A stretch of 64,000 nucleotides of DNA from an uncultured Alphaproteobacteria bacterium (GTDB lineage Bacteria; Pseudomonadota; Alphaproteobacteria; Rhodobacterales; Rhodobacteraceae): assembly GCA_902619165.1 (NCBI GenBank), contig CACNDI010000002.1, positions 1-64,000 of the forward strand. Reading direction: 5' to 3'. A program made the position numbers and the translations under genes. Of the stretch, positions 1 to 64,000 are shown piece by piece. Every line of letters begins with the position of its first letter. Position 1 is the stretch's first letter. The notes under the pieces were generated by a model, which saw only the letters and a list, made by a program, of their open reading frames with translations, did not search any database and was not told the DNA's origin.

Positions 1-199
1 AATTGTGTTTCTCTAAATCTAAAGAAAGGCTCTCTATTGACAATCCTAGCCTCCACTTAAATGCTGCTCCAGCATTATCAGTATGCTCATCCAATATAAA
101 CAGTGGGATTATGGGCCTACCATCTTGCGTTGCACTGTAAAGAGCTGGGTTATCACTCAAACGAAGGTCTCTACGAAACCAAACTACATTTACACTCAT
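1..199 (-). CDS. phr: Deoxyribodipyrimidine photolyase, 5' part only
   Basis: The gene runs off the left edge; only the first 66 codons are present. Reverse-strand translation from the ATG at 199 has no stop and opens with VVWFRRDLRLSDNPAL, the N-terminal signature of the photolyase/cryptochrome family (antenna-binding alpha/beta domain). The full enzyme would be about 470 residues, use FAD and repair cyclobutane pyrimidine dimers with light. The start lies 15 bases after the stop of the aminotransferase gene, so it is probably the last visible gene of the minus-strand operon that begins near 4124. The family is clear; photolyase versus cryptochrome cannot be settled from this fragment, although the motif favours a class I CPD photolyase. 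Confidence 0.9.
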   Translation of the reverse strand, partial: MSVNVVWFRRDLRLSDNPALYSATQDGRPIIPLFILDEHTDNAGAAFKWRLGLSIESLSLDLEKHN

Positions 200-214
200 A
201 ATAAATCCGATTGT

Positions 215-1441
215 CTAAAGGTGTCGATCGAGGCCACTCATCAATTTCTCAACATCGTTGCCCGAGGTGTAGTGAACAAAACTCAATCTTATCACTCCCT
301 CATGAATATCTACACCAAGCGCCTGAAGAAGACGGACCGCATAAAAGTCACCACTACCTACCGAGACATTTAGTTCGTTTAATTCTTTTGCAAGCTCAAT
401 ATTTGATTTTTTTGTTACTATGGCGACTGTTGGAACTCTATCTTCAATTTCGTAAGAGCCCAGCAATCTAATATCTTTTTTGGTTTTCAAAAAATCGAGC
501 AAAGGTTTCAGTAATTTCTTTTCTTGATTAGAAATTAGATTGTTTAGCTTATCATTACATGAACTTGATGATAATTTGCTATTCAGATGATGGTCACTGA
601 GGGAATCGTAGTAGTCATAGATGCCACCCAAAGCGGCGACTTGAGCATGATCAGGTCCAGCAGGTGTGAATCTCTTATTTGGGAATTCTTGATTAAAATA
701 ATGACATTGGCTCTCTAATACTGTAGCCAAACTATCTGATACATACATAACGCCTAGATGTGGCCCAAATGTTTTATAAGATGAAAATAGATATATATCC
801 GGACTAAAATCATTGATTTGCGGTATCCCGTGAGGTGCATAGCTTACTCCATCCACACAGGTAAAGGCCCCTGCTTCTTTAGCTATTGTACAAATGTCTT
901 TAACAGGGTTTACTTGGCCTATTATGTTAGAAGCGTGTGGAAACGCTATCAAACAAACAGTATTATCAACTAGTTTTTTCAAATCATCTAGATAAAGGCT
1001 GCCATTAGACCTAACCTTCCACTCTCTGACCTCAAAGCCTTGGCTTGCTAAATTTCTCCATACGCCGCTATTAGACTCGTGATCTTGATTGGAGACTATG
1101 ATGACCTTTTTTTTATTTTTTGATAATCGAAGCGCATTAGCTAAAACATAGGTATTTTGAGAAGTTGAAGGACCGACATGAAGATTTTTTAACGGAACTC
1201 GCAATAATTGAGCAATCTTTTTACAACTGTTATCCATTTCTTCACCAGCCTCAATAGACCCATTGAAATACCCATAAGGTTGTACCTTTTTTGTTTGATA
1301 AAACTTTGTAAGTTTATCTACCACAAACTTACATGGGAAACTTCCTCCAGCATTTTCAAAGAATGCTTTTTCACTAAGGGGGTTATCTGCGTCGAAGGCA
1401 TAAAAATGCCTTCTAACAAAGTTTAAATCAAAATCTTTCAT
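215..1441 (-). CDS. Cysteine desulfurase-like class-V aminotransferase
   Basis: A PLP-dependent fold-type I enzyme of the class-V aminotransferase family, 408 residues. The motif LFSSYKTFGPH contains the probable Schiff-base lysine, and VCLIAFPHASNIIG and TCVDGVSYAPH match the PLP-pocket segments (Asp before the cofactor pyridine). It resembles the cysteine desulfurase-like subfamily (TIGR01976 type) rather than the housekeeping IscS/SufS: there is no sulfur-cluster operon around it. The reading frame is open back to 1489, but that start overlaps the upstream gene; the ATG at 1441 gives MKDFDLNFVRRHF, the usual start of this subfamily, so I prefer it. Substrate unknown. It sits between a CCR-family gene and a photolyase. 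Confidence 0.8.
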   Translation of the reverse strand: MKDFDLNFVRRHFYAFDADNPLSEKAFFENAGGSFPCKFVVDKLTKFYQTKKVQPYGYFNGSIEAGEEMDNSCKKIAQLLRVPLKNLHVGPSTSQNTYVLANALRLSKNKKKVIIVSNQDHESNSGVWRNLASQGFEVREWKVRSNGSLYLDDLKKLVDNTVCLIAFPHASNIIGQVNPVKDICTIAKEAGAFTCVDGVSYAPHGIPQINDFSPDIYLFSSYKTFGPHLGVMYVSDSLATVLESQCHYFNQEFPNKRFTPAGPDHAQVAALGGIYDYYDSLSDHHLNSKLSSSSCNDKLNNLISNQEKKLLKPLLDFLKTKKDIRLLGSYEIEDRVPTVAIVTKKSNIELAKELNELNVSVGSGDFYAVRLLQALGVDIHEGVIRLSFVHYTSGNDVEKLMSGLDRHL

Positions 1442-1457
1442 CTCAAAAAAGGTGGTT

Positions 1458-2711
1458 TTACTTAGATCCTTGGCCCCTAGACGTCGCATTAACTAAACAC
1501 GCCATATTTCCACTTGGATGCTTGTTTTCATGCATTAACTGATGCGCATGACCAATCTGCTCAAAATCATATGTTTCCGACAAGCACGGATCCACCTTTT
1601 TTTGGATAACTAATTCATTAACTGCACTTGCTTCATCGTCATTTGCTACATGTGATCCCTGCAACCTTTTTTGATGCATCCAATGATATCTTAAGTCAAG
1701 AGTAACATTGTAGCCAGTTGTACCAGCACAAACGACTACCATACCACCAAGAGCACATACAAAGCCAGAGGTGGGCAAAGTAGCTTCTCCTGGATGTTCA
1801 AATACAATTTTTGGGTTTGTCCTCTCTCCAAGTATGTCCCATATAGCTTTACCAAAAGATCTAGCTCCTGCCATCCACTCATTGAATGCTGGATCGTCTG
1901 TATCGGGTAGTGGTCCCCAATGGCTAAAATCATTTCTATTTATTACACCAACAGCTCCTTTATCCATACAAAACTTTCTCTTCCCTTCATCAGATATTAC
2001 AGCTATTGGCTTTCCTCCTAACGCAGAGACAATCTGTAATGCCATTGCACCGAGCCCACCAGCCGCTCCCCAAACAAGAACAACATCACCTTTTTCCACA
2101 GTATGTGGAGCCCAGCCCATAAGCTGCCTGTAAGCTGTTGATGCACAGAGCATATAACAAGCCGACTCCTCCCAGGTTAGATGGTTAGGCTTCTTCAAAA
2201 TTTGATGTGATTGCGCTTTAGCAAATTGACAATATGACCCATAGTTAGTTTCGTAGCCCCACACCTTAGCTGAGGGCGCAAGCATTGGATCCTTCCCTGA
2301 TAATACCCAAGGATCATCAGCTTGCCAAGTACCAGAATGAATTACCACCTCGTCACCCACCTTGACATTGGCAACGTCATCTCCAACTTTATATACAATA
2401 CCTGAGGCATCTGAACCACCAGCATGAAAAGTCTCAGGCTCACCTTTCTTTTGTCGTGTTGCTATAACATCCACAGGGTACCCAAGAGCCGCCCAAACGT
2501 TATTATAATTTATCCCCGTAGCCATAACATAAACCAAAACATCTTTTGGCCCAATCGCTGGAACATCTATTACTTCACTCTTCCATGCATCAATCGGCTT
2601 ACCAAATCTATCCTGTCTAACCATAAATGCATGCATTTTTGATGGAACCTCTCCAAGAGGTGGTTGGTCACCTAAATCATATAGTTCTTTCGTGCTCACG
2701 TTACTCTCCAT
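1458..2711 (-). CDS. ccr: Crotonyl-CoA carboxylase/reductase family protein
   Basis: A zinc-less medium-chain dehydrogenase/reductase of 417 residues, close in length to crotonyl-CoA carboxylase/reductase (about 430). Family markers visible in order are [26 protein letters not shown], the NADPH-binding loop [49 protein letters not shown] and HQKRLQGSH. The classical enzyme reductively carboxylates crotonyl-CoA to ethylmalonyl-CoA in the ethylmalonyl-CoA pathway. No other gene of that pathway is in the window; the neighbours are DUF1326 and a class-V aminotransferase, so this may be a paralogue with another enoyl-CoA substrate. Compared with the classical enzyme as I remember it, the residue after the QGSH histidine is Val, not Phe. 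Family assignment is firm, substrate open. Confidence 0.82.
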
Positions 2712-2728
2712 AAATTTGTAGTTTTAAA

Positions 2729-3349
2729 CTAGTGTGTTCCCCATTTAATTTTGCACAATTCTGCGCTTCTACCTTCAAAATCCCATACACGACCAAACGC
2801 TCGAACTCGCCCTTGTTCAGCTGTCGAAATAATAACCTCCGGTCCCATCCAATATGTTGAGTTCTGGAAAGTTACTGGCTTCCCTTTCTCCAAGCCTTCA
2901 ATAGGCTTAATAACCCCCTGAATTTTTTTTCCAACATTTACTATCCGCTTTTCACCTTCTGTTTTGTACTCAACTGGAGATCGCTCACTACCAAGGTATG
3001 TTCCTGTCAATATTGAAAAAAGACCCGTCGTACCACCAACTTTTCCAGAGAATATTTTATCAAGAGCGTCGAAAGCCTCATCTCCCGCACTATCATCTAT
3101 AAATGCCCCAATAGTCCAATTTCCTCTTGCCATTTTTCCAGGAATTTCCATCAGCATCCCTACATTAAGGCCTGAGAGATCTACATCACGAAAGTGTCCG
3201 TTATCTATTCTTACAGCTAACCAGGTTTGACAATAACCCTCTGTAGGAGGATGATCTCCAAGACTTACTGCGCAAGGGCAAAACACAGTACAATTACAAT
3301 TTAGTGCGAGCTCCCCATTTATAGCCCAATCTACTTTCTCCGAACCCAT
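2729..3349 (-). CDS. DUF1326 domain protein
   Basis: 206 residues, cytosolic by appearance (no signal peptide or membrane segment). The N-terminus carries the cysteine cluster NCNCTVFCPCAVS (about residues 18-30), the hallmark of DUF1326 proteins, followed by a beta-rich body. Function is not established; the CxC...CxC arrangement suggests metal or thiol chemistry. The gene lies 19 bases after a DUF2182 membrane protein, and the two families are commonly found as neighbours, so they probably work together, perhaps in handling a metal ion; this is inference. Downstream, 17 bases away, is the CCR-family gene. Confidence 0.8.
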   Translation of the reverse strand: MGSEKVDWAINGELALNCNCTVFCPCAVSLGDHPPTEGYCQTWLAVRIDNGHFRDVDLSGLNVGMLMEIPGKMARGNWTIGAFIDDSAGDEAFDALDKIFSGKVGGTTGLFSILTGTYLGSERSPVEYKTEGEKRIVNVGKKIQGVIKPIEGLEKGKPVTFQNSTYWMGPEVIISTAEQGRVRAFGRVWDFEGRSAELCKIKWGTH

Positions 3350-3368
3350 ATCCTATACTCCTAAAGTT

Positions 3369-4124
3369 TCAAAACCAAACTAACACGGTTCCAGAACCAA
3401 TCAAGATTAAAGATAGTGGTTTTGAGATATATTTTCCAAAATCAGGAATTTTCTCTAACATCATGAAAAAAGTCATTATAGCCATAAAAGCTAAATTCAT
3501 AACTCCCCCGACAAAAGCTAAAGCCATTAGAGCCCAACAGCAGCCAAGACAGAACAATCCGATCGATACCCCCATGTTGAATGACCCACTATTCCCACTC
3601 TTCCAGTTCTGTAGGAAGAAAGTAAAGGGCCTTTGGCATTTGATTAGACATGCTTCTTTAAATGAACTGAGCTGATATAATCCTGCTAATACTAGAAAGC
3701 CAGAACTGATTAGAGAGCTCACAAATGCTCCCTGATCATTTAACAAATAAAGCCTTCCAAGAAAAACCTGTGTTAAAGACATTAAAACAGAAAAAATCAT
3801 CCAGATACTTAAGAAACCTGTAATGAACCACCAAAAACTATTTTCTCTTTTTCCACCACTTTCCAATATATCTTCATATGTTTTAAGCGTTGGAATTATA
3901 GTAGGTGACATCATTGCGATACTCATTAAAAACCACATAAAAAAAACCCCAATGATATTTAAGTCCGAAACCGAATTGCTGCAAATCTCTACTACCCTGG
4001 TGACGAAATTTGTATTATTTGGCAAAAGACTCTCTAGTGCCATTACCACAATTGCAATCCATGCAATTAATAAGACAGTGTAGAAAATAATCCAATTATT
4101 TATGCGAGTGGTTATATTTGCCAT
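3369..4124 (-). CDS. DUF2182 integral membrane protein
   Basis: About 251 residues with six or seven hydrophobic segments. Family markers are IAMMSPTIIP near residue 70, GLYQLSSFKEACLIKCQRP near 155, GLFCLGCCWALM near 190 and MMLEKIPDFG near 225. The conserved Cys and Met residues in and near membrane helices led the family to be described as predicted metal-binding membrane proteins; no biochemical role is known to me. The frame opens at a GTG at 4133, but the ATG at 4124 (MANITTRINNW) is the more natural start. It is the first gene of the minus-strand cluster and divergent from ccmA. The pairing with DUF1326 is a recurring gene pair. Confidence 0.78.
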   Translation of the reverse strand: MANITTRINNWIIFYTVLLIAWIAIVVMALESLLPNNTNFVTRVVEICSNSVSDLNIIGVFFMWFLMSIAMMSPTIIPTLKTYEDILESGGKRENSFWWFITGFLSIWMIFSVLMSLTQVFLGRLYLLNDQGAFVSSLISSGFLVLAGLYQLSSFKEACLIKCQRPFTFFLQNWKSGNSGSFNMGVSIGLFCLGCCWALMALAFVGGVMNLAFMAIMTFFMMLEKIPDFGKYISKPLSLILIGSGTVLVWF

Positions 4125-4399
4125 TTGTAACACTATTAACCGAATAAAAAGCTTTTTTTGATGATATACTTTTCTACCAAAAACTATTCCTTACACGATG
4201 GGTTGCATAAAAAGTCAAATATTTTTTTATGCTTCAATGTTTTAAATTTAAAAGTTTTTCTATTATTATTATGCTTAAGCAATTTTCACAAAATTAAATG
4301 CCATTTTCATATTAATACCTTTTATAATATTGCTACTTATCAATAATAAAATCCATAATCGTTATTCAATTCTTTTAGATAGACCATAAAAAATCCAAC
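4125..4399. promoter_or_regulatory. Divergent intergenic region, DUF2182 / ccmA
   Basis: The largest non-coding gap in the window, very AT-rich. A TATAAT at 4323-4328 on the plus strand could be a -10 box for ccmA, but there is no convincing -35 box 16-18 bases upstream (the candidate region reads around TGCCAT). A 62-codon open frame at 4158-4346 has no family signature and no ribosome binding site and is not annotated. I see no riboswitch, tRNA or strong terminator-like hairpin. Confidence 0.35.
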
Positions 4400-5026
4400 A
4401 TGATACAAAGTCAAAGTTCTATTTCGATAAATTCATTATATTGCGCGATTGATAGCAAAGTAATACTCAGTGATATAAATTTCAATTTAAATTCGGGGCA
4501 GTCGATTACTATTACAGGCCCAAACGGAGTTGGCAAGACACTTCTTTTGAACACAATTGTTGGATTCAAATCAATTTTCAAAGGCAAAATATTGATAAAC
4601 AAAATTAATCTTTCCAATGATCCTTCAAATAGGCAGGAACACCTAGGATATTACGGGCATAAAGCCTCTCTCCATACTGGGCTAACGGTAATGGAGACAA
4701 TAGAATATTGGAAAGCATATTTCAGCTCGGATGCCTATACTAGCGAATTGATAAAATTCTGGGATCTACCAAATAAAACTGTTGAAAGTTGTTCCGAGGG
4801 TCAGCGAAAAAGACTAGCCTTGGTGAGACTTTCCTTGATGAATAGAAATATTTGGATACTAGATGAACCAACAACAAACCTAGATTTTGTTGGCAAGAAA
4901 AAGTTTTTGGAACTACACAACTCTCATCTTAGGGCAGGAGGCTTGTCGATAATTACTTCTCATGAACCGGCACAAGTTAAGGGACATAAAATAATTAATC
5001 TAGAGAGACATAGCGGTAAAAATTAA
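4400..5026 (+). CDS. ccmA: Haem exporter ATP-binding subunit CcmA
   Basis: ABC ATPase of 208 residues, the normal CcmA size. Walker A is GPNGVGKT (residues 40-47), the signature is CSEGQRKRLALVRL in place of LSGGQ (typical of CcmA), Walker B is IWILDEPT, and the H-loop is TSHEP. With CcmB and CcmC it forms the CcmABCD complex that releases holo-CcmE for cytochrome c maturation (System I). ccmB follows after one base, so translation is probably coupled. Confidence 0.93.
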   Translation: MIQSQSSISINSLYCAIDSKVILSDINFNLNSGQSITITGPNGVGKTLLLNTIVGFKSIFKGKILINKINLSNDPSNRQEHLGYYGHKASLHTGLTVMETIEYWKAYFSSDAYTSELIKFWDLPNKTVESCSEGQRKRLALVRLSLMNRNIWILDEPTTNLDFVGKKKFLELHNSHLRAGGLSIITSHEPAQVKGHKIINLERHSGKN

Positions 5027-5027
5027 A

Positions 5028-5678
5028 ATGCTAAATATTCTTCGATTAGAATTTCTATTGGTAATAAGGTCTGGTTCACACATAGTTTTGGCTTTTTCTT
5101 TCTTTCTATTCTTTATCCTCTTATTCGCGCTTTCAGCATTTGGTGATAACTTTGTGCTTAGTAATATAGGTCTTACCGCAGTTTGGTTAAGTCTTTTAAT
5201 GTCTATCTTGCTTACTCTAAACAAAGTCATTCATGAAGATTACGAAAGTGGTATTTTGGACTATTTTTTGATCGCTGAGTTTCCCCTAGAAGTAACAATG
5301 TTTTTAAAAACGATTGTTCATTGGGTTTCAGTTGTTATTCCGCTCATAATTATAATTCCAGTTGTCTTGATTACATTTCAAATAAGCTCTGATCATATTT
5401 TGCGAATTTCTATAGTGCTACTGTGTGGATCTCCTTCACTCAGCTTTATAGGAACAATGATATCCTGCCTAACGTTATCAAACCGCAGTAATTTTCTTCT
5501 TACAACAATTACTATACCGTTTTATTTCCCAACTCTTCTTTTAGGAATTTTCTGCTGCAGTTCCAGTACCACCGATTTATTTGCCTTGGAATATTTGCTA
5601 CTATACGCAAATACACTATTTACTGTGGTACTCAGTCCTTATATATCTGCGTATGCAATTAAACTGAATTATTCATAA
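5028..5678 (+). CDS. ccmB: Haem exporter permease CcmB
   Basis: 216 residues with six hydrophobic segments and the CcmB-type N-terminus LRLEFLLVIRSGSH followed by FFLFFILLFAL. Membrane permease partner of CcmA in the System I cytochrome c maturation complex. The signature segment HEDYESGILDYFLIAEFPLE near residues 66-85 corresponds to the conserved cytoplasmic loop of CcmB. It is one base from ccmA and one base from ccmC. Confidence 0.9.
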   Translation: MLNILRLEFLLVIRSGSHIVLAFSFFLFFILLFALSAFGDNFVLSNIGLTAVWLSLLMSILLTLNKVIHEDYESGILDYFLIAEFPLEVTMFLKTIVHWVSVVIPLIIIIPVVLITFQISSDHILRISIVLLCGSPSLSFIGTMISCLTLSNRSNFLLTTITIPFYFPTLLLGIFCCSSSTTDLFALEYLLLYANTLFTVVLSPYISAYAIKLNYS

Positions 5679-5679
5679 A

Positions 5680-6408
5680 ATGAAAAACAGCGCGTTAAAT
5701 AAATTTTGGAAGTTCTCTAACCCGGTACTTTTTAAAAAACTAGCAAAGATAATGTCACCTCTTGCAGGTTTGATAGCTATTTTAGCAATTATACCTGGTT
5801 TAGTTTGGGGGGTTTTCTTTACTGGCCCTGACTATAAGCAACTGGAGACAGTGAAAATAATTTTCATCCATGTTCCTGCAGCATTCTTAGCAATAAACGT
5901 ATATCTTATGATGACTGTAGCCTCTATAGTTTGGTTGATTAGGCGCCAATACGTTAGCGCATTAGCGGCTAAATCGTCCGCAATGATTGGTTTAATAATG
6001 ACTATTGCTACCATAATAACAGGAAGTTTGTGGGGTAGCAGCACCTGGGGAACTTACTGGGTTTGGGACCCTCGACTAGCCTCATTTGCAGTTCTGCTAT
6101 GTTTCTACGTGGGGTACATCATCTTATGGTCGGCTATCAAACCTTTAGAACGGGCAGCAAATGTTACTTCTTTATTTTGTATATTAGGATCTGTTTTCGC
6201 TCTTCTATCCAGGTATATCGTTTTTTTTATAGATCAGGGTCTACATCAAGGCCCAACTTTGTCTCTTGACGAAGAAAAGAATATTGATGACAGCTACTAT
6301 TTTCCACTTATTTTAGCGTTAGTTGGGTTTTCATCTCTTTTTATTTATCTTTTACTTGTACGAACAACTACTGAGCTTAATAAATTGAAGCTAAAATTAA
6401 TGGGATAG
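5680..6408 (+). CDS. ccmC: Haem handling protein CcmC
   Basis: 242 residues, six membrane segments. The tryptophan-rich WWD domain reads WGSSTWGTYWVWDPRL (about residues 113-128), and HVPAAF near residue 62 supplies the first conserved periplasmic histidine; the second lies in the segment after SRYIVFFIDQGLHQGPT. CcmC binds haem and loads it on CcmE. Length and order in ccmABCD are normal. Confidence 0.94.
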   Translation: MKNSALNKFWKFSNPVLFKKLAKIMSPLAGLIAILAIIPGLVWGVFFTGPDYKQLETVKIIFIHVPAAFLAINVYLMMTVASIVWLIRRQYVSALAAKSSAMIGLIMTIATIITGSLWGSSTWGTYWVWDPRLASFAVLLCFYVGYIILWSAIKPLERAANVTSLFCILGSVFALLSRYIVFFIDQGLHQGPTLSLDEEKNIDDSYYFPLILALVGFSSLFIYLLLVRTTTELNKLKLKLMG

Positions 6409-6418
6409 TTTAGGACCA

Positions 6419-6574
6419 ATGTTAGAAATTTTTGGGAAATTTTCTTTTGTAATCATTGCATCTTATGTGAGCACAATTGCTCTTATATCAGCCCTGATAA
6501 TACAAACCTTAATTTCTAAGATAAAAACAGATAAAGAATTAAGAAAAAAAGAAACTAAAAATGAGGCAAATTAG
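6419..6574 (+). CDS. ccmD: Haem exporter accessory protein CcmD
   Basis: A 51-residue gene with one membrane segment (about residues 8-32) containing ASYVSTIALISALI and a basic, lysine-rich tail with LRKK; this matches CcmD (SY...L motif, then a charged cytoplasmic tail). It begins 10 bases after the ccmC stop and its last 14 bases overlap the start of ccmG. CcmD is needed for release of holo-CcmE from the CcmABC complex. Position and topology make the call secure despite the small size. Confidence 0.88.
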   Translation: MLEIFGKFSFVIIASYVSTIALISALIIQTLISKIKTDKELRKKETKNEAN

Positions 6575-7127
6575 TTTCAAAATAATTATAGTAATACCCA
6601 TATTCATTTTACTTTGCCTCTCTTTGTTCGTGATTTTTGCTTACGATATCGAAATAGCAAATGGCAAATTGAGTATTAAATCAAATATATCGAAACAAAT
6701 AAAAAGTAATCTGATAGGTCAAAAAAAGCCTAACTTTTATTTAACCCCTCTGAACCACTACGAGACTCCCCAAGAAAAACATCTTGATGTTTCAAACTAC
6801 AAGTTGGTGAACTTCTGGGCTAGCTGGTGTGCTCCCTGCAGAGCCGAACATAAATCCTTAATGTCAATTCAAAAGAATGGATACCGCATAATTGGCGTAA
6901 ATTATAAAGATAATCCTTTAAACGCGCAAAAATTTCTTTCAGAGCTAGGCAATCCATATGTAGCAATCGGTTCAGACCAATCTGGTAAAACAGCTATAGA
7001 CTGGGGAGTTTATGGAATTCCGGAAACTTTCCTTCTTGATAAAGAAAACAATATCTTACTAAGGATTGCGGGACCTATAACTAGTACCATATACGAGAAT
7101 AAGCTTAAAACGTATCTTGAAGAATAA
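6561..7127 (+). CDS. ccmG: Thiol:disulfide interchange protein CcmG/DsbE
   Basis: 188 residues: an N-terminal membrane anchor (about 8-28) and a periplasmic thioredoxin fold with the active site NFWASWCAPCRAEH and the cis-Pro region YGIPETFLLD, both typical of CcmG. It reduces the apocytochrome c or CcmH disulfide before haem attachment. It overlaps ccmD by 14 bases and ends two bases before the convergent yciB gene ends. ccmE, ccmF and ccmH are not in the window; ccmI is at 58010. Confidence 0.93.
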   Translation: MRQISFKIIIVIPIFILLCLSLFVIFAYDIEIANGKLSIKSNISKQIKSNLIGQKKPNFYLTPLNHYETPQEKHLDVSNYKLVNFWASWCAPCRAEHKSLMSIQKNGYRIIGVNYKDNPLNAQKFLSELGNPYVAIGSDQSGKTAIDWGVYGIPETFLLDKENNILLRIAGPITSTIYENKLKTYLEE

Positions 7128-7129
7128 GT

Positions 7130-7732
7130 CTAGTTTGCCTTATCAATAAGATATTTCTGAAATAACTTATATTGAAAAGCAAAAAACAGTAGGCTTAAAA
7201 TTGGCATTCCAAAAGTTTTAAAATTCACCCATTGATCTTGGCCAAAATACCTCCATATCAGTTCATTAAGAAAGGCAAGACTAATAAAAAAAATAATTAT
7301 TCTCTTTGTGAGAAGCATCCACCCTTCTTCTTCTAAGGCTAACGTGGATCCCATTAAACTTTGTAATAAGCTTCTTTTTCTCATTAGACCAATGATCAGA
7401 ACAACCGCAAAACTAAGATATATAATTGTAGGTTTCATCTTTATAAATGTGGGATCTTTGAACCAGATTGTTAATGCACCAAAAAAGATTACTAAAACCG
7501 CCGTAATAACAGACATTTTGGATATCGTTCCTAAGATTAGGTAATTTAATAACGATGCAATTAACAAGATGGGTACGAATACCTTTGTGGCAAAGATTAT
7601 CTTTTCAACCGAAAGGTCTTCACCAGTAAGATTATTTGAGTTGGGAAAATAGTAATAAGCCAGAAAGAATGCTATCAATGGAACAAACTCTAAGATACTT
7701 TTTATGAGTGAATTTTCTTCTTTTTTTTCCAT
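7130..7732 (-). CDS. yciB: Inner membrane septation protein A (YciB family)
   Basis: 200 residues, about five to six membrane helices. The sequence follows YciB/IspZ: LEFVPLIAFFLAYY at the start, ATKVFVPILLIASLLNYL, GALTIWFKDPTFIKMKPT, LQSLMGSTLALEEEGW, and NELIWRYFGQDQWVNFKTFG near residue 160. Enterobacterial YciB affects cell envelope synthesis and septation; its molecular activity is not settled. It begins six bases after the ftsY stop, so ftsY-yciB are probably co-transcribed, an arrangement common in Alphaproteobacteria. Confidence 0.88.
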   Translation of the reverse strand: MEKKEENSLIKSILEFVPLIAFFLAYYYFPNSNNLTGEDLSVEKIIFATKVFVPILLIASLLNYLILGTISKMSVITAVLVIFFGALTIWFKDPTFIKMKPTIIYLSFAVVLIIGLMRKRSLLQSLMGSTLALEEEGWMLLTKRIIIFFISLAFLNELIWRYFGQDQWVNFKTFGMPILSLLFFAFQYKLFQKYLIDKAN

Positions 7733-7738
7733 TAATAA

Positions 7739-8896
7739 TTACTCTCTAAAATCACCAATCAAAGCCGTTGCAAATTCTTCAGGATCAAATGGCTGAAGGT
7801 CATCTAATGTCTCACCAACTCCTATAGCATGTATTGGCAACTGAAATCTATCGGCAACTGATATTAATATTCCCCCTTTTGCGCTGCCATCCAACTTAGT
7901 CATTATTATTCCCGTTATATTCACCATTTGCTGGAAGATCTCTACTTGAGAAATAATGTTTTGTCCAGTGGTCGCATCGAGAACTAATATTATATTTTCA
8001 GGGGCTTTGCTTTTTACTTTTTTTATTACAGTGACAATTTTTACTAACTCCTGCATAAGATCTGTCTTGTTTTGCAATCTTCCTGCTGTATCGATAAACA
8101 AGAGGTCCATCTTTTCATTTATAGCTCTTTCAACTGACTTATACGCTAAAGAAGCTGGATCAGATCCTTGCTTAGCCTTGACAATTGGGACATCTACCCT
8201 CTCCGCCCAAACAGATAACTGTTCAATAGCTGCAGCTCTAAAAGTATCACCCGCTCCAATCATTACTGATTTTCCAGCCATCTTAAATTGTGATGCAAGT
8301 TTACCAATTGTTGTTGTCTTACCAGATCCATTAACGCCTACCACCACCACGATTTGCGGAGCCGTTTTATAGATTGGAATGGGCTTAGCTATTGGCTCTA
8401 ATATCTTAGTTATCTCGTCTATGAGATATTCTTTAAGCTGCATTACCTCTATTTTTTTTCCATATACTTTTGACGAAATTTTTTCTGAGATCTTTAAAGC
8501 GGTTTTACTCCCTACATCGGATGAAATCAGGATATCTTCAAGTTTCTCTAAAAACTCATCATTAAATAAAATTTTCCTTGGGTCTGGCTTTCTCTTTAAT
8601 AAGTCAAGAGCTTTTTTTACGACTGATTTAGCGCTGGTGACTTTTTGACCATCTTCAACGATATCTTTGTTTTTATCAGTATCACCGTCTTGTGCGAACT
8701 GACTTTTTTCTGATTCACTAATTTTCTTCGAGTTAATTTCATTTTTTTCTGACTTTTCTACTGAAACTTTTTCCTCAATATTCATATCGACTTCAGCTTT
8801 AGATACTTCGTTAACAGCCTCATCTAAATTTTTTGTAAATTTTGAACTAGAGTTAAATAGTTTATTTTTAAGTTTTTTGAAAAATCCTGTTACCAT
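7739..8896 (-). CDS. ftsY: Signal recognition particle receptor FtsY
   Basis: 385 residues. A charged, Glu/Lys/Ser-rich A domain (about 1-85) is followed by the N domain and the SRP-type GTPase G domain: G1 GVNGSGKTTT, DTFRAAAIEQL, G3 DTAGRLQNK, G4 TKLDGSAKGG, and GVGETLDDLQPFD near the C-terminus. It docks SRP-bound ribosomes at the membrane. The upstream neighbour xseA ends 17 bases away. Confidence 0.96.
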   Translation of the reverse strand: MVTGFFKKLKNKLFNSSSKFTKNLDEAVNEVSKAEVDMNIEEKVSVEKSEKNEINSKKISESEKSQFAQDGDTDKNKDIVEDGQKVTSAKSVVKKALDLLKRKPDPRKILFNDEFLEKLEDILISSDVGSKTALKISEKISSKVYGKKIEVMQLKEYLIDEITKILEPIAKPIPIYKTAPQIVVVVGVNGSGKTTTIGKLASQFKMAGKSVMIGAGDTFRAAAIEQLSVWAERVDVPIVKAKQGSDPASLAYKSVERAINEKMDLLFIDTAGRLQNKTDLMQELVKIVTVIKKVKSKAPENIILVLDATTGQNIISQVEIFQQMVNITGIIMTKLDGSAKGGILISVADRFQLPIHAIGVGETLDDLQPFDPEEFATALIGDFRE

Positions 8897-8913
8897 TTTG
8901 TAATACCAACTTT

Positions 8914-10260
8914 CTACTTATCTGCTCTTACTCTTACCTTACCATCAGCCCATTCAATTGTAAGAGCACTTTTACTTTTCAATTGAGATTTGGTGCTCAC
9001 GATTTTTTCATCTTCATCTCGTATGACAGAGTATCCCCTGGACAGGACTTTTTTATAACTTACGCTCTCCAACAATCTGGATGCCACCATAAAATTTTCA
9101 GATTTTTTTCTAAAGTTATCCCAAAGATGCTTCAAAGCCATCTCATCTAATAAACCTAATCGTTTTTTTGTATCAGAGACATAGTGGAAAATTTCCTTTA
9201 GCTTCGCCGAAAGATCCTTATCTAATAATTTTACGTCGTTAGACATCTCAGAAAAAGCATCTTTAATAATACTATCGAGTTTTAGAATGTTCATTGTAAG
9301 TGATTTTTTCATATCGTTCAGGTTCTGGTATGGGCTTTTAAGCTTTGCAGAGCATTGATTAAGCAAAGACATTTTTAAAAATGTTATCTTTTCCGCACTA
9401 TTTCTTAAATTTGCAGAAAGGTAATTTAACTGCCCTAAAATTTCAGTTCGATTTGGCAAGGCAATCTCGGCCGCTGCTGTGGGAGTAGGCGCTCTCACAT
9501 CCGCAACAAGGTCTAATAATGTTGTATCGGTTTCATGTCCAATAGCTGAGATAATGGGTATCTTTGCTTCTGATACGGCTCTAATGAGACTTTCGTCATT
9601 GAAAGGCCATAAGTCTTCAAACGAGCCCCCTCCCCGGGCAATTATTAATAAGTCAGGTCTAAGGCCTTCGGTATTGGCTTTTTCCTGATGGAAGAAGGTA
9701 ATTCCTTCTATAACATCTTTCGCACAGCTATCTCCTTGAACAGTAACTGGGAAGATAATAACCATTACAGGAAATCTCGCTTCTACTCTGTTCAAAATAT
9801 CTTTAATAACTGCCCCAGATATAGACGTTATTACTCCGATACTAAGAGGGTACGTTGGTAAAGCTAGTTTTCTTTTTTCACTAAATATACCCTCAGCCGC
9901 AAGTTTTTCCCTTCGCTTATTTAACATTGCAAGTAGAGCCCCAATCCCCGCTGCTTGTATATCCTCCACTATTATTTGATATTTGCTGTGTCCAGAAAAA
10001 GACGATATGCGACCTACTAAGACAACTTCATTTCCTTCTTCGATTAAATCTCTTTTGGTTAGTTTGGTACCTCGCCATACAACGCTAGCTAATATTGATC
10101 TGTCATCTTTAAGGTCAAAATATACGTGGCCAGAGGCAGGTCGGCTAACCCTGCCGAGTTCCCCCTTTACCCTGACATATTCAAACTCAGTTTCTAATAT
10201 ATTTCGTATCGATTGGGATAGGGTGGTAACAGTAAATTCCGGTATGTTCTCTTTTGTCAT
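8914..10260 (-). CDS. xseA: Exodeoxyribonuclease VII large subunit
   Basis: 448 residues. An N-terminal OB-fold (about 5-105; LSQSIRNILETEFEYVRVKGE, then SGHVYFDLKDD) precedes the catalytic domain with ITSISGAVIKDI, ARGGGSFEDLWPFNDE and GHETDTTLLDLVADVRAPTPTA split over two conserved blocks, and a coiled-coil C-terminal region. With XseB (not in the window) it degrades single-stranded DNA. It is divergent from purD across an 81-base gap. Confidence 0.95.
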   Translation of the reverse strand: MTKENIPEFTVTTLSQSIRNILETEFEYVRVKGELGRVSRPASGHVYFDLKDDRSILASVVWRGTKLTKRDLIEEGNEVVLVGRISSFSGHSKYQIIVEDIQAAGIGALLAMLNKRREKLAAEGIFSEKRKLALPTYPLSIGVITSISGAVIKDILNRVEARFPVMVIIFPVTVQGDSCAKDVIEGITFFHQEKANTEGLRPDLLIIARGGGSFEDLWPFNDESLIRAVSEAKIPIISAIGHETDTTLLDLVADVRAPTPTAAAEIALPNRTEILGQLNYLSANLRNSAEKITFLKMSLLNQCSAKLKSPYQNLNDMKKSLTMNILKLDSIIKDAFSEMSNDVKLLDKDLSAKLKEIFHYVSDTKKRLGLLDEMALKHLWDNFRKKSENFMVASRLLESVSYKKVLSRGYSVIRDEDEKIVSTKSQLKSKSALTIEWADGKVRVRADK

Positions 10261-10341
10261 AGCCTTTAGATCACAACTGATTTTTATTTCTTTATATAAT
10301 CACTCCTATGAGTATCATGATCGAAAAGGATTGGAAAGAAA

Positions 10342-11598
10342 ATGAAGATTCTGATTATTGGAAACGGTGCACGGGAACACGCATTGACCTGGGCTATATC
10401 CCAAAATCCAAGATGTACCAAAATTTATTGTAGCCCAGGGAATGCCGGAACCACCGAATTAGCGACTAATGTTGATATTGATGTGACATCAAATAAAGAA
10501 ATCCTGGAAATGTGTCTGCTTCATTCCATTGATCTTGTGATAGTCGGGCCTGAGAAGCAATTTGAGCAAGGTCTTACAAACGCTCTCAAAGAAAAAAATA
10601 TTTTGGTATTTGGGCCAACCATGGAAGCTTCTCGATTAGAAGCCTCAAAATCCTTTACCAAGAATATGTGCAAGCACAAAAAAATACCTACTGGAAATTA
10701 CGAGGTTTTTTCAAGAGTTGATGAAGCTAAGAAATTTTTGAGAGAACAACCTACTCCCTACGTAATTAAAGCAGATGGACTTGCTGCAGGTAAGGGAGTT
10801 TTAGTTTCAAGCGATATTGAAGAGGCCGACAATTTTATAAGTTCTATTTTTGCAGGAAAAATTGGAACAGTGAAAAGTAAGGTTATAGTTGAAGAGTACC
10901 TTGAGGGCAAAGAAATGAGCGTCTTTTTTGCCATTGATAAAAAGACAATAAAATACATCGGAAGCGCACAAGACTATAAAAGAGCTTTCGATCATGACCG
11001 TGGGCCTAATACTGGTGGTATGGGTGCCTTTTCGCCATCTCCCTTATTAACTAAAATAACTTTAGATAAGATAGTGACTAAAATCATTAAGCCAACAGTT
11101 GAGTATATGAAAGAAATTGGGAGTGAGTTTACGGGAATACTCTATGCAGGACTAATTTTGAACAATGGAGAGCCAAAACTTATCGAATATAATGTTCGTT
11201 TTGGTGATCCTGAATGTCAAGCTCTGTGTGTTCGATTAGGTGCTCAGATATTCGATATATATTTTAGTGGAGCAAAAAATGAATTATCAACTTTATCTAT
11301 TAATGAAGCATGTGACAGTGCTATCACAGTTATTGTTGCAGAAAAAGGATATCCAAAAAACCCAAGAAGTGATTGTGAACTTAACGACATAGTTGATATA
11401 AAATATAATAAAGCGTTAAAAATATTCCACGCTGGCACTTATTTTAAAAATAACTTTTTATGTAATACTGGGGGACGAATTTTTAGTTTTACAGTCAGAA
11501 GCAAAAATCTTAAAGACGCTAGAACAATAGTCTATAAAGAAATAACTAAGATAGAAAATGAAAACATTTTTTACAGAACAGATATTGGCACCTATTAA
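10342..11598 (+). CDS. purD: Phosphoribosylamine-glycine ligase
   Basis: 418 residues, the normal length. The N-terminus is MKILIIGNGAREHAL; the ATP-grasp domain shows YVIKADGLAAGKGV, the substrate segment GPNTGGMGAFSP and metal-binding LIEYNVRFGDPECQ. It catalyses the second step of purine synthesis (GAR formation). The start follows GGATTGGAAAGAAA, which includes a usable ribosome binding site. A TATAAT at 10295-10300 may be its -10 box, but the -35 is weak. It is convergent with the ferredoxin gene, one base apart. Confidence 0.96.
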   Translation: MKILIIGNGAREHALTWAISQNPRCTKIYCSPGNAGTTELATNVDIDVTSNKEILEMCLLHSIDLVIVGPEKQFEQGLTNALKEKNILVFGPTMEASRLEASKSFTKNMCKHKKIPTGNYEVFSRVDEAKKFLREQPTPYVIKADGLAAGKGVLVSSDIEEADNFISSIFAGKIGTVKSKVIVEEYLEGKEMSVFFAIDKKTIKYIGSAQDYKRAFDHDRGPNTGGMGAFSPSPLLTKITLDKIVTKIIKPTVEYMKEIGSEFTGILYAGLILNNGEPKLIEYNVRFGDPECQALCVRLGAQIFDIYFSGAKNELSTLSINEACDSAITVIVAEKGYPKNPRSDCELNDIVDIKYNKALKIFHAGTYFKNNFLCNTGGRIFSFTVRSKNLKDARTIVYKEITKIENENIFYRTDIGTY

Positions 11599-11599
11599 A

Positions 11600-11962
<363 letters not shown>

Positions 11963-11993
11963 TTAAATTTTATCTATTAATAACAAAAAAAAT

Positions 11994-12008
11994 GTTCTAT
12001 TTTTGTTC
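11994..12008 (+). promoter_or_regulatory. LexA (SOS) box, alphaproteobacterial type
   Basis: The sequence is GTTC, seven bases (TATTTTT), GTTC: an exact match to the GTTC-N7-GTTC direct repeat recognised by LexA in most Alphaproteobacteria. Its last base is two bases before the ATG of the OB-fold gene at 12011, in the position expected for an operator blocking a promoter at the start of that gene. It is also 71 bases upstream of the ferredoxin start on the other strand. No second such box was noticed upstream of other genes, though I did not scan exhaustively. Confidence 0.72.
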
Positions 12009-12010
12009 TC

Positions 12011-12346
12011 ATGAAAAATGCTCGGAAAAATGATGCGATCTTGACTTGTGCTGAATTATGTACTTTAGAGAATAACTCTTTTGCAGCAGTTGCAGGGTTT
12101 GTAATTGTTAAACAGATGCCCTCAACAGCTAAAGGGACAGTTTTTCTAACATTAGAGGATGAAACAGGGACCTCAAATATAATTTGTTGGAATAGTGTTT
12201 ACAGAAAGTTTAGGGATCAAGTTGTATTCTCTTCGTTTTTATTAGTAAGTGGACAGCTGCAAAGGGAAAACGAAGTCTCTCACCTAATTGCTGATGATAT
12301 AAGAGACATCTCAAGACTTCTAGAACTTATTCCAAATATAAAATAA
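12011..12346 (+). CDS. Stand-alone OB-fold protein, DnaE2 C-terminal-like
   Basis: 111 residues. The whole protein matches the C-terminal OB domain of the error-prone polymerase DnaE2/ImuC: AILTCAEL, then AGFVIVKQMPSTAKGTVFLT, LEDETGTSNIICW and LLVSGQLQRENEVSHLIA, compared with my recollection of the AGLVLVRQRPGSAKGVVF, TLEDETG and GRLQREG pattern of DnaE2. Full DnaE2 is about 1,050-1,150 residues; the polymerase, PHP and finger regions are absent and the 87-base upstream gap cannot hold them. The frame is intact and begins at the domain boundary. No Shine-Dalgarno is visible before the ATG; the LexA box occupies that space. It is either a decayed relic or a small SOS-induced nucleic-acid-binding protein. 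Confidence 0.75.
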   Translation: MKNARKNDAILTCAELCTLENNSFAAVAGFVIVKQMPSTAKGTVFLTLEDETGTSNIICWNSVYRKFRDQVVFSSFLLVSGQLQRENEVSHLIADDIRDISRLLELIPNIK

Positions 12347-12353
12347 ACTTGCA

Positions 12354-13802
12354 TTACTGAGTTGGCAGACCAATAAATCTTCTCATACCGTTTCTTAGTA
12401 TCAACATTAGTATGGATGTTTTGTTTGCCTTTTTTGCCTCTTCGTTAAGTTTGTAAAGTTCGTCTGTGGAAGAGATCTTTATCCTGTTTATTTGAATAAT
12501 TACGTCTCCCTTTTTCAACCCCTTCTCCTCGCCAACAGACCCTGCTTTTACATCTACTATAACAACACCCTTTATATTTTGATCAATACCAAACTGTTCA
12601 GCTACTTCTCTCCCTAAATTAGACAAAGTCATCCCTGCAAACTCGACTTTTTTTGTCCTTTGTCTCGTTGGTTGGCTTGACGCAATGTTATCTTCTAACC
12701 GACCTAGCTTGACGGACAAGGACACTTTCTTTCCATCCCTCAGTACCTTCACTGACACCTGCTTACCAACAGGACTGTCCCCAACTATCCTAACGAGCTC
12801 TCTGGTGTCCTTTATTGTCTTACCGTCAAACTCAATGATAACATCTCCTGATTTTATACCACCAGTTTTAGCAGGTCCATCAGGGACATCAGTAACTAAA
12901 GCACCATCAGTTTTTTCAATACCAAGCGCTTCCGCAACATCTTCAGTAACATCTTGTATTCTGACTCCTAACCAACCTCTTCTTGTCTCACCAAAAGTCG
13001 TAAGCTGGTCTATTACTTTCTCAACTACAGCCGATGACATTGAGAAACCTATACCTATAGACCCACCATTCGGAGAAAGTATCGCCGTGTTAACACCAAT
13101 AACTTCACCATCCATGTTAAAAAGTGGTCCTCCTGAGTTTCCTCTATTTATTGCCGCATCGGTCTGTATGAAATCGTCGTAAGATCCACTTAAAGCCCTT
13201 CCCCTAGCAGATATAATACCTGCAGAAACAGAGAACCCTTGACCTAAGGGATTACCTATAGCTAAAACCCAGTCACCTACTTCAGCCTCGTTGCTATCTC
13301 CAAACCTAACAAACTTAAGCTTATCTTTCGCCTTAACTTTTAAGAGTGCTATATCTGTCTTAGGGTCAGTTCCAACAACTGTTGCCTCCATTAATCGGCC
13401 ATCAAAAAATTCAATTTCTATCTGATCGGCGTTTTCAATAACGTGATTATTTGTTACAACATAACCGTCAGCTGAGATAATAAAACCTGAGCCCAGCGCT
13501 GTACCCCTTCGCTGCCTTCTAGGTGCACCATTTTGTTCTCTATCCATAAAATCTCTGAATAAATCTTCGAATGGCGAACCAGGTGGTAGTTGTGGGTTGA
13601 GTCCCTGCCTGTTAGGCACGGTGGAGCTGGTAGTTATATTAACCACTGAAGGACTCAATTTCTCCACGAGATCACTAAAACTACCCGGAATACTCTTTCC
13701 GTGGGATATACCACTAACAAACACAAAAAATAAGAAAGTCCAAACTGGTAAAAGAGCATAAGAAAAGAATTTTTCTGCAGTATTTTTTCTCAAGACGTTC
13801 AT
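12354..13802 (-). CDS. degP: Periplasmic serine protease, DegP/Do family
   Basis: 482 residues with an N-terminal signal sequence or anchor (hydrophobic stretch about residues 17-32). The trypsin-like domain has the complete triad His120 (TNNHVIENA), Asp150 (DPKTDIALL) and Ser223 (RGNSGGPLF). Two PDZ domains follow (about 255-355 and 385-480). It degrades or refolds damaged envelope proteins. It is last in the hflK-hflC-DUF2065-degP cluster, which groups two membrane quality-control systems. DegP, DegQ and MucD cannot be separated from sequence alone. It converges on the OB-fold gene with seven bases between stops. Confidence 0.92.
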   Translation of the reverse strand: MNVLRKNTAEKFFSYALLPVWTFLFFVFVSGISHGKSIPGSFSDLVEKLSPSVVNITTSSTVPNRQGLNPQLPPGSPFEDLFRDFMDREQNGAPRRQRRGTALGSGFIISADGYVVTNNHVIENADQIEIEFFDGRLMEATVVGTDPKTDIALLKVKAKDKLKFVRFGDSNEAEVGDWVLAIGNPLGQGFSVSAGIISARGRALSGSYDDFIQTDAAINRGNSGGPLFNMDGEVIGVNTAILSPNGGSIGIGFSMSSAVVEKVIDQLTTFGETRRGWLGVRIQDVTEDVAEALGIEKTDGALVTDVPDGPAKTGGIKSGDVIIEFDGKTIKDTRELVRIVGDSPVGKQVSVKVLRDGKKVSLSVKLGRLEDNIASSQPTRQRTKKVEFAGMTLSNLGREVAEQFGIDQNIKGVVIVDVKAGSVGEEKGLKKGDVIIQINRIKISSTDELYKLNEEAKKANKTSILMLILRNGMRRFIGLPTQ

Positions 13803-13814
13803 GTAAGTTCCATC

Positions 13815-14003
13815 CTAAATATCTGTTACACCTATAATTATTATCCCAATAGCCATCATTACTAAACCAATTCGAGAAAGCTGTTTATTAGGAATGATCG
13901 AAATTTGACTCAAAGTTTTTTTTAGCCTTTCTGGTATAATCGCTAAAAAGAACCCCTCAAATGCTATTACGGATCCCAAAGCGAATAGCACCTTTTCTAT
14001 CAC
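13815..14003 (-). CDS. DUF2065 small membrane protein (YjeT-like)
   Basis: 62 residues with two hydrophobic segments (about 5-23 and 44-60) separated by a loop carrying PERLKKTLSQI, the usual DUF2065 pattern (GLVLAIEGLLLALFPERWR type). It overlaps hflC by ATGA. The family commonly sits next to hflKC or degP; it has no known activity. Co-translation with hflC suggests it belongs to the same membrane quality-control unit. Confidence 0.82.
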   Translation of the reverse strand: MIEKVLFALGSVIAFEGFFLAIIPERLKKTLSQISIIPNKQLSRIGLVMMAIGIIIIGVTDI

Positions 14004-14866
14004 TCTTTTTCACTTTCCTTTATATAATCAAAGAATTCAGAGTTAGGGCTTATGACCATTGTGGTGTTTGATCCTGTCATTGATTGCTCGTAAGCTATCA
14101 ACGATCTGGTAAAAGCGTAAAACTCTGGATCTCTGCCAAACGCGTCTGCAAAAATTTTGGTGGTTAGGGCATCAGCAGTACCCCTTATTATTTCTGCTTC
14201 TTTCTTTGCTTCAGATACCGTCTCAACAGCTTTTCTGTCGGCTTCCGCTCTCACTATTTGAGCAGCCTCTTGACCTCTCGCTCTCTCGTCTGCTGCCATC
14301 CTTTCTCTCTCTGCCTGCATTCTTCTAAAAGTAGCTGCTAAGTTTTGTGTCGGCAGATCAGCTCGTTTAATCCTAACGTCAACTATTTCTACACCTAAAC
14401 CCTTCGATTCTATCTTTGCGCTTTCTGTTATTCTTGTCATTAGCTCAATTCTGTCTGTTGATAGAACTGCATTGGAGGTCACAGATCCAAGCACTTCTCT
14501 AAGTGCAGCATTTAGAATCCGTTCAAGACGACTTTCCGCCGTAACAATACCACCAGTTCCCACTGCTTGCCTGAACTGGACGACGTTGATGATTCTGTAT
14601 CTTGCAAAAGCATCTACCACCAATCTTCTGTCATCAAGAGGTGTCACTTCAAGCGGCATGGTGTCGAGCGACAGTATCCTATCATCGTACCTTACAACTT
14701 GTTGTATAAACGGTAGTTTAAATGCTAAACCAGGTTCTTCTTTCACATCAGCAACTTGTCCAAATTGTAATACAAGCGCTTTTTGCCTTTCGTCAACTAC
14801 AAAGAGTGAGGAGTATGCAACAAACGCTATGAGCGCTACTATTATTGATATAGTCCGTAAAACCAT
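14000..14866 (-). CDS. hflC: Protease modulator HflC
   Basis: 288 residues: one N-terminal membrane segment followed by the SPFH/band-7 domain with VDERQKALVLQFGQV, then DVRIKRADLP and a long Ala/Glu/Arg-rich coiled coil (RMQAERERMAADERARGQE region). With HflK it forms the large cage around FtsH in the inner membrane. Its start overlaps the hflK stop by one base (TAATG type), so translation is coupled. Confidence 0.95.
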   Translation of the reverse strand: MVLRTISIIVALIAFVAYSSLFVVDERQKALVLQFGQVADVKEEPGLAFKLPFIQQVVRYDDRILSLDTMPLEVTPLDDRRLVVDAFARYRIINVVQFRQAVGTGGIVTAESRLERILNAALREVLGSVTSNAVLSTDRIELMTRITESAKIESKGLGVEIVDVRIKRADLPTQNLAATFRRMQAERERMAADERARGQEAAQIVRAEADRKAVETVSEAKKEAEIIRGTADALTTKIFADAFGRDPEFYAFTRSLIAYEQSMTGSNTTMVISPNSEFFDYIKESEKE

Positions 14867-16005
14867 TAATTATTTCCTCCTGCTCTGAGTTGATTGAGTG
14901 GAAGATACGGGACCACCCCTTGTTCTCCTCCGACATTTTGATCTAGAATAACTTTATCAACATCACGCATGATTGACTCCATTCTCTCCAAATATAACCT
15001 TTTTCTGGTTACATCTTTAGCCTTGACATACTCTTCATAAACGGAAACAAATCTAGCGGCTTCACCTTCACTTTCGTTTACTACCCTGGCCTTATAGCCT
15101 TCCGCCTCCTGAATTAATTGAGCTGCCTCCCCACGAGCTTTCGCTAATGCCTGATTAGCGTAAGCATCTGCTTGTTTCTCTAGTGTATCCTTCTCTTGTT
15201 CTGCAGCTTGTACGTCTCTGAAAGCGTCAATAACTTCGCCAGGTGGATCAGCTTTATCAAAGTTCAAACGCACAATGTTTACTCCGCTATCGTAACTGTC
15301 TAAAGTGGTTTGGATCAAAGTTCTAACCTCTGCACTGATAACAGCCCTATCTCTGTTTAAAATGGGAGCAAGTTCTGATTTTGCAATCACTTCCCGCATA
15401 GCCGATTCAGAAACAGCTTGAATAGTTTCACGTGGTTGAGCCAAGTTGAATAGAAATTTCGCTGGATCAGCAATATTCCATACTACTGAAAAATCGATAT
15501 CTACTATGTTTTCGTCTCCGGTCAGCATCAACCCTTCATCTTGGTTAGATGACCTGTTGCCAACCCCTATATCCTCGGTATTTTCTCTCGTAACGGTAAG
15601 CACCTCATGTGTTATGAATGGCCATGGGGCAAAGTTAAGTCCCGATTCACCAGTTCTATAATATTCACCCAATAGAAGTTCAATAGACTTCTCTTCTGGC
15701 TTTACAGTGTAGAAAGAAGCATATGCCCAAAACAAAACAAGCGCTAGGCCGATTAGCCCGTAAGAGCCTTTTCCAATTCCAGGGGATTTTTGGCCTCTAC
15801 CGCCCCTACCACCTGATCCACCACCTCCGAGCAGAACTTTAAGTCTTTCTTGGCCTTTCCTTACCATATCGTCTATCTCAGGGATAGATGTAGGTTTGTC
15901 ATCTCGAGGACCCTTACCACCACTGCCGTTACTATTACCCCAAGGGCTTTTATTTCCAGAATTATTTCCTCCACCCCAAGGGTTGTCATTATCATCGTTC
16001 GGCAT
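14866..16005 (-). CDS. hflK: FtsH protease activity modulator HflK
   Basis: 379 residues. A Gly/Asn-rich cytoplasmic N-terminus (about 1-75: repeated GGGN/GSGG) precedes one membrane segment (YGLIGLALVLFWAYASFY) and the SPFH domain (EKSIELLLGEYYRTGESGLNFAPWP split). The coiled-coil end has QEKDTLEKQADAYANQALAK. Partner of HflC in regulating FtsH. The 76 bases upstream, before gor, may carry the hflKC promoter, but I see only weak boxes. Confidence 0.94.
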   Translation of the reverse strand: MPNDDNDNPWGGGNNSGNKSPWGNSNGSGGKGPRDDKPTSIPEIDDMVRKGQERLKVLLGGGGSGGRGGRGQKSPGIGKGSYGLIGLALVLFWAYASFYTVKPEEKSIELLLGEYYRTGESGLNFAPWPFITHEVLTVTRENTEDIGVGNRSSNQDEGLMLTGDENIVDIDFSVVWNIADPAKFLFNLAQPRETIQAVSESAMREVIAKSELAPILNRDRAVISAEVRTLIQTTLDSYDSGVNIVRLNFDKADPPGEVIDAFRDVQAAEQEKDTLEKQADAYANQALAKARGEAAQLIQEAEGYKARVVNESEGEAARFVSVYEEYVKAKDVTRKRLYLERMESIMRDVDKVILDQNVGGEQGVVPYLPLNQLRAGGNN

Positions 16006-16081
16006 TGCTGTTCCTTTATTACGTAAAAATCTGTTGTTTGCTATAAATGCTCATTAATTTGAGAATTTCAAGTGTATGTAA

Positions 16082-17410
16082 TTAATTTAACGTAACTAGC
16101 TCTTCTGCAGCAGTCGGATGCACCGCACAGGTTGCGTCAAAATCTTTTTTTGTTGCTCCCATTTTAACGGCTACAGCAGCAACTTGTATAAGTTCCGCGG
16201 CACTCTCTCCGACAATGTGGATCCCAAGAATTTTATCGGTCTTCTTTTCAACTAACATTTTCATAAGCGTTTTTTGTGGATTTCCTGATAATTGATTTTT
16301 CATCGGTGTGAATTCGGTCTTAAAAACTACAAAAGCTTTACCTGCATTTACTACCTCTGCCTCCGACATTCCAACTGTTCCAACCTCAGGCTTAGTAAAA
16401 ACGGCTTTTGGAACCAAGTGATGGTCGGGTACTGTAGGTTTGTTTTTAAAAACCGTATCTACAAAAGCAATACCGTCGCGTATGGCTACTGGCGTTAAAT
16501 TTAATCTGTCAGTAACATCGCCTATAGCATAGACATTTGATACATTAGTCTTTTGATACTCATCAACCAACACCACACCTTTTTTCAGATTAACGCCTAA
16601 CTTTTCGAGACCAAGATTTTCAACATTTGGCTTTCTACCCACAGCACATACAACTTCGGTAACAACCAATTGGCTTTTGTCACTCAAATCCACTGAAAGT
16701 CCTTTTGAACATTTGGTAACGCCATTGATCACAGTATTAACTAGCACCTTAATACCTTTTTCCTCTAATCCTTGTCTCACTAAGCGTTGAATGTCGTAAT
16801 CAAACCCTCTTAATAAATTTTCGCCTCTGTAAACTAGTATAACATCGACACCCAATCCATTGAAAATTGTAGCAAATTCACAGGCTATATAACCAGCACC
16901 ATAAATTACGATTTTTTCTGGCAAGCTTGACATCATGAAAATATCATCAGATGACTTTGTAAACTGAACACCTGGAAACTCTGGTTTCTTAGGCTTACCA
17001 CCAGTGGCTAAAAGAATGTGTTTTGCCTTTATAACTTTCTGATTATCTAGCTCAACCTCGTTCAATCCTCTCAATTTTGCAGAGTTTTCATAAATTTCAA
17101 CACCGGAGTTTTTCAAATTCTTTTTATATGCTGCCTCAAGCCTGTCTACCTCGTTGTTTCTAGCTTTCACCATTCGCTGCCAATCAAAATGCGCATCTCT
17201 AATGGTCCATCCAAAACCTTCACTATCGCTAAAATATTGGCTGAATTCTGCAGCGTGGACCATAAGCTTTTTCGGAACACATCCTCTTATTACGCAAGTA
17301 CCACCTACGCGAGAGGACTCAGCAATACCAACACTTAAGCCTTCAGCTGCCGCTAGTCTTGCTGAACGAACTCCACCTGATCCTGCACCGATCACAAATA
17401 AATCATACAT
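16082..17410 (-). CDS. gor: Glutathione-disulfide reductase
   Basis: 442 residues. FAD-binding GAGSGGVRSARLAA at the start, redox-active pair in GGTCVIRGCVPKKL (Cys-x4-Cys), NADP domain with IYGAGYIACEFA, the second FAD motif VYAIGDVTDRLNLTP, and the C-terminal His-Glu in HPTAAEELVT, all as in the pyridine nucleotide-disulfide oxidoreductases of the Gor type. It reduces GSSG with NADPH. An excellent ribosome binding site, CAGGAGG, lies inside the end of rpiA, whose TGA directly abuts the gor ATG. Confidence 0.93.
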   Translation of the reverse strand: MYDLFVIGAGSGGVRSARLAAAEGLSVGIAESSRVGGTCVIRGCVPKKLMVHAAEFSQYFSDSEGFGWTIRDAHFDWQRMVKARNNEVDRLEAAYKKNLKNSGVEIYENSAKLRGLNEVELDNQKVIKAKHILLATGGKPKKPEFPGVQFTKSSDDIFMMSSLPEKIVIYGAGYIACEFATIFNGLGVDVILVYRGENLLRGFDYDIQRLVRQGLEEKGIKVLVNTVINGVTKCSKGLSVDLSDKSQLVVTEVVCAVGRKPNVENLGLEKLGVNLKKGVVLVDEYQKTNVSNVYAIGDVTDRLNLTPVAIRDGIAFVDTVFKNKPTVPDHHLVPKAVFTKPEVGTVGMSEAEVVNAGKAFVVFKTEFTPMKNQLSGNPQKTLMKMLVEKKTDKILGIHIVGESAAELIQVAAVAVKMGATKKDFDATCAVHPTAAEELVTLN

Positions 17411-18121
17411 TCAAACCTCCTGAATTACCCTACAGCTTCCATCATCACTACCAATAATAATTTTAGAGGCCATATTTAAAAATAAACCAACTTCAACAAC
17501 TCCAACAATTTGAAGCAACCCTAGAGATAACGTCTTTGGGTCTAGAATTTCATTTAGATGCAAATCAAGAATATAATTGTGCTGATCAGTTACATATTTA
17601 TTTGACGCAGCTCTTCTGAAAGTAACTTTGGGCATTTGATACCCTTGAGAAATTAAGAATCTCTCCACGGAGGCTTTAATCCTTTCAGAACCAAATTGAA
17701 CCACTTCAACCGGCAGGGGAAACTTTCCTAAGTTGGAAACAATTTTTGAAGAGTCAACTACTATAATCAATTGCTTAGAAAAACTCGCTACAATTTTTTC
17801 CATCAAAAGCGCACCACCACCCCCTTTAATCAAATTATTTTCAGGATCAACTTCATCCGCCCCATCAATAACGACGTTAAGTTCATCCACTTGATCCAGA
17901 TCTATAATGTTAATTCCAAGACTAGAAGCGAGATCAGTTGTTTCTGTTGAAGTAGATACTGCAGTTATTGATTGACCATTTAGAATAAAAGTTTCATGGA
18001 TTATCTTAATAAGGTGATTTACTGTTGATCCAGTACCGAGTCCAATAATTTTCTTTGGATCTATAAATTCCATAGATTTTGTGGCTGCAATTTTCTTTCC
18101 AGAATTTATTTTTTTCTCCAC
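17411..18121 (-). CDS. rpiA: Ribose-5-phosphate isomerase A
   Basis: 236 residues. Motifs GLGTGSTVNHLIK, the catalytic loop IDGADEVDPENNLIKGGGGA split at ENNLIKG, the LLMEKIVA helix and FPLPVEVV define the RpiA family. It interconverts ribose-5-phosphate and ribulose-5-phosphate in the pentose phosphate pathway. Its last codons include the ribosome binding site for gor, and thiN ends 15 bases upstream. Confidence 0.95.
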   Translation of the reverse strand: MEKKINSGKKIAATKSMEFIDPKKIIGLGTGSTVNHLIKIIHETFILNGQSITAVSTSTETTDLASSLGINIIDLDQVDELNVVIDGADEVDPENNLIKGGGGALLMEKIVASFSKQLIIVVDSSKIVSNLGKFPLPVEVVQFGSERIKASVERFLISQGYQMPKVTFRRAASNKYVTDQHNYILDLHLNEILDPKTLSLGLLQIVGVVEVGLFLNMASKIIIGSDDGSCRVIQEV

Positions 18122-18136
18122 CTTCGTTGATTAATC

Positions 18137-18799
18137 TTACATTGAATTATACAAAATATCCAGATGCCTGCTAGAAAAGATACCAAGCATGCCTGAATCA
18201 TCATAGGATATTCTTATGTTTTCTTTTGTAGAAACATTTGAAGTTCCGATTTTGCCCATGGGAGAAAATTGAAGTTTTTCAACAGGATACTTTAGACCAA
18301 CTGCTTCAACTGTTTTTATTTCATTCATAGGAAATAAAGAAACACGTGAATTTATAGGCAGTTTAACAGAAAGATTTTTCGGCAGGTGAAACATAACATC
18401 TCTTTTACCAACCACAAAAATCAAGCGTCTATTCTTCACAAGCGATGAACAAACGGCTAAAAAGTGATCCAGCCTTTGTTCCATAAAGCCTAACGCAATA
18501 ATTTTTTTTGACTTAATAAGTGATGTGCACTTATCAAAATCTGTTGAGTCTTGATCTTCAATCTTAATTAATTCACTTCCCTTTCCAACCCACTTTTCTG
18601 GAGACCTTAAAGAATCTAAATCCCCTATTATGTATTTGGGAACTGTATGCGTTGGAAGAAAATTTGCTCCTCCATCAGCTGCCACCAGATCATCGGTAAT
18701 AGCTAGGCTTTTTGAAAGAAGAGTTTTGGAAAAGCCTGCGCCACCTACGAGCGTTACAGCATCTCCTAATTCAAGTATTTTTTCAAATTTTTTGGACAT
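18137..18799 (-). CDS. thiN: Thiamine pyrophosphokinase
   Basis: 220 residues. The catalytic domain has LVAADGGANFLPTH, YIIGDLDSL, DQDSTDFDKCTSLI and GFMEQRLDHFLA, the diphosphokinase signature (acidic metal-binding residues in GDLDS and DSTDFDK). It converts thiamine to thiamine diphosphate, the cofactor of transketolase and 2-oxoacid dehydrogenases. The C-terminal half is a more divergent beta domain. No thiamine riboswitch was seen upstream. Confidence 0.88.
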   Translation of the reverse strand: MSKKFEKILELGDAVTLVGGAGFSKTLLSKSLAITDDLVAADGGANFLPTHTVPKYIIGDLDSLRSPEKWVGKGSELIKIEDQDSTDFDKCTSLIKSKKIIALGFMEQRLDHFLAVCSSLVKNRRLIFVVGKRDVMFHLPKNLSVKLPINSRVSLFPMNEIKTVEAVGLKYPVEKLQFSPMGKIGTSNVSTKENIRISYDDSGMLGIFSSRHLDILYNSM

Positions 18800-18831
18800 T
18801 GCAAACGTATCGCGCTTTCACATTTCTTAAG

Positions 18832-19044
18832 TTATTTTTTTTTGTTTGGTTGTCCTATTCCTTTAAAAAGAGCTTTGAAAGGCCAAGCCCAAAATACACC
18901 AACTATAATATATACCAAAAGTTCTATAAATAAGTTTGGTCTTTCAAAAAAAGTAAGCAAGTTCAGAACCAACACTATGTACAAAGGTAACCAAAGCAAT
19001 AAAACTAAAAGGGCGAATAATCTTTTTAATCTATATGAAGACAT
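18832..19044 (-). CDS. DUF2842-like small membrane protein
   Basis: 70 residues with two hydrophobic segments (about 8-30 and 40-58) and VGVFWAWPFKALFKGI near the C-terminus, which fits DUF2842, a small alphaproteobacterial family with a conserved W-x2-P element in the second helix. It lies 12 bases after purA on the same strand, the position this family usually occupies in Rhodobacterales as I recall. Function unknown. Confidence 0.65.
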   Translation of the reverse strand: MSSYRLKRLFALLVLLLWLPLYIVLVLNLLTFFERPNLFIELLVYIIVGVFWAWPFKALFKGIGQPNKKK

Positions 19045-19056
19045 CTCTATACCGAG

Positions 19057-20349
19057 TTATAATTGAAATGGGTCATTTATCAAAATAGTTTGGTTTCTTT
19101 CTGGCCCAGTTGAGATTATCGAAACCTTGGTCTCAGAAAGTTCCTCTATCCTTTGAATATACGCCCTTGCCTTTATAGGCATCTGATCAATTTTTTCCAA
19201 TCCAACCGTACTGGTGTTCCAACCATCGATTTCCTCGTATATTGGAGACAGTTTATTAGATAAAGAAGTGGAAACAGGAAAATCCGTATATTCTTCCTTT
19301 TCAATTCTATATCCTACGCAAATCTTAATTTTTTCAAGCTTATCTAAAACGTCAATTTTTGTGAGAGCAAGACTAGTAACACCATTAAGCAAACAGCTTC
19401 TTCTAACCAGCGGTGCATCAAACCAACCACATCTTCTGTCTCTACCTGTCACTGTTCCCTTTTCATTTCCCTCTTCTGATAGATAACGTCCAATACTATC
19501 AGTAAGCTCGGTAGGCATTGGACCCTCTCCTACCCGAGTTGTGTATGCTTTTGTTATTCCTAATACAGTGTTGATTTTATTATGAGCAACACCGCTTCCA
19601 ATTGCTGCTGCTGCCGCAATTGTTGAAGAAGAGGTAACAAATGGATAAGTGCCAAAATCTATATCGAGCATAGAACCTTGCGCGCCTTCAAATAAAATAT
19701 TTTTATTTTTTTTAATCTGTTCGTTAAGAATTTTCCAAACGGGCTTTATGAACGTATTAATTTTTTTACCCACCATCATCAATTCATCAAAAAGTTGTTC
19801 TTCATCTATATCAGTGGCGCCCAGTCCTGCCCTCAAAATATCATGATGATCTTTAATAATATTTAATTTTCTCTTCACTTGGTTTGGGTCTTTCAGATCA
19901 CCGGTCCTTAATGCCCTTCTTCCAACTTTGTCTTCATAAGCTGGCCCGATTCCTCTTCCAGTTGTACCTATTTTTTCTTTTCCCGCTTTCTGTTCGCGCA
20001 AAAGATCTAGATCTTTGTGAAAGGGTAGTATAAGAGGCGTATTCTCAGAAATTAAAAACCTATCACTACAAATCTTTATTCCCCTCGAGTTTAATTGTTC
20101 AATCTCTTCCAGTAATTTCCATGGATCTAATACCACTCCGTTCCCAATTACCGCAATCTTATCTTCTCTTATGACGCCGGATGGCAAAAGTGAAAGCTTA
20201 AATACTTGATCACCAACAACTAATGTATGACCAGCGTTGTGTCCTCCTTGAAATCTAACTATGGTATCTGCCTTTGAAGAAAGCAAATCTACGATTTTTC
20301 CCTTTCCTTCATCGCCCCACTGTGTGCCTATTACAATTAAATTACTCAT
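19057..20349 (-). CDS. purA: Adenylosuccinate synthetase
   Basis: 430 residues, the standard length. The P-loop is IGTQWGDEGKGKIVD with the catalytic Asp, followed by GGHNAGHT (catalytic His), TTGRGIGPAYEDKV, LFEGAQGSMLDID, TRVGEGPMPTEL and TKIDVLD. It catalyses IMP plus aspartate plus GTP to adenylosuccinate. It is between DUF2842 and serA, 12 bases from each. Confidence 0.97.
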   Translation of the reverse strand: MSNLIVIGTQWGDEGKGKIVDLLSSKADTIVRFQGGHNAGHTLVVGDQVFKLSLLPSGVIREDKIAVIGNGVVLDPWKLLEEIEQLNSRGIKICSDRFLISENTPLILPFHKDLDLLREQKAGKEKIGTTGRGIGPAYEDKVGRRALRTGDLKDPNQVKRKLNIIKDHHDILRAGLGATDIDEEQLFDELMMVGKKINTFIKPVWKILNEQIKKNKNILFEGAQGSMLDIDFGTYPFVTSSSTIAAAAAIGSGVAHNKINTVLGITKAYTTRVGEGPMPTELTDSIGRYLSEEGNEKGTVTGRDRRCGWFDAPLVRRSCLLNGVTSLALTKIDVLDKLEKIKICVGYRIEKEEYTDFPVSTSLSNKLSPIYEEIDGWNTSTVGLEKIDQMPIKARAYIQRIEELSETKVSIISTGPERNQTILINDPFQL

Positions 20350-20361
20350 TTCTTGATCTAA

Positions 20362-21966
20362 TCAGATTTCAAAACTCAAGGTTTTTGCCTCTTTTACACC
20401 TTTTAGCCTTTTTATTTCCTTTAAATCTTTTGGGTCAATTTTTTCATCAATCCCTAATAAAGCTAGCGCTAAGCCAGCCTTTTCCTTTCTTCCTAATGAA
20501 AAAGTTGCAATGTTTACATTCATCTTGCCCAACGTCGTTCCTAGTAGGCCAATAAAACCTGGTGTATCTATATTTGATGTATAAAGCATAAATTTCTGTG
20601 GCATTGTATCCATATCAATTCCATTTATTTGAATAAATCTAGGCTGCCCATCAGAATAAACCGTCCCAGCTGCAGATCTAATGGCCCTCTCGGTCTTCAC
20701 CAAAATTCTAATATACGATCCAAAGGCTCCCTGCGAGTCTTTTTTTATCTCACTAATTACGATACCTCTTTCACGCGCAAAAATTAAAGATGACACAAGA
20801 TTGACAGACCCAATACCAACAATTGGGTTAAGGATTGAAGCTACGATTGAACAAGTCAATGGATGCGTATTCAGTTCGCCAACTAAACCAACATATTCAA
20901 TGTTTATCTCCTGTAGACCTGATTCAATAACCTGCCCAATAAAGCCACCTAATACATCAGATACTTTGACCCAAGGTTTAAGTAATGGTGCTTCTGCAGC
21001 AGATATTGAAGGTGAATTAATAGAATTTGTTATTGTACCTTCTTTTAAATAATCTGCTATCTGTTGAGCAACTTGCACCGCAACTTTTACTTGAGCTTCT
21101 GAAGTAGAGGCTCCAAGATGTGGTGTGCAAACAACATTTTCCAGACCAAACAAAGCGTTATCCACTGCGGGCTCTGAGCCAAATACATCAAAGGCAGCTC
21201 CAGCAATTGACTTTTCTTTCAGCGCTTTTGCAAGTGCGTTTTCATCTACAAGACCCCCTCTTGCACAATTAACTAGTATCGCGGTACTTTTCATTTTTTT
21301 TATCAAAGAACCATTTATGATATTGGTGGTCTTTTCAGTTTTTGGAACATGTAACGAAATTATATCACTTTCAGCTACAAGCTTTTCGAGCCTCTTTACT
21401 CTTTCTATACCGAGCCCCCGTACTTTTTCGTCGGTTAAAAAAGGATCATAAGCTTTAACTTTAAGTTTGAGCCCCAAAGCACGATCCGCAACAATCGAAC
21501 CTATATTCCCAACACCAATTAATCCCAAGGTTTTCCCCGTTAATTCTTGTCCCATAAACTTTGATTTTTCCCACTTTCCTTGTTGCGTTGAGTGGTCCGC
21601 TGCGGGAATTTGCCGACAAGAGGCGAAAATCATCGCGAGCGTGTGTTCTGCCGTAGTTATTGCATTTCCATGAGGCGTATTCATTACCACAATTCCTTTA
21701 GAGGATGCCGCTTTAAGATCAATATTATCCACGCCTATACCCGCTCTACCAATGACCTGCAAATTTTTTCCTCGATCAATAACGTCTCTTGAGACTTTGC
21801 TAGCAGATCTAATTATTAGTCCTGAGTAAGGTTCAATGACGTCCTTAAGGCTATCACTTGTTCCGCAGTCTGGCTTGTAATCGAAATCGATATTACTTTT
21901 TTGAAGAGTTTCTAATGCTCTCTGTGATATCTTATCAGATACTAATACTCTATGCCTTTTTGCCAT
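20362..21966 (-). CDS. serA: D-3-phosphoglycerate dehydrogenase
   Basis: 534 residues, the long type with substrate-binding and Rossmann domains (to about 320), an intervening ASB domain and a C-terminal ACT domain (about 455-534). Motifs are IIRSASKV, GRAGIGVDNID, GLIGVGNIGSIVADRA, NCARGGLVDENALA and the catalytic His in CTPHLGAST. It starts the phosphorylated serine pathway; the ACT domain suggests serine feedback. serC lies 12 bases upstream in the same operon. Confidence 0.96.
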   Translation of the reverse strand: MAKRHRVLVSDKISQRALETLQKSNIDFDYKPDCGTSDSLKDVIEPYSGLIIRSASKVSRDVIDRGKNLQVIGRAGIGVDNIDLKAASSKGIVVMNTPHGNAITTAEHTLAMIFASCRQIPAADHSTQQGKWEKSKFMGQELTGKTLGLIGVGNIGSIVADRALGLKLKVKAYDPFLTDEKVRGLGIERVKRLEKLVAESDIISLHVPKTEKTTNIINGSLIKKMKSTAILVNCARGGLVDENALAKALKEKSIAGAAFDVFGSEPAVDNALFGLENVVCTPHLGASTSEAQVKVAVQVAQQIADYLKEGTITNSINSPSISAAEAPLLKPWVKVSDVLGGFIGQVIESGLQEINIEYVGLVGELNTHPLTCSIVASILNPIVGIGSVNLVSSLIFARERGIVISEIKKDSQGAFGSYIRILVKTERAIRSAAGTVYSDGQPRFIQINGIDMDTMPQKFMLYTSNIDTPGFIGLLGTTLGKMNVNIATFSLGRKEKAGLALALLGIDEKIDPKDLKEIKRLKGVKEAKTLSFEI

Positions 21967-21978
21967 TGTTGGTTACCC

Positions 21979-23139
21979 TTAGTAGCTTGATATTATTTCG
22001 TGGAAACAGTACTCCAACCAAGGTAGTAATTTTTGAATATCATCCAGATTAATTGTTGCTCCACACCAAATTCTTAAACCTGGAGGAGCATTTCTGTGAC
22101 CCTTTATATCAAACGCAGCGTTTTCCGCTTCTAGCAGCGCAACAAATTTTTTAACAAAGCGAGTTTTTTCGTCTGGAATTAGTGAAATAAGCCTCTCGTC
22201 TGAAAACTTTAAGCACACTGACGTATTTGAACGATTTCTTGGATCACTAACTAAATTTTCTATCCAAGGCGTTTTATCTACCCACCCCTGCAAGCAATTA
22301 AAGTTTTCATTACTTCTTCGGATTGTTTCAGTCAATCCACCAATCTCCTTAATCCACATCAAGCTATCTAAGGCATCTGCTACACAAAACATGGATGGTG
22401 TATTTAACGTTTCTCCTTCATAAACTCCTTCTATCAACTTTCCATTTTTAACGAGCCTAAATATTTTAGGCATTGGTCTTTCAGGATGAAATGTTGAAAG
22501 GCGTTTTATGGCATTAGGACTCAAGACTACTACGCCATGACCTCCTTCACCACCGAGGACCTTTTGCCAAGAAAAAGAAACCGCATCAAGCTTTTCCCAA
22601 TCTAATTTCTGAGAAAAAACTGCAGAAGTGGCATCACAGAGCACTAACCTTTCATCACTTTTTTCAATCCAGTTTGAGTTGGGGACACGCACGCCAGAGG
22701 TTGTTCCATTCCATGTAAAACAAATATCCGAGCTGCTAGAAACCTTATCAAGATCCGGTAGGTATCCGTACTCTGCTTTTTCTACTTTACATCGCTCTAA
22801 TTTTAATTGATCGACAGCATCCTCTGCCCAATCGTTACCAAATGACTCCCACACTAGCATAGTCGTCTCGTTTTTTCCTAAAAGTGACCACATTAAAAGC
22901 TCAAATGCTCCTGTGTCAGAGCCTGGCACTATAGCCACTTTATAGCCCTCAGGAATCTCTAGTATTTCACCAGTTAAATTAATTAAATTTTTGATTTGTT
23001 GCAGTGGTTTTTTTGCTCTATGTGATCTCCCAAGATAAGCTATTTTCTCTATTGCGTCTGCTTCCCATCCCGGTCTTTTAGGACATGGGCCAGAAGAAAA
23101 AAGGGGTCTTGAAGGCTTTTGTAATGGCTTAATATTCAT
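21979..23139 (-). CDS. serC: Phosphoserine aminotransferase
   Basis: 386 residues, the alphaproteobacterial SerC type. N-terminal RPLFSSGPCPKRPGW, phosphate/substrate segment YLGRSHRA, VPGSDTGAFE, DATSAVFSQ and the PLP lysine in SFSWQKVLGGEGGHGV. It makes phosphoserine from 3-phosphohydroxypyruvate and glutamate. A phosphoserine phosphatase is not in the window. Operon with serA and purA. Confidence 0.94.
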   Translation of the reverse strand: MNIKPLQKPSRPLFSSGPCPKRPGWEADAIEKIAYLGRSHRAKKPLQQIKNLINLTGEILEIPEGYKVAIVPGSDTGAFELLMWSLLGKNETTMLVWESFGNDWAEDAVDQLKLERCKVEKAEYGYLPDLDKVSSSSDICFTWNGTTSGVRVPNSNWIEKSDERLVLCDATSAVFSQKLDWEKLDAVSFSWQKVLGGEGGHGVVVLSPNAIKRLSTFHPERPMPKIFRLVKNGKLIEGVYEGETLNTPSMFCVADALDSLMWIKEIGGLTETIRRSNENFNCLQGWVDKTPWIENLVSDPRNRSNTSVCLKFSDERLISLIPDEKTRFVKKFVALLEAENAAFDIKGHRNAPPGLRIWCGATINLDDIQKLLPWLEYCFHEIISSY

Positions 23140-23163
23140 AACAAACTGCTTTACATTGATATC

Positions 23164-24507
23164 TTAAAAATTGGTCTTTTTCAATATAGACAAGCAAGTG
23201 GCGATAGTCTCTTCTAATTTATTTTTTTTTCTATGCTCAACCATTAATCTAATAACATTTTCGGTGCCTGATCGTCTGATGAGAATACGGCCCTTACCAG
23301 TTATTGAGCGCCTGACATCTTCCAACCTATTTTTTATTTGATCATTGTTTTCGAAATCGTTGCATTCATGAGCGTCTATATTTACCACTGTTTGTGGGAA
23401 TGGCTCGAACAAATTAAAAAGCTGACTTGCTTTTTTTTTGTTTTCTACCAAAACACTCAATACTTGCAATGACGTAATTAATCCATCACCTGCATTTGAA
23501 TAATCCGCCAGAATCATATGGCCTGACTGTTCTCCACCTAAGTTTAAACTTTGCCTATTCATACATTTTGAGACGTTTTTGTCACCTACCTGCGTCCGAA
23601 TCAAGCTTACTCCTATTTTTTCTAGGTATAGCTCCAAGGCTAAGTTAGACATAACTGTTGCAACGACAGTATTTTTATTCAGTGAATTTTTATTTACCCA
23701 GGCTTCAGCTAAAAGTCCAATAACTATGTCCCCATTAGCTAACTTCCCCTGCTCATCGATGAATAAAACTCTGTCAGCATCGCCGTCTAAACATATCCCT
23801 ATATCTGCACTGTTTTCTAGAACTGCTTTTTGTGCTTTTTCTGGTTTTGTTGAACCACACTCTTTATTGATATTGAAACCATCGGGAGCCACGCCTATAG
23901 ACACAACCTCTGCACCAAGCTCTCTTAGAATTTGCGGTAAAATCTTATATGCAGCACCATTAGCACAGTCCGCTACTATCCTAATTCCGCCAAGGCTTAA
24001 ATTACTTGGAATAGTAATCTTTGCAAATTCGGTATAACGGCCAAGAACATCATTTATCCTACTCGCTTTACCTAAATCACTTGGAATCACTAATGGTGAT
24101 TTGTTCCTAATCTCTTTACTGATTTCCTCTTCAATTTTTGAATCTATCTTCAACCCATCTTTATCAAAAAATTTTATTCCATTGTCGTCGTATGGGTTAT
24201 GGGATGCCGAAATCATAATGCCGAGGTCAGCTCTCAGGGATTTTGTTAGAAAACTTACTGCAGGTGTAGGCAAAGGTCCAAGTAAGTTTACCTCCCAGCC
24301 CATAGAGATAAAACCAGCAGTTAGAGCATTTTCAACCATATATCCAGACCTTCTCGTATCCTTGCCTATAATAACCTTAGGAAAATTTATACCTTTTCCG
24401 ATCACATGACCTGTTGATAGAGCAATTTTCAATATCGTTTCGGGATCAATAGGGTAGGTGTTTGTCCTTCCTCTTATCCCATCAGTTCCGAATATATTTC
24501 CTTCCAT
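23164..24507 (-). CDS. glmM: Phosphoglucosamine mutase
   Basis: 447 residues, usual length. N-terminal FGTDGIRGRTNTYP, phosphoserine loop MISASHNPYDDNGIKFF, metal loop CLDGDADRVLFID, sugar-binding NLGGEQSGHMI and phosphate-binding RRSGTENVIRLM are all intact. It interconverts glucosamine-6- and glucosamine-1-phosphate for UDP-GlcNAc synthesis. It lies 16 bases after folP, a classic folP-glmM pairing. Confidence 0.96.
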   Translation of the reverse strand: MEGNIFGTDGIRGRTNTYPIDPETILKIALSTGHVIGKGINFPKVIIGKDTRRSGYMVENALTAGFISMGWEVNLLGPLPTPAVSFLTKSLRADLGIMISASHNPYDDNGIKFFDKDGLKIDSKIEEEISKEIRNKSPLVIPSDLGKASRINDVLGRYTEFAKITIPSNLSLGGIRIVADCANGAAYKILPQILRELGAEVVSIGVAPDGFNINKECGSTKPEKAQKAVLENSADIGICLDGDADRVLFIDEQGKLANGDIVIGLLAEAWVNKNSLNKNTVVATVMSNLALELYLEKIGVSLIRTQVGDKNVSKCMNRQSLNLGGEQSGHMILADYSNAGDGLITSLQVLSVLVENKKKASQLFNLFEPFPQTVVNIDAHECNDFENNDQIKNRLEDVRRSITGKGRILIRRSGTENVIRLMVEHRKKNKLEETIATCLSILKKTNF

Positions 24508-24523
24508 TTATGCAAACCTTATT

Positions 24524-25528
24524 TTATTTAAAAATATTCCAAACTTTCATTGCATGGACCGTCTCCTTTACGTCATGCACTCTAACAATGTTCACCCCGT
24601 TACTGACTATTTTCAGCATTGCTGCTATCGAACCTGATAATCTTGCCGAGGGCAGCCTTTCACTAATAATTTCGCCAATAAAACTCTTACGTGACACCCC
24701 AATCATGATGGGACATCCTAATCCAAGGAACAGACTAGCTTTATTTATTATTTCCATATTATGGCTAAAACTTTTTCCGAAGCCAATGCCTGGATCTATA
24801 ATAATGCGTTTTCTTGATATGCCTGTACTTTCAGCTTCAGCAATCTTCTCTTCAAGATAATCATAAATATCTAGAAGGACATTATCATAATGAGGTTTAT
24901 TTTGCATATTTTCTGGCAAACCTTGAGAGTGCATCAAACACATACCTGCTTTATATTTTGCTACAACGCCAAACATTTTTTCATCAAATGATCCTGCAGA
25001 AATATCATTCACAATGGAAGCTCCAGCTTGCAAAGCATTCTCAGCAACAATTGCCTTTCTAGTATCAACTGAAATTATTGCTGAGGGAGCAGATTGTTTT
25101 ATTTTCTTAATTACTCCTGTTACTCTTTCTATTTCTATACTGGACGCAACCTCCTTCGCTCCAGGCCTTGTAGATTCACCTCCTACATCTAATATACAGC
25201 AGCCAGCTTTTAAAAGATTTAGACCTTTTTCGACAAACTGTTTTTCTGAAAAGGATTGTTCTCCATCGTAAAAACTATCAGGAGTAACATTTAAAACTCC
25301 CATAACAAGTGTTGTGTCGAAGTTTACTCCCAATTTTGAATTTGGCTTTGATGTAAATTTTTTTAGAAACTCTTTTTTTACATCAGAAGTAGAGATAACC
25401 CTCGAGCCTTTATTCCTCTCGGTAACTCTGAATGAATTAAAAACAGTATTACCACCATTGATAGTATGAAGGTGCTCTGCTTCACCTTTAAGATAGTTTA
25501 ACTCTGGGAAAAAGTATTGCATTTTCAA
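24524..25528 (-). CDS. folP: Dihydropteroate synthase
   Basis: 334 residues, longer than the usual 270-280 because of an N-terminal extension of about 65 residues without a recognised domain, a feature I also recall in Rhodobacterales FolP. The TIM-barrel core has VMGVLNVTPDSFYDG, DVGGESTRPGA, NDISAGSFDE, IIDPGIGFGKSFSHN, GVSRKSFIGEI and VRVHDV. It condenses p-aminobenzoate with the pterin diphosphate. It overlaps gph by ATGA at its start. Confidence 0.94.
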   Translation of the reverse strand: MKMQYFFPELNYLKGEAEHLHTINGGNTVFNSFRVTERNKGSRVISTSDVKKEFLKKFTSKPNSKLGVNFDTTLVMGVLNVTPDSFYDGEQSFSEKQFVEKGLNLLKAGCCILDVGGESTRPGAKEVASSIEIERVTGVIKKIKQSAPSAIISVDTRKAIVAENALQAGASIVNDISAGSFDEKMFGVVAKYKAGMCLMHSQGLPENMQNKPHYDNVLLDIYDYLEEKIAEAESTGISRKRIIIDPGIGFGKSFSHNMEIINKASLFLGLGCPIMIGVSRKSFIGEIISERLPSARLSGSIAAMLKIVSNGVNIVRVHDVKETVHAMKVWNIFK

Positions 25529-26190
25529 GTCAAACTTTGCTTGAAGTGACTAGTCAATTCACTGTAATTATCGAAACTAAAGTCGATTCCAGCTTTTTCC
25601 ACTGTTTGTGGTGCGTAACCCCTTTTATGAAAAAAAAAGCTTGCACCAACCGCTTTTGCTAAAAGTAAATCAATTGCAGTATCACCGACATAAAAATAAC
25701 TTCCATTACCTAATCCTTTTACAGAATGATAAAAAACTTTTGGATCAGGCTTTAAAACTCCAGTGCTATCTCCGTATGCAAATCCATCAAAGTATTGATA
25801 AACATTGAGACTATATAAAACCTTTTTAGCGCTGCTTTCAAACTTCTGGGTGCATATAGTCAATTTTATCCCTTGGCTCTTCAAAAACTCTACTAGCTCT
25901 AATGCCCCTTTATAAAGCGAACAACCCTTAACAGGATCTTCGTAGTATCTATCTTGAAAAAACTTAAAGTAGACGTCCAAACCTTGTTCTGGAATACCTC
26001 CAGTGGATATCAAGAGCTTCTCTACCTGTTTTTTTGTCCCTCCGCCAATAAATCCTTTATACTGTTCGAGCTTTATTGGATTTCTCCCAATACTTTTTAA
26101 AAGTTCATTTCCAGCATTAAGCAACGCCGGAGCTGTGTCAGCAAGGGTGCCATCCAAATCAAAGACCACAATTTTTTCTTTTTCTGGCAT
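25525..26190 (-). CDS. gph: HAD-family phosphoglycolate phosphatase
   Basis: 221 residues. HAD motif I VFDLDGTLADTAP at residues 9-21, motif II in LTICTQKF, motif III lysine in GVLKPDPKVF and motif IV VGDTAIDLLLAK, with a helical cap domain between. It most resembles phosphoglycolate phosphatase (salvage of 2-phosphoglycolate from DNA repair or photorespiration), but HAD substrate assignment from sequence is tentative. It lies between folB and folP, overlapping folP by four bases. Confidence 0.82.
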   Translation of the reverse strand: MPEKEKIVVFDLDGTLADTAPALLNAGNELLKSIGRNPIKLEQYKGFIGGGTKKQVEKLLISTGGIPEQGLDVYFKFFQDRYYEDPVKGCSLYKGALELVEFLKSQGIKLTICTQKFESSAKKVLYSLNVYQYFDGFAYGDSTGVLKPDPKVFYHSVKGLGNGSYFYVGDTAIDLLLAKAVGASFFFHKRGYAPQTVEKAGIDFSFDNYSELTSHFKQSLT

Positions 26191-26205
26191 TAAAACAATT
26201 TACTA

Positions 26206-27153
26206 TCAGCAATACTCAACGGTAACTCCCATGTTATATATACCTTCTGTTAAAACATCAGACAATTTATCTTGTCTGAACAAGTAAACCCTTTTCATCA
26301 AAAGACCCATGGTTAATTGGCAAGCCATGCTAAGGGCAAATTCTTTATTGAGGAAGCCATCGTTTTTGGAAAACTTATAAAGATCGGTTGGACACCAAAT
26401 ACAATTAACACCTTCTTTCAACAAAAAAGCTACCTCGGTCTTACTTCGTGCTAATTTTAAATTATTAAACTTTTTATTGAGCATATAAGCATTTTGTGCA
26501 ACTGCCATTGTTAGAATTTCGATATCAGTTTCTGGATCCATTTCTGAAAATTCTTTATAAATCTCTGAAAGGCAGATAACCCAAGTCATAGTTGAGGTAG
26601 AAATAAATTGCTTTAAATAACAAATATTTTTTCGTTGTAACATCCTATTCGAAATATATAACAGGCCAGCATTTGGGATCTTAGTCTTGATAACTAAATT
26701 ATTCTTATGTAGCAAATTCACATTTGTTTTAGATGAATTTGGTTGAACCTTCGTTCTACTTATCTGAACCCCAAGCTTTCCCAAACCCCTATCCAGCTTT
26801 TCTAGACGGACAGTAGCCTTAACCACACTATCTAGACATAGGCACGAAATAGCTATTTTCTCTGCTAAAGTTTCTAGCAGTGCAACTCTTTTCTGACCAA
26901 TTTCATCCTCAATAATTTCAATTATACTGTCATATGATAATACTAGATCAACATTATCATGCATTGGTTGATTATCAGTATTCACTTCCAGAATGACATT
27001 GAAAGATACTCTTTGTTTAACACCATATTCTGACTGAAAGGCGCCTATGTCTATCTTTCTAACATAGTCTCTTACTAAAATATGGTCTACATTTGCCTTT
27101 TTTTTTCCTCCTAGGTCTAGAAGGTCTTTTTTCTTAAATTCTTCAGTAAACAA
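26206..27153 (-). CDS. folB: Dihydroneopterin aldolase with C-terminal extension
   Basis: 315 residues, against about 120 for ordinary FolB. Residues 20-135 are the aldolase: ILVRDYVRKIDIGAFQSEYG, RVSFNVILEV, LSYDSIIEII, LLETLAEKIA and the catalytic Lys in LEKLDRGLGKLGVQISR. The remaining 170 residues have no clear enzyme motif; the segment AQNAYMLNKKF, ARSKTEVAFLLKEG and CIWCPTDLYKF recalls the C-terminal part (QNAW, SRTELDWA, VWAPSK pattern) I remember from Rhodobacterales FolB proteins. Role of this part unknown. Followed by gph and folP. Confidence 0.85.
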   Translation of the reverse strand: MFTEEFKKKDLLDLGGKKKANVDHILVRDYVRKIDIGAFQSEYGVKQRVSFNVILEVNTDNQPMHDNVDLVLSYDSIIEIIEDEIGQKRVALLETLAEKIAISCLCLDSVVKATVRLEKLDRGLGKLGVQISRTKVQPNSSKTNVNLLHKNNLVIKTKIPNAGLLYISNRMLQRKNICYLKQFISTSTMTWVICLSEIYKEFSEMDPETDIEILTMAVAQNAYMLNKKFNNLKLARSKTEVAFLLKEGVNCIWCPTDLYKFSKNDGFLNKEFALSMACQLTMGLLMKRVYLFRQDKLSDVLTEGIYNMGVTVEYC

Positions 27154-27185
27154 TGGATAATCCTAATGAGTTGAAATACATATTA

Positions 27186-27884
27186 CTAGTTTTTGTAAAA
27201 TATATGCCTGCCTATTTTCCTAGTCTTTTTAAATTTCCTTGACCAACTGGGACTTACTTCCGACGCATGAAAAAATGTTGCGCCATTTGTTACATCAGAA
27301 AAAGCTCCATTTAAAATCATCGATGAAAGTTTGACTATCCTCCTATAGGTTTTTTTATCATAAATCAGCTCTAGTTTCCCATCACAATTGTAAGAAAATT
27401 GACACGCATGTCTCTTATGTGCACCTTCAGAGACCACTCCACAGATAGTACCTGGGAATTGGCTTGAGTTTTTGCGATTAATAATCACGTCTGCTACCGC
27501 AATTTGCCCCTCTATCTGTTCACCCCTTGCTTCAAAATACAAAGCCTCAGACAAGCATTTCAGCTCCCTATTCATCTTCGGCATTCTCAGACTATCAAGA
27601 GCTCCTTTAGAAAAAAATTGTTTTTCACTATTTTTTGATAAATATACTCGATCATAAGTAATCAAACCTGACAGTCTTGTTAAATAATTATCATCTATAC
27701 TATCCAGACGGTTCATTTCTTCTTCAATTGTTGTTCTCAAATTTACAATAAACCGCTCGTTCCCCAAATCGTCTTCCCTAATCTTGTTTGAGTTTGTTTG
27801 AGAGAAAGCGAGATGAGTTATTAATAGAAAATATATCAATAAAATAGGAAATGTTGCCCTTCTTTTAACAATTAAGTAACTCAT
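27186..27884 (-). CDS. SleB/CwlJ-type cell wall hydrolase
   Basis: 232 residues. An N-terminal signal peptide or anchor (hydrophobic residues about 13-28, then FSQTNS) and a C-terminal Hydrolase_2 domain with LKCLSEALYFEARGE (probable catalytic Glu), AVADVIINRKNSSQFPGTIC, CQFSYNCDG and GATFFHASEVSPSWS. Related to lytic transglycosylase-like SleB of spore cortex lysis; in non-sporeformers it is thought to act in peptidoglycan turnover. It follows the PPDK-like gene by 14 bases. Confidence 0.88.
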   Translation of the reverse strand: MSYLIVKRRATFPILLIYFLLITHLAFSQTNSNKIREDDLGNERFIVNLRTTIEEEMNRLDSIDDNYLTRLSGLITYDRVYLSKNSEKQFFSKGALDSLRMPKMNRELKCLSEALYFEARGEQIEGQIAVADVIINRKNSSQFPGTICGVVSEGAHKRHACQFSYNCDGKLELIYDKKTYRRIVKLSSMILNGAFSDVTNGATFFHASEVSPSWSRKFKKTRKIGRHIFYKN

Positions 27885-27898
27885 TATTAGGTCCTACT

Positions 27899-30448
27899 CT
27901 AGTTTAAATTTCTTATTCTTGATTGAGCGGCGGCCAGCCTAGCTATCGGCACTCTATATGGCGAACATGATATGTATTCAAAACCAACAGAGCGACAAAA
28001 ACTAATGGATGTAGGGTCGCCACCATGCTCGCCACATAAGCCAGTGACTATCTTTGAATTCGTATTCCTAGCTCTTTGCACTGCTATTTTAAGCAATTCG
28101 CCTACACCCTCGACATCAATAGTTTTGAAAGGATCGCCACTAAAAAGTCCCTTCTCAATATACTCTTTCATAAATCTATTAGAATCATCTCTGCTCAAAC
28201 CATAAGTCATTTGAGTTAGGTCATTTGTACCAAAACTCAAAAAATCGCAGGATTGCGCAATATCACCTGCTCTTAACGCAGCTCTGGGAGTTTCAACCAT
28301 TACTCCTAACTTATATTTAAGATTTACAAAATTCTTCTTATTTAATTGTGAAAAAACTTTTCTTATTCTGTCTCTTACCAAATCAACTTCTTTATTAGCA
28401 GAAATTAATGGGATCATAATTTCGGGATTTGCTACTATTTTGTATTTCTTGAAAACCTCAATGGCCGCCAGAAAAATAGCTTGCACCTGCATATCATATA
28501 TCTCGGGAACCATCACACCAAGCCTCACACCTCTAGTACCCAACATTGGATTGAACTCAGTTAGACCTTTTATGCGATCAGCCAGTTGCTGTTCCGTTAT
28601 CGCCATAAGATTTGCCGTCCTCCGAATTTCTTGTTGTGAATTTGGAAGAAACTCATGCAGTGGTGGATCTAAAAGTCTTATAGTTACTGGCAGATTCGAC
28701 ATCTCTTTAAACAGGTCAATAAAATCTTCTTTCTGTATCGGCAGAAGCCTCTCAATTATTGATCCTCTCTCCTTGTCACTGTTAGTTAGTATCATTTGTC
28801 TAACCAGATTTATACGATTGGAATCGGTAAACATGTGCTCGGTTCTACATAGACCAATTCCATCTACTTCATAAAAAAGCGCTACTTTAGCATCTTCCAC
28901 CGTATCAGCGTTTGCTCTTATTTGAATATCACAGAACTCATTAGCCCATTGCAAAAGTGTGCTAAACGTGTTCGTGGTCTCAGGTGGTCTTAGTTTTACT
29001 TTTTCGAGATATATGGCTCCTGTAGAACCATCGATTGTAATTTCATCACCCTCTGATATTACTTTACCATCCTCTAATAAAAGTATTTTTTCCTGTTCCT
29101 TAAATACCACATTTCTTGTTCCTACGATACATGGTATTCCCATTCCCCTAGCTATAACAGCAGCATGGCTGGTCATCCCTCCTTTTACGGTTAATACACC
29201 TTTTGACAGAGACATAGCATTGATGTCATCGGATATAGTCTCGGTTTTAATTAATATTGCATCGGTTTCAGTTGAGTTGTATTCAATAACTTTATTAGTA
29301 GACATAGCTACCCTCCCGGAAGCAGCACCAGGGCTTGCTGGTACTCCCAAAAGCGCGACCCTCGGCTTTATATCTTCCGATACCGATGGATGAAGAAAAA
29401 TATCTAGGTATTCTGGGTTAATTAGCAAGAGCCCATCTTCTTTTTCGATTATATTTTCTTGGACTGATGAAACAACAAACTCAATAAACTTCTTGTGAGG
29501 TAAAACTACCTCTTTTAAACCAATCAAAAATAATGTACCGCCATCTAACAGAAAAGTTACCTCTAATGGTGACTTAACTTTTTTTGTCAAACTCTCAATC
29601 AAACTACGCAATGAATTAGGTTTAAATACTTTGTTTACCTCTTCTTTATTTAATGGGTTGAGAGAGGCCTTTTGGTCACTTTTATCAAATCGAAAGCACT
29701 GATAGCTTGACTTTCCTATTTTATCATCGAAGTTCATAACCTTGAAATATTCCACTGGCTTCTCTTCAAAACCAGAGTGCATTTCTTGTAGAATTATTGG
29801 TATTAACTCCTCACTCTTCCTACCACTGACATCCCGTAGTATTTTCTGAGTAGGGCTAATCCAACTTTTATAAATTGAATTGATTACTTCTATTAATTGC
29901 TCTGAAATACTTCTTGGGAAATTTGAACCTGTTTCCAAAGAGATTAATTTTTTTATCCTGCTAATTTGCCTCGAACTGCCTTCCTCAAATACGGATTCTG
30001 GACTTTTTGGGTTTTCTAATAATCGGCGAAGTTCATCACATTTTTCAAGATCTAAATTATATATAGTCGAAGAAAACATTCTAAGGAAGCTTAGGTAAAT
30101 CTGTGATGCTTTTTTAATCCCTACCCTCTTTTTGAGGATCTCATAGCTGCTATCGTCTAGCCCAATATAAAGAATTGGCTCATTTTTTGCGGAAAGGTCC
30201 GTAACAGGACTCGGTCTTATTGCCAGTAATTTATTCTTAAAGTGTGAAAGAATTTCAGCCGGAACGCATTTTTTCTCAAATATTTCTTTAACCAATTCTC
30301 CGGAAAGGAATACTGTTTCAGGCACAGGAAACTGCCACTTTTTAGCTAAACTAAGGTTGCACGCTTTGCTCCCAAATTCATCGATTTTTTTTTGCTTATC
30401 TGGTATCTCATTAAAAAAATATCTAGATCTTAAATTCGTATCGTTCAT
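27899..30448 (-). CDS. PPDK-like PEP-binding protein with eroded ATP-grasp domain
   Basis: 849 residues, slightly short for pyruvate phosphate dikinase (about 875-890). The phospho-His domain is intact (VKGGMTSHAAVIARGMGIPC, His near 427), as is the PEP/pyruvate barrel: RLLDPPLHEFLP, GTRGVRLG, GVMVETPRAAL, SFGTNDLTQMTYGLSRDD, and the catalytic Cys in GLCGEHGGDP near 805. The N-terminal nucleotide domain is badly diverged: GSKACNLSLA keeps the Lys, but the normal RSGA segment is IRPSP and the terminal LQTR-type motif is LIGLKE. It may not use ATP normally. It overlaps the glyS stop by ATGA, a link I recall from Rhodobacterales. Confidence 0.8.
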   Translation of the reverse strand: MNDTNLRSRYFFNEIPDKQKKIDEFGSKACNLSLAKKWQFPVPETVFLSGELVKEIFEKKCVPAEILSHFKNKLLAIRPSPVTDLSAKNEPILYIGLDDSSYEILKKRVGIKKASQIYLSFLRMFSSTIYNLDLEKCDELRRLLENPKSPESVFEEGSSRQISRIKKLISLETGSNFPRSISEQLIEVINSIYKSWISPTQKILRDVSGRKSEELIPIILQEMHSGFEEKPVEYFKVMNFDDKIGKSSYQCFRFDKSDQKASLNPLNKEEVNKVFKPNSLRSLIESLTKKVKSPLEVTFLLDGGTLFLIGLKEVVLPHKKFIEFVVSSVQENIIEKEDGLLLINPEYLDIFLHPSVSEDIKPRVALLGVPASPGAASGRVAMSTNKVIEYNSTETDAILIKTETISDDINAMSLSKGVLTVKGGMTSHAAVIARGMGIPCIVGTRNVVFKEQEKILLLEDGKVISEGDEITIDGSTGAIYLEKVKLRPPETTNTFSTLLQWANEFCDIQIRANADTVEDAKVALFYEVDGIGLCRTEHMFTDSNRINLVRQMILTNSDKERGSIIERLLPIQKEDFIDLFKEMSNLPVTIRLLDPPLHEFLPNSQQEIRRTANLMAITEQQLADRIKGLTEFNPMLGTRGVRLGVMVPEIYDMQVQAIFLAAIEVFKKYKIVANPEIMIPLISANKEVDLVRDRIRKVFSQLNKKNFVNLKYKLGVMVETPRAALRAGDIAQSCDFLSFGTNDLTQMTYGLSRDDSNRFMKEYIEKGLFSGDPFKTIDVEGVGELLKIAVQRARNTNSKIVTGLCGEHGGDPTSISFCRSVGFEYISCSPYRVPIARLAAAQSRIRNLN

Positions 30449-32502
30449 TTTTTGTCCAATTCCGAAAATACCACAACTCTATCCATAGTTTCTCGGATTT
30501 GATACAATAATGAATATCTAAAAATCCTAAGTGCATTATCTTCACAATTAACTTGTACATTATCAAGGAAATGATTGATAGAATCCACCATTGAATTCAG
30601 CTCAAAAAGAGCAGCCTTAAAATCTTTGAGTTTCAAGCTACCTTCTACTTGCTCTTTAGTTAGCATCAATTGTTTTTGCACTAATTTATCTTCTTCAGCC
30701 GCACGTTCTTCAGAAATTTCTTTTTCAAAACCTAAGATCTCTTTATTAGAACTTAAGAAATTAGAAACTCTCTTATAGGCTGCTAAAACTCTTACACCAG
30801 ACGTGGAAGAAATAAATGCATTCATCTGAGCTATCATACCCGGCATGAAGGGCAAAAAATCTAGCTTGTAATGCTCGACCACTGCGTTCACCACCTTTTT
30901 TTGATAATTTTTTTCTGTCAGGTAATATACTATTCTCTCCTTTAGAAATCGCTGCAAAGAGGGCTTATCAAAATTACTCTCCGTTAAATCAATCAAGTAA
31001 TCTAAATCAATATCTAACTTGTTCTCTAGTATTATCCTTATTATCCCCAAGGCGGCTCTCCTCAAAGCAAAGGGATCTTTATTTCCAGTAGGCCTAATGC
31101 CAATCTTCCAAAGGGAGGTTAAATAATCAATTTTATCACTAAGTGACAGCACTATTGAAAGCGGATGTTTTGGAACGCCATCGTTGGAACCAACGGGCAA
31201 GTAGTGATCTCGGATCGCATCAGAGACCGTTTTTTCAAAACCCTCAGATCTAGCATAATGAGATCCCATAATACCCTGCAAGGAAGGAAACTCTGCTACG
31301 ATGTCAGAGACAAGGTCAGCCTTAATAAGTTTTGCTGCTTTACTTACCTCGTCCTTTTCGAGTTCAAATTGGCTGGCAAGCATCACAGAAAACTTAACTA
31401 TTCTTTCTACTCTATTATACTGAGATCCTAGCTTTTCATGAAACCTAACACTTTTCAATTTATCATTCCAGGCCATCATTCCTTGATGTTTCACAAGATC
31501 TAGATCATTTTGATAAAAGAAAATCGCATCTTTTAATCTAGAATTTAAAACACGCATATTGCCAGAAAGAATTGTTTTTTGTTGATCATGAGTTTCTAGA
31601 TCAGTAATTAACAAAAATCCTTCAACCTTCCCATTGATACTACTTCTTAGAGATAAGAACTTTTGATGCTCTCTCATAGAAGTGACAATCACTTCTTCGG
31701 GTATCGAAAGTAATTCTTCAGGAATCTTACCCAGTAAGGGAATTGGAAATTCTGTTAACCCAACTATTTCTTCTAGAAGTTTATTATCCTCTACCAAGTA
31801 AAACCCGTTGGCTTCCGCTAGTCTCTTACCTTCTTGGACAATTATTTTTTTACGCTCCTGAGGCTGGAGAATAACTTTACCGTTGGCAATCTTTTCCTGA
31901 TAATCGTTGATTGATTTAAAATCAAAAAACTCTGGATACATCACATGATGGGCTCTTGTAACAATACCTGATTCAATATCTCTTACATGCAAGGGTACTC
32001 TTTCCCGTTTCTCATTTTCAAAAAGAACAGCAGTTATACTTCTAAGTGGTCTAACCCATCTGAGAGAATAATTATCGCCCCAGTACATAGATTTTGGCCA
32101 ATTAAACTCTTGAATAATCTCAGTAAAAATCCGCGATAAAATATTTGATAGGGATTGAGAATTTATCTTTAAAGTGTAAAAATAAAATGATCCCTTCGTT
32201 GTTTTTTTTTCTTGTAATTCACTTCTTGCGATCTTATTTTTTCTCAAAAACCCATCTATTGCATTGGTAGGTGCTCCCAACCGAGGTCCACGTATTTCTT
32301 TGATACTTTCTTTCACTTTAATTGATATGTTTTCGAGAATAATCCCTAGTCTCATTGGTGTGACAAATGGGACCATTTCCCCGAAAATCAAACCGTTTTC
32401 ATTAACTTTTTTTAAAGTTAAGATTTCCAGTTGACGCATAGCAGGTGCTTGCATTTTTGCGGGTATCTCTTCAGAGATCAGTTCCAATATAAAATCGCTC
32501 AA
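30445..32502 (-). CDS. glyS: Glycyl-tRNA synthetase beta subunit
   Basis: 685 residues, the standard size. N-terminal LILELISEEIPAKMQAPA, then GPRLGAPTNAIDGFLRK, YWGDNYSLRWVRPLRSI, IVTSMREHQKFLSL, GIMGSHYARSEGF and FALRRAALGIIRIILE are conserved GlyS blocks, with the C-terminal helical anticodon-binding region. It works with GlyQ as an alpha2beta2 enzyme. The DUF6446 gene separates it from glyQ. Confidence 0.96.
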   Translation of the reverse strand: MSDFILELISEEIPAKMQAPAMRQLEILTLKKVNENGLIFGEMVPFVTPMRLGIILENISIKVKESIKEIRGPRLGAPTNAIDGFLRKNKIARSELQEKKTTKGSFYFYTLKINSQSLSNILSRIFTEIIQEFNWPKSMYWGDNYSLRWVRPLRSITAVLFENEKRERVPLHVRDIESGIVTRAHHVMYPEFFDFKSINDYQEKIANGKVILQPQERKKIIVQEGKRLAEANGFYLVEDNKLLEEIVGLTEFPIPLLGKIPEELLSIPEEVIVTSMREHQKFLSLRSSINGKVEGFLLITDLETHDQQKTILSGNMRVLNSRLKDAIFFYQNDLDLVKHQGMMAWNDKLKSVRFHEKLGSQYNRVERIVKFSVMLASQFELEKDEVSKAAKLIKADLVSDIVAEFPSLQGIMGSHYARSEGFEKTVSDAIRDHYLPVGSNDGVPKHPLSIVLSLSDKIDYLTSLWKIGIRPTGNKDPFALRRAALGIIRIILENKLDIDLDYLIDLTESNFDKPSLQRFLKERIVYYLTEKNYQKKVVNAVVEHYKLDFLPFMPGMIAQMNAFISSTSGVRVLAAYKRVSNFLSSNKEILGFEKEISEERAAEEDKLVQKQLMLTKEQVEGSLKLKDFKAALFELNSMVDSINHFLDNVQVNCEDNALRIFRYSLLYQIRETMDRVVVFSELDKK

Positions 32503-32504
32503 CT

Positions 32505-32948
32505 CTATTCTTTCATATACTTAGAATTTAATTGCCTCCAACGATAACTTCTCCCATCTGGATAAATAGCTATCACATTATCAATGCCGTCAAACTCTTC
32601 TTTTTGAAATAAAAAGGCAGATGCTTTACCATCTTCTAAATCTTTTGTTATTCTTTCAGCATTAAAGCACTTGAACCAAAAAGGTGCAGTAAGGGGTGTT
32701 GGTTTCTCGTATTTAGGAAGATTAATATTATCTAACGCATCGACAACAAAGCATTCTCTGAGCTTCAAACCTGAACTTTCAGAGTCTATCCCTTGATAGT
32801 AGGAAATTTTGTACCTCTTTTTACCTAATAAAATATTTTGTCTAATATCTATTAAGTCATAGTAGGCATAGTTTTGGAAATAAAACAACGTCGCTGTAAA
32901 AATGACAACAATACATAAAAATAAAAGAATGAAACGTTTTCCGTTCAT
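32505..32948 (-). CDS. DUF6446-like protein between glyQ and glyS
   Basis: 147 residues, one N-terminal membrane segment (about 5-24) and a small soluble domain with KISYYQGIDSESSGLKLREC, TPLTAPFWFKCF and VIAIYPDGRSYRWRQLN. This matches my recollection of DUF6446 proteins (the GIDADSSPLRYRAC, TPLNAPDWFDCF, VFPDGRGY pattern), which lie between glyQ and glyS in Rhodobacterales. The two retained cysteines (in LREC and FKCF) could form a disulfide if the domain is periplasmic. Function unknown. It is coupled to glyQ by a one-base overlap. Confidence 0.7.
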   Translation of the reverse strand: MNGKRFILLFLCIVVIFTATLFYFQNYAYYDLIDIRQNILLGKKRYKISYYQGIDSESSGLKLRECFVVDALDNINLPKYEKPTPLTAPFWFKCFNAERITKDLEDGKASAFLFQKEEFDGIDNVIAIYPDGRSYRWRQLNSKYMKE

Positions 32949-33862
32949 TATACTCTCGATGAAACTTCATCTATATAGGCATCTGCACACAACTTAGCCA
33001 ATGCTCTCACTCTGCCAATATATACTTGTCGTTGGGCGGTAGAAATTACACCTCTTGAGTCAAGTACATTAAATAGGTGTGAAGCTTTTATACACTGGTC
33101 GTATGCTGGTTGGACAAGAATATTTTTTTTTGATGAAGACTCATTTTTGAGGTCTCCCATTCCCAGTATTTCTTGACACATTCTCTCTGCATCATCAAAA
33201 TGGCGAAAAACAATTTCTGTGTTTGCAACATTAAAATTCCACTCACTATATTGCTTTTCTGCCTTGAGAAAAATATCTGAGTATTTTAATGGTCTTTGAC
33301 TGTTTGGGGAATTGTAAGGTAAAATCATTACAGAGTCACACTCCAAAATAAACATCGCAAGTCTTTCGAGACCGTAAGTAATCTCTCCTGTAATCGGTTT
33401 GCAATCATGTCCCCCTACTTGTTGGAAGTAAGTGAATTGACTAATCTCCATACCGTCACACCAAACCTCCCAACCTAGTCCCCATGCGCCTAAAGTAGGA
33501 CTTTCCCAGTCGTCCTCTACGAATCTGATGTCGTGGACTTTGTTATCAATACCCAAAAACTTTAAGCTTTCCAAATACATTTCTTTCAATATGATTGGTG
33601 AAGGCTTCATAACAACTTGAAACTGATAATAGTGCTGCAATCGATTTGGACTGTCTCCAAAACGACCATCAGAAGGTCGCCGACATGGTTGTACATAAGC
33701 AGCTGACCAATGATCTGGGCCTAAGCTCCTTAGGGTTGTCGCTGGATGAAAAGTTCCGGCTCCTACCTCCAGGTCATAAGGCTGAAGTATAACACACCCT
33801 TTATCGGACCAAAAGTTTTGTAGCAATAGAATGATTTGTTGAAAACAATCTGGCTTTTGCAT
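32948..33862 (-). CDS. glyQ: Glycyl-tRNA synthetase alpha subunit
   Basis: 304 residues. Class II synthetase fold with [20 protein letters not shown] (motif 1 region), [39 protein letters not shown] and [12 protein letters not shown] (motif 3). It is first of the glyQ-DUF6446-glyS-PPDK-like set, with a 49-base gap before folE. Confidence 0.97.
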
Positions 33863-33911
33863 TAGTGGTCTTTATTCATTTTATCTGGGCTTGTGACTCT
33901 AAAAAAATTTT

Positions 33912-34526
33912 TCAGCTGACGGATCTTATAAACTCATTCTTTTTCTCTGAGTCATTTAGGAAAACACCAGTGAAATGCATGGTTTTCATGATGGAACCGT
34001 GTTTTTTTACACCTCTCGAGGACATACAATGATGTTCTCCTTCAACTATAACTCCTACTCCTAAACAATCTAAGTGAGTTTGTAAACAATTACCTATCTC
34101 AGCGGTCATCTTTTCCTGCACCTGCAAACGTCTTGCAAAAACTTCAACAAGTCGAGCAAGTTTTGATAGGCCCACTACTTTTTTATTTGGTATATATCCT
34201 AGGTGAACCTTTCCTACGATTGGAGCAAAATGATGTTCGCAGAAACTGTGGAAACTCACATCTTTTAGACTTATCATTTCTTTGTAACCCTCTACCTCTT
34301 CAAAAGTCTTACTAAGTATTTCTAACGGGTTCTGGTTGTACCCGGCAAACCACTCTTTATAGGCCTTTAAAATCCTTTTTGGCGTCTCTTTAAGACCTTC
34401 TCTGTCTGGGTTCTCGCCTATCCATTTTAGTAGCAACTCGAGTGCTTTTTTTGCATCATCATTTGACACACCGTTACTAAACTTGTTTTCCGCGGTTCCG
34501 GAAAGATTTTTTTCCACAATATTCAC
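33912..34526 (-). CDS. folE: GTP cyclohydrolase I
   Basis: 204 residues. Zinc/active-site motifs SFCEHHFAPIVGKVHLGYIP, GLSKLARLVEVFARRLQVQE split by function, and VEGEHHCMSSRGVKKHGS with the second zinc Cys. It makes dihydroneopterin triphosphate, the first folate step, matching folB and folP elsewhere in the window. The start is GTG at 34526, preceded by ACGAGGAAAATTAA. Confidence 0.95.
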   Translation of the reverse strand: MNIVEKNLSGTAENKFSNGVSNDDAKKALELLLKWIGENPDREGLKETPKRILKAYKEWFAGYNQNPLEILSKTFEEVEGYKEMISLKDVSFHSFCEHHFAPIVGKVHLGYIPNKKVVGLSKLARLVEVFARRLQVQEKMTAEIGNCLQTHLDCLGVGVIVEGEHHCMSSRGVKKHGSIMKTMHFTGVFLNDSEKKNEFIRSVS

Positions 34527-34593
34527 TTAATTTTCCTCGTAAACTTTCAGATTGTTACTATAAAGGTCTATAAGAAAAAATATAGACTAGTAA

Positions 34594-34623
34594 TTGAAAT
34601 TTTGGAACAGATTTAGATATTTT
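34594..34623 (+). promoter_or_regulatory. Putative promoter upstream of pyrC
   Basis: TTGAAA at 34594-34599 and TATTTT at 34618-34623 with an 18-base spacer resemble a sigma-70 type promoter. Transcription would begin close to 34630, at the start of the perfect inverted repeat 34628-34650, about 96 bases before the pyrC ATG. The -10 box matches only four of six consensus bases. Confidence 0.35.
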
Positions 34624-34627
34624 TTAC

Positions 34628-34650
34628 GAAAGAGTGGATCAAACTCTTTC
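34628..34650. repeat. Perfect 8-bp inverted repeat upstream of pyrC
   Basis: GAAAGAGT (34628-34635), a seven-base loop GGATCAA, and ACTCTTTC (34643-34650) form a perfect inverted repeat in the 199-base gap between the divergent folE and pyrC genes. No T-run follows on either strand, so it is not a standard intrinsic terminator. It may be an operator or a 5' hairpin of the pyrC mRNA. Confidence 0.55.
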
Positions 34651-34725
34651 TAAGAAAGCCAATAATATTAATTAACATAAACGAGATAAGTCATTATTAT
34701 AAACAAAAAAATTTAAACCTGATTA

Positions 34726-35769
34726 ATGGAAAAAATCTTTCTTGATATTTTAAGGCCTGATGATTGGCATGTACATTTACGCGAAGGCGAAGTGTTATCG
34801 AATGTTTTGCCATTTACTTATGAAAACTTTGGTTCGGCCCTTATTATGCCCAACTTGGATATTCCTATTACGAATATTTCTTTAGCTGACAACTATTATA
34901 ATGAGATCTGTAAACAGATTCCGAAGGCAGCAAAGTTTACCCCAAATATGACACTCTATTTGACAGATTGTTTAAGCAAAGATGAAATCAGAAAAGTTAG
35001 TACTCACAAACATATCAAGGCCATTAAGATGTACCCAAAAGGAGCGACGACCAATTCAGACTCCGGGATATCCGATTTTAAAAATTTCTATCATTTGTTT
35101 GAAGTGATGGAAGAAAGTGGCGTTATACTATCTATACATGGTGAGGTTACAGATGAAAAGGTTGATGTATTTGAGCGAGAAAGCGTTTTTATTGAAAAAG
35201 TTTTGACAAAAATAATCAAGCAATTTCCAAATTTAAAAATAGTTTTAGAGCATATCACGTCATCGGATGCAGTAAATTTCATAAATGAACAAAGTATGGT
35301 TGCGGCAACAATCACCATTCATCACTTGATGGTAAATAGAAACATAATGCTATCGAAAGGAATTAGACCAGATTTTTATTGTGCACCAATTTTAAAAACA
35401 GAATATGATCGTCGTGCTCTAGTACAAGCTGCAATATCAGGTGACCGTAAATTTTTCCTTGGTACGGACAGCGCTCCTCATGTCGAGGGCAAAAAAATAG
35501 CTTCCTGTGGATGTGCTGGAATATTTAGCAGTCCTCTTGCAATTCCACTTTTGATACAATTATTCGAAGAACATAGCTCTTTGAAGAAAATTGAACCCTT
35601 TGCGTCTAAAAATGGTCGAGCGTTTTATGGCTTAAGGCAGCATAAAGATAGGGTAAGATATGTTAAAAGACCCAAATCGATAGAAGTCATAAAAGATATC
35701 AAGACTAGTGATGGAAAAATAAAGGTCTTCAACCCTTATAATGAAATTTATTGGGAAAAAGAAAATTAA
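34726..35769 (+). CDS. pyrC: Dihydroorotase (class II type)
   Basis: 347 residues, like Escherichia coli PyrC. Metal-binding ILRPDDWHVHLREGE, the carboxylated Lys in IKMYPKGATTNSDSG, LEHITSSDAV, ITIHHLMVNRN and FLGTDSAPHVEGKKI are all present. It closes carbamoyl aspartate to dihydroorotate. Followed by pyrE after 19 bases, so two consecutive-pathway genes form an operon. Confidence 0.95.
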   Translation: MEKIFLDILRPDDWHVHLREGEVLSNVLPFTYENFGSALIMPNLDIPITNISLADNYYNEICKQIPKAAKFTPNMTLYLTDCLSKDEIRKVSTHKHIKAIKMYPKGATTNSDSGISDFKNFYHLFEVMEESGVILSIHGEVTDEKVDVFERESVFIEKVLTKIIKQFPNLKIVLEHITSSDAVNFINEQSMVAATITIHHLMVNRNIMLSKGIRPDFYCAPILKTEYDRRALVQAAISGDRKFFLGTDSAPHVEGKKIASCGCAGIFSSPLAIPLLIQLFEEHSSLKKIEPFASKNGRAFYGLRQHKDRVRYVKRPKSIEVIKDIKTSDGKIKVFNPYNEIYWEKEN

Positions 35770-35788
35770 TATAATTTTGTGAGGGAAT

Positions 35789-36460
35789 ATGAACATAAAT
35801 GAACGATCCAGAAACACCGCAAAAATTCTAATCGATATTGGAGCCATTAACTTTAGTCTGGTGACACCTTTTAGATTGTCTTCGGGTTTTTTGTCACCAA
35901 GCTACATTGACTGCAGAAAGATTATTGCATATCCAACAGCTTTCAAATCTATCACTGATATGATGATAGATACCATCAAATCAGATATAGATTGCCAATC
36001 TCCAGATTATATTATAGGAGGTGAGACCGCAGGAATACCTTTTGGTGCAGTTATAGCAGAAAAAATGGGTTTACCCTTATCTTATGTGAGGAAAAAAGCA
36101 AAGGACTATGGAAAAAATAAATTGATTGAAGGGGAAATTTTTAAGGAAAAGAATAGCTTGTTAGTAGAAGATTTAATGACAGATGGACAATCTAAAATAA
36201 ATTTTGTCGAAAATATTAGATCACACGGTATTAAGTGTGATCTCAGTTTGGTTGTTTTCAAGTACAACATTTTCAAGGAAGCTGACATTTCTATGAGAAG
36301 AAATAATATCAAAGTATATTATCTTACCGACTGGGAAGATGTTTATAACCAAATGCGTTTTATGAATACATTTGATTCTAGTATTCTTTTAGAAATAAGA
36401 AAATTTTTAGATGATCCTGTTTCTTGGTCCAATTATAAGAATCAGACAACAAAATTGTAG
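35789..36460 (+). CDS. pyrE: Orotate phosphoribosyltransferase
   Basis: 223 residues. FRLSSGFLSPSYIDCRK at the substrate loop, GGETAGIPFGAVIAEKMG, YVRKKAKDYGKNKLIEG (flexible catalytic loop Lys residues) and the PRPP-binding segment SLLVEDLMTDGQSK, with the second acid of the usual VEDVxTTG replaced by a VEDLMTDG variant typical of alphaproteobacterial PyrE. Makes OMP. A clear GAGGGAAT ribosome binding site precedes the ATG. Confidence 0.93.
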   Translation: MNINERSRNTAKILIDIGAINFSLVTPFRLSSGFLSPSYIDCRKIIAYPTAFKSITDMMIDTIKSDIDCQSPDYIIGGETAGIPFGAVIAEKMGLPLSYVRKKAKDYGKNKLIEGEIFKEKNSLLVEDLMTDGQSKINFVENIRSHGIKCDLSLVVFKYNIFKEADISMRRNNIKVYYLTDWEDVYNQMRFMNTFDSSILLEIRKFLDDPVSWSNYKNQTTKL

Positions 36461-36477
36461 ATTAAAGGTAATTATTT

Positions 36478-37149
36478 TTAACCGTTTAAATCCAGATAAG
36501 TAAAAACATGTAAAGTATCTAAATCTTTGTCAATTACTGCATGATCAGAGACTTTTCCACCGAGGCTAAGGTAGAACTTTAGTAAAGGAGGCAAAAAATT
36601 ATAAGCCATTTTTTGTTTATCCGAACCAATAAGTTTTTTAATATCTAAAATGCTGTTTGCTTTCTTTGCGATTGATAATTTTGGTCCTGCTAGCTGATTT
36701 TTTTTTAAAGAGCTTAAAGAGGCCAAATGTCTTGGGTTATTTGCTCCAGAAAAGCTGGTACACCCAAATATAAAATTCCTCTGACTACTCGAGATTAGTG
36801 AAGCAAGATATTTAAAGGCAGTCAAAAGTAAAAATGGGTCTCTAGCCCTCTTATCAACGCATAATCTTCCAATCTCCAAAGGTTTGAAGGGTAAACTGGT
36901 CAATTGGGTTAAGTCGTAATATTGGGCAGAATAGCTATACAGAATATCTTTCATACTGGAAAACGATCTTGATCTAAAAACTAAAACTAGCTTATCATCC
37001 TTTTTATCAAATATCAGACAATGGTCTGAAATTTTATCGAACTTGTCTTCATCCAAACCAGTTTCACATTCTCTAAAAACCCTTTGCCTAAATTTTTGAG
37101 CTTTTATCCGATTGGCATCCGATTGGCCAAATTCTATTTGGTATCTCAT
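36478..37149 (-). CDS. olsB: OlsB-like GNAT N-acyltransferase
   Basis: 223 residues of the acetyltransferase family that includes OlsB (ornithine N-acyltransferase, 3-hydroxyacyl-ACP dependent). Markers: RQRVFRECETGLDEDKFDKI near residue 22, DHCLIFDKK, the core LEIGRLCVDKRAR-x-PF near 95-107, NFIFGCTSFSGAN and LPPLLKFYLSLGGKV. OlsB makes lyso-ornithine lipid, acylated by OlsA, which is not in the window. Ornithine lipids replace phospholipids under phosphate limitation. Function by family membership; substrate not proven. Confidence 0.8.
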   Translation of the reverse strand: MRYQIEFGQSDANRIKAQKFRQRVFRECETGLDEDKFDKISDHCLIFDKKDDKLVLVFRSRSFSSMKDILYSYSAQYYDLTQLTSLPFKPLEIGRLCVDKRARDPFLLLTAFKYLASLISSSQRNFIFGCTSFSGANNPRHLASLSSLKKNQLAGPKLSIAKKANSILDIKKLIGSDKQKMAYNFLPPLLKFYLSLGGKVSDHAVIDKDLDTLHVFTYLDLNG

Positions 37150-37152
37150 TAT

Positions 37153-37180
37153 TTGATCTTTCCTAAATTGAGACTATAAT
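37153..37180 (+). promoter_or_regulatory. Putative sigma-70 promoter for msrB
   Basis: TTGATC (37153-37158), 16-base spacer, TATAAT (37175-37180); the -10 is a perfect consensus. The predicted start near 37187 leaves a 26-base leader before the msrB ATG at 37213. It overlaps the divergent olsB upstream region. Confidence 0.55.
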
Positions 37181-37212
37181 CACTGTACATGATAATTACT
37201 ATAAAGTAGCAC

Positions 37213-37575
37213 ATGGAAAATAAAAAGTTGTCTAGTATGGAGTTTGCGGTTACCCAACTAGGTGAGACAGAACCGCCGTTCTCACACCCAGGCTTCCCGA
37301 ATACAGAGGGCAAATTTATTTGTGTTTGCTGTTCTCGTCCATTATTTTCTTCCCGTGATAAGTTTGAAAGTGGCTCTGGATGGCCAAGCTTCAGTAGTCC
37401 CTTATCAGATCAAGCTGTAGCATCAAAAATTGACCTTTCACATGGAATGAGGAGAATAGAAGTAACTTGTGGCAACTGTAAGGCTCACTTAGGACATGTG
37501 TTCGAAGATGGTCCTGCACCTACTGGTCTAAGATATTGTATCAATGGAGTTGCATTAAAATTCAAGGAAACTTAA
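37213..37575 (+). CDS. msrB: Peptide-methionine (R)-S-oxide reductase
   Basis: 120 residues. Catalytic Cys109 in LRYCINGVAL, zinc-binding CVCC and CGNC pairs, FESGSGWPSFSSP and the active-site His pair in AHLGHVFEDGP. It reduces methionine-R-sulfoxide in proteins. Its TAA stop is shared with the convergent lipoprotein gene through the palindrome TTAA at 37572-37575. Confidence 0.95.
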   Translation: MENKKLSSMEFAVTQLGETEPPFSHPGFPNTEGKFICVCCSRPLFSSRDKFESGSGWPSFSSPLSDQAVASKIDLSHGMRRIEVTCGNCKAHLGHVFEDGPAPTGLRYCINGVALKFKET

Positions 37576-38012
37576 TCGGGAATTCTTATGCCGCCGACAC
37601 CGACATTTGAAAAAAGTGTTGCAATCAACGATCTTTGCTCTTCATTTAAATCGGTGGTTTTTGTGTTCATTTCAAAAGACTTTCCGTCTTTCAAGCTAAA
37701 CTTTTCAAACCTCTTTAATTTCTTTTTTTTATTGAAGTAGAGGACTAAAACATCTCGGGAAATCACTTTGGGTTCCAAAAATAAAATTTTCTTAGTGACC
37801 TGTGAAGAATATACAAAAATTGGCTCTCGGTTGCCTAAAACCAAAGCAGGTTCTCCTAATCTAGATTTTGCAAAAGACAAAGAAGTTTTATTAACTTTAA
37901 GCTGATTGACGCTCTCTTGCACCGGCATGTAGCCATTATTGCTTTTAATTCCCGAACAAGTATTTAGAAAAAAACAAGCTAAAACTAAAAGTATTATTTT
38001 TTGTTTAAACAT
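37572..38012 (-). CDS. bamE: BamE/SmpA-like lipoprotein
   Basis: 146 residues. A lipoprotein signal peptide ending in LNTC (residues 16-19) is followed by a domain with LSFAKSRLGEPALVLGNREPIFVYSSQ, split here, similar to the BamE/OmlA fold (small outer-membrane assembly factor, with the LG-P-x3 turn and a YxS strand). Divergent from the DUF177 gene, the same arrangement as in many Alphaproteobacteria. The call rests on fold-level similarity and context. Confidence 0.7.
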   Translation of the reverse strand: MFKQKIILLVLACFFLNTCSGIKSNNGYMPVQESVNQLKVNKTSLSFAKSRLGEPALVLGNREPIFVYSSQVTKKILFLEPKVISRDVLVLYFNKKKKLKRFEKFSLKDGKSFEMNTKTTDLNEEQRSLIATLFSNVGVGGIRIPD

Positions 38013-38063
38013 TTTAAAATTCTTGATAGATTTTTCAAACTTTCAATAGGTCAATGATATATC

Positions 38064-38594
38064 ATGAAAAAAGTACAGGAAATAGATAATTTTTCTCACA
38101 TAATTCTACTAGAACAAATAAAGAAGGAAATTGAGTACGAGTTTCACCTTGTTTGTTCTAAGGATGCTCTCAGGGAAATAACTAAAAGACTAAACGTTAT
38201 AGAGGCGAAGAAGGCAAGCTTCAAGGGGCAATTAAAATTACAATTAGCAAACCAGATATATTTAGTTGGCACGGTTAAGGCAAAGCTTATACAACCTTGT
38301 TCACTAACACTTGAACCTGTGGTAACGAATATATATAAAGAAATTGCAAGAACATTAAATATTGGGTTCAATGAAAATAAACCAATAAAAAAAAGTGTTT
38401 GCGAGCTTACTGAAAAATCGTTTGACAACGATATTATCCTAGATGAAATTAATTTGGGTGAGATATTAATGGAAACTATCAGTCTCGAAACACCTGATTA
38501 CCCAAAAAAACACGGAGCATCTATAAGTTTAAAACCAATGGAAAGTATAGAAAGAGAAAATCCTTTTTCTATCTTGAGTAAACTAAAAAAGTAA
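38064..38594 (+). CDS. yceD: DUF177 (YceD) 23S rRNA accumulation protein
   Basis: 176 residues. The motif [16 protein letters not shown] near residue 77 is the conserved C-x-R/T-C-L-E-P-V signature of the YceD/DUF177 family, and the C-terminal half has [17 protein letters not shown]. The gene precedes rpmF, as almost universally; YceD is linked to 23S rRNA processing. rpmF begins 80 bases later. Confidence 0.88.
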
Positions 38595-38674
38595 TTACGA
38601 GATTTTACTTGCGCTATTCTCAATTTTGCTTATGGTGCGATGAAGAAACTCAACAATTCAATGAGGAATTTCAC

Positions 38675-38890
38675 ATGGCCGTGCCTAAGAGTAAAATTAC
38701 GAGATCAAAAAGAGGTTTGAGAAGAGCGCACGACGGAATTATATCCCGCCAATACGGAGAATGTAGCAATTGTGGGGAATTTAAGTTATCGCATCACGTA
38801 TGTGGTGCCTGTGGTTATTATGGTTCTGGAAACAAACAGAGAAAAGTAATAAATAAAATAGAATCTGAAGTTGGTGATGACGAAGATTGA
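38675..38890 (+). CDS. rpmF: 50S ribosomal protein L32
   Basis: 71 residues. [20 protein letters not shown] is the classical L32 start, and the zinc-ribbon CSNC...CGAC follows. The frame is open 66 bases further upstream (38609), but ATG at 38675 has a good ribosome binding site (GAGGAAT) and gives the canonical protein. An acidic tail (ESEVGDDED) ends it. plsX follows 35 bases on. Confidence 0.97.
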
Positions 38891-38925
38891 CGTTTATTAG
38901 CTAGATTAGGTATACCTTAAAGCTA

Positions 38926-39924
38926 ATGATAAGAAATAATAAAATCATACTCTCTGTGGATTGTATGGGAGGAGACAACTCCATAGATGACATCGTCGGT
39001 GGAGTGAAGCAATTTTGTTATGAAAACTCTAATGATACATTGCTTTTGCATGGAGATAAAAAAGCTCTGTCTAGAGAGCTTGATAAATATCCTGAGATAA
39101 AAAAAATGTGCAAAATTAAGCACTGCGATAAAGTAATCCAAATGGGGGATAAACCTTCTCAATCGGTTAGAGGAGGGAAAAACTCAAGCATGTGGAATTC
39201 AATCGAAAGTGTTAAATCATCCAAAGCAGAGGTCGCAATTTCATGTGGAAACACTGGCTCTTTGATGGCTATCTCAACTCTACTTTTGAGAAAACTTCCT
39301 GATGTCAAAAGACCTGCAATTGCTATCTTTTGGCCTTCAACCTCTGACCAAGGTTTTAATGTTGTACTAGACGCTGGAGCTGATATCAAGGCCCAACCAT
39401 CTGATTTGCTCGCTTACTCTAACTTCGGCTCAGATATATTCTCTAAAGTTTTTAATACCCAAAAGGTCAAAGTGGGATTATTGAACGTTGGTACGGAAAC
39501 ACACAAAGGGAATGAACAGTTAAGAAAAGCATCAGAGCTGTTTATAGAAACTTTCGCAGATGGGGCAATAGAATACGTCGGGTTTGTAGAAGGCAGTGAT
39601 TTCTCTTCTAATAAAGCCAATGTTATAGTAACCGACGGTTTTAGTGGAAACATTGCTTTAAAAACAGCTGAAGGTACGGCAAATTTAATTAAAAAATTTT
39701 TCTTGGATGAGTTTAGCTCCTCTATATCTGGAATATTCATGGGTCTCCTAATGAAAAGAAAGCTTAGGCGACTAAAAGAAAGAATGGACCCAAGAACTCT
39801 TAATGGTGGGGTCTTTGTTGGCTTAAACGGTCTGGTAATAAAGTCCCATGGTAGTTCTGATTCCAAAAGCTTTTACTCAGCGTTAAAATTAGCAAAGAAT
39901 ATGTGTAAAACAAAGTCCACCTAG
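38926..39924 (+). CDS. plsX: Phosphate acyltransferase PlsX
   Basis: 332 residues. Start SVDCMGGDNSIDDIVGG, then PSQSVRGGKNSSMWNSIE, VSCGNTG-type AISCGNTGSLMA, LNVGTETHKGN, FSGNIALKTAEGTANL and the end segment GGVFVGLNGLVIKSHGSSD. It makes acyl-phosphate for PlsY in phospholipid synthesis. The usual partner fabH is absent; ihfA follows after 65 bases. Confidence 0.95.
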   Translation: MIRNNKIILSVDCMGGDNSIDDIVGGVKQFCYENSNDTLLLHGDKKALSRELDKYPEIKKMCKIKHCDKVIQMGDKPSQSVRGGKNSSMWNSIESVKSSKAEVAISCGNTGSLMAISTLLLRKLPDVKRPAIAIFWPSTSDQGFNVVLDAGADIKAQPSDLLAYSNFGSDIFSKVFNTQKVKVGLLNVGTETHKGNEQLRKASELFIETFADGAIEYVGFVEGSDFSSNKANVIVTDGFSGNIALKTAEGTANLIKKFFLDEFSSSISGIFMGLLMKRKLRRLKERMDPRTLNGGVFVGLNGLVIKSHGSSDSKSFYSALKLAKNMCKTKST

Positions 39925-39989
39925 CTTACCATAAAAACTTAAGTTGACATCGCGATAATACTTAAATTAATTTGTAAGGGGAGGTTAAG

Positions 39990-40295
39990 ATGGCACGCAA
40001 AACATTAACTCGCCAAGACATTAGTGAGGCACTTTTTAAACATGTAGGGCTATCAAAACACGAATCCGCCTATATGTTAGAGACTGTTTTGGACCAGATA
40101 TCTAACGCACTTATTGACGGTAAAAGTGTGAAACTTTCATCATTTGGTACTTTTACCCCAAGACAAAAAGGAGAGAGGATTGGCAGAAATCCAAAAACGG
40201 GGGTAGCAGCTACTATAAATGCTCGGCGAGTAATAAGCTTCAAACCCTCCAAATTGATGAAAGAGCGCATTAATAAGTCTGAGAACATTGAGTAA
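39990..40295 (+). CDS. ihfA: Integration host factor alpha subunit
   Basis: 101 residues of the HU/IHF family: [43 protein letters not shown] (DNA-contacting beta arms) and the RRVISFKPS end. It bends DNA with IhfB. An unusually strong AAGGGGAGG precedes the ATG (39976-39984), and TTGACA stands at 39944-39949, possibly a -35 box, but the -10 region is poor. merR overlaps it by eight bases. Confidence 0.93.
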
Positions 40296-40755
40296 AAAAT
40301 TTGATACCCAAAAAGCACCTAAAGCTTTTCGTACCATATCTGAGGTGGCTGGAGAATTAGATATACAACCGTACGTAATTCGTTTCTGGGAAAGTCAATT
40401 TAAACAAATAAAACCCATGAGAGGAAAGGGGGGAAGAAGATATTATAGACCAAGAGACATTGATTTTCTTAGAGGCGTTAAAGCGCTACTACATGGTGAA
40501 AATTTCACGATAAAGAAAGTTAAAGAAACAATTACAAGAAGGGGTAAAGAGTTTATAGTTGCTCGACCAAATAAGGAAACAGATCACTACTTTGGCGTTG
40601 ATAAACGAAAAATACAAATCAACTTTAGCCATACGGGGAACAAAATCATATATATCAATAGCCCTGCTAGTGAAGCGAAAAAGATAAAGATAAATTCCCT
40701 TATAGTGTCTTTAAGTAAGTTAAGAGAACAAATGGTAGCTAGAAAGAATATTTGA
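40288..40755 (+). CDS. MerR-family transcriptional regulator
   Basis: 155 residues, start TTG at 40288 overlapping ihfA. N-terminal helix-turn-helix [25 protein letters not shown], then wing [23 protein letters not shown], and a short C-terminal tail with no metal-binding cysteines. This is the regulator that follows ihfA in most Alphaproteobacteria; its target is not known to me. It precedes tRNA-Pro by seven bases. Confidence 0.88.
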
Positions 40756-40762
40756 TTAACAG

Positions 40763-40839
40763 CGGGCTATGGCGCAGTCTGGTAGCGCGTTCGTCTGGGG
40801 GACGAAAGGTCGTGAGTTCAAATCTCGCTAGCCCGACCA
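40763..40839 (+). tRNA. tRNA-Pro (anticodon GGG)
   Basis: Full cloverleaf: acceptor CGGGCTA pairs with TAGCCCG, D-arm GCGC/GCGC, anticodon stem TTCGT/ACGAA with loop CTGGGGG (anticodon GGG, positions 34-36), T-arm GTGAG/CTCGC with one G-T pair, loop TTCAAAT, discriminator A and an encoded CCA (40837-40839). It decodes CCC and CCT. No separate promoter or terminator is evident; it lies between merR and the dcd gene, with four bases to the latter. Confidence 0.95.
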
Positions 40840-40843
40840 ACAA

Positions 40844-41950
40844 ATGAGTAAATTTATGCTTTTAAAAAGAAAAGGCGCTCTTCCTGCGGAGCAGATAATA
40901 GCCTTACATAAGCTATCATCTATAAAATGTCAGCGACCCTTAACGGACGACCAAATCCAACCTGCTAGTATGGACTTACGACTTTCTAAAAAATGCTGGG
41001 AAGTTGAAGCTTCCTTTTTACCTGGACACGAGAAAACTGTTCGACAAAAGCTATCTAAATTAAAAAAGAGGGAGATAGATATTGGTGACTTTAAAACACT
41101 TGCAAAGGGTAAAATTTATATAATACAAATACAGGAAGAACTAAATTTGCCAGATAACATTTCAGCGGTAGCTAACGCCAAAAGTTCAACTGGAAGATTA
41201 GACATATTGACACGATTGATCTCAGACAATTCTAGCTGTTTTGATCGAATAACAAAAGGCTATAAAGGTAAAGTTTATGTGGAGATAGCCCCTGTATCTT
41301 TTTCAATAACAATCAAGGAAGGGATTAAATTAAACCAGCTAAGATTTCATAATGAGCAAAAAATTATAACTGACCAACAACTAGAAAAGCTAGATGCTAG
41401 ATTTAATATTGTAGAAAATGCAACGCAGATAGATAATGGCATTACAATCTCTGTAAATTTAAAGGGTAAAGAAAGTGAACCAATTGGCTTCAAAGCAAAA
41501 AAAAGTTGCCCAGCTATTAATTTGAGTAAGCTTAACTTCTATAAAGTGGAAACTTTTTGGGAAATACTATTCTCAAAAAGGAGTTATATCACTTTAGCGC
41601 CTGGAGCATTTTATATTCTAAGAAGTAAAGAGTACATTACTATACCACCCCAAACAGCTGCTGAGATGGTTCCTTATGAAGTCAGGATGGGAGAGTTTCG
41701 CGTACATTATGCTGGTTTTTTTGATCCTGGGTTTGGTTTCACAAAAAATATTGCGGACAAGCGCTCGAAGGCTGTACTTGAAATTAGGTGCCATGAAACA
41801 CCTTTCATACTGGAGCACAGTCAGATTATTGGCAAGTTAATATATGAGACACTATCCAGCGTTCCAAATTCAATGTACGGAGAAATAATTGGCTCGAATT
41901 ACCAGGGACAAACACTTAAGTTATCAAAGCATTTTAAAAATTGGCAGTAG
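40844..41950 (+). CDS. dcd: Two-module dCTP deaminase (Dcd family)
   Basis: 368 residues, about twice the length of ordinary Dcd, made of two dUTPase-like beta modules (about 15-190 and 205-368). The first shows DQIQPASMDLRL, NAKSSTGRLDI (the nucleotide-binding SSxGR motif), YVEIAPVSFSITIKEGIKLNQ; the second repeats LAPGAFYILRSKEYITIPP and ADKRSKAVLEIRC. It fits the 2'-deoxycytidine 5'-triphosphate deaminase family found in Alphaproteobacteria, which supplies dUTP for dTMP synthesis. It begins four bases after the tRNA-Pro CCA, with no visible ribosome binding site. Confidence 0.85.
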   Translation: MSKFMLLKRKGALPAEQIIALHKLSSIKCQRPLTDDQIQPASMDLRLSKKCWEVEASFLPGHEKTVRQKLSKLKKREIDIGDFKTLAKGKIYIIQIQEELNLPDNISAVANAKSSTGRLDILTRLISDNSSCFDRITKGYKGKVYVEIAPVSFSITIKEGIKLNQLRFHNEQKIITDQQLEKLDARFNIVENATQIDNGITISVNLKGKESEPIGFKAKKSCPAINLSKLNFYKVETFWEILFSKRSYITLAPGAFYILRSKEYITIPPQTAAEMVPYEVRMGEFRVHYAGFFDPGFGFTKNIADKRSKAVLEIRCHETPFILEHSQIIGKLIYETLSSVPNSMYGEIIGSNYQGQTLKLSKHFKNWQ

Positions 41951-41951
41951 A

Positions 41952-42506
41952 CTAATCTCGGTTTAAATTTTTTACGGACAACCCAAGATCTCGAAGTTCC
42001 TTAACTCCTGGAAGATCTTTTGGACTACTTAAATCAAAATAATCAAGAAATTTATCGGTTATTTGGAAAGTTACAGGGCGACCTGGGCTTAACTTCCTTC
42101 TACCAAATTTTATCCATTCTAAATCCATTAATAGATCAATAGTACCTGACCCCACACTAACGCCTCTTATTTCTTCTATTTCTAGCTTAGTAACTGGTTG
42201 ATGATATGCGACGATAGCTAAAGTTTCTCTTGCAGCCCTTGATAAGTTCTTTTTAGTAACCATTCTTTTGACGAATAGATGATCTAAATCCTTGGCAGTT
42301 CGTAAAGCAATTGAATTACCGACGCGTTTTAAATTTACACCTCTTGTTTCATAACGTTTTTGTAGTGTTTCAATTATTGACTCTATATCAGCATTTGGAG
42401 GCAAATTTTTCTTTAAATCCCTTATTGAAAGTGGCTCTGAGGAAGTAAAGAGTAATGCTTCAACAACCCTCTCCATATCTTGTTGGTTCAAAGATAATTC
42501 CATCAA
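41952..42506 (-). CDS. scpB: Segregation and condensation protein ScpB
   Basis: 184 residues with two winged-helix units: VEALLFTSSEPLSIRDLKKNL at the start and LAIVAYHQPVTKLEIEEIRGVSVG, LMDLEWIKFGRRKLSPGRPVTF, a typical ScpB pattern. Binds ScpA and SMC to compact DNA. It overlaps scpA by ATGA and is convergent to dcd with one base between stops. The tatABC genes that often follow in Alphaproteobacteria are not here. Confidence 0.92.
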   Translation of the reverse strand: MMELSLNQQDMERVVEALLFTSSEPLSIRDLKKNLPPNADIESIIETLQKRYETRGVNLKRVGNSIALRTAKDLDHLFVKRMVTKKNLSRAARETLAIVAYHQPVTKLEIEEIRGVSVGSGTIDLLMDLEWIKFGRRKLSPGRPVTFQITDKFLDYFDLSSPKDLPGVKELRDLGLSVKNLNRD

Positions 42507-43279
42507 ACCTTATTTCCGTTGCTAACTTTAACCAACTCTAGACTGGAAAATGCATTTGCTTGCTTAATTTGAATTTTTCCTAATTTTGTATATTCGAGTA
42601 ATCCACAAAAAATAGATGCAGCACAGCGCTTGGCTCCAATCCCTGACAAAGCGTGTATTTCCTTAACCAAATTTGGGAAGCTAATTAATACTTTTGATTC
42701 CTTCACTTTCTGCTCAATGAAACTAATCGCTTTGTCTAAAAACAAATATTCCTCTTTAGCACTCAGAGGCACTTCATAATTTCTCTTATCTACAATCCCC
42801 AAATAGGCCTTTAGTATATCTGCCAGCTGAACCTTTAAGAAATCTTCTTTAATCACTCTTTCATCTCGATAAAGACTGCTTGGAAAAAAATTTTTGGAAA
42901 GCAGCGGTCTATCAAACAATAATATAGCCTTTTCTCTTATTTTAGCTAATCTTTGAAGTCTTAACGCCAAAAGTTCATTGATCTTATCAGCATCCTCCTC
43001 TTTGAGCTCATCCTCAGGAATAATTAATTGACTTTTCAATAACGTGAGCCACGAGGCCATAACTAGATAATCTCCAGCAAATTCTAATTTGAACTTATAT
43101 CTCTGTTCCCTAAGATAATCTAAGAACTGATCAGCAAGAATACCTAACTGTAATTTTTTTAGGTCCACCTTCTGCTTCTTTGCAAGCGTAAGCAAAAGAT
43201 CTAAGGGACCCTCAAATCCGTCTAAACTGACATATAAATCAGGCTTGATATCCTTATTATATTCTGTTGGTCGATCCAT
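42503..43279 (-). CDS. scpA: Segregation and condensation protein ScpA
   Basis: 258 residues. Kleisin N-terminus LDGFEGPLDLLLTLAKKQKVDL, middle FAGDYLVMASWLTLLKSQLI and a C-terminal winged helix. It bridges SMC heads. The SPOR gene ends only seven bases upstream; nagZ, expected here, is missing. Confidence 0.93.
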   Translation of the reverse strand: MDRPTEYNKDIKPDLYVSLDGFEGPLDLLLTLAKKQKVDLKKLQLGILADQFLDYLREQRYKFKLEFAGDYLVMASWLTLLKSQLIIPEDELKEEDADKINELLALRLQRLAKIREKAILLFDRPLLSKNFFPSSLYRDERVIKEDFLKVQLADILKAYLGIVDKRNYEVPLSAKEEYLFLDKAISFIEQKVKESKVLISFPNLVKEIHALSGIGAKRCAASIFCGLLEYTKLGKIQIKQANAFSSLELVKVSNGNKV

Positions 43280-43286
43280 TTCTCTA

Positions 43287-44018
43287 TTAACTACTACCTA
43301 AATCATTGAATAATAGGCACGAGAACTGTCTACTAGAAAGTATTGAACACAACTTTTCACCTTCTTCTTCAGAACCAATATTAGTCAATTCAACTCGAAA
43401 AAAAATTGTTTCCCCCTCTAACTGCTCAAAAACCTTTAAGTTATCAATATCAAGAAGGGTATCGTTTCTTCTCTTTATGAATTGTCTAAATTCATCTGCT
43501 TGCGCAAAAGTATCGAATGAGCCTAAATAAAGTTTCACTATCCCTTGTTGGGTTGTGGCTTCTGGCTCTTCACTTTTTTCTTCATTGCTACTCATGACCT
43601 CACTGAGAGCATCCTCAATAGCTAAGGTTAGATTTTTCTGATCACCGTTATTAAGTTCATTGACCTTTATTTCTTTTCGAAGATTTACCAAATTCTGGTC
43701 TGAACTATTTAAAACAATTTCATTTTTTTCTGGTATCTTAGGACCACTCTCAAGGTTTTTGTAGATTGATAGATCTTCTTCATCGAATGATTTTCCACCG
43801 GGGTCATCAGGGACAACCCTTACATTTCCTTTTAGTGCATTAATTATCGGTAAATTATTTACATTCCTTTCAGGAATTTTAATCGCCCAATAGGTAATTA
43901 AGCCTATGATAACCAAAGAAAAACAACTCACCAACCAACCTCCAACTAAGAACAAATAATCTAATGTGGTTTTCTTCTCTGTGGTATATGATGTGATCTC
44001 GTGTGCCTGTTCGCTCAT
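43287..44018 (-). CDS. SPOR domain protein
   Basis: 243 residues. One membrane segment (about 24-47: LFLVGGWLVSCFSLVIIGLITYWA split), a low-complexity acidic linker, and a C-terminal SPOR domain (about 165-240) with VKLYLGSFDTFAQADEFRQFI and FFRVELTNIGSEEEGEKLCS. SPOR domains bind denuded peptidoglycan at the division septum. It sits between argS and scpA, the usual alphaproteobacterial position. Confidence 0.87.
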   Translation of the reverse strand: MSEQAHEITSYTTEKKTTLDYLFLVGGWLVSCFSLVIIGLITYWAIKIPERNVNNLPIINALKGNVRVVPDDPGGKSFDEEDLSIYKNLESGPKIPEKNEIVLNSSDQNLVNLRKEIKVNELNNGDQKNLTLAIEDALSEVMSSNEEKSEEPEATTQQGIVKLYLGSFDTFAQADEFRQFIKRRNDTLLDIDNLKVFEQLEGETIFFRVELTNIGSEEEGEKLCSILSSRQFSCLLFNDLGSS

Positions 44019-44031
44019 TTTTACTATAATC

Positions 44032-45777
44032 TTAATACATTTCTTCTAAAGGAACAATACCTAGAATAGAAAGCCCATTCTTTATAACTGTCTGAGTGGA
44101 CTTTGCTAAAAATAGACGCTTAATACATAACTCTTTTGATCCCTCAACTATAAATCTATAAGGACCAGAAGCACTTGAGGATTGATATAGACTATGAAAA
44201 GAGGATGCAATCTCGTTTAAATAGTAAGCAATTCTATGTGGTTCGTGATATCTGGCTGATTGTTTTACGACATTCGGCCACTCTGAAATTTTTTTTACCA
44301 AGGCCAGTTCGCTCTCCATGTACGGAAGGTTCATTTTCTCTAAATTTTCCATTTTTGTTAGAGGCCACAGATTTAATTCCTTTGCTTTTTTAAAAACTGA
44401 AACTATCCTTGCATGCGCATAATTAACATAAAATACAGGATTATCTTTTGACTTAGACAGCATCAAGTCAATATCAAAGTCCAATGGAATATCATTATTT
44501 CTGCTCAGCATCACAAATCTTATAACGTCAGAGCTAACCTCCTTTAAAAGATCTTGAATAAGTATATAGTCACCAGCCCTTTTTGACATCTTCAGGACTT
44601 TTTTGTGTTTAATGAGTTTTACTAGTTGTACTAGCTTTACTTCAAACTCAACGTTTTTTTCAGCGAACGCATTTATGACTGCCTTCAAACGGCTTACATA
44701 TCCACTATGATCAGCTCCTAAAACATCTATTACAACATCAAAGCCCCTATTTAACTTGTCTGCGTGATAGGCTAAGTCAGGTGCAAAGTAAGTCCATGAT
44801 CCATCAGATTTTTTTATTGGTCTATCAATATCATCATCAAATTCGGTTGATTTAAATAACAGTTGCTTTCGCGCTTTCCAATCGGTGTGAATCTTACCTT
44901 TAGGTGCGTCGATTATTCCTGTATAAATCAACCCTTTATCTTTAAGTACGCTAATGGATTTATCTATCGCATTGGAATCTATCATTGCCTGTTCCGAGAA
45001 AAAACTATCCATCTCTATATTTAGAGACTTTAAATCCGCTTTAATTATTTCCATCATATGCTCTATAGAAAAACTGCGAATAATACTATCTCTCTCAACC
45101 TCTCTAAGATTTTTGAGTTTGTTTCCATATTTGTCTATAAGCTTTTCAGCTATTGGAATTAGATAATCTCCAGGATAGGCTTCATCAGGGAGCTCTATAA
45201 CTTCTCCCAACTTTTCTAAATATCTAAAATATATGGTTCTAACTAAAATACCAATTTGCGCTCCTCCATCATTGACATAATATTCCCGAGTGACTTGGAA
45301 ACCTACAAACTCCAATAACCTAGAAAGAACATCTCCAAATACAGCGCCTCTTACATGCCCAAGATGAAGAGGGCCTGTCGGGTTAGCAGATACATATTCT
45401 AAGTTTACTTTTTTTCCACCCCCAAAGCTTTGCTCTCCATATCGATTGTTAGATGAATTAATCTCATATATTAGCCTGTCCCAGAACTTCGGATTAATTG
45501 TTATATTTAGGAAACCTGGCCCATCAATTGATACATTGGATATGAACTCGCTATCCCTTAACTTAATACTAATTATTTCTCCTAAATCCCTAGGGTTAGA
45601 AGACAGTACTTTCCCAAGAACCATCGCAGCGTTTGTAGAATAATCTCCTTTGTGTTGCTTCTTAGGTCTCTCCACCACAATATTATTCGTGTTAATAGGC
45701 TTTTTTAAATTTCTTTCATCAACCAATTGATTAACACTATCAAGGATCTTATCTCGTAAAATATTGACAATATCCAA
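44032..45777 (-). CDS. argS: Arginyl-tRNA synthetase
   Basis: 581 residues. HIGH-type motif NPTGPLHLGHVRGAVFGDVL, YYVNDGGAQI, KMSKS-type LKMSKRAGDYILIQDL, and the C-terminal DALR anticodon-binding domain with NYAHARIVSVF. It charges tRNA-Arg. Upstream dgt ends 21 bases away; the SPOR gene follows by 13 bases. Confidence 0.96.
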   Translation of the reverse strand: MDIVNILRDKILDSVNQLVDERNLKKPINTNNIVVERPKKQHKGDYSTNAAMVLGKVLSSNPRDLGEIISIKLRDSEFISNVSIDGPGFLNITINPKFWDRLIYEINSSNNRYGEQSFGGGKKVNLEYVSANPTGPLHLGHVRGAVFGDVLSRLLEFVGFQVTREYYVNDGGAQIGILVRTIYFRYLEKLGEVIELPDEAYPGDYLIPIAEKLIDKYGNKLKNLREVERDSIIRSFSIEHMMEIIKADLKSLNIEMDSFFSEQAMIDSNAIDKSISVLKDKGLIYTGIIDAPKGKIHTDWKARKQLLFKSTEFDDDIDRPIKKSDGSWTYFAPDLAYHADKLNRGFDVVIDVLGADHSGYVSRLKAVINAFAEKNVEFEVKLVQLVKLIKHKKVLKMSKRAGDYILIQDLLKEVSSDVIRFVMLSRNNDIPLDFDIDLMLSKSKDNPVFYVNYAHARIVSVFKKAKELNLWPLTKMENLEKMNLPYMESELALVKKISEWPNVVKQSARYHEPHRIAYYLNEIASSFHSLYQSSSASGPYRFIVEGSKELCIKRLFLAKSTQTVIKNGLSILGIVPLEEMY

Positions 45778-45798
45778 TTTTTGCTCCCTCAGATTTTC

Positions 45799-46953
45799 CT
45801 ATCTAACGCATATTTTTATTCGACCAAAAGTCTCTAGCGCTTCCTTATCGGTCATACTAGCAATGAAATCTCCAACCAGATTTAATTTCTTATGTCTTAA
45901 CGATTTAAATTTTGAATAATATTTATTCTCCATAAATGAGAGCGGTATATCATCCAAGTTATCTAAATAATATTCAAATAAAGTGTTTATTATTTCCTCT
46001 GCTTGGCTCCTCATGATATTTATCTCCTTACTTCTATATAGGTTTTTAAAGAGATATTTCTTTAATTCTACCACTTTTTTGACCGTTCCGGAGGAAAATG
46101 CAATTAGATTTGAAGTTTTGGTACCAAATGCATTCTTTTGGAGATCTTTAATGTTCTTATGTGTTTGAAAAATTAAATCGTTCACCAAATATCTTATTAA
46201 ATCTCTGCAACCTTGCGCCACTGAAAGCGAGTCATGATATTCTCTGGGTTTTTCTGACACCAAAAATTCTCCAAAAAATGAAGAAGTCCTTAAGTTATTA
46301 TAGGACAAAATTCCTGCTTCATGTCCATCAGCAATATCGTGTGCACAATAGGCAATATCATCAGATAGTGATGCTACTTGTGCCTCTAAAGATGGGAACA
46401 GGCTTAAATGGTGTTCATTACCACCCTCTCCCAACGCAATATTCTCATCCCAAAACAACCTAATAGTCTTATCTTCTTCATCAATAGGTCCATTGTGCTT
46501 AACTATCCCATCTAATGACTCAAAACATAAATTTAGCCCAGAAAACTTAACGTATTGTCGCTCTAATATAGTGACTAATTTAAGGGTGTGAAAATTATGG
46601 TCAAAACCACCAACTTCTTGCATAAGATTATTCAGCCTTTCTTCACCGGTATGGCCAAAAGGAGGATGTCCTAAGTCATGGGCGAGGGCAATTGTTTCAC
46701 AAAGATCGATATTTAGACCAAGATGATTTGCGATAGTTCTAGCAATCTGACCTACTTCAATCGTATGTGTAAGTCGGGTTCTAAAAATATCATTGGTTGT
46801 AGAAAAGAAAACTTGGGATTTATTTTGTAACTTCCTAAAAGCTTTGGAATGAATAACTCTATCCCTATCTCTCTGGAAATTTGATCTTATGGTACAAGGT
46901 TTTTCTTCATGCACTCGTCCTAAAGATCTGTCGGGGTCAGATGCTATCTTCAA
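45799..46953 (-). CDS. dgt: Deoxyguanosinetriphosphate triphosphohydrolase-like protein
   Basis: 384 residues of the HD superfamily: FQRDRDRVIHSKAFRKLQNKSQVF, TRLTHTIEVGQIARTIA, the HD pair in LAHDLGHPPFGHTGE and ASLSDDIAYCAHDIADG. It hydrolyses dNTPs to nucleosides and triphosphate; substrate breadth varies in this family. The start is TTG at 46953, backed by an AGAGAAGAG ribosome binding site. Divergent from erpA. Confidence 0.9.
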   Translation of the reverse strand: MKIASDPDRSLGRVHEEKPCTIRSNFQRDRDRVIHSKAFRKLQNKSQVFFSTTNDIFRTRLTHTIEVGQIARTIANHLGLNIDLCETIALAHDLGHPPFGHTGEERLNNLMQEVGGFDHNFHTLKLVTILERQYVKFSGLNLCFESLDGIVKHNGPIDEEDKTIRLFWDENIALGEGGNEHHLSLFPSLEAQVASLSDDIAYCAHDIADGHEAGILSYNNLRTSSFFGEFLVSEKPREYHDSLSVAQGCRDLIRYLVNDLIFQTHKNIKDLQKNAFGTKTSNLIAFSSGTVKKVVELKKYLFKNLYRSKEINIMRSQAEEIINTLFEYYLDNLDDIPLSFMENKYYSKFKSLRHKKLNLVGDFIASMTDKEALETFGRIKICVR

Positions 46954-46967
46954 AAAAAGCTCTTCTC

Positions 46968-46996
46968 TTGCCTATTTCATTAGACAAGTATATATT
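46968..46996 (+). promoter_or_regulatory. Putative promoter for erpA
   Basis: TTGCCT (46968-46973), a 17-base spacer and TATATT (46991-46996) resemble a sigma-70 promoter. The expected start near 47003 leaves a short leader before the ATG at 47029. Confidence 0.5.
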
Positions 46997-47018
46997 ATGC
47001 TACAGCGTAAAATGTAAA
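46989..47018 (-). promoter_or_regulatory. Putative promoter for dgt (divergent)
   Basis: Reading on the minus strand, TTTACA (47018-47013), an 18-base spacer and TATATA (46994-46989). Its -10 overlaps the -10 of the erpA promoter on the other strand, so the two may compete for polymerase. Confidence 0.35.
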
Positions 47019-47028
47019 GAAAGAAAAA

Positions 47029-47367
47029 ATGAATTTAAGAATACCACCGACGGTAACTGACAGAGCGTTTAAAAAAATAGCAGATTCTTGTGAGAGCAAG
47101 ACATTAAGAGTCGCTGTTAAGGGTGGTGGATGCTCGGGGTTTCAATACATTTTCAATATTGTTGATAATGTTAATGAAAACGACCAAGTTTTCCAAAAAG
47201 AGGAAAGTAGAGTCATCATAGATAACACTTCTTTACAGTTTTTAGAAGGTGCAGAAATTGATTACTGTGAAGAGCTTATAGGTTCGAGCTTCAAAATTAA
47301 TAACCCTAATGCAACCTCGTCATGTGGATGTGGCACAAGCTTTTCCTTCTCCCCTTCATTCAAATAG
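47029..47367 (+). CDS. erpA: A-type Fe-S carrier, ErpA/IscA family
   Basis: 112 residues. The three conserved cysteines are in KGGGCSGFQYIF and SCGCGTSF, the A-type carrier signature. It receives or passes Fe-S clusters to apo-proteins. Placement as a single gene next to dgt matches the ErpA-like protein in Rhodobacterales; ErpA and IscA cannot be told apart safely from sequence. Confidence 0.9.
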   Translation: MNLRIPPTVTDRAFKKIADSCESKTLRVAVKGGGCSGFQYIFNIVDNVNENDQVFQKEESRVIIDNTSLQFLEGAEIDYCEELIGSSFKINNPNATSSCGCGTSFSFSPSFK

Positions 47368-47375
47368 ATTAGCAG

Positions 47376-48149
47376 ATGAAAATAGTCACCTTTAATGTTA
47401 ATGGTGTGCGAGCAAGGATTGATATACTAATTGAGTGGTTAAAAGAAACCAACCCAGATGTTGTAGCCCTTCAAGAGATAAAAATTCAGGATGCAGACTT
47501 TCCAATATCTGCTTTTGAGAAGCTTGGCTATCATTGTTACCTTAACGGCCAAAAGTCATTTAATGGAGTCGCGATCCTTACAAGAGGTGAGGCTAAACTA
47601 TCAAATAGGATTTTACCAGGTGATAGTGACGATAAACAATCACGTTTTATTGAAGCCTATTACCAAGAAAAGAAGTTTGTATGTATTTATCTGCCGAATG
47701 GTAACCCAAAAGGAACAGAAAAGTTTGCGTATAAATTAAAATGGATGGATAGACTGAATCAATATTGTAAAAAAGCACTTCTGTCCGAAGAAGAGATTAT
47801 TGTTCTAGGAGATTTTAATGTAATTCCTCAATATATTGATTGTAAGTACCCTGATCAGTGGACACAAGATGCGTTATTTGATTCCCAAGTTAGAGCTAAA
47901 TTTAATTATCTTCTCAATTTAGGTTACCTGGATGCAATAAGGATACTAAATGAAACTGACTCACTATTCACTCAGTGGGATTATAGAAATCGAGCATGGG
48001 AGGAAAATAATGGCGTTAGAATTGACCATATAATTTTGAGCCCTAACGCAGCTGATAAATTGGAGAAAAGCTGGATTGAAACATCTTTGAGGAACCAAGA
48101 AAAACCATCAGACCATGTTCCTGTCTGGATTACACTTAGTGAGAAATAA
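47376..48149 (+). CDS. xth: Exodeoxyribonuclease III
   Basis: 257 residues, exonuclease-endonuclease-phosphatase fold: FNVNGVRARIDILIEWL, VVALQEIKIQDADFP, YLPNGNP, VLGDFNVIP, and the end motifs RIDHIILS and SDHVPVWI with catalytic Asp-His. Repairs abasic sites. It starts eight bases after erpA and ends one base from the convergent monooxygenase gene. Confidence 0.94.
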   Translation: MKIVTFNVNGVRARIDILIEWLKETNPDVVALQEIKIQDADFPISAFEKLGYHCYLNGQKSFNGVAILTRGEAKLSNRILPGDSDDKQSRFIEAYYQEKKFVCIYLPNGNPKGTEKFAYKLKWMDRLNQYCKKALLSEEEIIVLGDFNVIPQYIDCKYPDQWTQDALFDSQVRAKFNYLLNLGYLDAIRILNETDSLFTQWDYRNRAWEENNGVRIDHIILSPNAADKLEKSWIETSLRNQEKPSDHVPVWITLSEK

Positions 48150-48150
48150 T

Positions 48151-49347
48151 TCAACCTTTGTAATTATAAATCCAATCGAGCCTCTTAAAAAACAAGTTTG
48201 GAGAAAATCTACTTAGACACTGCAGAAAAACAAAAAGAATCTTCCTTAACACTCTTTGTTCCAGATGATATACCTTCTCATTTAGCCTAGAAACTTGATC
48301 CAGTTGATGTATTCTCTTTATTCTCTTTTTAGAGTAATTGTTCAGTGCCTCATTTATATCTAAGGGGAACTCCTTTATGCAATTTGCTAACTCCCAACTG
48401 TCCTCCAAAGCCTTATTGGCTCCCTGAGCCATGTAAGGGAGCATGCTGAGAGCAGCATCTCCTACCATAACGACATTTTTTTTGTGTATTATAGTAGGTA
48501 TTCCACTCTCAATAATAGGCCACCTGTAAATCTGTTCCACATCAGGGAGACAAGTTTTAAGGGTCTCATTTAATTCAAAATCATTTAAAAATTTTTTCTT
48601 AGTTACCTTTTCCTTCCAGTTATTAATTGTCTGTCCTTTTTCTCTTTTACAGAAAACAAAATTTATCATTCCATCATTTCCAGTTGGATAAGTTACAAAA
48701 TGTCTGCCTCTACCAAAAAATAGATTAATGTTATTTTTGGAAAAAATAGGCGGCAAAGTTTTTTTACTCAATACAAATCGGTAAGCCGTTTGCGAAATGG
48801 TTCGAGTATGGTTCGTTTTAAAGATATTTTTTTTCCATAAAGAGCCAACACCATCTGCGACAATAATGAGGTCTTTTTCAATTTTTTTCCCTTTGTACGA
48901 TATGTAGATATCTCGTTCATTTTTTGAAACTAAGGGAAGCGCTCTTGAACCAAAGCTAACCTTTATTTGTTCCTCTTTAACTTTTTCAAACAAAATTTTT
49001 ATAAGAAATGATCTATGTAGGGTAATGAAAGGTCTGCCGTAGCGAGATTTTAATCTTTCTAGAATTTCCAAACTACCGATACTTTTAAAGTCAGTTTCAT
49101 CAAATAAACACAAATTGTTAGGTTTTAAACCAGCTTCAACCACCAATTTACCAAGTTTTAACTTCTCCAGAACAAATAAGCCATTAGAGGTGAGCTGAAT
49201 ACCTGCCCCTTCATGTTTCACTAACTTATCTTTTTCAAATATAGTAACGTCGCAACCGAGCTGCTTCAAAAACAGCGCGGAGCATAAGCCGGATACGCCT
49301 CCCCCTATAATCGCTACTTTAAAACTTTTTGATTTGCTGAGACGCAA
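48151..49347 (-). CDS. FAD-dependent monooxygenase
   Basis: About 398 residues of the PHBH/UbiH-like aromatic hydroxylase family. FAD-binding VAIIGGGVSGLCSALFLKQLG at the start (longer than shown motif is not needed), the DG motif IIVADGVGSLWKK near 160 and GDAALSMLPYMAQGANKALED near 290. The open frame reaches 49413, overlapping dksA by 53 bases, but a TTG at 49347 lies 14 bases after the dksA stop with AGAAGAGA ahead of it and gives a normal N-terminus, so I choose it. Salicylate-hydroxylase-like; substrate unknown. Confidence 0.85.
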   Translation of the reverse strand: MRLSKSKSFKVAIIGGGVSGLCSALFLKQLGCDVTIFEKDKLVKHEGAGIQLTSNGLFVLEKLKLGKLVVEAGLKPNNLCLFDETDFKSIGSLEILERLKSRYGRPFITLHRSFLIKILFEKVKEEQIKVSFGSRALPLVSKNERDIYISYKGKKIEKDLIIVADGVGSLWKKNIFKTNHTRTISQTAYRFVLSKKTLPPIFSKNNINLFFGRGRHFVTYPTGNDGMINFVFCKREKGQTINNWKEKVTKKKFLNDFELNETLKTCLPDVEQIYRWPIIESGIPTIIHKKNVVMVGDAALSMLPYMAQGANKALEDSWELANCIKEFPLDINEALNNYSKKRIKRIHQLDQVSRLNEKVYHLEQRVLRKILFVFLQCLSRFSPNLFFKRLDWIYNYKG

Positions 49348-49360
49348 ATTCTCTTCTAGT

Positions 49361-49798
49361 CTAATCGTCCCTATGATCTCTTTCGCGCCTTTCGTGTCGC
49401 TCTTGAGCTTCAATACTTAACGTTGCTATAGGACGCGCATCCAATCTTTTTAAAGATATAGGTTCACCGCTTTCTTCGCAATAGCCGTAAGAACCATCAT
49501 CTATTCTTCTTAAAGCAGCATCAATTTTAGAAATTAGCTTTCTCTGTCTATCTCTAGTTCTTAGCTCTAACGCCCGATCTGTCTCTTCTGAAGCCCTATC
49601 AGCAACATCTGGAATATTTCTTGTCTCCTCTTTCATTCCTTTAATCGTATCTTTGCTCTCAGAAAGTATCGACTTTTTCCAATTAAGGAGTTTTTCTCTA
49701 AAATATTCAACTTGATTTTCGTTCATGAAAGGCTCGTCTTCAGATAACCTGTAACCTTCATGTAAAAATTCTTTTGACTTTACGAAATCTAAACCCAT
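49361..49798 (-). CDS. dksA: RNA polymerase-binding factor DksA (single-Cys type)
   Basis: 145 residues. Coiled coil with DVADRASEETDRALELRTRDR carrying the acidic tip (ADRAS-E-D) and the C-terminal globular part GYCEESGEPISLKRLDARPIA split. The first zinc-position Cys is present, but the other three are not Cys, as in the alphaproteobacterial DksA I know from Rhodobacter. It mediates ppGpp-dependent control of transcription. The ATG follows GGGGGGATT, an unusually G-rich ribosome binding site. Confidence 0.9.
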   Translation of the reverse strand: MGLDFVKSKEFLHEGYRLSEDEPFMNENQVEYFREKLLNWKKSILSESKDTIKGMKEETRNIPDVADRASEETDRALELRTRDRQRKLISKIDAALRRIDDGSYGYCEESGEPISLKRLDARPIATLSIEAQERHERRERDHRDD

Positions 49799-49863
49799 AA
49801 TCCCCCCAAAAGTATTAGATTAAAATTAAGCTACAATATATTCGATAATATAAATTTTAGCGT

Positions 49864-49892
49864 TTGTCACTATAAGATTTTAAAAATTTTAT
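49864..49892 (+). promoter_or_regulatory. Putative promoter for the moxR operon
   Basis: TTGTCA (49864-49869), 17-base spacer, TTTTAT (49887-49892). The -35 matches five of six bases and the -10 four of six. It lies 21 bases ahead of the moxR ATG at 49913, which has an AGAAAGGAA ribosome binding site. Confidence 0.35.
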
Positions 49893-49912
49893 TGGATTAG
49901 AAAGGAATTTTT

Positions 49913-50761
49913 ATGAAGTTTGAAGGTACATCAAAATATATCTCCACAGATGACTTAACTTTGGCTGTTAATGCATCGATAAATCTAGAGCGCCCTCTTT
50001 TAGTAAAAGGAGAACCCGGTACAGGAAAAACTGAACTTGCAAGACAAATTGCCGAGAGTCTTTCACTTCCAATAATTGAATGGAATATTAAATCTACAAC
50101 CAAAGCTCAACAGGGACTATATGAGTATGACGCTGTAAGCAGATTGAGGGACAGTCAGCTTGGTGATGAACGAGTTAAAAATATAAAAAACTATATTAAA
50201 AAAGGAAAAATATGGGAGGCGTTTGAGGCAAATAGTAAAGCCGTTCTTTTAATAGATGAAATAGACAAGGCAGACATAGAATTTCCGAATGATCTGCTTC
50301 AAGAATTAGACAAAATGGAGTTTTTTGTTTATGAAACTGGAGAGACAATTAGTGCAGCTAACCGCCCTATCGTTATAATAACCTCAAATAATGAAAAAGA
50401 ATTACCGGATGCCTTTTTAAGAAGATGTTTTTTTCACTTCATTAAGTTTCCTGAAAAAGAGACCCTTGAAGAGATAGTCAATGTTCATTTTCCTAAAGTG
50501 AAGAAAAACTTGTTAGATGCTGCGCTTAATCAGTTTTTTGAAGTTAGAGAAGTTCCAGGTTTAAAAAAGAAGCCATCTACTTCAGAGATGTTAGACTGGC
50601 TGAAACTATTGTTGGTTGAGGAACTTGAGGCTGATGACCTCAAGATGGATGGAAAAAATATTTTGCCAAAGTTACATGGTGCGCTTTTAAAAAACGAACA
50701 AGATGTTCATCTTTTTGAAAGACTTGCTTTTATGGCCAGAAGGAATAATGAGAGCAATTAA
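49913..50761 (+). CDS. MoxR-family AAA ATPase
   Basis: 282 residues. Walker A KGEPGTGKTELARQIA at about residues 35-50, Walker B VLLIDEIDKADIEFPNDLL, sensor 1 PIVIITSNNEKELPDAFLRRCFFHF region with arginine finger, then a lid domain. MoxR ATPases act with a VWA-domain partner as a chaperone pair; the CoxE-like VWA gene 171 bases downstream is the likely partner. Two small genes' worth of context and the M48 protease suggest a four-gene unit. Confidence 0.92.
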   Translation: MKFEGTSKYISTDDLTLAVNASINLERPLLVKGEPGTGKTELARQIAESLSLPIIEWNIKSTTKAQQGLYEYDAVSRLRDSQLGDERVKNIKNYIKKGKIWEAFEANSKAVLLIDEIDKADIEFPNDLLQELDKMEFFVYETGETISAANRPIVIITSNNEKELPDAFLRRCFFHFIKFPEKETLEEIVNVHFPKVKKNLLDAALNQFFEVREVPGLKKKPSTSEMLDWLKLLLVEELEADDLKMDGKNILPKLHGALLKNEQDVHLFERLAFMARRNNESN

Positions 50762-50766
50762 AGAAA

Positions 50767-50919
50767 ATGTTTTTAATTATAATGACCATAGTTGGCTTTG
50801 TATTGGGGATACTGTTAAACCGAAAACGTAAACTCCTGGATATCTTGCATAGATCCACCGTAATTTCTATAATATTCTTCGTACTCGGTATCGTCATCGC
50901 AATTATTTTTGGTAAGTAG
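50767..50919 (+). CDS. Small two-helix membrane protein (50 aa)
   Basis: An open frame of 50 residues beginning five bases after the moxR stop. Two hydrophobic segments (about 1-17 and 31-48) flank a positively charged loop NRKRKLLDILHR, with TAG at 50917. The short gap, in-operon position, and the AGGGGAT ribosome binding site of the next gene just behind its stop make it likely real. I recognise no family. An opposite-strand open frame at 50730-51047 overlaps it but looks like a shadow. Confidence 0.6.
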   Translation: MFLIIMTIVGFVLGILLNRKRKLLDILHRSTVISIIFFVLGIVIAIIFGK

Positions 50920-50931
50920 CAGGGGATCATC

Positions 50932-52113
50932 ATGTTTTTAAATCTTTTTGACGAAATGAAAAGCGCCAAAATACCCGTTTCGCTTCGGGAATATTTGACG
51001 TTTCTGGAAGCATTGACTGCAGGTGTAGCAATTTTTGATGTAAACAATTTTTACTATTTAGCTCGCGCCTCTCTTGTTAAGGACGAGAGACATATTGATA
51101 GGTTCGATCAGGTTTTTTCGTATGTATTTAAAGGGCTCGAGGCCATTGAAATTGAAGAAGTTTTCAAAAAAATTGAAATTCCAAATGAATGGATAAAAAA
51201 ACTGGCTGAGAAGACTTTATCTAAGGAAGAAATGGAAAAGATAAACAGCTTAGGTAGCTTTGAAAAACTAATGGAAACATTGAAGAAGCGATTGGAGGAA
51301 CAAAAAGATCGCCATCAGGGAGGAAACAAATGGATAGGTACGGCGGGCACATCTCCCTTTGGGGCCTATGGTTATAATCCAGAGGGAATTCGTATTGGAC
51401 AACATGAAAGTAGGCATAAGCGTGCTGTTAAGGTCTGGGATAAAAGAGAGTTTAAGAATTTTGATAGTGATATAGAGCTCGGTACTCGAGGAATGAAAAT
51501 AGCTCTTAAAAGACTAAGAAGATGGGCAAGAGATGGTGCGGATGAAGAACTAGATCTAGAGAGTACCATAAGCTCCTCGGCTAAAAGTGGTTTTATCGAT
51601 GTCAGAACTCGACCTGAACGTCGAAATGCTATTAAAGTGATAATATTTTTTGATGTTGGTGGATCAATGGACGCCTATATAAGACAGGTCGAAGAATTAT
51701 TTTCGGCAGCTAGGACAGCATTTAAGCATCTTGAGTACTATTATTTTCATAATTGTCTCTACGAAGGAGTGTGGAAAAACAATCATAGGAGGTGGACTGA
51801 ACAAACGCCCACGACAGAAGTAATGAATACATATGGTAAGGATTATCGATGTATCTTCGTTGGAGATGCGTCAATGAGCCCTTATGAGATAGAATATCCA
51901 GGTGGAGCCAACGAACATTATAATGCTGAGTCAGGTAGAACATGGCTCGAAAGAGCCATTACAAAATGGCCTAACTATTTATGGATAAACCCAACCAATA
52001 AAGACCATTGGGAATACACACATTCAACTCATATTATAAAAGACATATTTGAAGATAAAATGGTTCCTCTTACCCTAAATGGATTGAAAGAGGGCATGAG
52101 ACATCTTTCATAA
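50932..52113 (+). CDS. VWA-domain protein, CoxE-like
   Basis: 393 residues. N-terminal segment FLNLFDEMKSAKIPVSLREY and VFKGLEAIEIEE are typical of the DUF58/CoxE-type VWA proteins, and the VWA domain (about 220-390) has the MIDAS-like DVGGSMDAYI in place of DxSxS, then IFVGDASMSPYE. It has ten or more charged residues in the linker (EKMEKINSLGSFEKL region). Predicted partner of the MoxR ATPase. Substrate unknown. Confidence 0.88.
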   Translation: MFLNLFDEMKSAKIPVSLREYLTFLEALTAGVAIFDVNNFYYLARASLVKDERHIDRFDQVFSYVFKGLEAIEIEEVFKKIEIPNEWIKKLAEKTLSKEEMEKINSLGSFEKLMETLKKRLEEQKDRHQGGNKWIGTAGTSPFGAYGYNPEGIRIGQHESRHKRAVKVWDKREFKNFDSDIELGTRGMKIALKRLRRWARDGADEELDLESTISSSAKSGFIDVRTRPERRNAIKVIIFFDVGGSMDAYIRQVEELFSAARTAFKHLEYYYFHNCLYEGVWKNNHRRWTEQTPTTEVMNTYGKDYRCIFVGDASMSPYEIEYPGGANEHYNAESGRTWLERAITKWPNYLWINPTNKDHWEYTHSTHIIKDIFEDKMVPLTLNGLKEGMRHLS

Positions 52114-52118
52114 TCAAA

Positions 52119-52820
52119 ATGATTACAAAGATTATTCCCATAGTTGTGTTAATAGCAGTCTTTTACATAGGATCTATTTATTCATCCAAAAGTTTAAGCA
52201 AGAAGCTTGAGAAAAAATCAAAGAGTTTCCATGACCCTGTGATTGACAATTATTTAAAAGCGTTTCAATCAATACTTGATCTGGGCAAGTTACAGGTTTT
52301 TGTTCTGAATGAGAAACAAATTAATGGTTTAGTAACACCCAATGGTAATATCTATATTACACAGGGCTTTATCAACCAGTACAAATTAGGCAAGGTTTCG
52401 GGAGTGGAACTAACTTCAGTTATAGCACATGAGCTAGGGCACTTAGCCCTAGGACATACAAAAAAACGTCTAATCACCTTTTCGGCAATAAGCGCAATTA
52501 CTATGGTGATCTCGACAATTCTCAGTAGGTTTTTACCATACATTGGAGCAATAATTGGGAGATACCTGTCTCAAATCCTCATATCTGGGCTTTCTAGAAA
52601 AGATGAATTTGAAGCAGACTCATACGCAGCTGCTCTATTAATTAAATCCGGAATTGGTACCGCTCCACAAATTAGCCTACTGAAGAAATTAGAGCAATTA
52701 ACGGGTATAGTATCATCCAAAGTCACTTGGACTCTTAGTCATCCTTCTCCTGAGCAAAGAATAAACGCAATCCAAAACCTAGAAGCCTCTTGGATGACTG
52801 GAATTAAAGATCAAAATTAA
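52119..52820 (+). CDS. M48-family membrane metalloprotease
   Basis: 233 residues. N-terminal membrane segment (about 4-22) then the zinc site in VIAHELGHLALGHTKK (HExxH) with the third ligand Glu in KDEFEADSYAAALL, an HtpX/Oma1-like arrangement, and a glycine-rich membrane-near loop. It may degrade misfolded membrane proteins. It starts five bases after the VWA gene, and its final 17 bases overlap the end of soxG on the other strand. Confidence 0.87.
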   Translation: MITKIIPIVVLIAVFYIGSIYSSKSLSKKLEKKSKSFHDPVIDNYLKAFQSILDLGKLQVFVLNEKQINGLVTPNGNIYITQGFINQYKLGKVSGVELTSVIAHELGHLALGHTKKRLITFSAISAITMVISTILSRFLPYIGAIIGRYLSQILISGLSRKDEFEADSYAAALLIKSGIGTAPQISLLKKLEQLTGIVSSKVTWTLSHPSPEQRINAIQNLEASWMTGIKDQN

Positions 52821-53352
52821 TTTCAGTTCCACTCCTTGTACATACTTCGAACCACTCCATCATATAATCTTTGTGAGAACGTAGAACCGAGACAAGTATT
52901 TCATCTAGCGATTTAAATAAAATATTAATTTGTATTTCACCCAATCTTGTTCTTAGAAAATTTGTTTTTGATATTTTTGATTTTTCTAAGTCTAAGGGGA
53001 CCCCTTTTCGCAATATATCTAATGCTCTATTACCTTTTATTAAAAACCAAACTCTTAGATCTGTTGTGTTTTCAACAACCCCTGTTGTTAAGTTCATTTG
53101 CTTTTGAAATTCCTTAAGCAATGTATCGTTTTCTTTTTTTTGATTTAATAAGAGATACTCATCATTTGAAACCCAGCAAAGCGTTAAGCCATTTCTCTCT
53201 GATGCATTCTGAACTGATGGAAGCTTTTCTTCAAAAATTTTTTTTATAACATTAAGGCTTTTTTGATCCCTATGATCTACTCTTATATTAAAGGACTTTA
53301 TTGATCCAATTAAATAAACGTCTACAAATGTAACGCCCTTTATCTTATCCAT
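52804..53352 (-). CDS. soxG: Sarcosine oxidase gamma subunit
   Basis: 182 residues from the ATG at 53352 (the frame is open to 53376, but the 53352 ATG overlaps the soxA stop in ATGGATAA and has AGAGGG ahead of it, so I prefer it). The sequence has CWVSNDEYLLL near the middle, the weakly conserved SoxG pattern, and DVYLIGSIKSFNIRVDH near the start. Structural subunit of the heterotetrameric enzyme. Convergent overlap with the M48 gene. Confidence 0.85.
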   Translation of the reverse strand: MDKIKGVTFVDVYLIGSIKSFNIRVDHRDQKSLNVIKKIFEEKLPSVQNASERNGLTLCWVSNDEYLLLNQKKENDTLLKEFQKQMNLTTGVVENTTDLRVWFLIKGNRALDILRKGVPLDLEKSKISKTNFLRTRLGEIQINILFKSLDEILVSVLRSHKDYMMEWFEVCTRSGTEINFDL

Positions 53353-56332
53353 CTTGTTTGGTACCCTCTGGGTCATAAAAATTAGGATCTACAATCTTTG
53401 CAAAGATAGACTCTTTGGACGAAACCTCAAACTCTAAGGTTGATCCTTTTCTAGACCTACCATTCTCAATTAAACCAAGTGCTATTGATCTTTTCAAGGT
53501 GGGCGAGAAATAAGTAGAGGTCACGTGTCCAATAGCTTTACCATCTTCCACGGCGTGACATCCGTCCGGGAGAACTTTGTTTGTATCAAGGGTCAGTATG
53601 CCAACGAGCTGCTTTCTAATATTAGAATTTAAATGTGGCAGACTAAATGCTTTTTTTCCTATAAAGTCTTTTTTCTTTTTCGAAACAATCCACTCCATTC
53701 CCAAGTCGTGTGGAGTGACAGTACCATCTGTTTCATCTCCAACAACTATGAATCCCTTCTCAGCCCTTAGAATATGCAGTGCCTCAGTTCCGTACGGTTG
53801 TACTTTGTATCTCTTTCCCACCTTAATAAGCTTATTCCATAACTCTTCAGCTTGATTGGAATTAACCGCTAATTCGTAAGATAGTTCACCTGAGAAAGAT
53901 ATTCTGTAAATCCTTACCCATATATCATCGATATTAGTTTCCATAAAGTTCATAAAAGGAAGTTTTTCTGCGGATAAATCAATCGACTTGAAGGTTTGTA
54001 AAAGCTCCCTAGATTTTGGTCCTGCAACTGCTATTTGTGAATATTGTTCGGTTAAATTGACAATAAATACCTTTAAGTGATGCCACTCTGTTTGAAGCCA
54101 TTCCTCTAACCAGGCATACACTCTATCTGCACCCCCAGAAGTAGTATGACATAAAAATGATTGATCATTGAGACGTGCTACAACACCATCATCAAAAACA
54201 AAACCTGCCTCATTACACATTAGACCATATCGACATTTTCCAGCTTTTAAAGTCGAAATCATGTTGGTGTAAATTAAATCTAAGAATCGACCAGCATCAG
54301 GTCCTTTGACCAAAATTTTACCGAGAGTTGATGAGTCAAGAAGACCAACATTTTCTCTAACGCTTAAAACTTCTCGACTTAGTGTTTCCTCCAAACCTTC
54401 ATTACCTTTGGGATATGCGTATGCTCTTCTCCAATCCGCTACAGGTTCCCATATTGCATTGTTTAACAAATTCCATTTATCGATAGGAGTTTTTCTGACA
54501 GGCTTAAATAGCTTTTTTGCATACTGGCCGGCAATTAATCCGAGTGGAATTGGTTTATATGGCGGTCTAAAAGTTGTGTGCCCAATTTTATCAACAGGTT
54601 TTCCTAAGCTTTGTGATAATACGTGAATGCCATTAATGTTTGATGTCTTACCTTGATCAGTTGCCATTCCTAAGGTGGTGTATCTTTTTGCATGTTCTAC
54701 ATTCTCAAACCCTTCTTGAACAGCAAGTTGCAAGTCACTAACCTTCACATCATTTTGAAAATCAACGTACATCCTTTTTTGTTTGTCTTTTGACGCCCCA
54801 TGAGGTAACGCGAAGACTGGTTTTATCTTTTTTTCTGGCTCTTTTGAAAATACGTTTGTCTCAATGTATCTTTTTGACTTGATCTTCAGGCGCGAGGCCA
54901 ATTGATTGATTTTGCGTGGGACTTGGTCTTGGATATCGAAATTACTAAAGACGCCTGCACAAGCACCAAGAGCTAGCATATTGGTTTCACCTTGCCTACC
55001 TGTTGGCGTGTTTTCAGGATCAGGTTTATAAAACCCACATTCACCATCCCATAGAAGTTTTCCTCCACAATGTGACCAAAGATTTACATTTGGCGTCCAT
55101 CCACCAGATACCGCTATTGCATTACAGGGGATCAATTCTTCAATTGAACCTTCACCATTTACAGAACAAATACCTATGGCGGACGCTTTTCTCTTACCCT
55201 CTACCTTACCTATACATTTCCCAAATAGTATTCTAATACCTAAACCCTCAGCCTCTTTGATGATTGGGTTATCGGATGAAGCTCTTGCGTCTAGCACCAC
55301 CGGTATATCGATGCCTCTATGTTTGAGTTCAATCACAGTTTTATACGCATAGTCGTTATTGGTTGTAAGTACTAACCTGTCACCTAATAAAACACCATAT
55401 TTTTGCAAGTAATCGCGAACTGAAGCGGCCAACATTATCCCAGGCAAATCGTTATCTGGAAATACTATTGGTCTTTCAATAGCTCCAGTACAAAGGATCA
55501 TTGTTTTTGCTCGAATTTTCCATAATGCTTTTTTAGTAGCTGTATTGCTATGTTGATCTTCTTCATAAGCCAATACAAAACCGTGGTCGAAAATCCCAGT
55601 AACCGTGGTATTTAATTTAACAGAAACATCCTTGGACTTTTTCAAAATTCCTATACTCTTTTCATGAAACTTCTTGTATAGATCTTTCTCCTCTATTTTA
55701 GAATCCTCTAGGTACCTTCCACCAATCATACAATCTTTCTCACAAAGCATTATTGAAAGGCCCCTGCCTCTAAGTGCTTTAGCAGCCGTTATGCCTGCTA
55801 ATCCACCTCCGATTATTAGTACATCTGTATGGTGATAAATATGTTCATAATGCTCCTCATCATACTCTCTTGGTGCATTTCCTAACCCGGATGCTCTTCT
55901 AATCATTGGCTCGAAGAGATACTTCCATGCTGCCCTTGGCCACATAAAAGTTTTGTAGTAAAAGCCTGCAGCAAAGAACCTAGAGAATACATTATTAATT
56001 GAAAGAAAATCAAATCTTAACGAGGGCCAGTGATTTTGCGAAGCAACATTTATATTTTGTTTTAGTTTTACCTCCGTGGCTCTGATATTAGGTTCGAAAA
56101 AAGGCCCTTCTCCTATGCCCATAAGGGCATTTGGTTCTTCTTCACCAGCCGAGAAAATACCTCGTGGCCGATGGTACTTGAAGGATCTTGCCACGAACAT
56201 TTCATTATTGGCTAGCAGAGCAGATGCAACAGTATCACCATAAAAACCCTTAAGATTTTTTCCATTAAATCTGAAATTAACTGTTTTTTCTCTGTTTATC
56301 CGAGAACCTTCCTGTGGCAGTCTAGAACTCAT
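53345..56332 (-). CDS. soxA: Sarcosine oxidase alpha subunit
   Basis: 995 residues from the ATG at 56332, which overlaps the soxD TGA as ATGA (a TTG nine bases earlier is also in frame). Domain order: Fer2_4 (VNFRFNGKNLKGFYGDTV), pyridine-nucleotide/FAD domain with VLIIGGGLAGITAAKALRG, then a C-terminal GcvT-like aminomethyltransferase part (GLLDSSTLGKILVKG, SGELSYELAV, DLGMEWIV). It binds NAD and THF, so formaldehyde is captured as 5,10-methylene-THF. Confidence 0.96.
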   Translation of the reverse strand: MSSRLPQEGSRINREKTVNFRFNGKNLKGFYGDTVASALLANNEMFVARSFKYHRPRGIFSAGEEEPNALMGIGEGPFFEPNIRATEVKLKQNINVASQNHWPSLRFDFLSINNVFSRFFAAGFYYKTFMWPRAAWKYLFEPMIRRASGLGNAPREYDEEHYEHIYHHTDVLIIGGGLAGITAAKALRGRGLSIMLCEKDCMIGGRYLEDSKIEEKDLYKKFHEKSIGILKKSKDVSVKLNTTVTGIFDHGFVLAYEEDQHSNTATKKALWKIRAKTMILCTGAIERPIVFPDNDLPGIMLAASVRDYLQKYGVLLGDRLVLTTNNDYAYKTVIELKHRGIDIPVVLDARASSDNPIIKEAEGLGIRILFGKCIGKVEGKRKASAIGICSVNGEGSIEELIPCNAIAVSGGWTPNVNLWSHCGGKLLWDGECGFYKPDPENTPTGRQGETNMLALGACAGVFSNFDIQDQVPRKINQLASRLKIKSKRYIETNVFSKEPEKKIKPVFALPHGASKDKQKRMYVDFQNDVKVSDLQLAVQEGFENVEHAKRYTTLGMATDQGKTSNINGIHVLSQSLGKPVDKIGHTTFRPPYKPIPLGLIAGQYAKKLFKPVRKTPIDKWNLLNNAIWEPVADWRRAYAYPKGNEGLEETLSREVLSVRENVGLLDSSTLGKILVKGPDAGRFLDLIYTNMISTLKAGKCRYGLMCNEAGFVFDDGVVARLNDQSFLCHTTSGGADRVYAWLEEWLQTEWHHLKVFIVNLTEQYSQIAVAGPKSRELLQTFKSIDLSAEKLPFMNFMETNIDDIWVRIYRISFSGELSYELAVNSNQAEELWNKLIKVGKRYKVQPYGTEALHILRAEKGFIVVGDETDGTVTPHDLGMEWIVSKKKKDFIGKKAFSLPHLNSNIRKQLVGILTLDTNKVLPDGCHAVEDGKAIGHVTSTYFSPTLKRSIALGLIENGRSRKGSTLEFEVSSKESIFAKIVDPNFYDPEGTKQDG

Positions 56333-56655
56333 TTTACCCAACCCTTGAAATCAACTCTCGAACGCCTAATTGTTGCTAAAATAGATTTGGGTGGTTGTAC
56401 CTCTTTAGCTGAATACGAGCCAAATACTTGATTGGTAAGGGTACATCTCGCTATATGGAACCATTTTCCGCAACCATAAACATGCCTCCACCGCTCAAAA
56501 ATAATACCTTTATCATTTTTTCTTTCGTATAGATATTCATAGAAATCTTTATCGCTTGAAGCGTGATCTCTTCTTATTAAGTGGGCTTGACCGCCACAAC
56601 TCAACTCTGTTTCATCACAATCTCTTAGGCAAATAGGGCAAAATAAATTTAACAT
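56329..56655 (-). CDS. soxD: Sarcosine oxidase delta subunit
   Basis: 108 residues with the zinc-binding cysteines in FCPICLRDCDETE at the N-terminus, RWRHVYGCGKWFHIARCT near residue 70 and the family pattern RDHASSDKDFYEYLYER. Small structural, zinc-containing subunit of heterotetrameric sarcosine oxidase. It overlaps soxA by ATGA and follows soxB by nine bases. Confidence 0.93.
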   Translation of the reverse strand: MLNLFCPICLRDCDETELSCGGQAHLIRRDHASSDKDFYEYLYERKNDKGIIFERWRHVYGCGKWFHIARCTLTNQVFGSYSAKEVQPPKSILATIRRSRVDFKGWVK

Positions 56656-56664
56656 TACTCTCCT

Positions 56665-57912
56665 TTAATGAGCTACTGCTGCCGCAGCGCTCTCATCTAT
56701 TAGTCTTCCTTCTGAAAACCTATCTATTGAAAATGGAGATGCCAACTTCCCCGGTTGCTCATTATAAATCATTTCTGCCGTAGCCCAACCTGAACCTGGA
56801 ATAGCTTTAAACCCCCCAGTTCCCCATCCACAATTTATATACAAACCATCAACAGGAGTTTTAGAAATTATTGGAGATCTATCGCCTGTCATATCTACTA
56901 TTCCCCCCCATTGTCGCAGTTGTCTTAAACGACTTATTACCGGAAAAGTCTCGACCAATGCACGTACTGTTTCTTCAATATGAAGAAAGCTTCCTCGTTG
57001 ACTATAGTTATTATATCCATCGGCTCCACCGCCTATAACGAGCTCGCCTTTGTCAGACTGACTTAAATATCCATGTACCGTATTAGCCATAACAACACAA
57101 TCTATAATGGGCTTAATTGGCTCCGACACCAAGGCTTGGAGAGCCACTGACTCAATCGGCAATCTGAAACCTGCTAAATCAGCCAGAACACTGGAATGAC
57201 CGGCCGCGACAAAACAAACTTTTTTTGCTTTTATGTTTCCTTTGGTAGTTTCTACTCCCACGATTTTATCTCTTTTCTTTTTTACTCCAATAACCTCACA
57301 CTGCTCTATAATGTCGATGCCAAAGTCAGAGCACTTTCTAGCATATCCCCAAGCCACAGCGTCATGGCGTGCTGTTCCGCCCCTGGGCTGCCAGAGTGCT
57401 CCTAGCACTGGGAATCTTGGCCCATTGATATTAATAATTGGCACTATTTCTTTTACCTCCTCTGGTCCAACCATTTTGGTATCTACCCCATTAACTCTAT
57501 TTGCATGCGATGTTCTCTTCATCGCTCTTAATTCATGCTCTGTCTGGCACAGCATTAGAACGCCTCTAGGGCTAAACATAATATTATAATTGAGATCTTG
57601 TGAAAGCGTCTCATACAGAAATCGAGACTTTTCATAAATGCCAATGGAGCTTTCTTGCAAATAGTTGGAACGGATTATAGTAGTATTACGCCCCGTATTT
57701 CCACCACCAATCCAACCTTTTTCTATCACAGCAATATCTGTTATATTAAAATTCTTAGCCAAATAATAAGCCGTTGCGAGCCCATGGCCTCCACCACCCA
57801 CGATTATTATCTGATATTCCTTCTTGGGCTGTCGTTTTGTCCAAGCCTTTTCCCAGCCCAGATTATCTCTAAAGGCTTCTGTAAAAATGGAAGAAAGAGA
57901 GTATCTTTTCAA
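56665..57912 (-). CDS. soxB: Sarcosine oxidase beta subunit
   Basis: 415 residues. FAD-binding QIIIVGGGGHGLATAYYLAK near residue 33, and QPRGGTARHDAVAWGYARK near 170 where the covalent FMN-binding His lies in SoxB; the C-terminal segment NCGWGTGGFKAIPGSGWATAE is typical. It oxidises sarcosine to glycine, producing H2O2. First gene of soxBDAG; the region ahead of it shows no convincing promoter pair. Confidence 0.96.
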   Translation of the reverse strand: MKRYSLSSIFTEAFRDNLGWEKAWTKRQPKKEYQIIIVGGGGHGLATAYYLAKNFNITDIAVIEKGWIGGGNTGRNTTIIRSNYLQESSIGIYEKSRFLYETLSQDLNYNIMFSPRGVLMLCQTEHELRAMKRTSHANRVNGVDTKMVGPEEVKEIVPIININGPRFPVLGALWQPRGGTARHDAVAWGYARKCSDFGIDIIEQCEVIGVKKKRDKIVGVETTKGNIKAKKVCFVAAGHSSVLADLAGFRLPIESVALQALVSEPIKPIIDCVVMANTVHGYLSQSDKGELVIGGGADGYNNYSQRGSFLHIEETVRALVETFPVISRLRQLRQWGGIVDMTGDRSPIISKTPVDGLYINCGWGTGGFKAIPGSGWATAEMIYNEQPGKLASPFSIDRFSEGRLIDESAAAAVAH

Positions 57913-58009
57913 ATTTTTTTCCCCTAAATAACCCTTGTTTGGCTAGTACAAAAAATATATACCAGAGACCACGGTTTCCTCAGAACTACGCCCTGGACAA
58001 GAAATAAAT

Positions 58010-58738
58010 ATGTACTTTTTAATTCTACTATTTGTTATAATCCTTACAAGCTTGTTTTTATGCTTTAGATACTTTATTTCTATAACGTACGTAGCTAATA
58101 AAAATCAAAAAAATCTATCTTCTTCAGAAACAATAATTAATGGACGCTACGTATTTTCCCTTCTAGGTTTTATTTTTCTTACTGTTTTACTTTATTTTGG
58201 TCTGGGAAGACCTGATCTCCTCCAACCGCAATTACAGCAAAAAAAATTAGAACTTCCGTATATACAAAGCCTTCAGCTTAAAGAAGATGCGGGTGGGAAT
58301 GCAGAACTGCTTTCATTATATAAAAAACTTAAGATGACACTGGTAAAAAGACCAAACGACATACCTGGGTACAGTTTATTGGTAAAAACCTGCCTAAGTT
58401 TGAATAAATATTCAGAAGCACGTATAGCACAAGAAAAAGTACTATCTTTGAAAAGTAAGTCCTCAAATTTAGATGATTATGTCCTCTTATTGGATACATA
58501 TTTTATTGCAGCTGGGGGAAGATTCTCAATAGAGGCATCAAAAATTTTAAAGAGAATAAAAAATGAATATGCTTTGAATGAAAATATTCACTTTTTCACA
58601 GCCTTGGAGCACATAGAGCGAAAAGAGTATCAGTCTGCTGTAAGTGTTTATAAAAAACTTAAAAAGAAAAATACCCTTAAAAAAGAAAAGTTAATATTAT
58701 TAAAGAGTAAACTTAAAAACTTGGGCCTCCCAATTTAG
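58010..58738 (+). CDS. ccmI: Cytochrome c maturation protein CcmI (short)
   Basis: 242 residues, well short of the roughly 400 of classical CcmI/CycH. Two N-terminal membrane segments (about 2-24 and 48-66, with LLYFGLGRPDLLQPQL after the second, as in CcmI) and three TPR-like helical pairs (RPNDIPGYSLLVKTCLSLNKYSEA region). It would help hold apocytochrome c with CcmFH. The extended C-terminal domain is absent. It is 97 bases from divergent soxB. Confidence 0.78.
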   Translation: MYFLILLFVIILTSLFLCFRYFISITYVANKNQKNLSSSETIINGRYVFSLLGFIFLTVLLYFGLGRPDLLQPQLQQKKLELPYIQSLQLKEDAGGNAELLSLYKKLKMTLVKRPNDIPGYSLLVKTCLSLNKYSEARIAQEKVLSLKSKSSNLDDYVLLLDTYFIAAGGRFSIEASKILKRIKNEYALNENIHFFTALEHIERKEYQSAVSVYKKLKKKNTLKKEKLILLKSKLKNLGLPI

Positions 58739-58751
58739 CGAAAAAAATAAA

Positions 58752-59237
58752 ATGATTAGGGAAAATTTAAACGAATTTTTTAATGACACAAAAAGAGTTG
58801 GTCCTTTTCTAGGAATTGACTTAGGAGAAAAAAGGGTTGGCCTGTCTATATCAGACAGTACCCAAAGTATCGCGTCAAACTATGCTACTCTTCAAAAGAA
58901 AAAATTTTCCGTTTTTTCTTTAGACCTTAAGTCAATTATTGATAAAGAAATCATTTGCGCAATAGTAATTGGGTTGCCTTTAAATATGGACGGATCAGAG
59001 GGGCCAAAATGTCAGTCTGCCCGTGATTTTGCTAAAAACTTTTCTAACATTGTCGACCTTCCCATAACATTTTGGGATGAAAGACTAACAACGGTTGCTG
59101 CGGAAAGATCTCTTTTGTCGGCCGATTTATCACGAAAAAAAAGACGGCAAGTGATTGATTCAGTTTCCGCTGTTTTGATTTTACAAAATTTACTGGATCG
59201 TTTAAAAAACATGGATCAAAGAACGCCTGAAAACTAA
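58752..59237 (+). CDS. ruvX: Holliday junction resolvase RuvX (YqgF)
   Basis: 161 residues. RNase H-like fold: FLGIDLGEKRVGLSISD, VIGLPLNMDGSEGPKCQSARDF, FWDERLTTVAAERSLL and the final RKKRRQVIDSVSAVLILQ with the catalytic Asp. Proposed 5' end processing of 16S rRNA or junction resolution. It starts 13 bases after ccmI. Confidence 0.92.
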   Translation: MIRENLNEFFNDTKRVGPFLGIDLGEKRVGLSISDSTQSIASNYATLQKKKFSVFSLDLKSIIDKEIICAIVIGLPLNMDGSEGPKCQSARDFAKNFSNIVDLPITFWDERLTTVAAERSLLSADLSRKKRRQVIDSVSAVLILQNLLDRLKNMDQRTPEN

Positions 59238-59272
59238 CATCAGCTAATTGAAGATAAAAATGGCCTGCTCCA

Positions 59273-60247
59273 TTAACAATAGATTGGAACCAAGTTAGAA
59301 AGCCTCTCTAATTTTTCCGAATCTGTTGTTTCATTGCAGAATAAAACACTTTTGAACTCCTTTGAGTTCGCTCGGCCCTTAAATGCACCCTTCAAATGTT
59401 TTAAAACTCCTTTAATCGCTGTCCCTTCAGCCTTCTCTCGATTACAATACTCAATCATATTACTAATGACATCTTTCATACTTCTGACCTTTTCCTTTTG
59501 ATTAAAAATTTCATTGTCTACATTCAATAATATTGATGGATTTTGATACGCTTCTCTACCAATCATTACACCTGCAACTCGATTTTCCACACAAGATTTC
59601 ATCTCTTTTAAATTGGTTAACCCTCCATTTAAAATGATATCAAGTCTTGGAAAGTTCTTTTGCATTTCATAAACTAAAGAATATTGGAGCGGAGGAATTT
59701 TTCTATTGTCTTTCGGGGAGAGACCTTGAAGTAGCGCTTTCCTAGCGTGTATAATAAATACGCTACAGCCTGAGTCTGCCACCTTTGTTATGAACTCAGG
59801 TAGTACTTCATCAGGCTTCTGATCATCTACTCCAATTCTTGACTTTACGGTTACTGGAATTTTTCCCGCAGAGCGTTTCATTGCTTCTACACAAGATCTA
59901 ACTAAATCAATTTTTTTCATGAGTGCTGCTCCGAAGTTTCCAGATTTTACTCTAGATGATGGGCATCCAACATTTAGGTTAATCTCATCGTATCCAAAGT
60001 CCACGGCTATTTTAGTGGCTTCAGACAAAAGCTTTGGATCATTTCCTCCTAGTTGTAGAGCGACAGGATGCTCAATAGGATTAAACTTCAAAAACCTTTC
60101 TCTTTCACCAAAAATAATTGCTCTGTCGACAATCATTTCACTATATAACAAGGCGTGTTGCGACAATTGTCTATGGAAGTATCTACAGTGCCTATCAGTG
60201 CAATCCATCATAGGTGCAACGCTTAGTAGTCTATTTAAGCTATCCAA
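59273..60247 (-). CDS. dusA: tRNA-dihydrouridine synthase DusA
   Basis: 324 residues from the TTG at 60247 (in frame to TTG 60271; no ATG fits; the 60247 start has AGAGAAG before it and gives MDSLNRLLSVAPMMD). FMN barrel with LNVGCPSSRVKSGNFGAALM (catalytic Cys), VTVKSRIGVDD, FIIHARKALLQGLSP and GVMIGREAYQNP. The normal MMDWTDRHCR motif is MMDCTDRHCR. Reduces U20/U20a of tRNA. Overlaps the upstream glutamine amidotransferase. Confidence 0.9.
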   Translation of the reverse strand: MDSLNRLLSVAPMMDCTDRHCRYFHRQLSQHALLYSEMIVDRAIIFGERERFLKFNPIEHPVALQLGGNDPKLLSEATKIAVDFGYDEINLNVGCPSSRVKSGNFGAALMKKIDLVRSCVEAMKRSAGKIPVTVKSRIGVDDQKPDEVLPEFITKVADSGCSVFIIHARKALLQGLSPKDNRKIPPLQYSLVYEMQKNFPRLDIILNGGLTNLKEMKSCVENRVAGVMIGREAYQNPSILLNVDNEIFNQKEKVRSMKDVISNMIEYCNREKAEGTAIKGVLKHLKGAFKGRANSKEFKSVLFCNETTDSEKLERLSNLVPIYC

Positions 60248-61022
60248 CCAACTTCTCTTCACTGCTAGCAAAAGTCTCGTTTCTTAATGCATCTCGAAAT
60301 GCTGAAAATAACTTCACTGAATTCTCATCTCTCGAAGCCTGCCACTCAGGATGCCATTGCACAGCCAGACAAAATCCCTTTGACCCAACTATTGATATAG
60401 CTTCTGGTGTGCCATCAGGTGCATAGCCATCTATTGATACCCTCTGTCCTGGTCGGTCAATACCCTGTCCATGTAGAGAGTTAACATTGATCTCTTTTTT
60501 ACAAAATATTTTCACGAAGACACTATCAGGCAAAAAAGTTACTTTATGTCTAAGTGCAAATTTCTGTTCCAAAGTGCCATCAGGTGGCATTCTGTGGTTC
60601 ATCCTGCCGGGTAAATCACGTATTTCAGGATGCAAAGAGCCTCCAAAGGCTACATTAAACTCTTGAAAGCCTCTACATATACCTAAAATAGGTTTTCCAA
60701 TCCTTTCACATTCCTTTATGAGAGGAATTACAACTTGATCTCTTCCCACATCAAATTCCCCATGCTCTTTAGTTGCTTTTTGTCCATAAAATTTTGGATG
60801 AACATTTGGACGCCCGCCTGTAAATATAAAGCCATCACATATGTTGACTAGTTCTTCAGTGGTTGCGTTTTTCGGCACCCCTGGCACCACAAGCGAAATA
60901 GCATTGCAGATCTCCATAATTGGCTCGATATTCATTAAACCCGTCGTTTGAGCTGGATAGGTGTCATTGATCAAGTGCGAGTTTCCTATTATGCCTACAA
61001 CTGGCTTCAATATATTCTCCAA
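60240..61022 (-). CDS. puuD: Class-I glutamine amidotransferase (PuuD-like)
   Basis: 260 residues of the gamma-glutamyl-gamma-aminobutyrate hydrolase type: VGIIGNSHLI, catalytic Cys in PILGICRGFQEFNVAFGGS, and the His-Glu pair in AVQWHPEWQ; GRPNVHPKFYG near residue 72 is a further family mark. It may cleave gamma-glutamyl amides of polyamine or other amine catabolism. The stop overlaps the start region of dusA by several bases. Substrate not identifiable here. Confidence 0.87.
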   Translation of the reverse strand: MENILKPVVGIIGNSHLINDTYPAQTTGLMNIEPIMEICNAISLVVPGVPKNATTEELVNICDGFIFTGGRPNVHPKFYGQKATKEHGEFDVGRDQVVIPLIKECERIGKPILGICRGFQEFNVAFGGSLHPEIRDLPGRMNHRMPPDGTLEQKFALRHKVTFLPDSVFVKIFCKKEINVNSLHGQGIDRPGQRVSIDGYAPDGTPEAISIVGSKGFCLAVQWHPEWQASRDENSVKLFSAFRDALRNETFASSEEKLVG

Positions 61023-61123
61023 AGCATCATATCAAACAGCTAAATAGCTATATTTTTTAATAAATCTTGTTATTTATTAGAACATATAGTTGGATAAGTC
61101 AAAGTCGACATAAAGGGCGCATC

Positions 61124-63682
61124 GTGGCTGAAGTTAAATATAAATTACTTAAAGACTACATTCCCTCCGTTTATAGACAGAAGTCTGTTTCTCTGGAATT
61201 TTTCTTAGACCCTGAAAAAACAGTCCTTATGTCTAAGATTCACTTTTCAAATAATAATGGCAAACCAACAGATTTAATCCTGCAAGGGGAAAATATTCAG
61301 TTGATTTTTCTTAAAATAGACGGCAAGCAGATTCCGCTAGATCATCTAACTGTTATGAAGCATGTGCTTGTTATTCCCAAAAAATTTCTTGGCCCAAGAG
61401 ACTTTCAGGTTGAGATGAAAAATATTCTAAGTCCATCAACAAATAAAACTTTAGAGGGACTATATTTGTCCGAGGGAATTTTTGTAACACAATGTGAGCC
61501 TGAGGGATTTAGAAAGATATGCTATTCTCTTGATCGTCCAGATGTACTCTCCACTTACACGGTGAGAATTCACGGATCATATGCTCACATGTTATCTAAC
61601 GGAAACCCGGTAACAATTTCAGATAATTACTCTGAATGGTGCGATCCATTTCCAAAACCGAGCTATCTTTTTGCGCTGGTGGCAGGTGATCTAGTGTTTG
61701 ATGAAGAAGCTTTCACAACTTTATCTGGCAAATTGATATCAATAAAAATTTTTTACCAGAAAGAGCATGTTGGCAAAGCAAAGCATGCGCTTATTTGTAT
61801 TAAAAAAGCGATGGCATGGGATGAAATTAATTATGGCCGTGAGTATGATCTAGATGTTTTTAATATAGTAGCTGTTGATGACTTTAATGCGGGAGCAATG
61901 GAAAATAAAGGCCTTAATATTTTCAATTCCAAATATATACTTAATGATAACGATACTTCTACAGACTCAGATTTCGCTCTTACAGAAGCGATCATAGCAC
62001 ATGAATATTTCCATAATTGGACTGGGAATAGAGTAACCTGTCGTGATTGGTTCCAACTATGCTTGAAAGAAGGGCTTACTGTATTTCGTGAACAGGAATA
62101 CATTGAAGACCAATTAGAGAAAGAAATTTCCCGTATAAATCAAACAGATTTCCTTATAAAAAACCAATTTAAAGAGGACGCAGGACCACTTTCGCATGCT
62201 GCTAGACCATCAAGGTACCTTGAAATAAATAATTTTTACACGGCTACAGTTTATGAAAAAAGTGCGGAAATTATAAGAATGCTCAAAAAAATTGTTGGAA
62301 GAGAGAAGTTTTTAGAAGGAATGAGTGAGTTTTTTAAAAATCAAGATGGGCGCGCATGTACGCTGGAAGATTTTCAAAAAGATTTTGAACTTGTTTTAAG
62401 CAAAAATTTAGAAAAATTTTTTAAATGGTTCCATGAGGCAGGAACACCAAAGTTAGTTGTTTCTGAAAAATTTGTTAGCAAAAATTACAAGGTGACATTT
62501 AGACAAGAAAAGCCAATAAATCAAAGAAAATATTCAAATAAGGTCATGCCTATAACATACAAGATTTTAAACAGTAAGGGTGATTTTTTACAGCCAGAGA
62601 AAACGCTCATACTTGATAAAAAAGCAACCTCAATTGAATTAAAGAACATAAGTAAAAAACCCGCTATTTCTCTATTGAATTGCTTTTCAGCCCCAGTAAT
62701 AGTTGAATTTAAACAATCGATTAATGATTTATTTGCTATTTTGGAGTTTGAAACAGATTTCACAAGCGTATGGATGGCCAAAAAGAAGCTCGACTATATA
62801 GCTTTGGAAAAAATAGTGTCTGATCAACACAATGTAGAAAATATTATCTCTAGAATTTATGAGATTCTTATAAATAAAGTTCTTACGCCTTCACTACTTG
62901 CAAAGCTTCTAGAGCCAGTCAATGATAATGAGTACTTCTCTAAATTATTAGAAACAACCACACCTGATCCAAAAGCCATACAAACAGACCTTCGTAAATA
63001 CGAAGCTTTATACAAGAGGTTTTTTAAGGAGTTTTCGATAACATACTTTAAGAGTTTTATACATAACAGACAATATTTGAGAGAAAACTCTAACTACAAG
63101 GAAAGACTGTTAGCATGTGCGTTAATGTTTTTGAATAGAGGCACAAATTTCCTTGATGATTTTCTCGATATTATTTTTAATACCTCGAATAATATGAGCT
63201 TAAAGGTTTCGTGCCTAGTTAATTACATCGGCAGAAACGATAAAAAAGAAAATATCAAAAAATTCTATCTACAGTATGGGAAAAACAAGGTCCTATTGAA
63301 TAAGTGGTTTGCTACCCAAATACAATATTCAAATCCTAAATTGGCTTTAGATCGACTCCGCGAACTGACAAACCATAGCGACTTCAATATGTTAAACCCC
63401 AATAACTTCCATAGCGTAATAGGAACTTTTGCAAAAAGAAATTTCCATGCTTTCCATCAAAAAGATGGGTGTGGATATAAGGAAATAGCAGATTGGATAA
63501 AAAAAATTGATCTAGAAAATCCCCAAATTGCTGCAAGTACTACTAAGGCTTTTGAACAAATCAAATTCTTACCCAACATTTACAGGACCAGAGCGAAAGC
63601 TTCTTTAAATGCTCTTTCCAATAGTAATAACCTCTCAAAAGACACCTCTGAAATACTTAACAAGATTGAGGCATCTTTATAA
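61124..63682 (+). CDS. pepN: Aminopeptidase N (M1 family)
   Basis: 852 residues from the GTG at 61124, preceded by AAAGGGCGCATC (the frame is open back to 61067 but that stretch looks non-coding). The family motifs are GAMENKGLNIFNSKYIL, zinc HEYFHNWTGNR (HExxH) with the distal Glu in LKEGLTVFREQEY, and Tyr in the ATVYEKSAEIIRM segment. Ends with the PepN-type helical domain. Removes N-terminal residues from peptides. gatB starts 63 bases on. Confidence 0.95.
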   Translation: MAEVKYKLLKDYIPSVYRQKSVSLEFFLDPEKTVLMSKIHFSNNNGKPTDLILQGENIQLIFLKIDGKQIPLDHLTVMKHVLVIPKKFLGPRDFQVEMKNILSPSTNKTLEGLYLSEGIFVTQCEPEGFRKICYSLDRPDVLSTYTVRIHGSYAHMLSNGNPVTISDNYSEWCDPFPKPSYLFALVAGDLVFDEEAFTTLSGKLISIKIFYQKEHVGKAKHALICIKKAMAWDEINYGREYDLDVFNIVAVDDFNAGAMENKGLNIFNSKYILNDNDTSTDSDFALTEAIIAHEYFHNWTGNRVTCRDWFQLCLKEGLTVFREQEYIEDQLEKEISRINQTDFLIKNQFKEDAGPLSHAARPSRYLEINNFYTATVYEKSAEIIRMLKKIVGREKFLEGMSEFFKNQDGRACTLEDFQKDFELVLSKNLEKFFKWFHEAGTPKLVVSEKFVSKNYKVTFRQEKPINQRKYSNKVMPITYKILNSKGDFLQPEKTLILDKKATSIELKNISKKPAISLLNCFSAPVIVEFKQSINDLFAILEFETDFTSVWMAKKKLDYIALEKIVSDQHNVENIISRIYEILINKVLTPSLLAKLLEPVNDNEYFSKLLETTTPDPKAIQTDLRKYEALYKRFFKEFSITYFKSFIHNRQYLRENSNYKERLLACALMFLNRGTNFLDDFLDIIFNTSNNMSLKVSCLVNYIGRNDKKENIKKFYLQYGKNKVLLNKWFATQIQYSNPKLALDRLRELTNHSDFNMLNPNNFHSVIGTFAKRNFHAFHQKDGCGYKEIADWIKKIDLENPQIAASTTKAFEQIKFLPNIYRTRAKASLNALSNSNNLSKDTSEILNKIEASL

Positions 63683-63745
63683 TATTTTTTATTGATTATC
63701 GGAGCAGGGTTAGATACTGATTGCGTAGAAAAGCGAAGAAGAAAA

Positions 63746-64000
63746 ATGAACATAGAAACGTCACAGCTAATAAGAGGAGCAAAGAACGAATTCGTTTTTG
63801 TGATTGGGTTAGAAGTTCATGCCCAGGTAAAATCAAAATCCAAACTGTTCTCAGGCGCTTCAACAGAATTTGGAGCTGAACCAAACTCTAACGTAAGTTT
63901 TATAGATGCAGGGATGCCCGGGATGTTACCTGTTGTAAACTCATTTTGTATTGAGCAGGCGGTGAAAACTGGCTTAGGAATAAACGCAGAGATTAATCTC
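63746..64000 (+). CDS. gatB: Asp/Glu-tRNA(Asn/Gln) amidotransferase subunit B, 5' part
   Basis: The gene runs off the right edge; 85 codons are visible. [22 protein letters not shown] and [12 protein letters not shown] are the GatB N-terminal signature (GLEVHxQL..KLFC type). GatB activates misacylated Glu-tRNA(Gln) or Asp-tRNA(Asn) for amidation with GatA and GatC. The ATG at 63746 is preceded by GAAGAAGAAAA. Confidence 0.93.

Follow-up and report, generated by a model that had tools for sequence, protein, structure and literature searches.

The window, a stretch of 64,000 nucleotides from the draft genome (G000) of an uncultured member of the Rhodobacteraceae, carries between a ferredoxin gene and a protease gene a short open reading frame that encodes an OB domain of the error-prone polymerase DnaE2 and is preceded by an exact LexA box (Table 1). 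The preliminary description of this DNA had placed the box two bases before the ATG of an intact 111-codon gene for the DnaE2 OB domain, and both points were borne out, the frame being free of internal stops. Two further exact GTTC-N7-GTTC sites are present in the window (48800-48814, forward strand; 51605-51619, reverse strand), a number near chance expectation (three in all relative to 1.35 expected, with at least three in 17 of 100 shuffles). Within the genus of the window genome, the stand-alone OB gene was present in 15 of 22 genomes.

Table 1. Genes and regulatory features at the OB-domain locus (positions in the window)
Feature	Position	Strand	Basis and remarks
2Fe-2S ferredoxin gene	11600..11923	-	Top match TIGR02007 fdx_isc, E 4.5e-17, below cut-off; divergent, upstream; locus marker, context only
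LexA box GTTC-N7-GTTC, GTTCTATTTTTGTTC	11994..12008	+	Exact; followed by TC, then ATG (12011)
-10-like hexamer TATTTT within LexA box	11998..12003	+	Family promoter pattern; 7 bases 5' of ATG
Stand-alone DnaE2 OB-domain gene, 111 codons	12011..12346	+	NF004225 match, AlphaFold2 fold, genus orthologues
DegP/HtrA-type protease gene	12354..13802	-	TIGR02037, E 2.7e-147, above cut-off; convergent, downstream; context only

The OB protein aligned with the DnaE2 model NF004225 (1,047 positions) from position 938 to 1037 (98.7 bits, E 2.4e-28); this C-terminal end was the best fit among NCBIfam models, whereas DnaE1-type models scored at most 31.5 bits. The Pfam OB-fold PF01336 was also matched (E 1.5e-10), and the matches obtained at E values up to 1, 4 in Pfam and 11 in NCBIfam, included no SSB family model. 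The AlphaFold2 model, made with 30 sequences, had a mean pLDDT of 90.5 and an OB-fold-like arrangement of five strands and helices. When this model was used in Foldseek, 297 matches were returned (E up to 0.001), headed by the OB-fold domains of aspartyl-, asparaginyl- and lysyl-tRNA synthetases, RPA14/32 and Stn1-Ten1; the top 50 included no Pol III alpha chain. A profile search of the PDB gave RPA14 as the sole match (E 0.0098), and a sequence search gave two human phosphatase chains (E 0.15). Twenty residues were invariant in a comparison of 16 stand-alone OB domains with 14 fused ones. A phage origin of the gene is unsupported, as 50,697 phage records yielded a single partial match (51% over 51 residues), and a role in defence was likewise rejected, the gene matching no PADLOC family. 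The OB domain was contained in 819 plasmid records; of the 15 listed, 14 bore the annotation error-prone DNA polymerase and one was unannotated.

The PHP-Pol3-HhH body with the catalytic aspartates is not part of the OB protein and is encoded by a separate gene, whose product has 948 residues in the genus. The preliminary description had taken the polymerase body to be missing; a truncated DnaE2 lacking the OB domain in fact lies on other contigs of the same genome, broken into three pieces where contigs C16 and C19 end and with one frameshift in an A-run, and the corresponding frames are open in the relatives listed. Both imuB and dnaE2, which had been proposed to be sought elsewhere in the genome, are thus present, the latter truncated rather than full-length. 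Searches with NF004225 detected DnaE2 above the cut-off in 17 of the 22 genomes of the genus, in open frames of 948-952 amino acids (except for a frame in G021 starting at position 143) that stop at model positions 940-943, the OB protein spanning the model from 938 onwards. Another genome, G008, contained a C-terminal piece of the body, and no body was found in the drafts G002, G003 and G020 (62-72% complete). Both the window genome and G007, of the same genus, have imuB (562 aa) followed by a methyltransferase-like gene of 293 aa and then the dnaE2 body. This run opens with imuB, whose start is overlapped in the window genome by an exact LexA box (C16:3714-3728). The SAM-methyltransferase-like gene (L131 9384-10265; L133 1128-2009) was seen between imuB and the body in the window genus and in G129, and it also precedes the body in G035 and G118.

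The distribution of the two parts was surveyed in 140 genomes of the family, one per genus, using a fused DnaE2 and a profile from 12 stand-alone OB proteins (E up to 1e-8) as queries and cross-tabulating the results. The raw table comprised 56 genomes with a truncated body and an OB gene, 67 with a fused gene only, 11 with neither and 6 mixed cases. After the mixed cases had been checked, a truncated body was seen in 59 genomes and fused-only DnaE2 in 68, while 11 were without any DnaE2 part or OB gene. The stand-alone OB gene was present in 57 of the 59 genomes with a truncated body and in none of the 68 fused-only genomes. In total 59 stand-alone OB genes were found, the remaining two being those of G102 and G092. 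In G102 the OB gene is accompanied by the N-terminal part of a DnaE2 that runs into a contig edge; as the end of this DnaE2 lies beyond the edge, the genome was not counted as having a truncated body. G092 is a true exception: a near-complete genome with the OB gene and imuB and without a body. As to the two truncated bodies without an OB gene, in G105 the contig stops 222 nucleotides from the ferredoxin gene, in the direction in which the OB gene would be expected, and in G085 the ferredoxin locus was not found (best match 43%). G076 has a split pair on the chromosome and, in addition, a fused cassette on a plasmid, and short-frame OB matches in G130, G134 and G185 were assigned, by our own judgement, to broken or contig-edge fused genes. 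That relatives keep the halves as a set suggests that these probably still work as one enzyme.

Among the 59 family genomes with a stand-alone OB gene, 58 have the ferredoxin gene upstream of it. In a scan of species genomes of relatives, of which the best 80 of 528 were kept, the body directly preceded the OB domain in 55, the OB gene was stand-alone with ferredoxin upstream in 23 and the arrangement differed in 2; the stand-alone genes among these 80 came from AG- single-cell or draft genomes and from Roseovarius, Defluviimonas, Pseudooceanicola, Maritimibacter and Solirhodobacter. In eight genomes with both halves on one contig, these were 0.3-2.9 Mb apart in contig coordinates. The split might in principle be an artefact of assembly or frameshifting, in view of the draft state and broken body of the window genome and of one apparent split (G030) that turned out to be a fused gene spanning the contig origin. 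We regard this as next to impossible, given that body and OB gene occupy different loci and that the split is also present in genomes of one to five contigs (G034, G075, G086, G141 and G174).

The accessory gene imuB was present in 129 of the 140 genomes, including every genome with any DnaE2 part, and was missing from exactly the 11 without one. It lay upstream on the same strand in 3 of the 59 truncated bodies (within flanks of mostly about 4.5 kb, shorter in three loci), so that linkage to imuB can be ruled out as a rule in split genomes. All imuA matches in the 24 genomes searched were below the cut-off; among 14 split genomes, a weak match besides the RecA-like one occurred in 10 and was lacking in G000, G007, G129 and G022, as it was in G092.

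In a FastTree phylogeny of 88 bodies (937 columns), all 59 truncated bodies (58 from the family survey plus G007) formed one clade with a local support of 1.0, nested among the fused DnaE2 proteins of the family, the nearest fused relatives being G025 and then G062; long branches led to G007, G129 and G169. With a single clade of truncated bodies, the simplest history would be one fission. The OB-only tree was too short to show a single origin (three changes needed) and had long branches for G000 and G129; the common ferredoxin locus of the stand-alone genes fits such an origin. Behind a common HPxxLLR-type motif the truncated bodies have only a tail of 6-223 residues, which contains no OB domain; the catalytic PDxDxDF pattern is kept in all 59 and a clamp motif (xLPLF or similar) in 55. 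The C-terminal SRDF[H/R] motif was found in 20 of 21 fused DnaE2 proteins and in none of the 59 truncated bodies or 59 OB proteins. Four truncated bodies (G105, G159, G166 and G182) retain the HPRxxR tail that follows the OB domain in fused proteins, which suggests that the OB domain was cut from the middle. Among the fused loci fetched, imuB was upstream in 19 of 22; the other three (G025, G062 and G078) lacked a same-strand imuB in the 600 nucleotides upstream and had an exact box each of their own, the imuB of G062 being divergent and about 0.9 kb away. A likely order of events is that dnaE2 was first detached from the cassette or turned, with its own box, and that the OB domain was split off thereafter. 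G122, which is sister to the other split genomes, has its OB gene elsewhere, with a long low-complexity N-terminus and a fused-like C-terminal tail, and looks like an intermediate of the split.

The exact LexA box was not enriched in the window genome as a whole (37 occurrences relative to 53 for the reversed pattern), and taken alone the box in the window is no more than chance would give; its position and conservation are not due to chance. In 115-nucleotide windows around the 59 stand-alone OB core starts, 48 exact boxes were found, where the remainder of these loci would predict 0.38. Orthologues in relatives, for which the preliminary description had proposed a search, retain both gene and box: an exact box was present in 14 of 15 copies in the genus, at 57 of 59 in the family and at 22 of the 23 stand-alone loci among the best 80 of 528 relatives (none at L061). 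The family boxes lie within 260 nucleotides upstream of the matched core in 56 cases and 5 nucleotides before an in-frame ATG in G122; none was found upstream of the OB gene in G097 and G035. The exception in the genus is G004, at whose OB locus (L018) a sequence resembling the reductase near 16 kb in the window reaches, by eye, the start of the OB gene; the locus looks like a chimeric join.

In 49 of the 56 aligned family promoters, the first in-frame start codon behind the box lies 16-18 nucleotides from the start of the box. Box and ATG are thus usually separated by 1-3 bases, too few for a ribosome-binding site to fit between them. The interior of the box reads TATNTT, each of its five fixed positions being kept in 44-51 of the 56 promoters, and a T(T/G)G element precedes the box at -18 to -16 (T in 49, T or G in 55 and G in 44 of 56). 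Together these form a -35/-10-like pair with 16-nucleotide spacing and a predicted start point at the ATG itself; the window copy keeps the -10-like and not the -35-like part. This pattern suggests a leaderless promoter that LexA would repress by covering the -10 element.

LexA-like boxes were also found at the truncated bodies (18 of 59 exact, 38 with one mismatch and 3 with more mismatches), compared with 10 exact and 97 one-mismatch boxes in 1,180 control windows; no such box was found at the body of G007. As the bodies and the OB gene have boxes of their own, and imuB has one in the window genome, SOS control seems to act on each piece independently. The proposal that the operator had stayed with the OB domain is at best partly right: the OB gene has a box, and so do 56 of the 59 bodies (zero or one mismatch) and imuB in the window genome. 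The recA gene of the window genome carries an exact box. A lexA gene was found in 9 of the 15 genomes searched in the genus, with an exact box beside it at 5 of 6 lexA loci examined, and was not found in the window genome (87.8% complete). Two other sites in the window genome were noted in passing. At L309 (C16:6700-8800, 1022-1356) an exact box lies 11 nucleotides before an ORF of 102 aa that had no NCBIfam match at E up to 1e-5 and is perhaps another SOS gene, and at L306 (C14:22234-22259) two overlapping exact boxes stand directly behind a helicase-like frame, presumably RecG, with no ORF of at least 80 aa on that strand for about 600 nucleotides.

The absence of decay noted in the preliminary description agrees with the dN/dS of the OB gene in the genus, which was far from one (median 0.13, pooled 0.127, maximum 0.84; 81 usable of 105 pairs). 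The same description had allowed for a relic. In such a reading the gene would be a translocated and decaying 3' end of dnaE2 with a chance operator. It is indeed small and detached, two copies are without an exact box, and there are the long OB-tree branches of G000 and G129. Such an origin is nevertheless highly improbable, considering the purifying selection, the confidently predicted fold, and a locus and a box shared by 58 and 57, respectively, of 59 genomes that each represent a different genus. Across 55 split genomes, OB and body distances were strongly correlated (r 0.91; partial correlation 0.87 given ferredoxin; 0 of 2,000 permutations as high), and the correlation persisted without the long branches G129 and G169 (r 0.73, partial 0.69). 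The corresponding values for the OB and the adjacent ferredoxin were r 0.56 and, without the two long branches, 0.31; as the ferredoxin control is short and slow, the correlation between OB and body may partly reflect a common rate.

Taken together, we consider it probable, at roughly three in four, that DnaE2 (ImuC) is here split over two genes, of which the OB gene is one, and that the SOS response provides the OB domain in trans, with the halves acting together. What was observed in favour of this is the sequence identity of both halves, their co-presence, the single clade of bodies, the conserved operator and locus, and purifying selection; from these sequence data we infer LexA repression, a leaderless start, mutual binding of the halves and a mutagenic function. 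Counted against it are G092 without a body, the boxless G097 and G035, the distance between the halves, the broken body and apparent lack of lexA in the window genome, and the unenriched box. Alternatively, the OB protein could be an independent SOS factor that binds single strands, for example for ImuB, recombination or the replicase, with the truncated DnaE2 working free of an OB domain. The body and OB genes are unlinked, G092 retains the OB gene and imuB with no body, and OB-less DnaE2 and DnaE3 proteins in the available part of PMC3919608 imply that a body can exist without an OB domain. We find this unlikely, in light of the OB gene occurring alongside nearly all truncated bodies and never with fused-only DnaE2, of the invariant residues common to stand-alone and fused OB domains and of the correlated distances; moreover, G092 (L215) has ATC at the usual position of the ATG, with an in-frame ATG within the box.

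Under the split-DnaE2 reading, the OB domain would have been excised from the error-prone polymerase in one of the ancestors inside the family and have become a separate gene beside the ferredoxin gene, the PHP-polymerase-HhH body, clamp motif included, remaining elsewhere as a protein of about 930-1000 residues. LexA bound to the box that covers the -10 element and almost touches the start codon would repress the OB gene. Removal of LexA upon DNA damage would then give a leaderless OB mRNA, so that OB protein and body are made together and may act with ImuB in translesion synthesis, where the OB protein probably holds the single-stranded template beside the polymerase body.

The imuA-imuB-dnaE2 cassette is described as persistently LexA-regulated where present (available text of PMC3323433), and a plasmid-borne cassette of this type is reported for Dinoroseobacter shibae (available text of PMC9426580); neither dnaE2 nor imuB is named in the available main text of the paper on D. 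shibae LexA (PMC6473078). The split pair resembles the cassette in its DnaE2/ImuC parts, its SOS box, the presence of imuB in the genome and the clamp motif of most bodies, and differs from it in having the OB domain on a separate, unlinked gene, in lacking SRDF[H/R] from both halves and in the rarity of imuB directly upstream of the body in the flanks fetched. According to the available text of Timinskas et al. (2013; PMC3919608), SRDF[H/R] occurs in about 77% of DnaE2 proteins as a likely protein-contact motif, and several DnaE2 and some DnaE3 proteins are without an OB domain. These share the truncated body with the present family, but there the OB domain is simply absent, and that text describes no separate OB gene or operator. 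RPA14 and Stn1-Ten1, which were among the Foldseek matches, are alike in that an OB-fold can work as a small subunit, whereas the present protein belongs to DnaE2 by sequence. The view that a stand-alone SOS gene of this kind had not been described still stands, as no description of a separate OB gene was found in the main texts of the open-licence literature.

The split accounts for the seemingly incomplete DnaE2 of many family members, the missing part being a separate SOS gene. As nature has here parted the OB domain from the body, the pair also lends itself to probing the role of this domain in mutagenic synthesis. More tentatively, and at somewhat less than even odds, these organisms may possess a C-family polymerase of two separately regulated subunits, in which an OB subunit made only during the SOS response is expressed from a leaderless promoter that fuses operator, -10 element and start codon in a 20-bp block. 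If so, the detached OB domain would let the cell tune the template grip of its mutagenic polymerase, and the OB subunit could be shared with other SOS factors.
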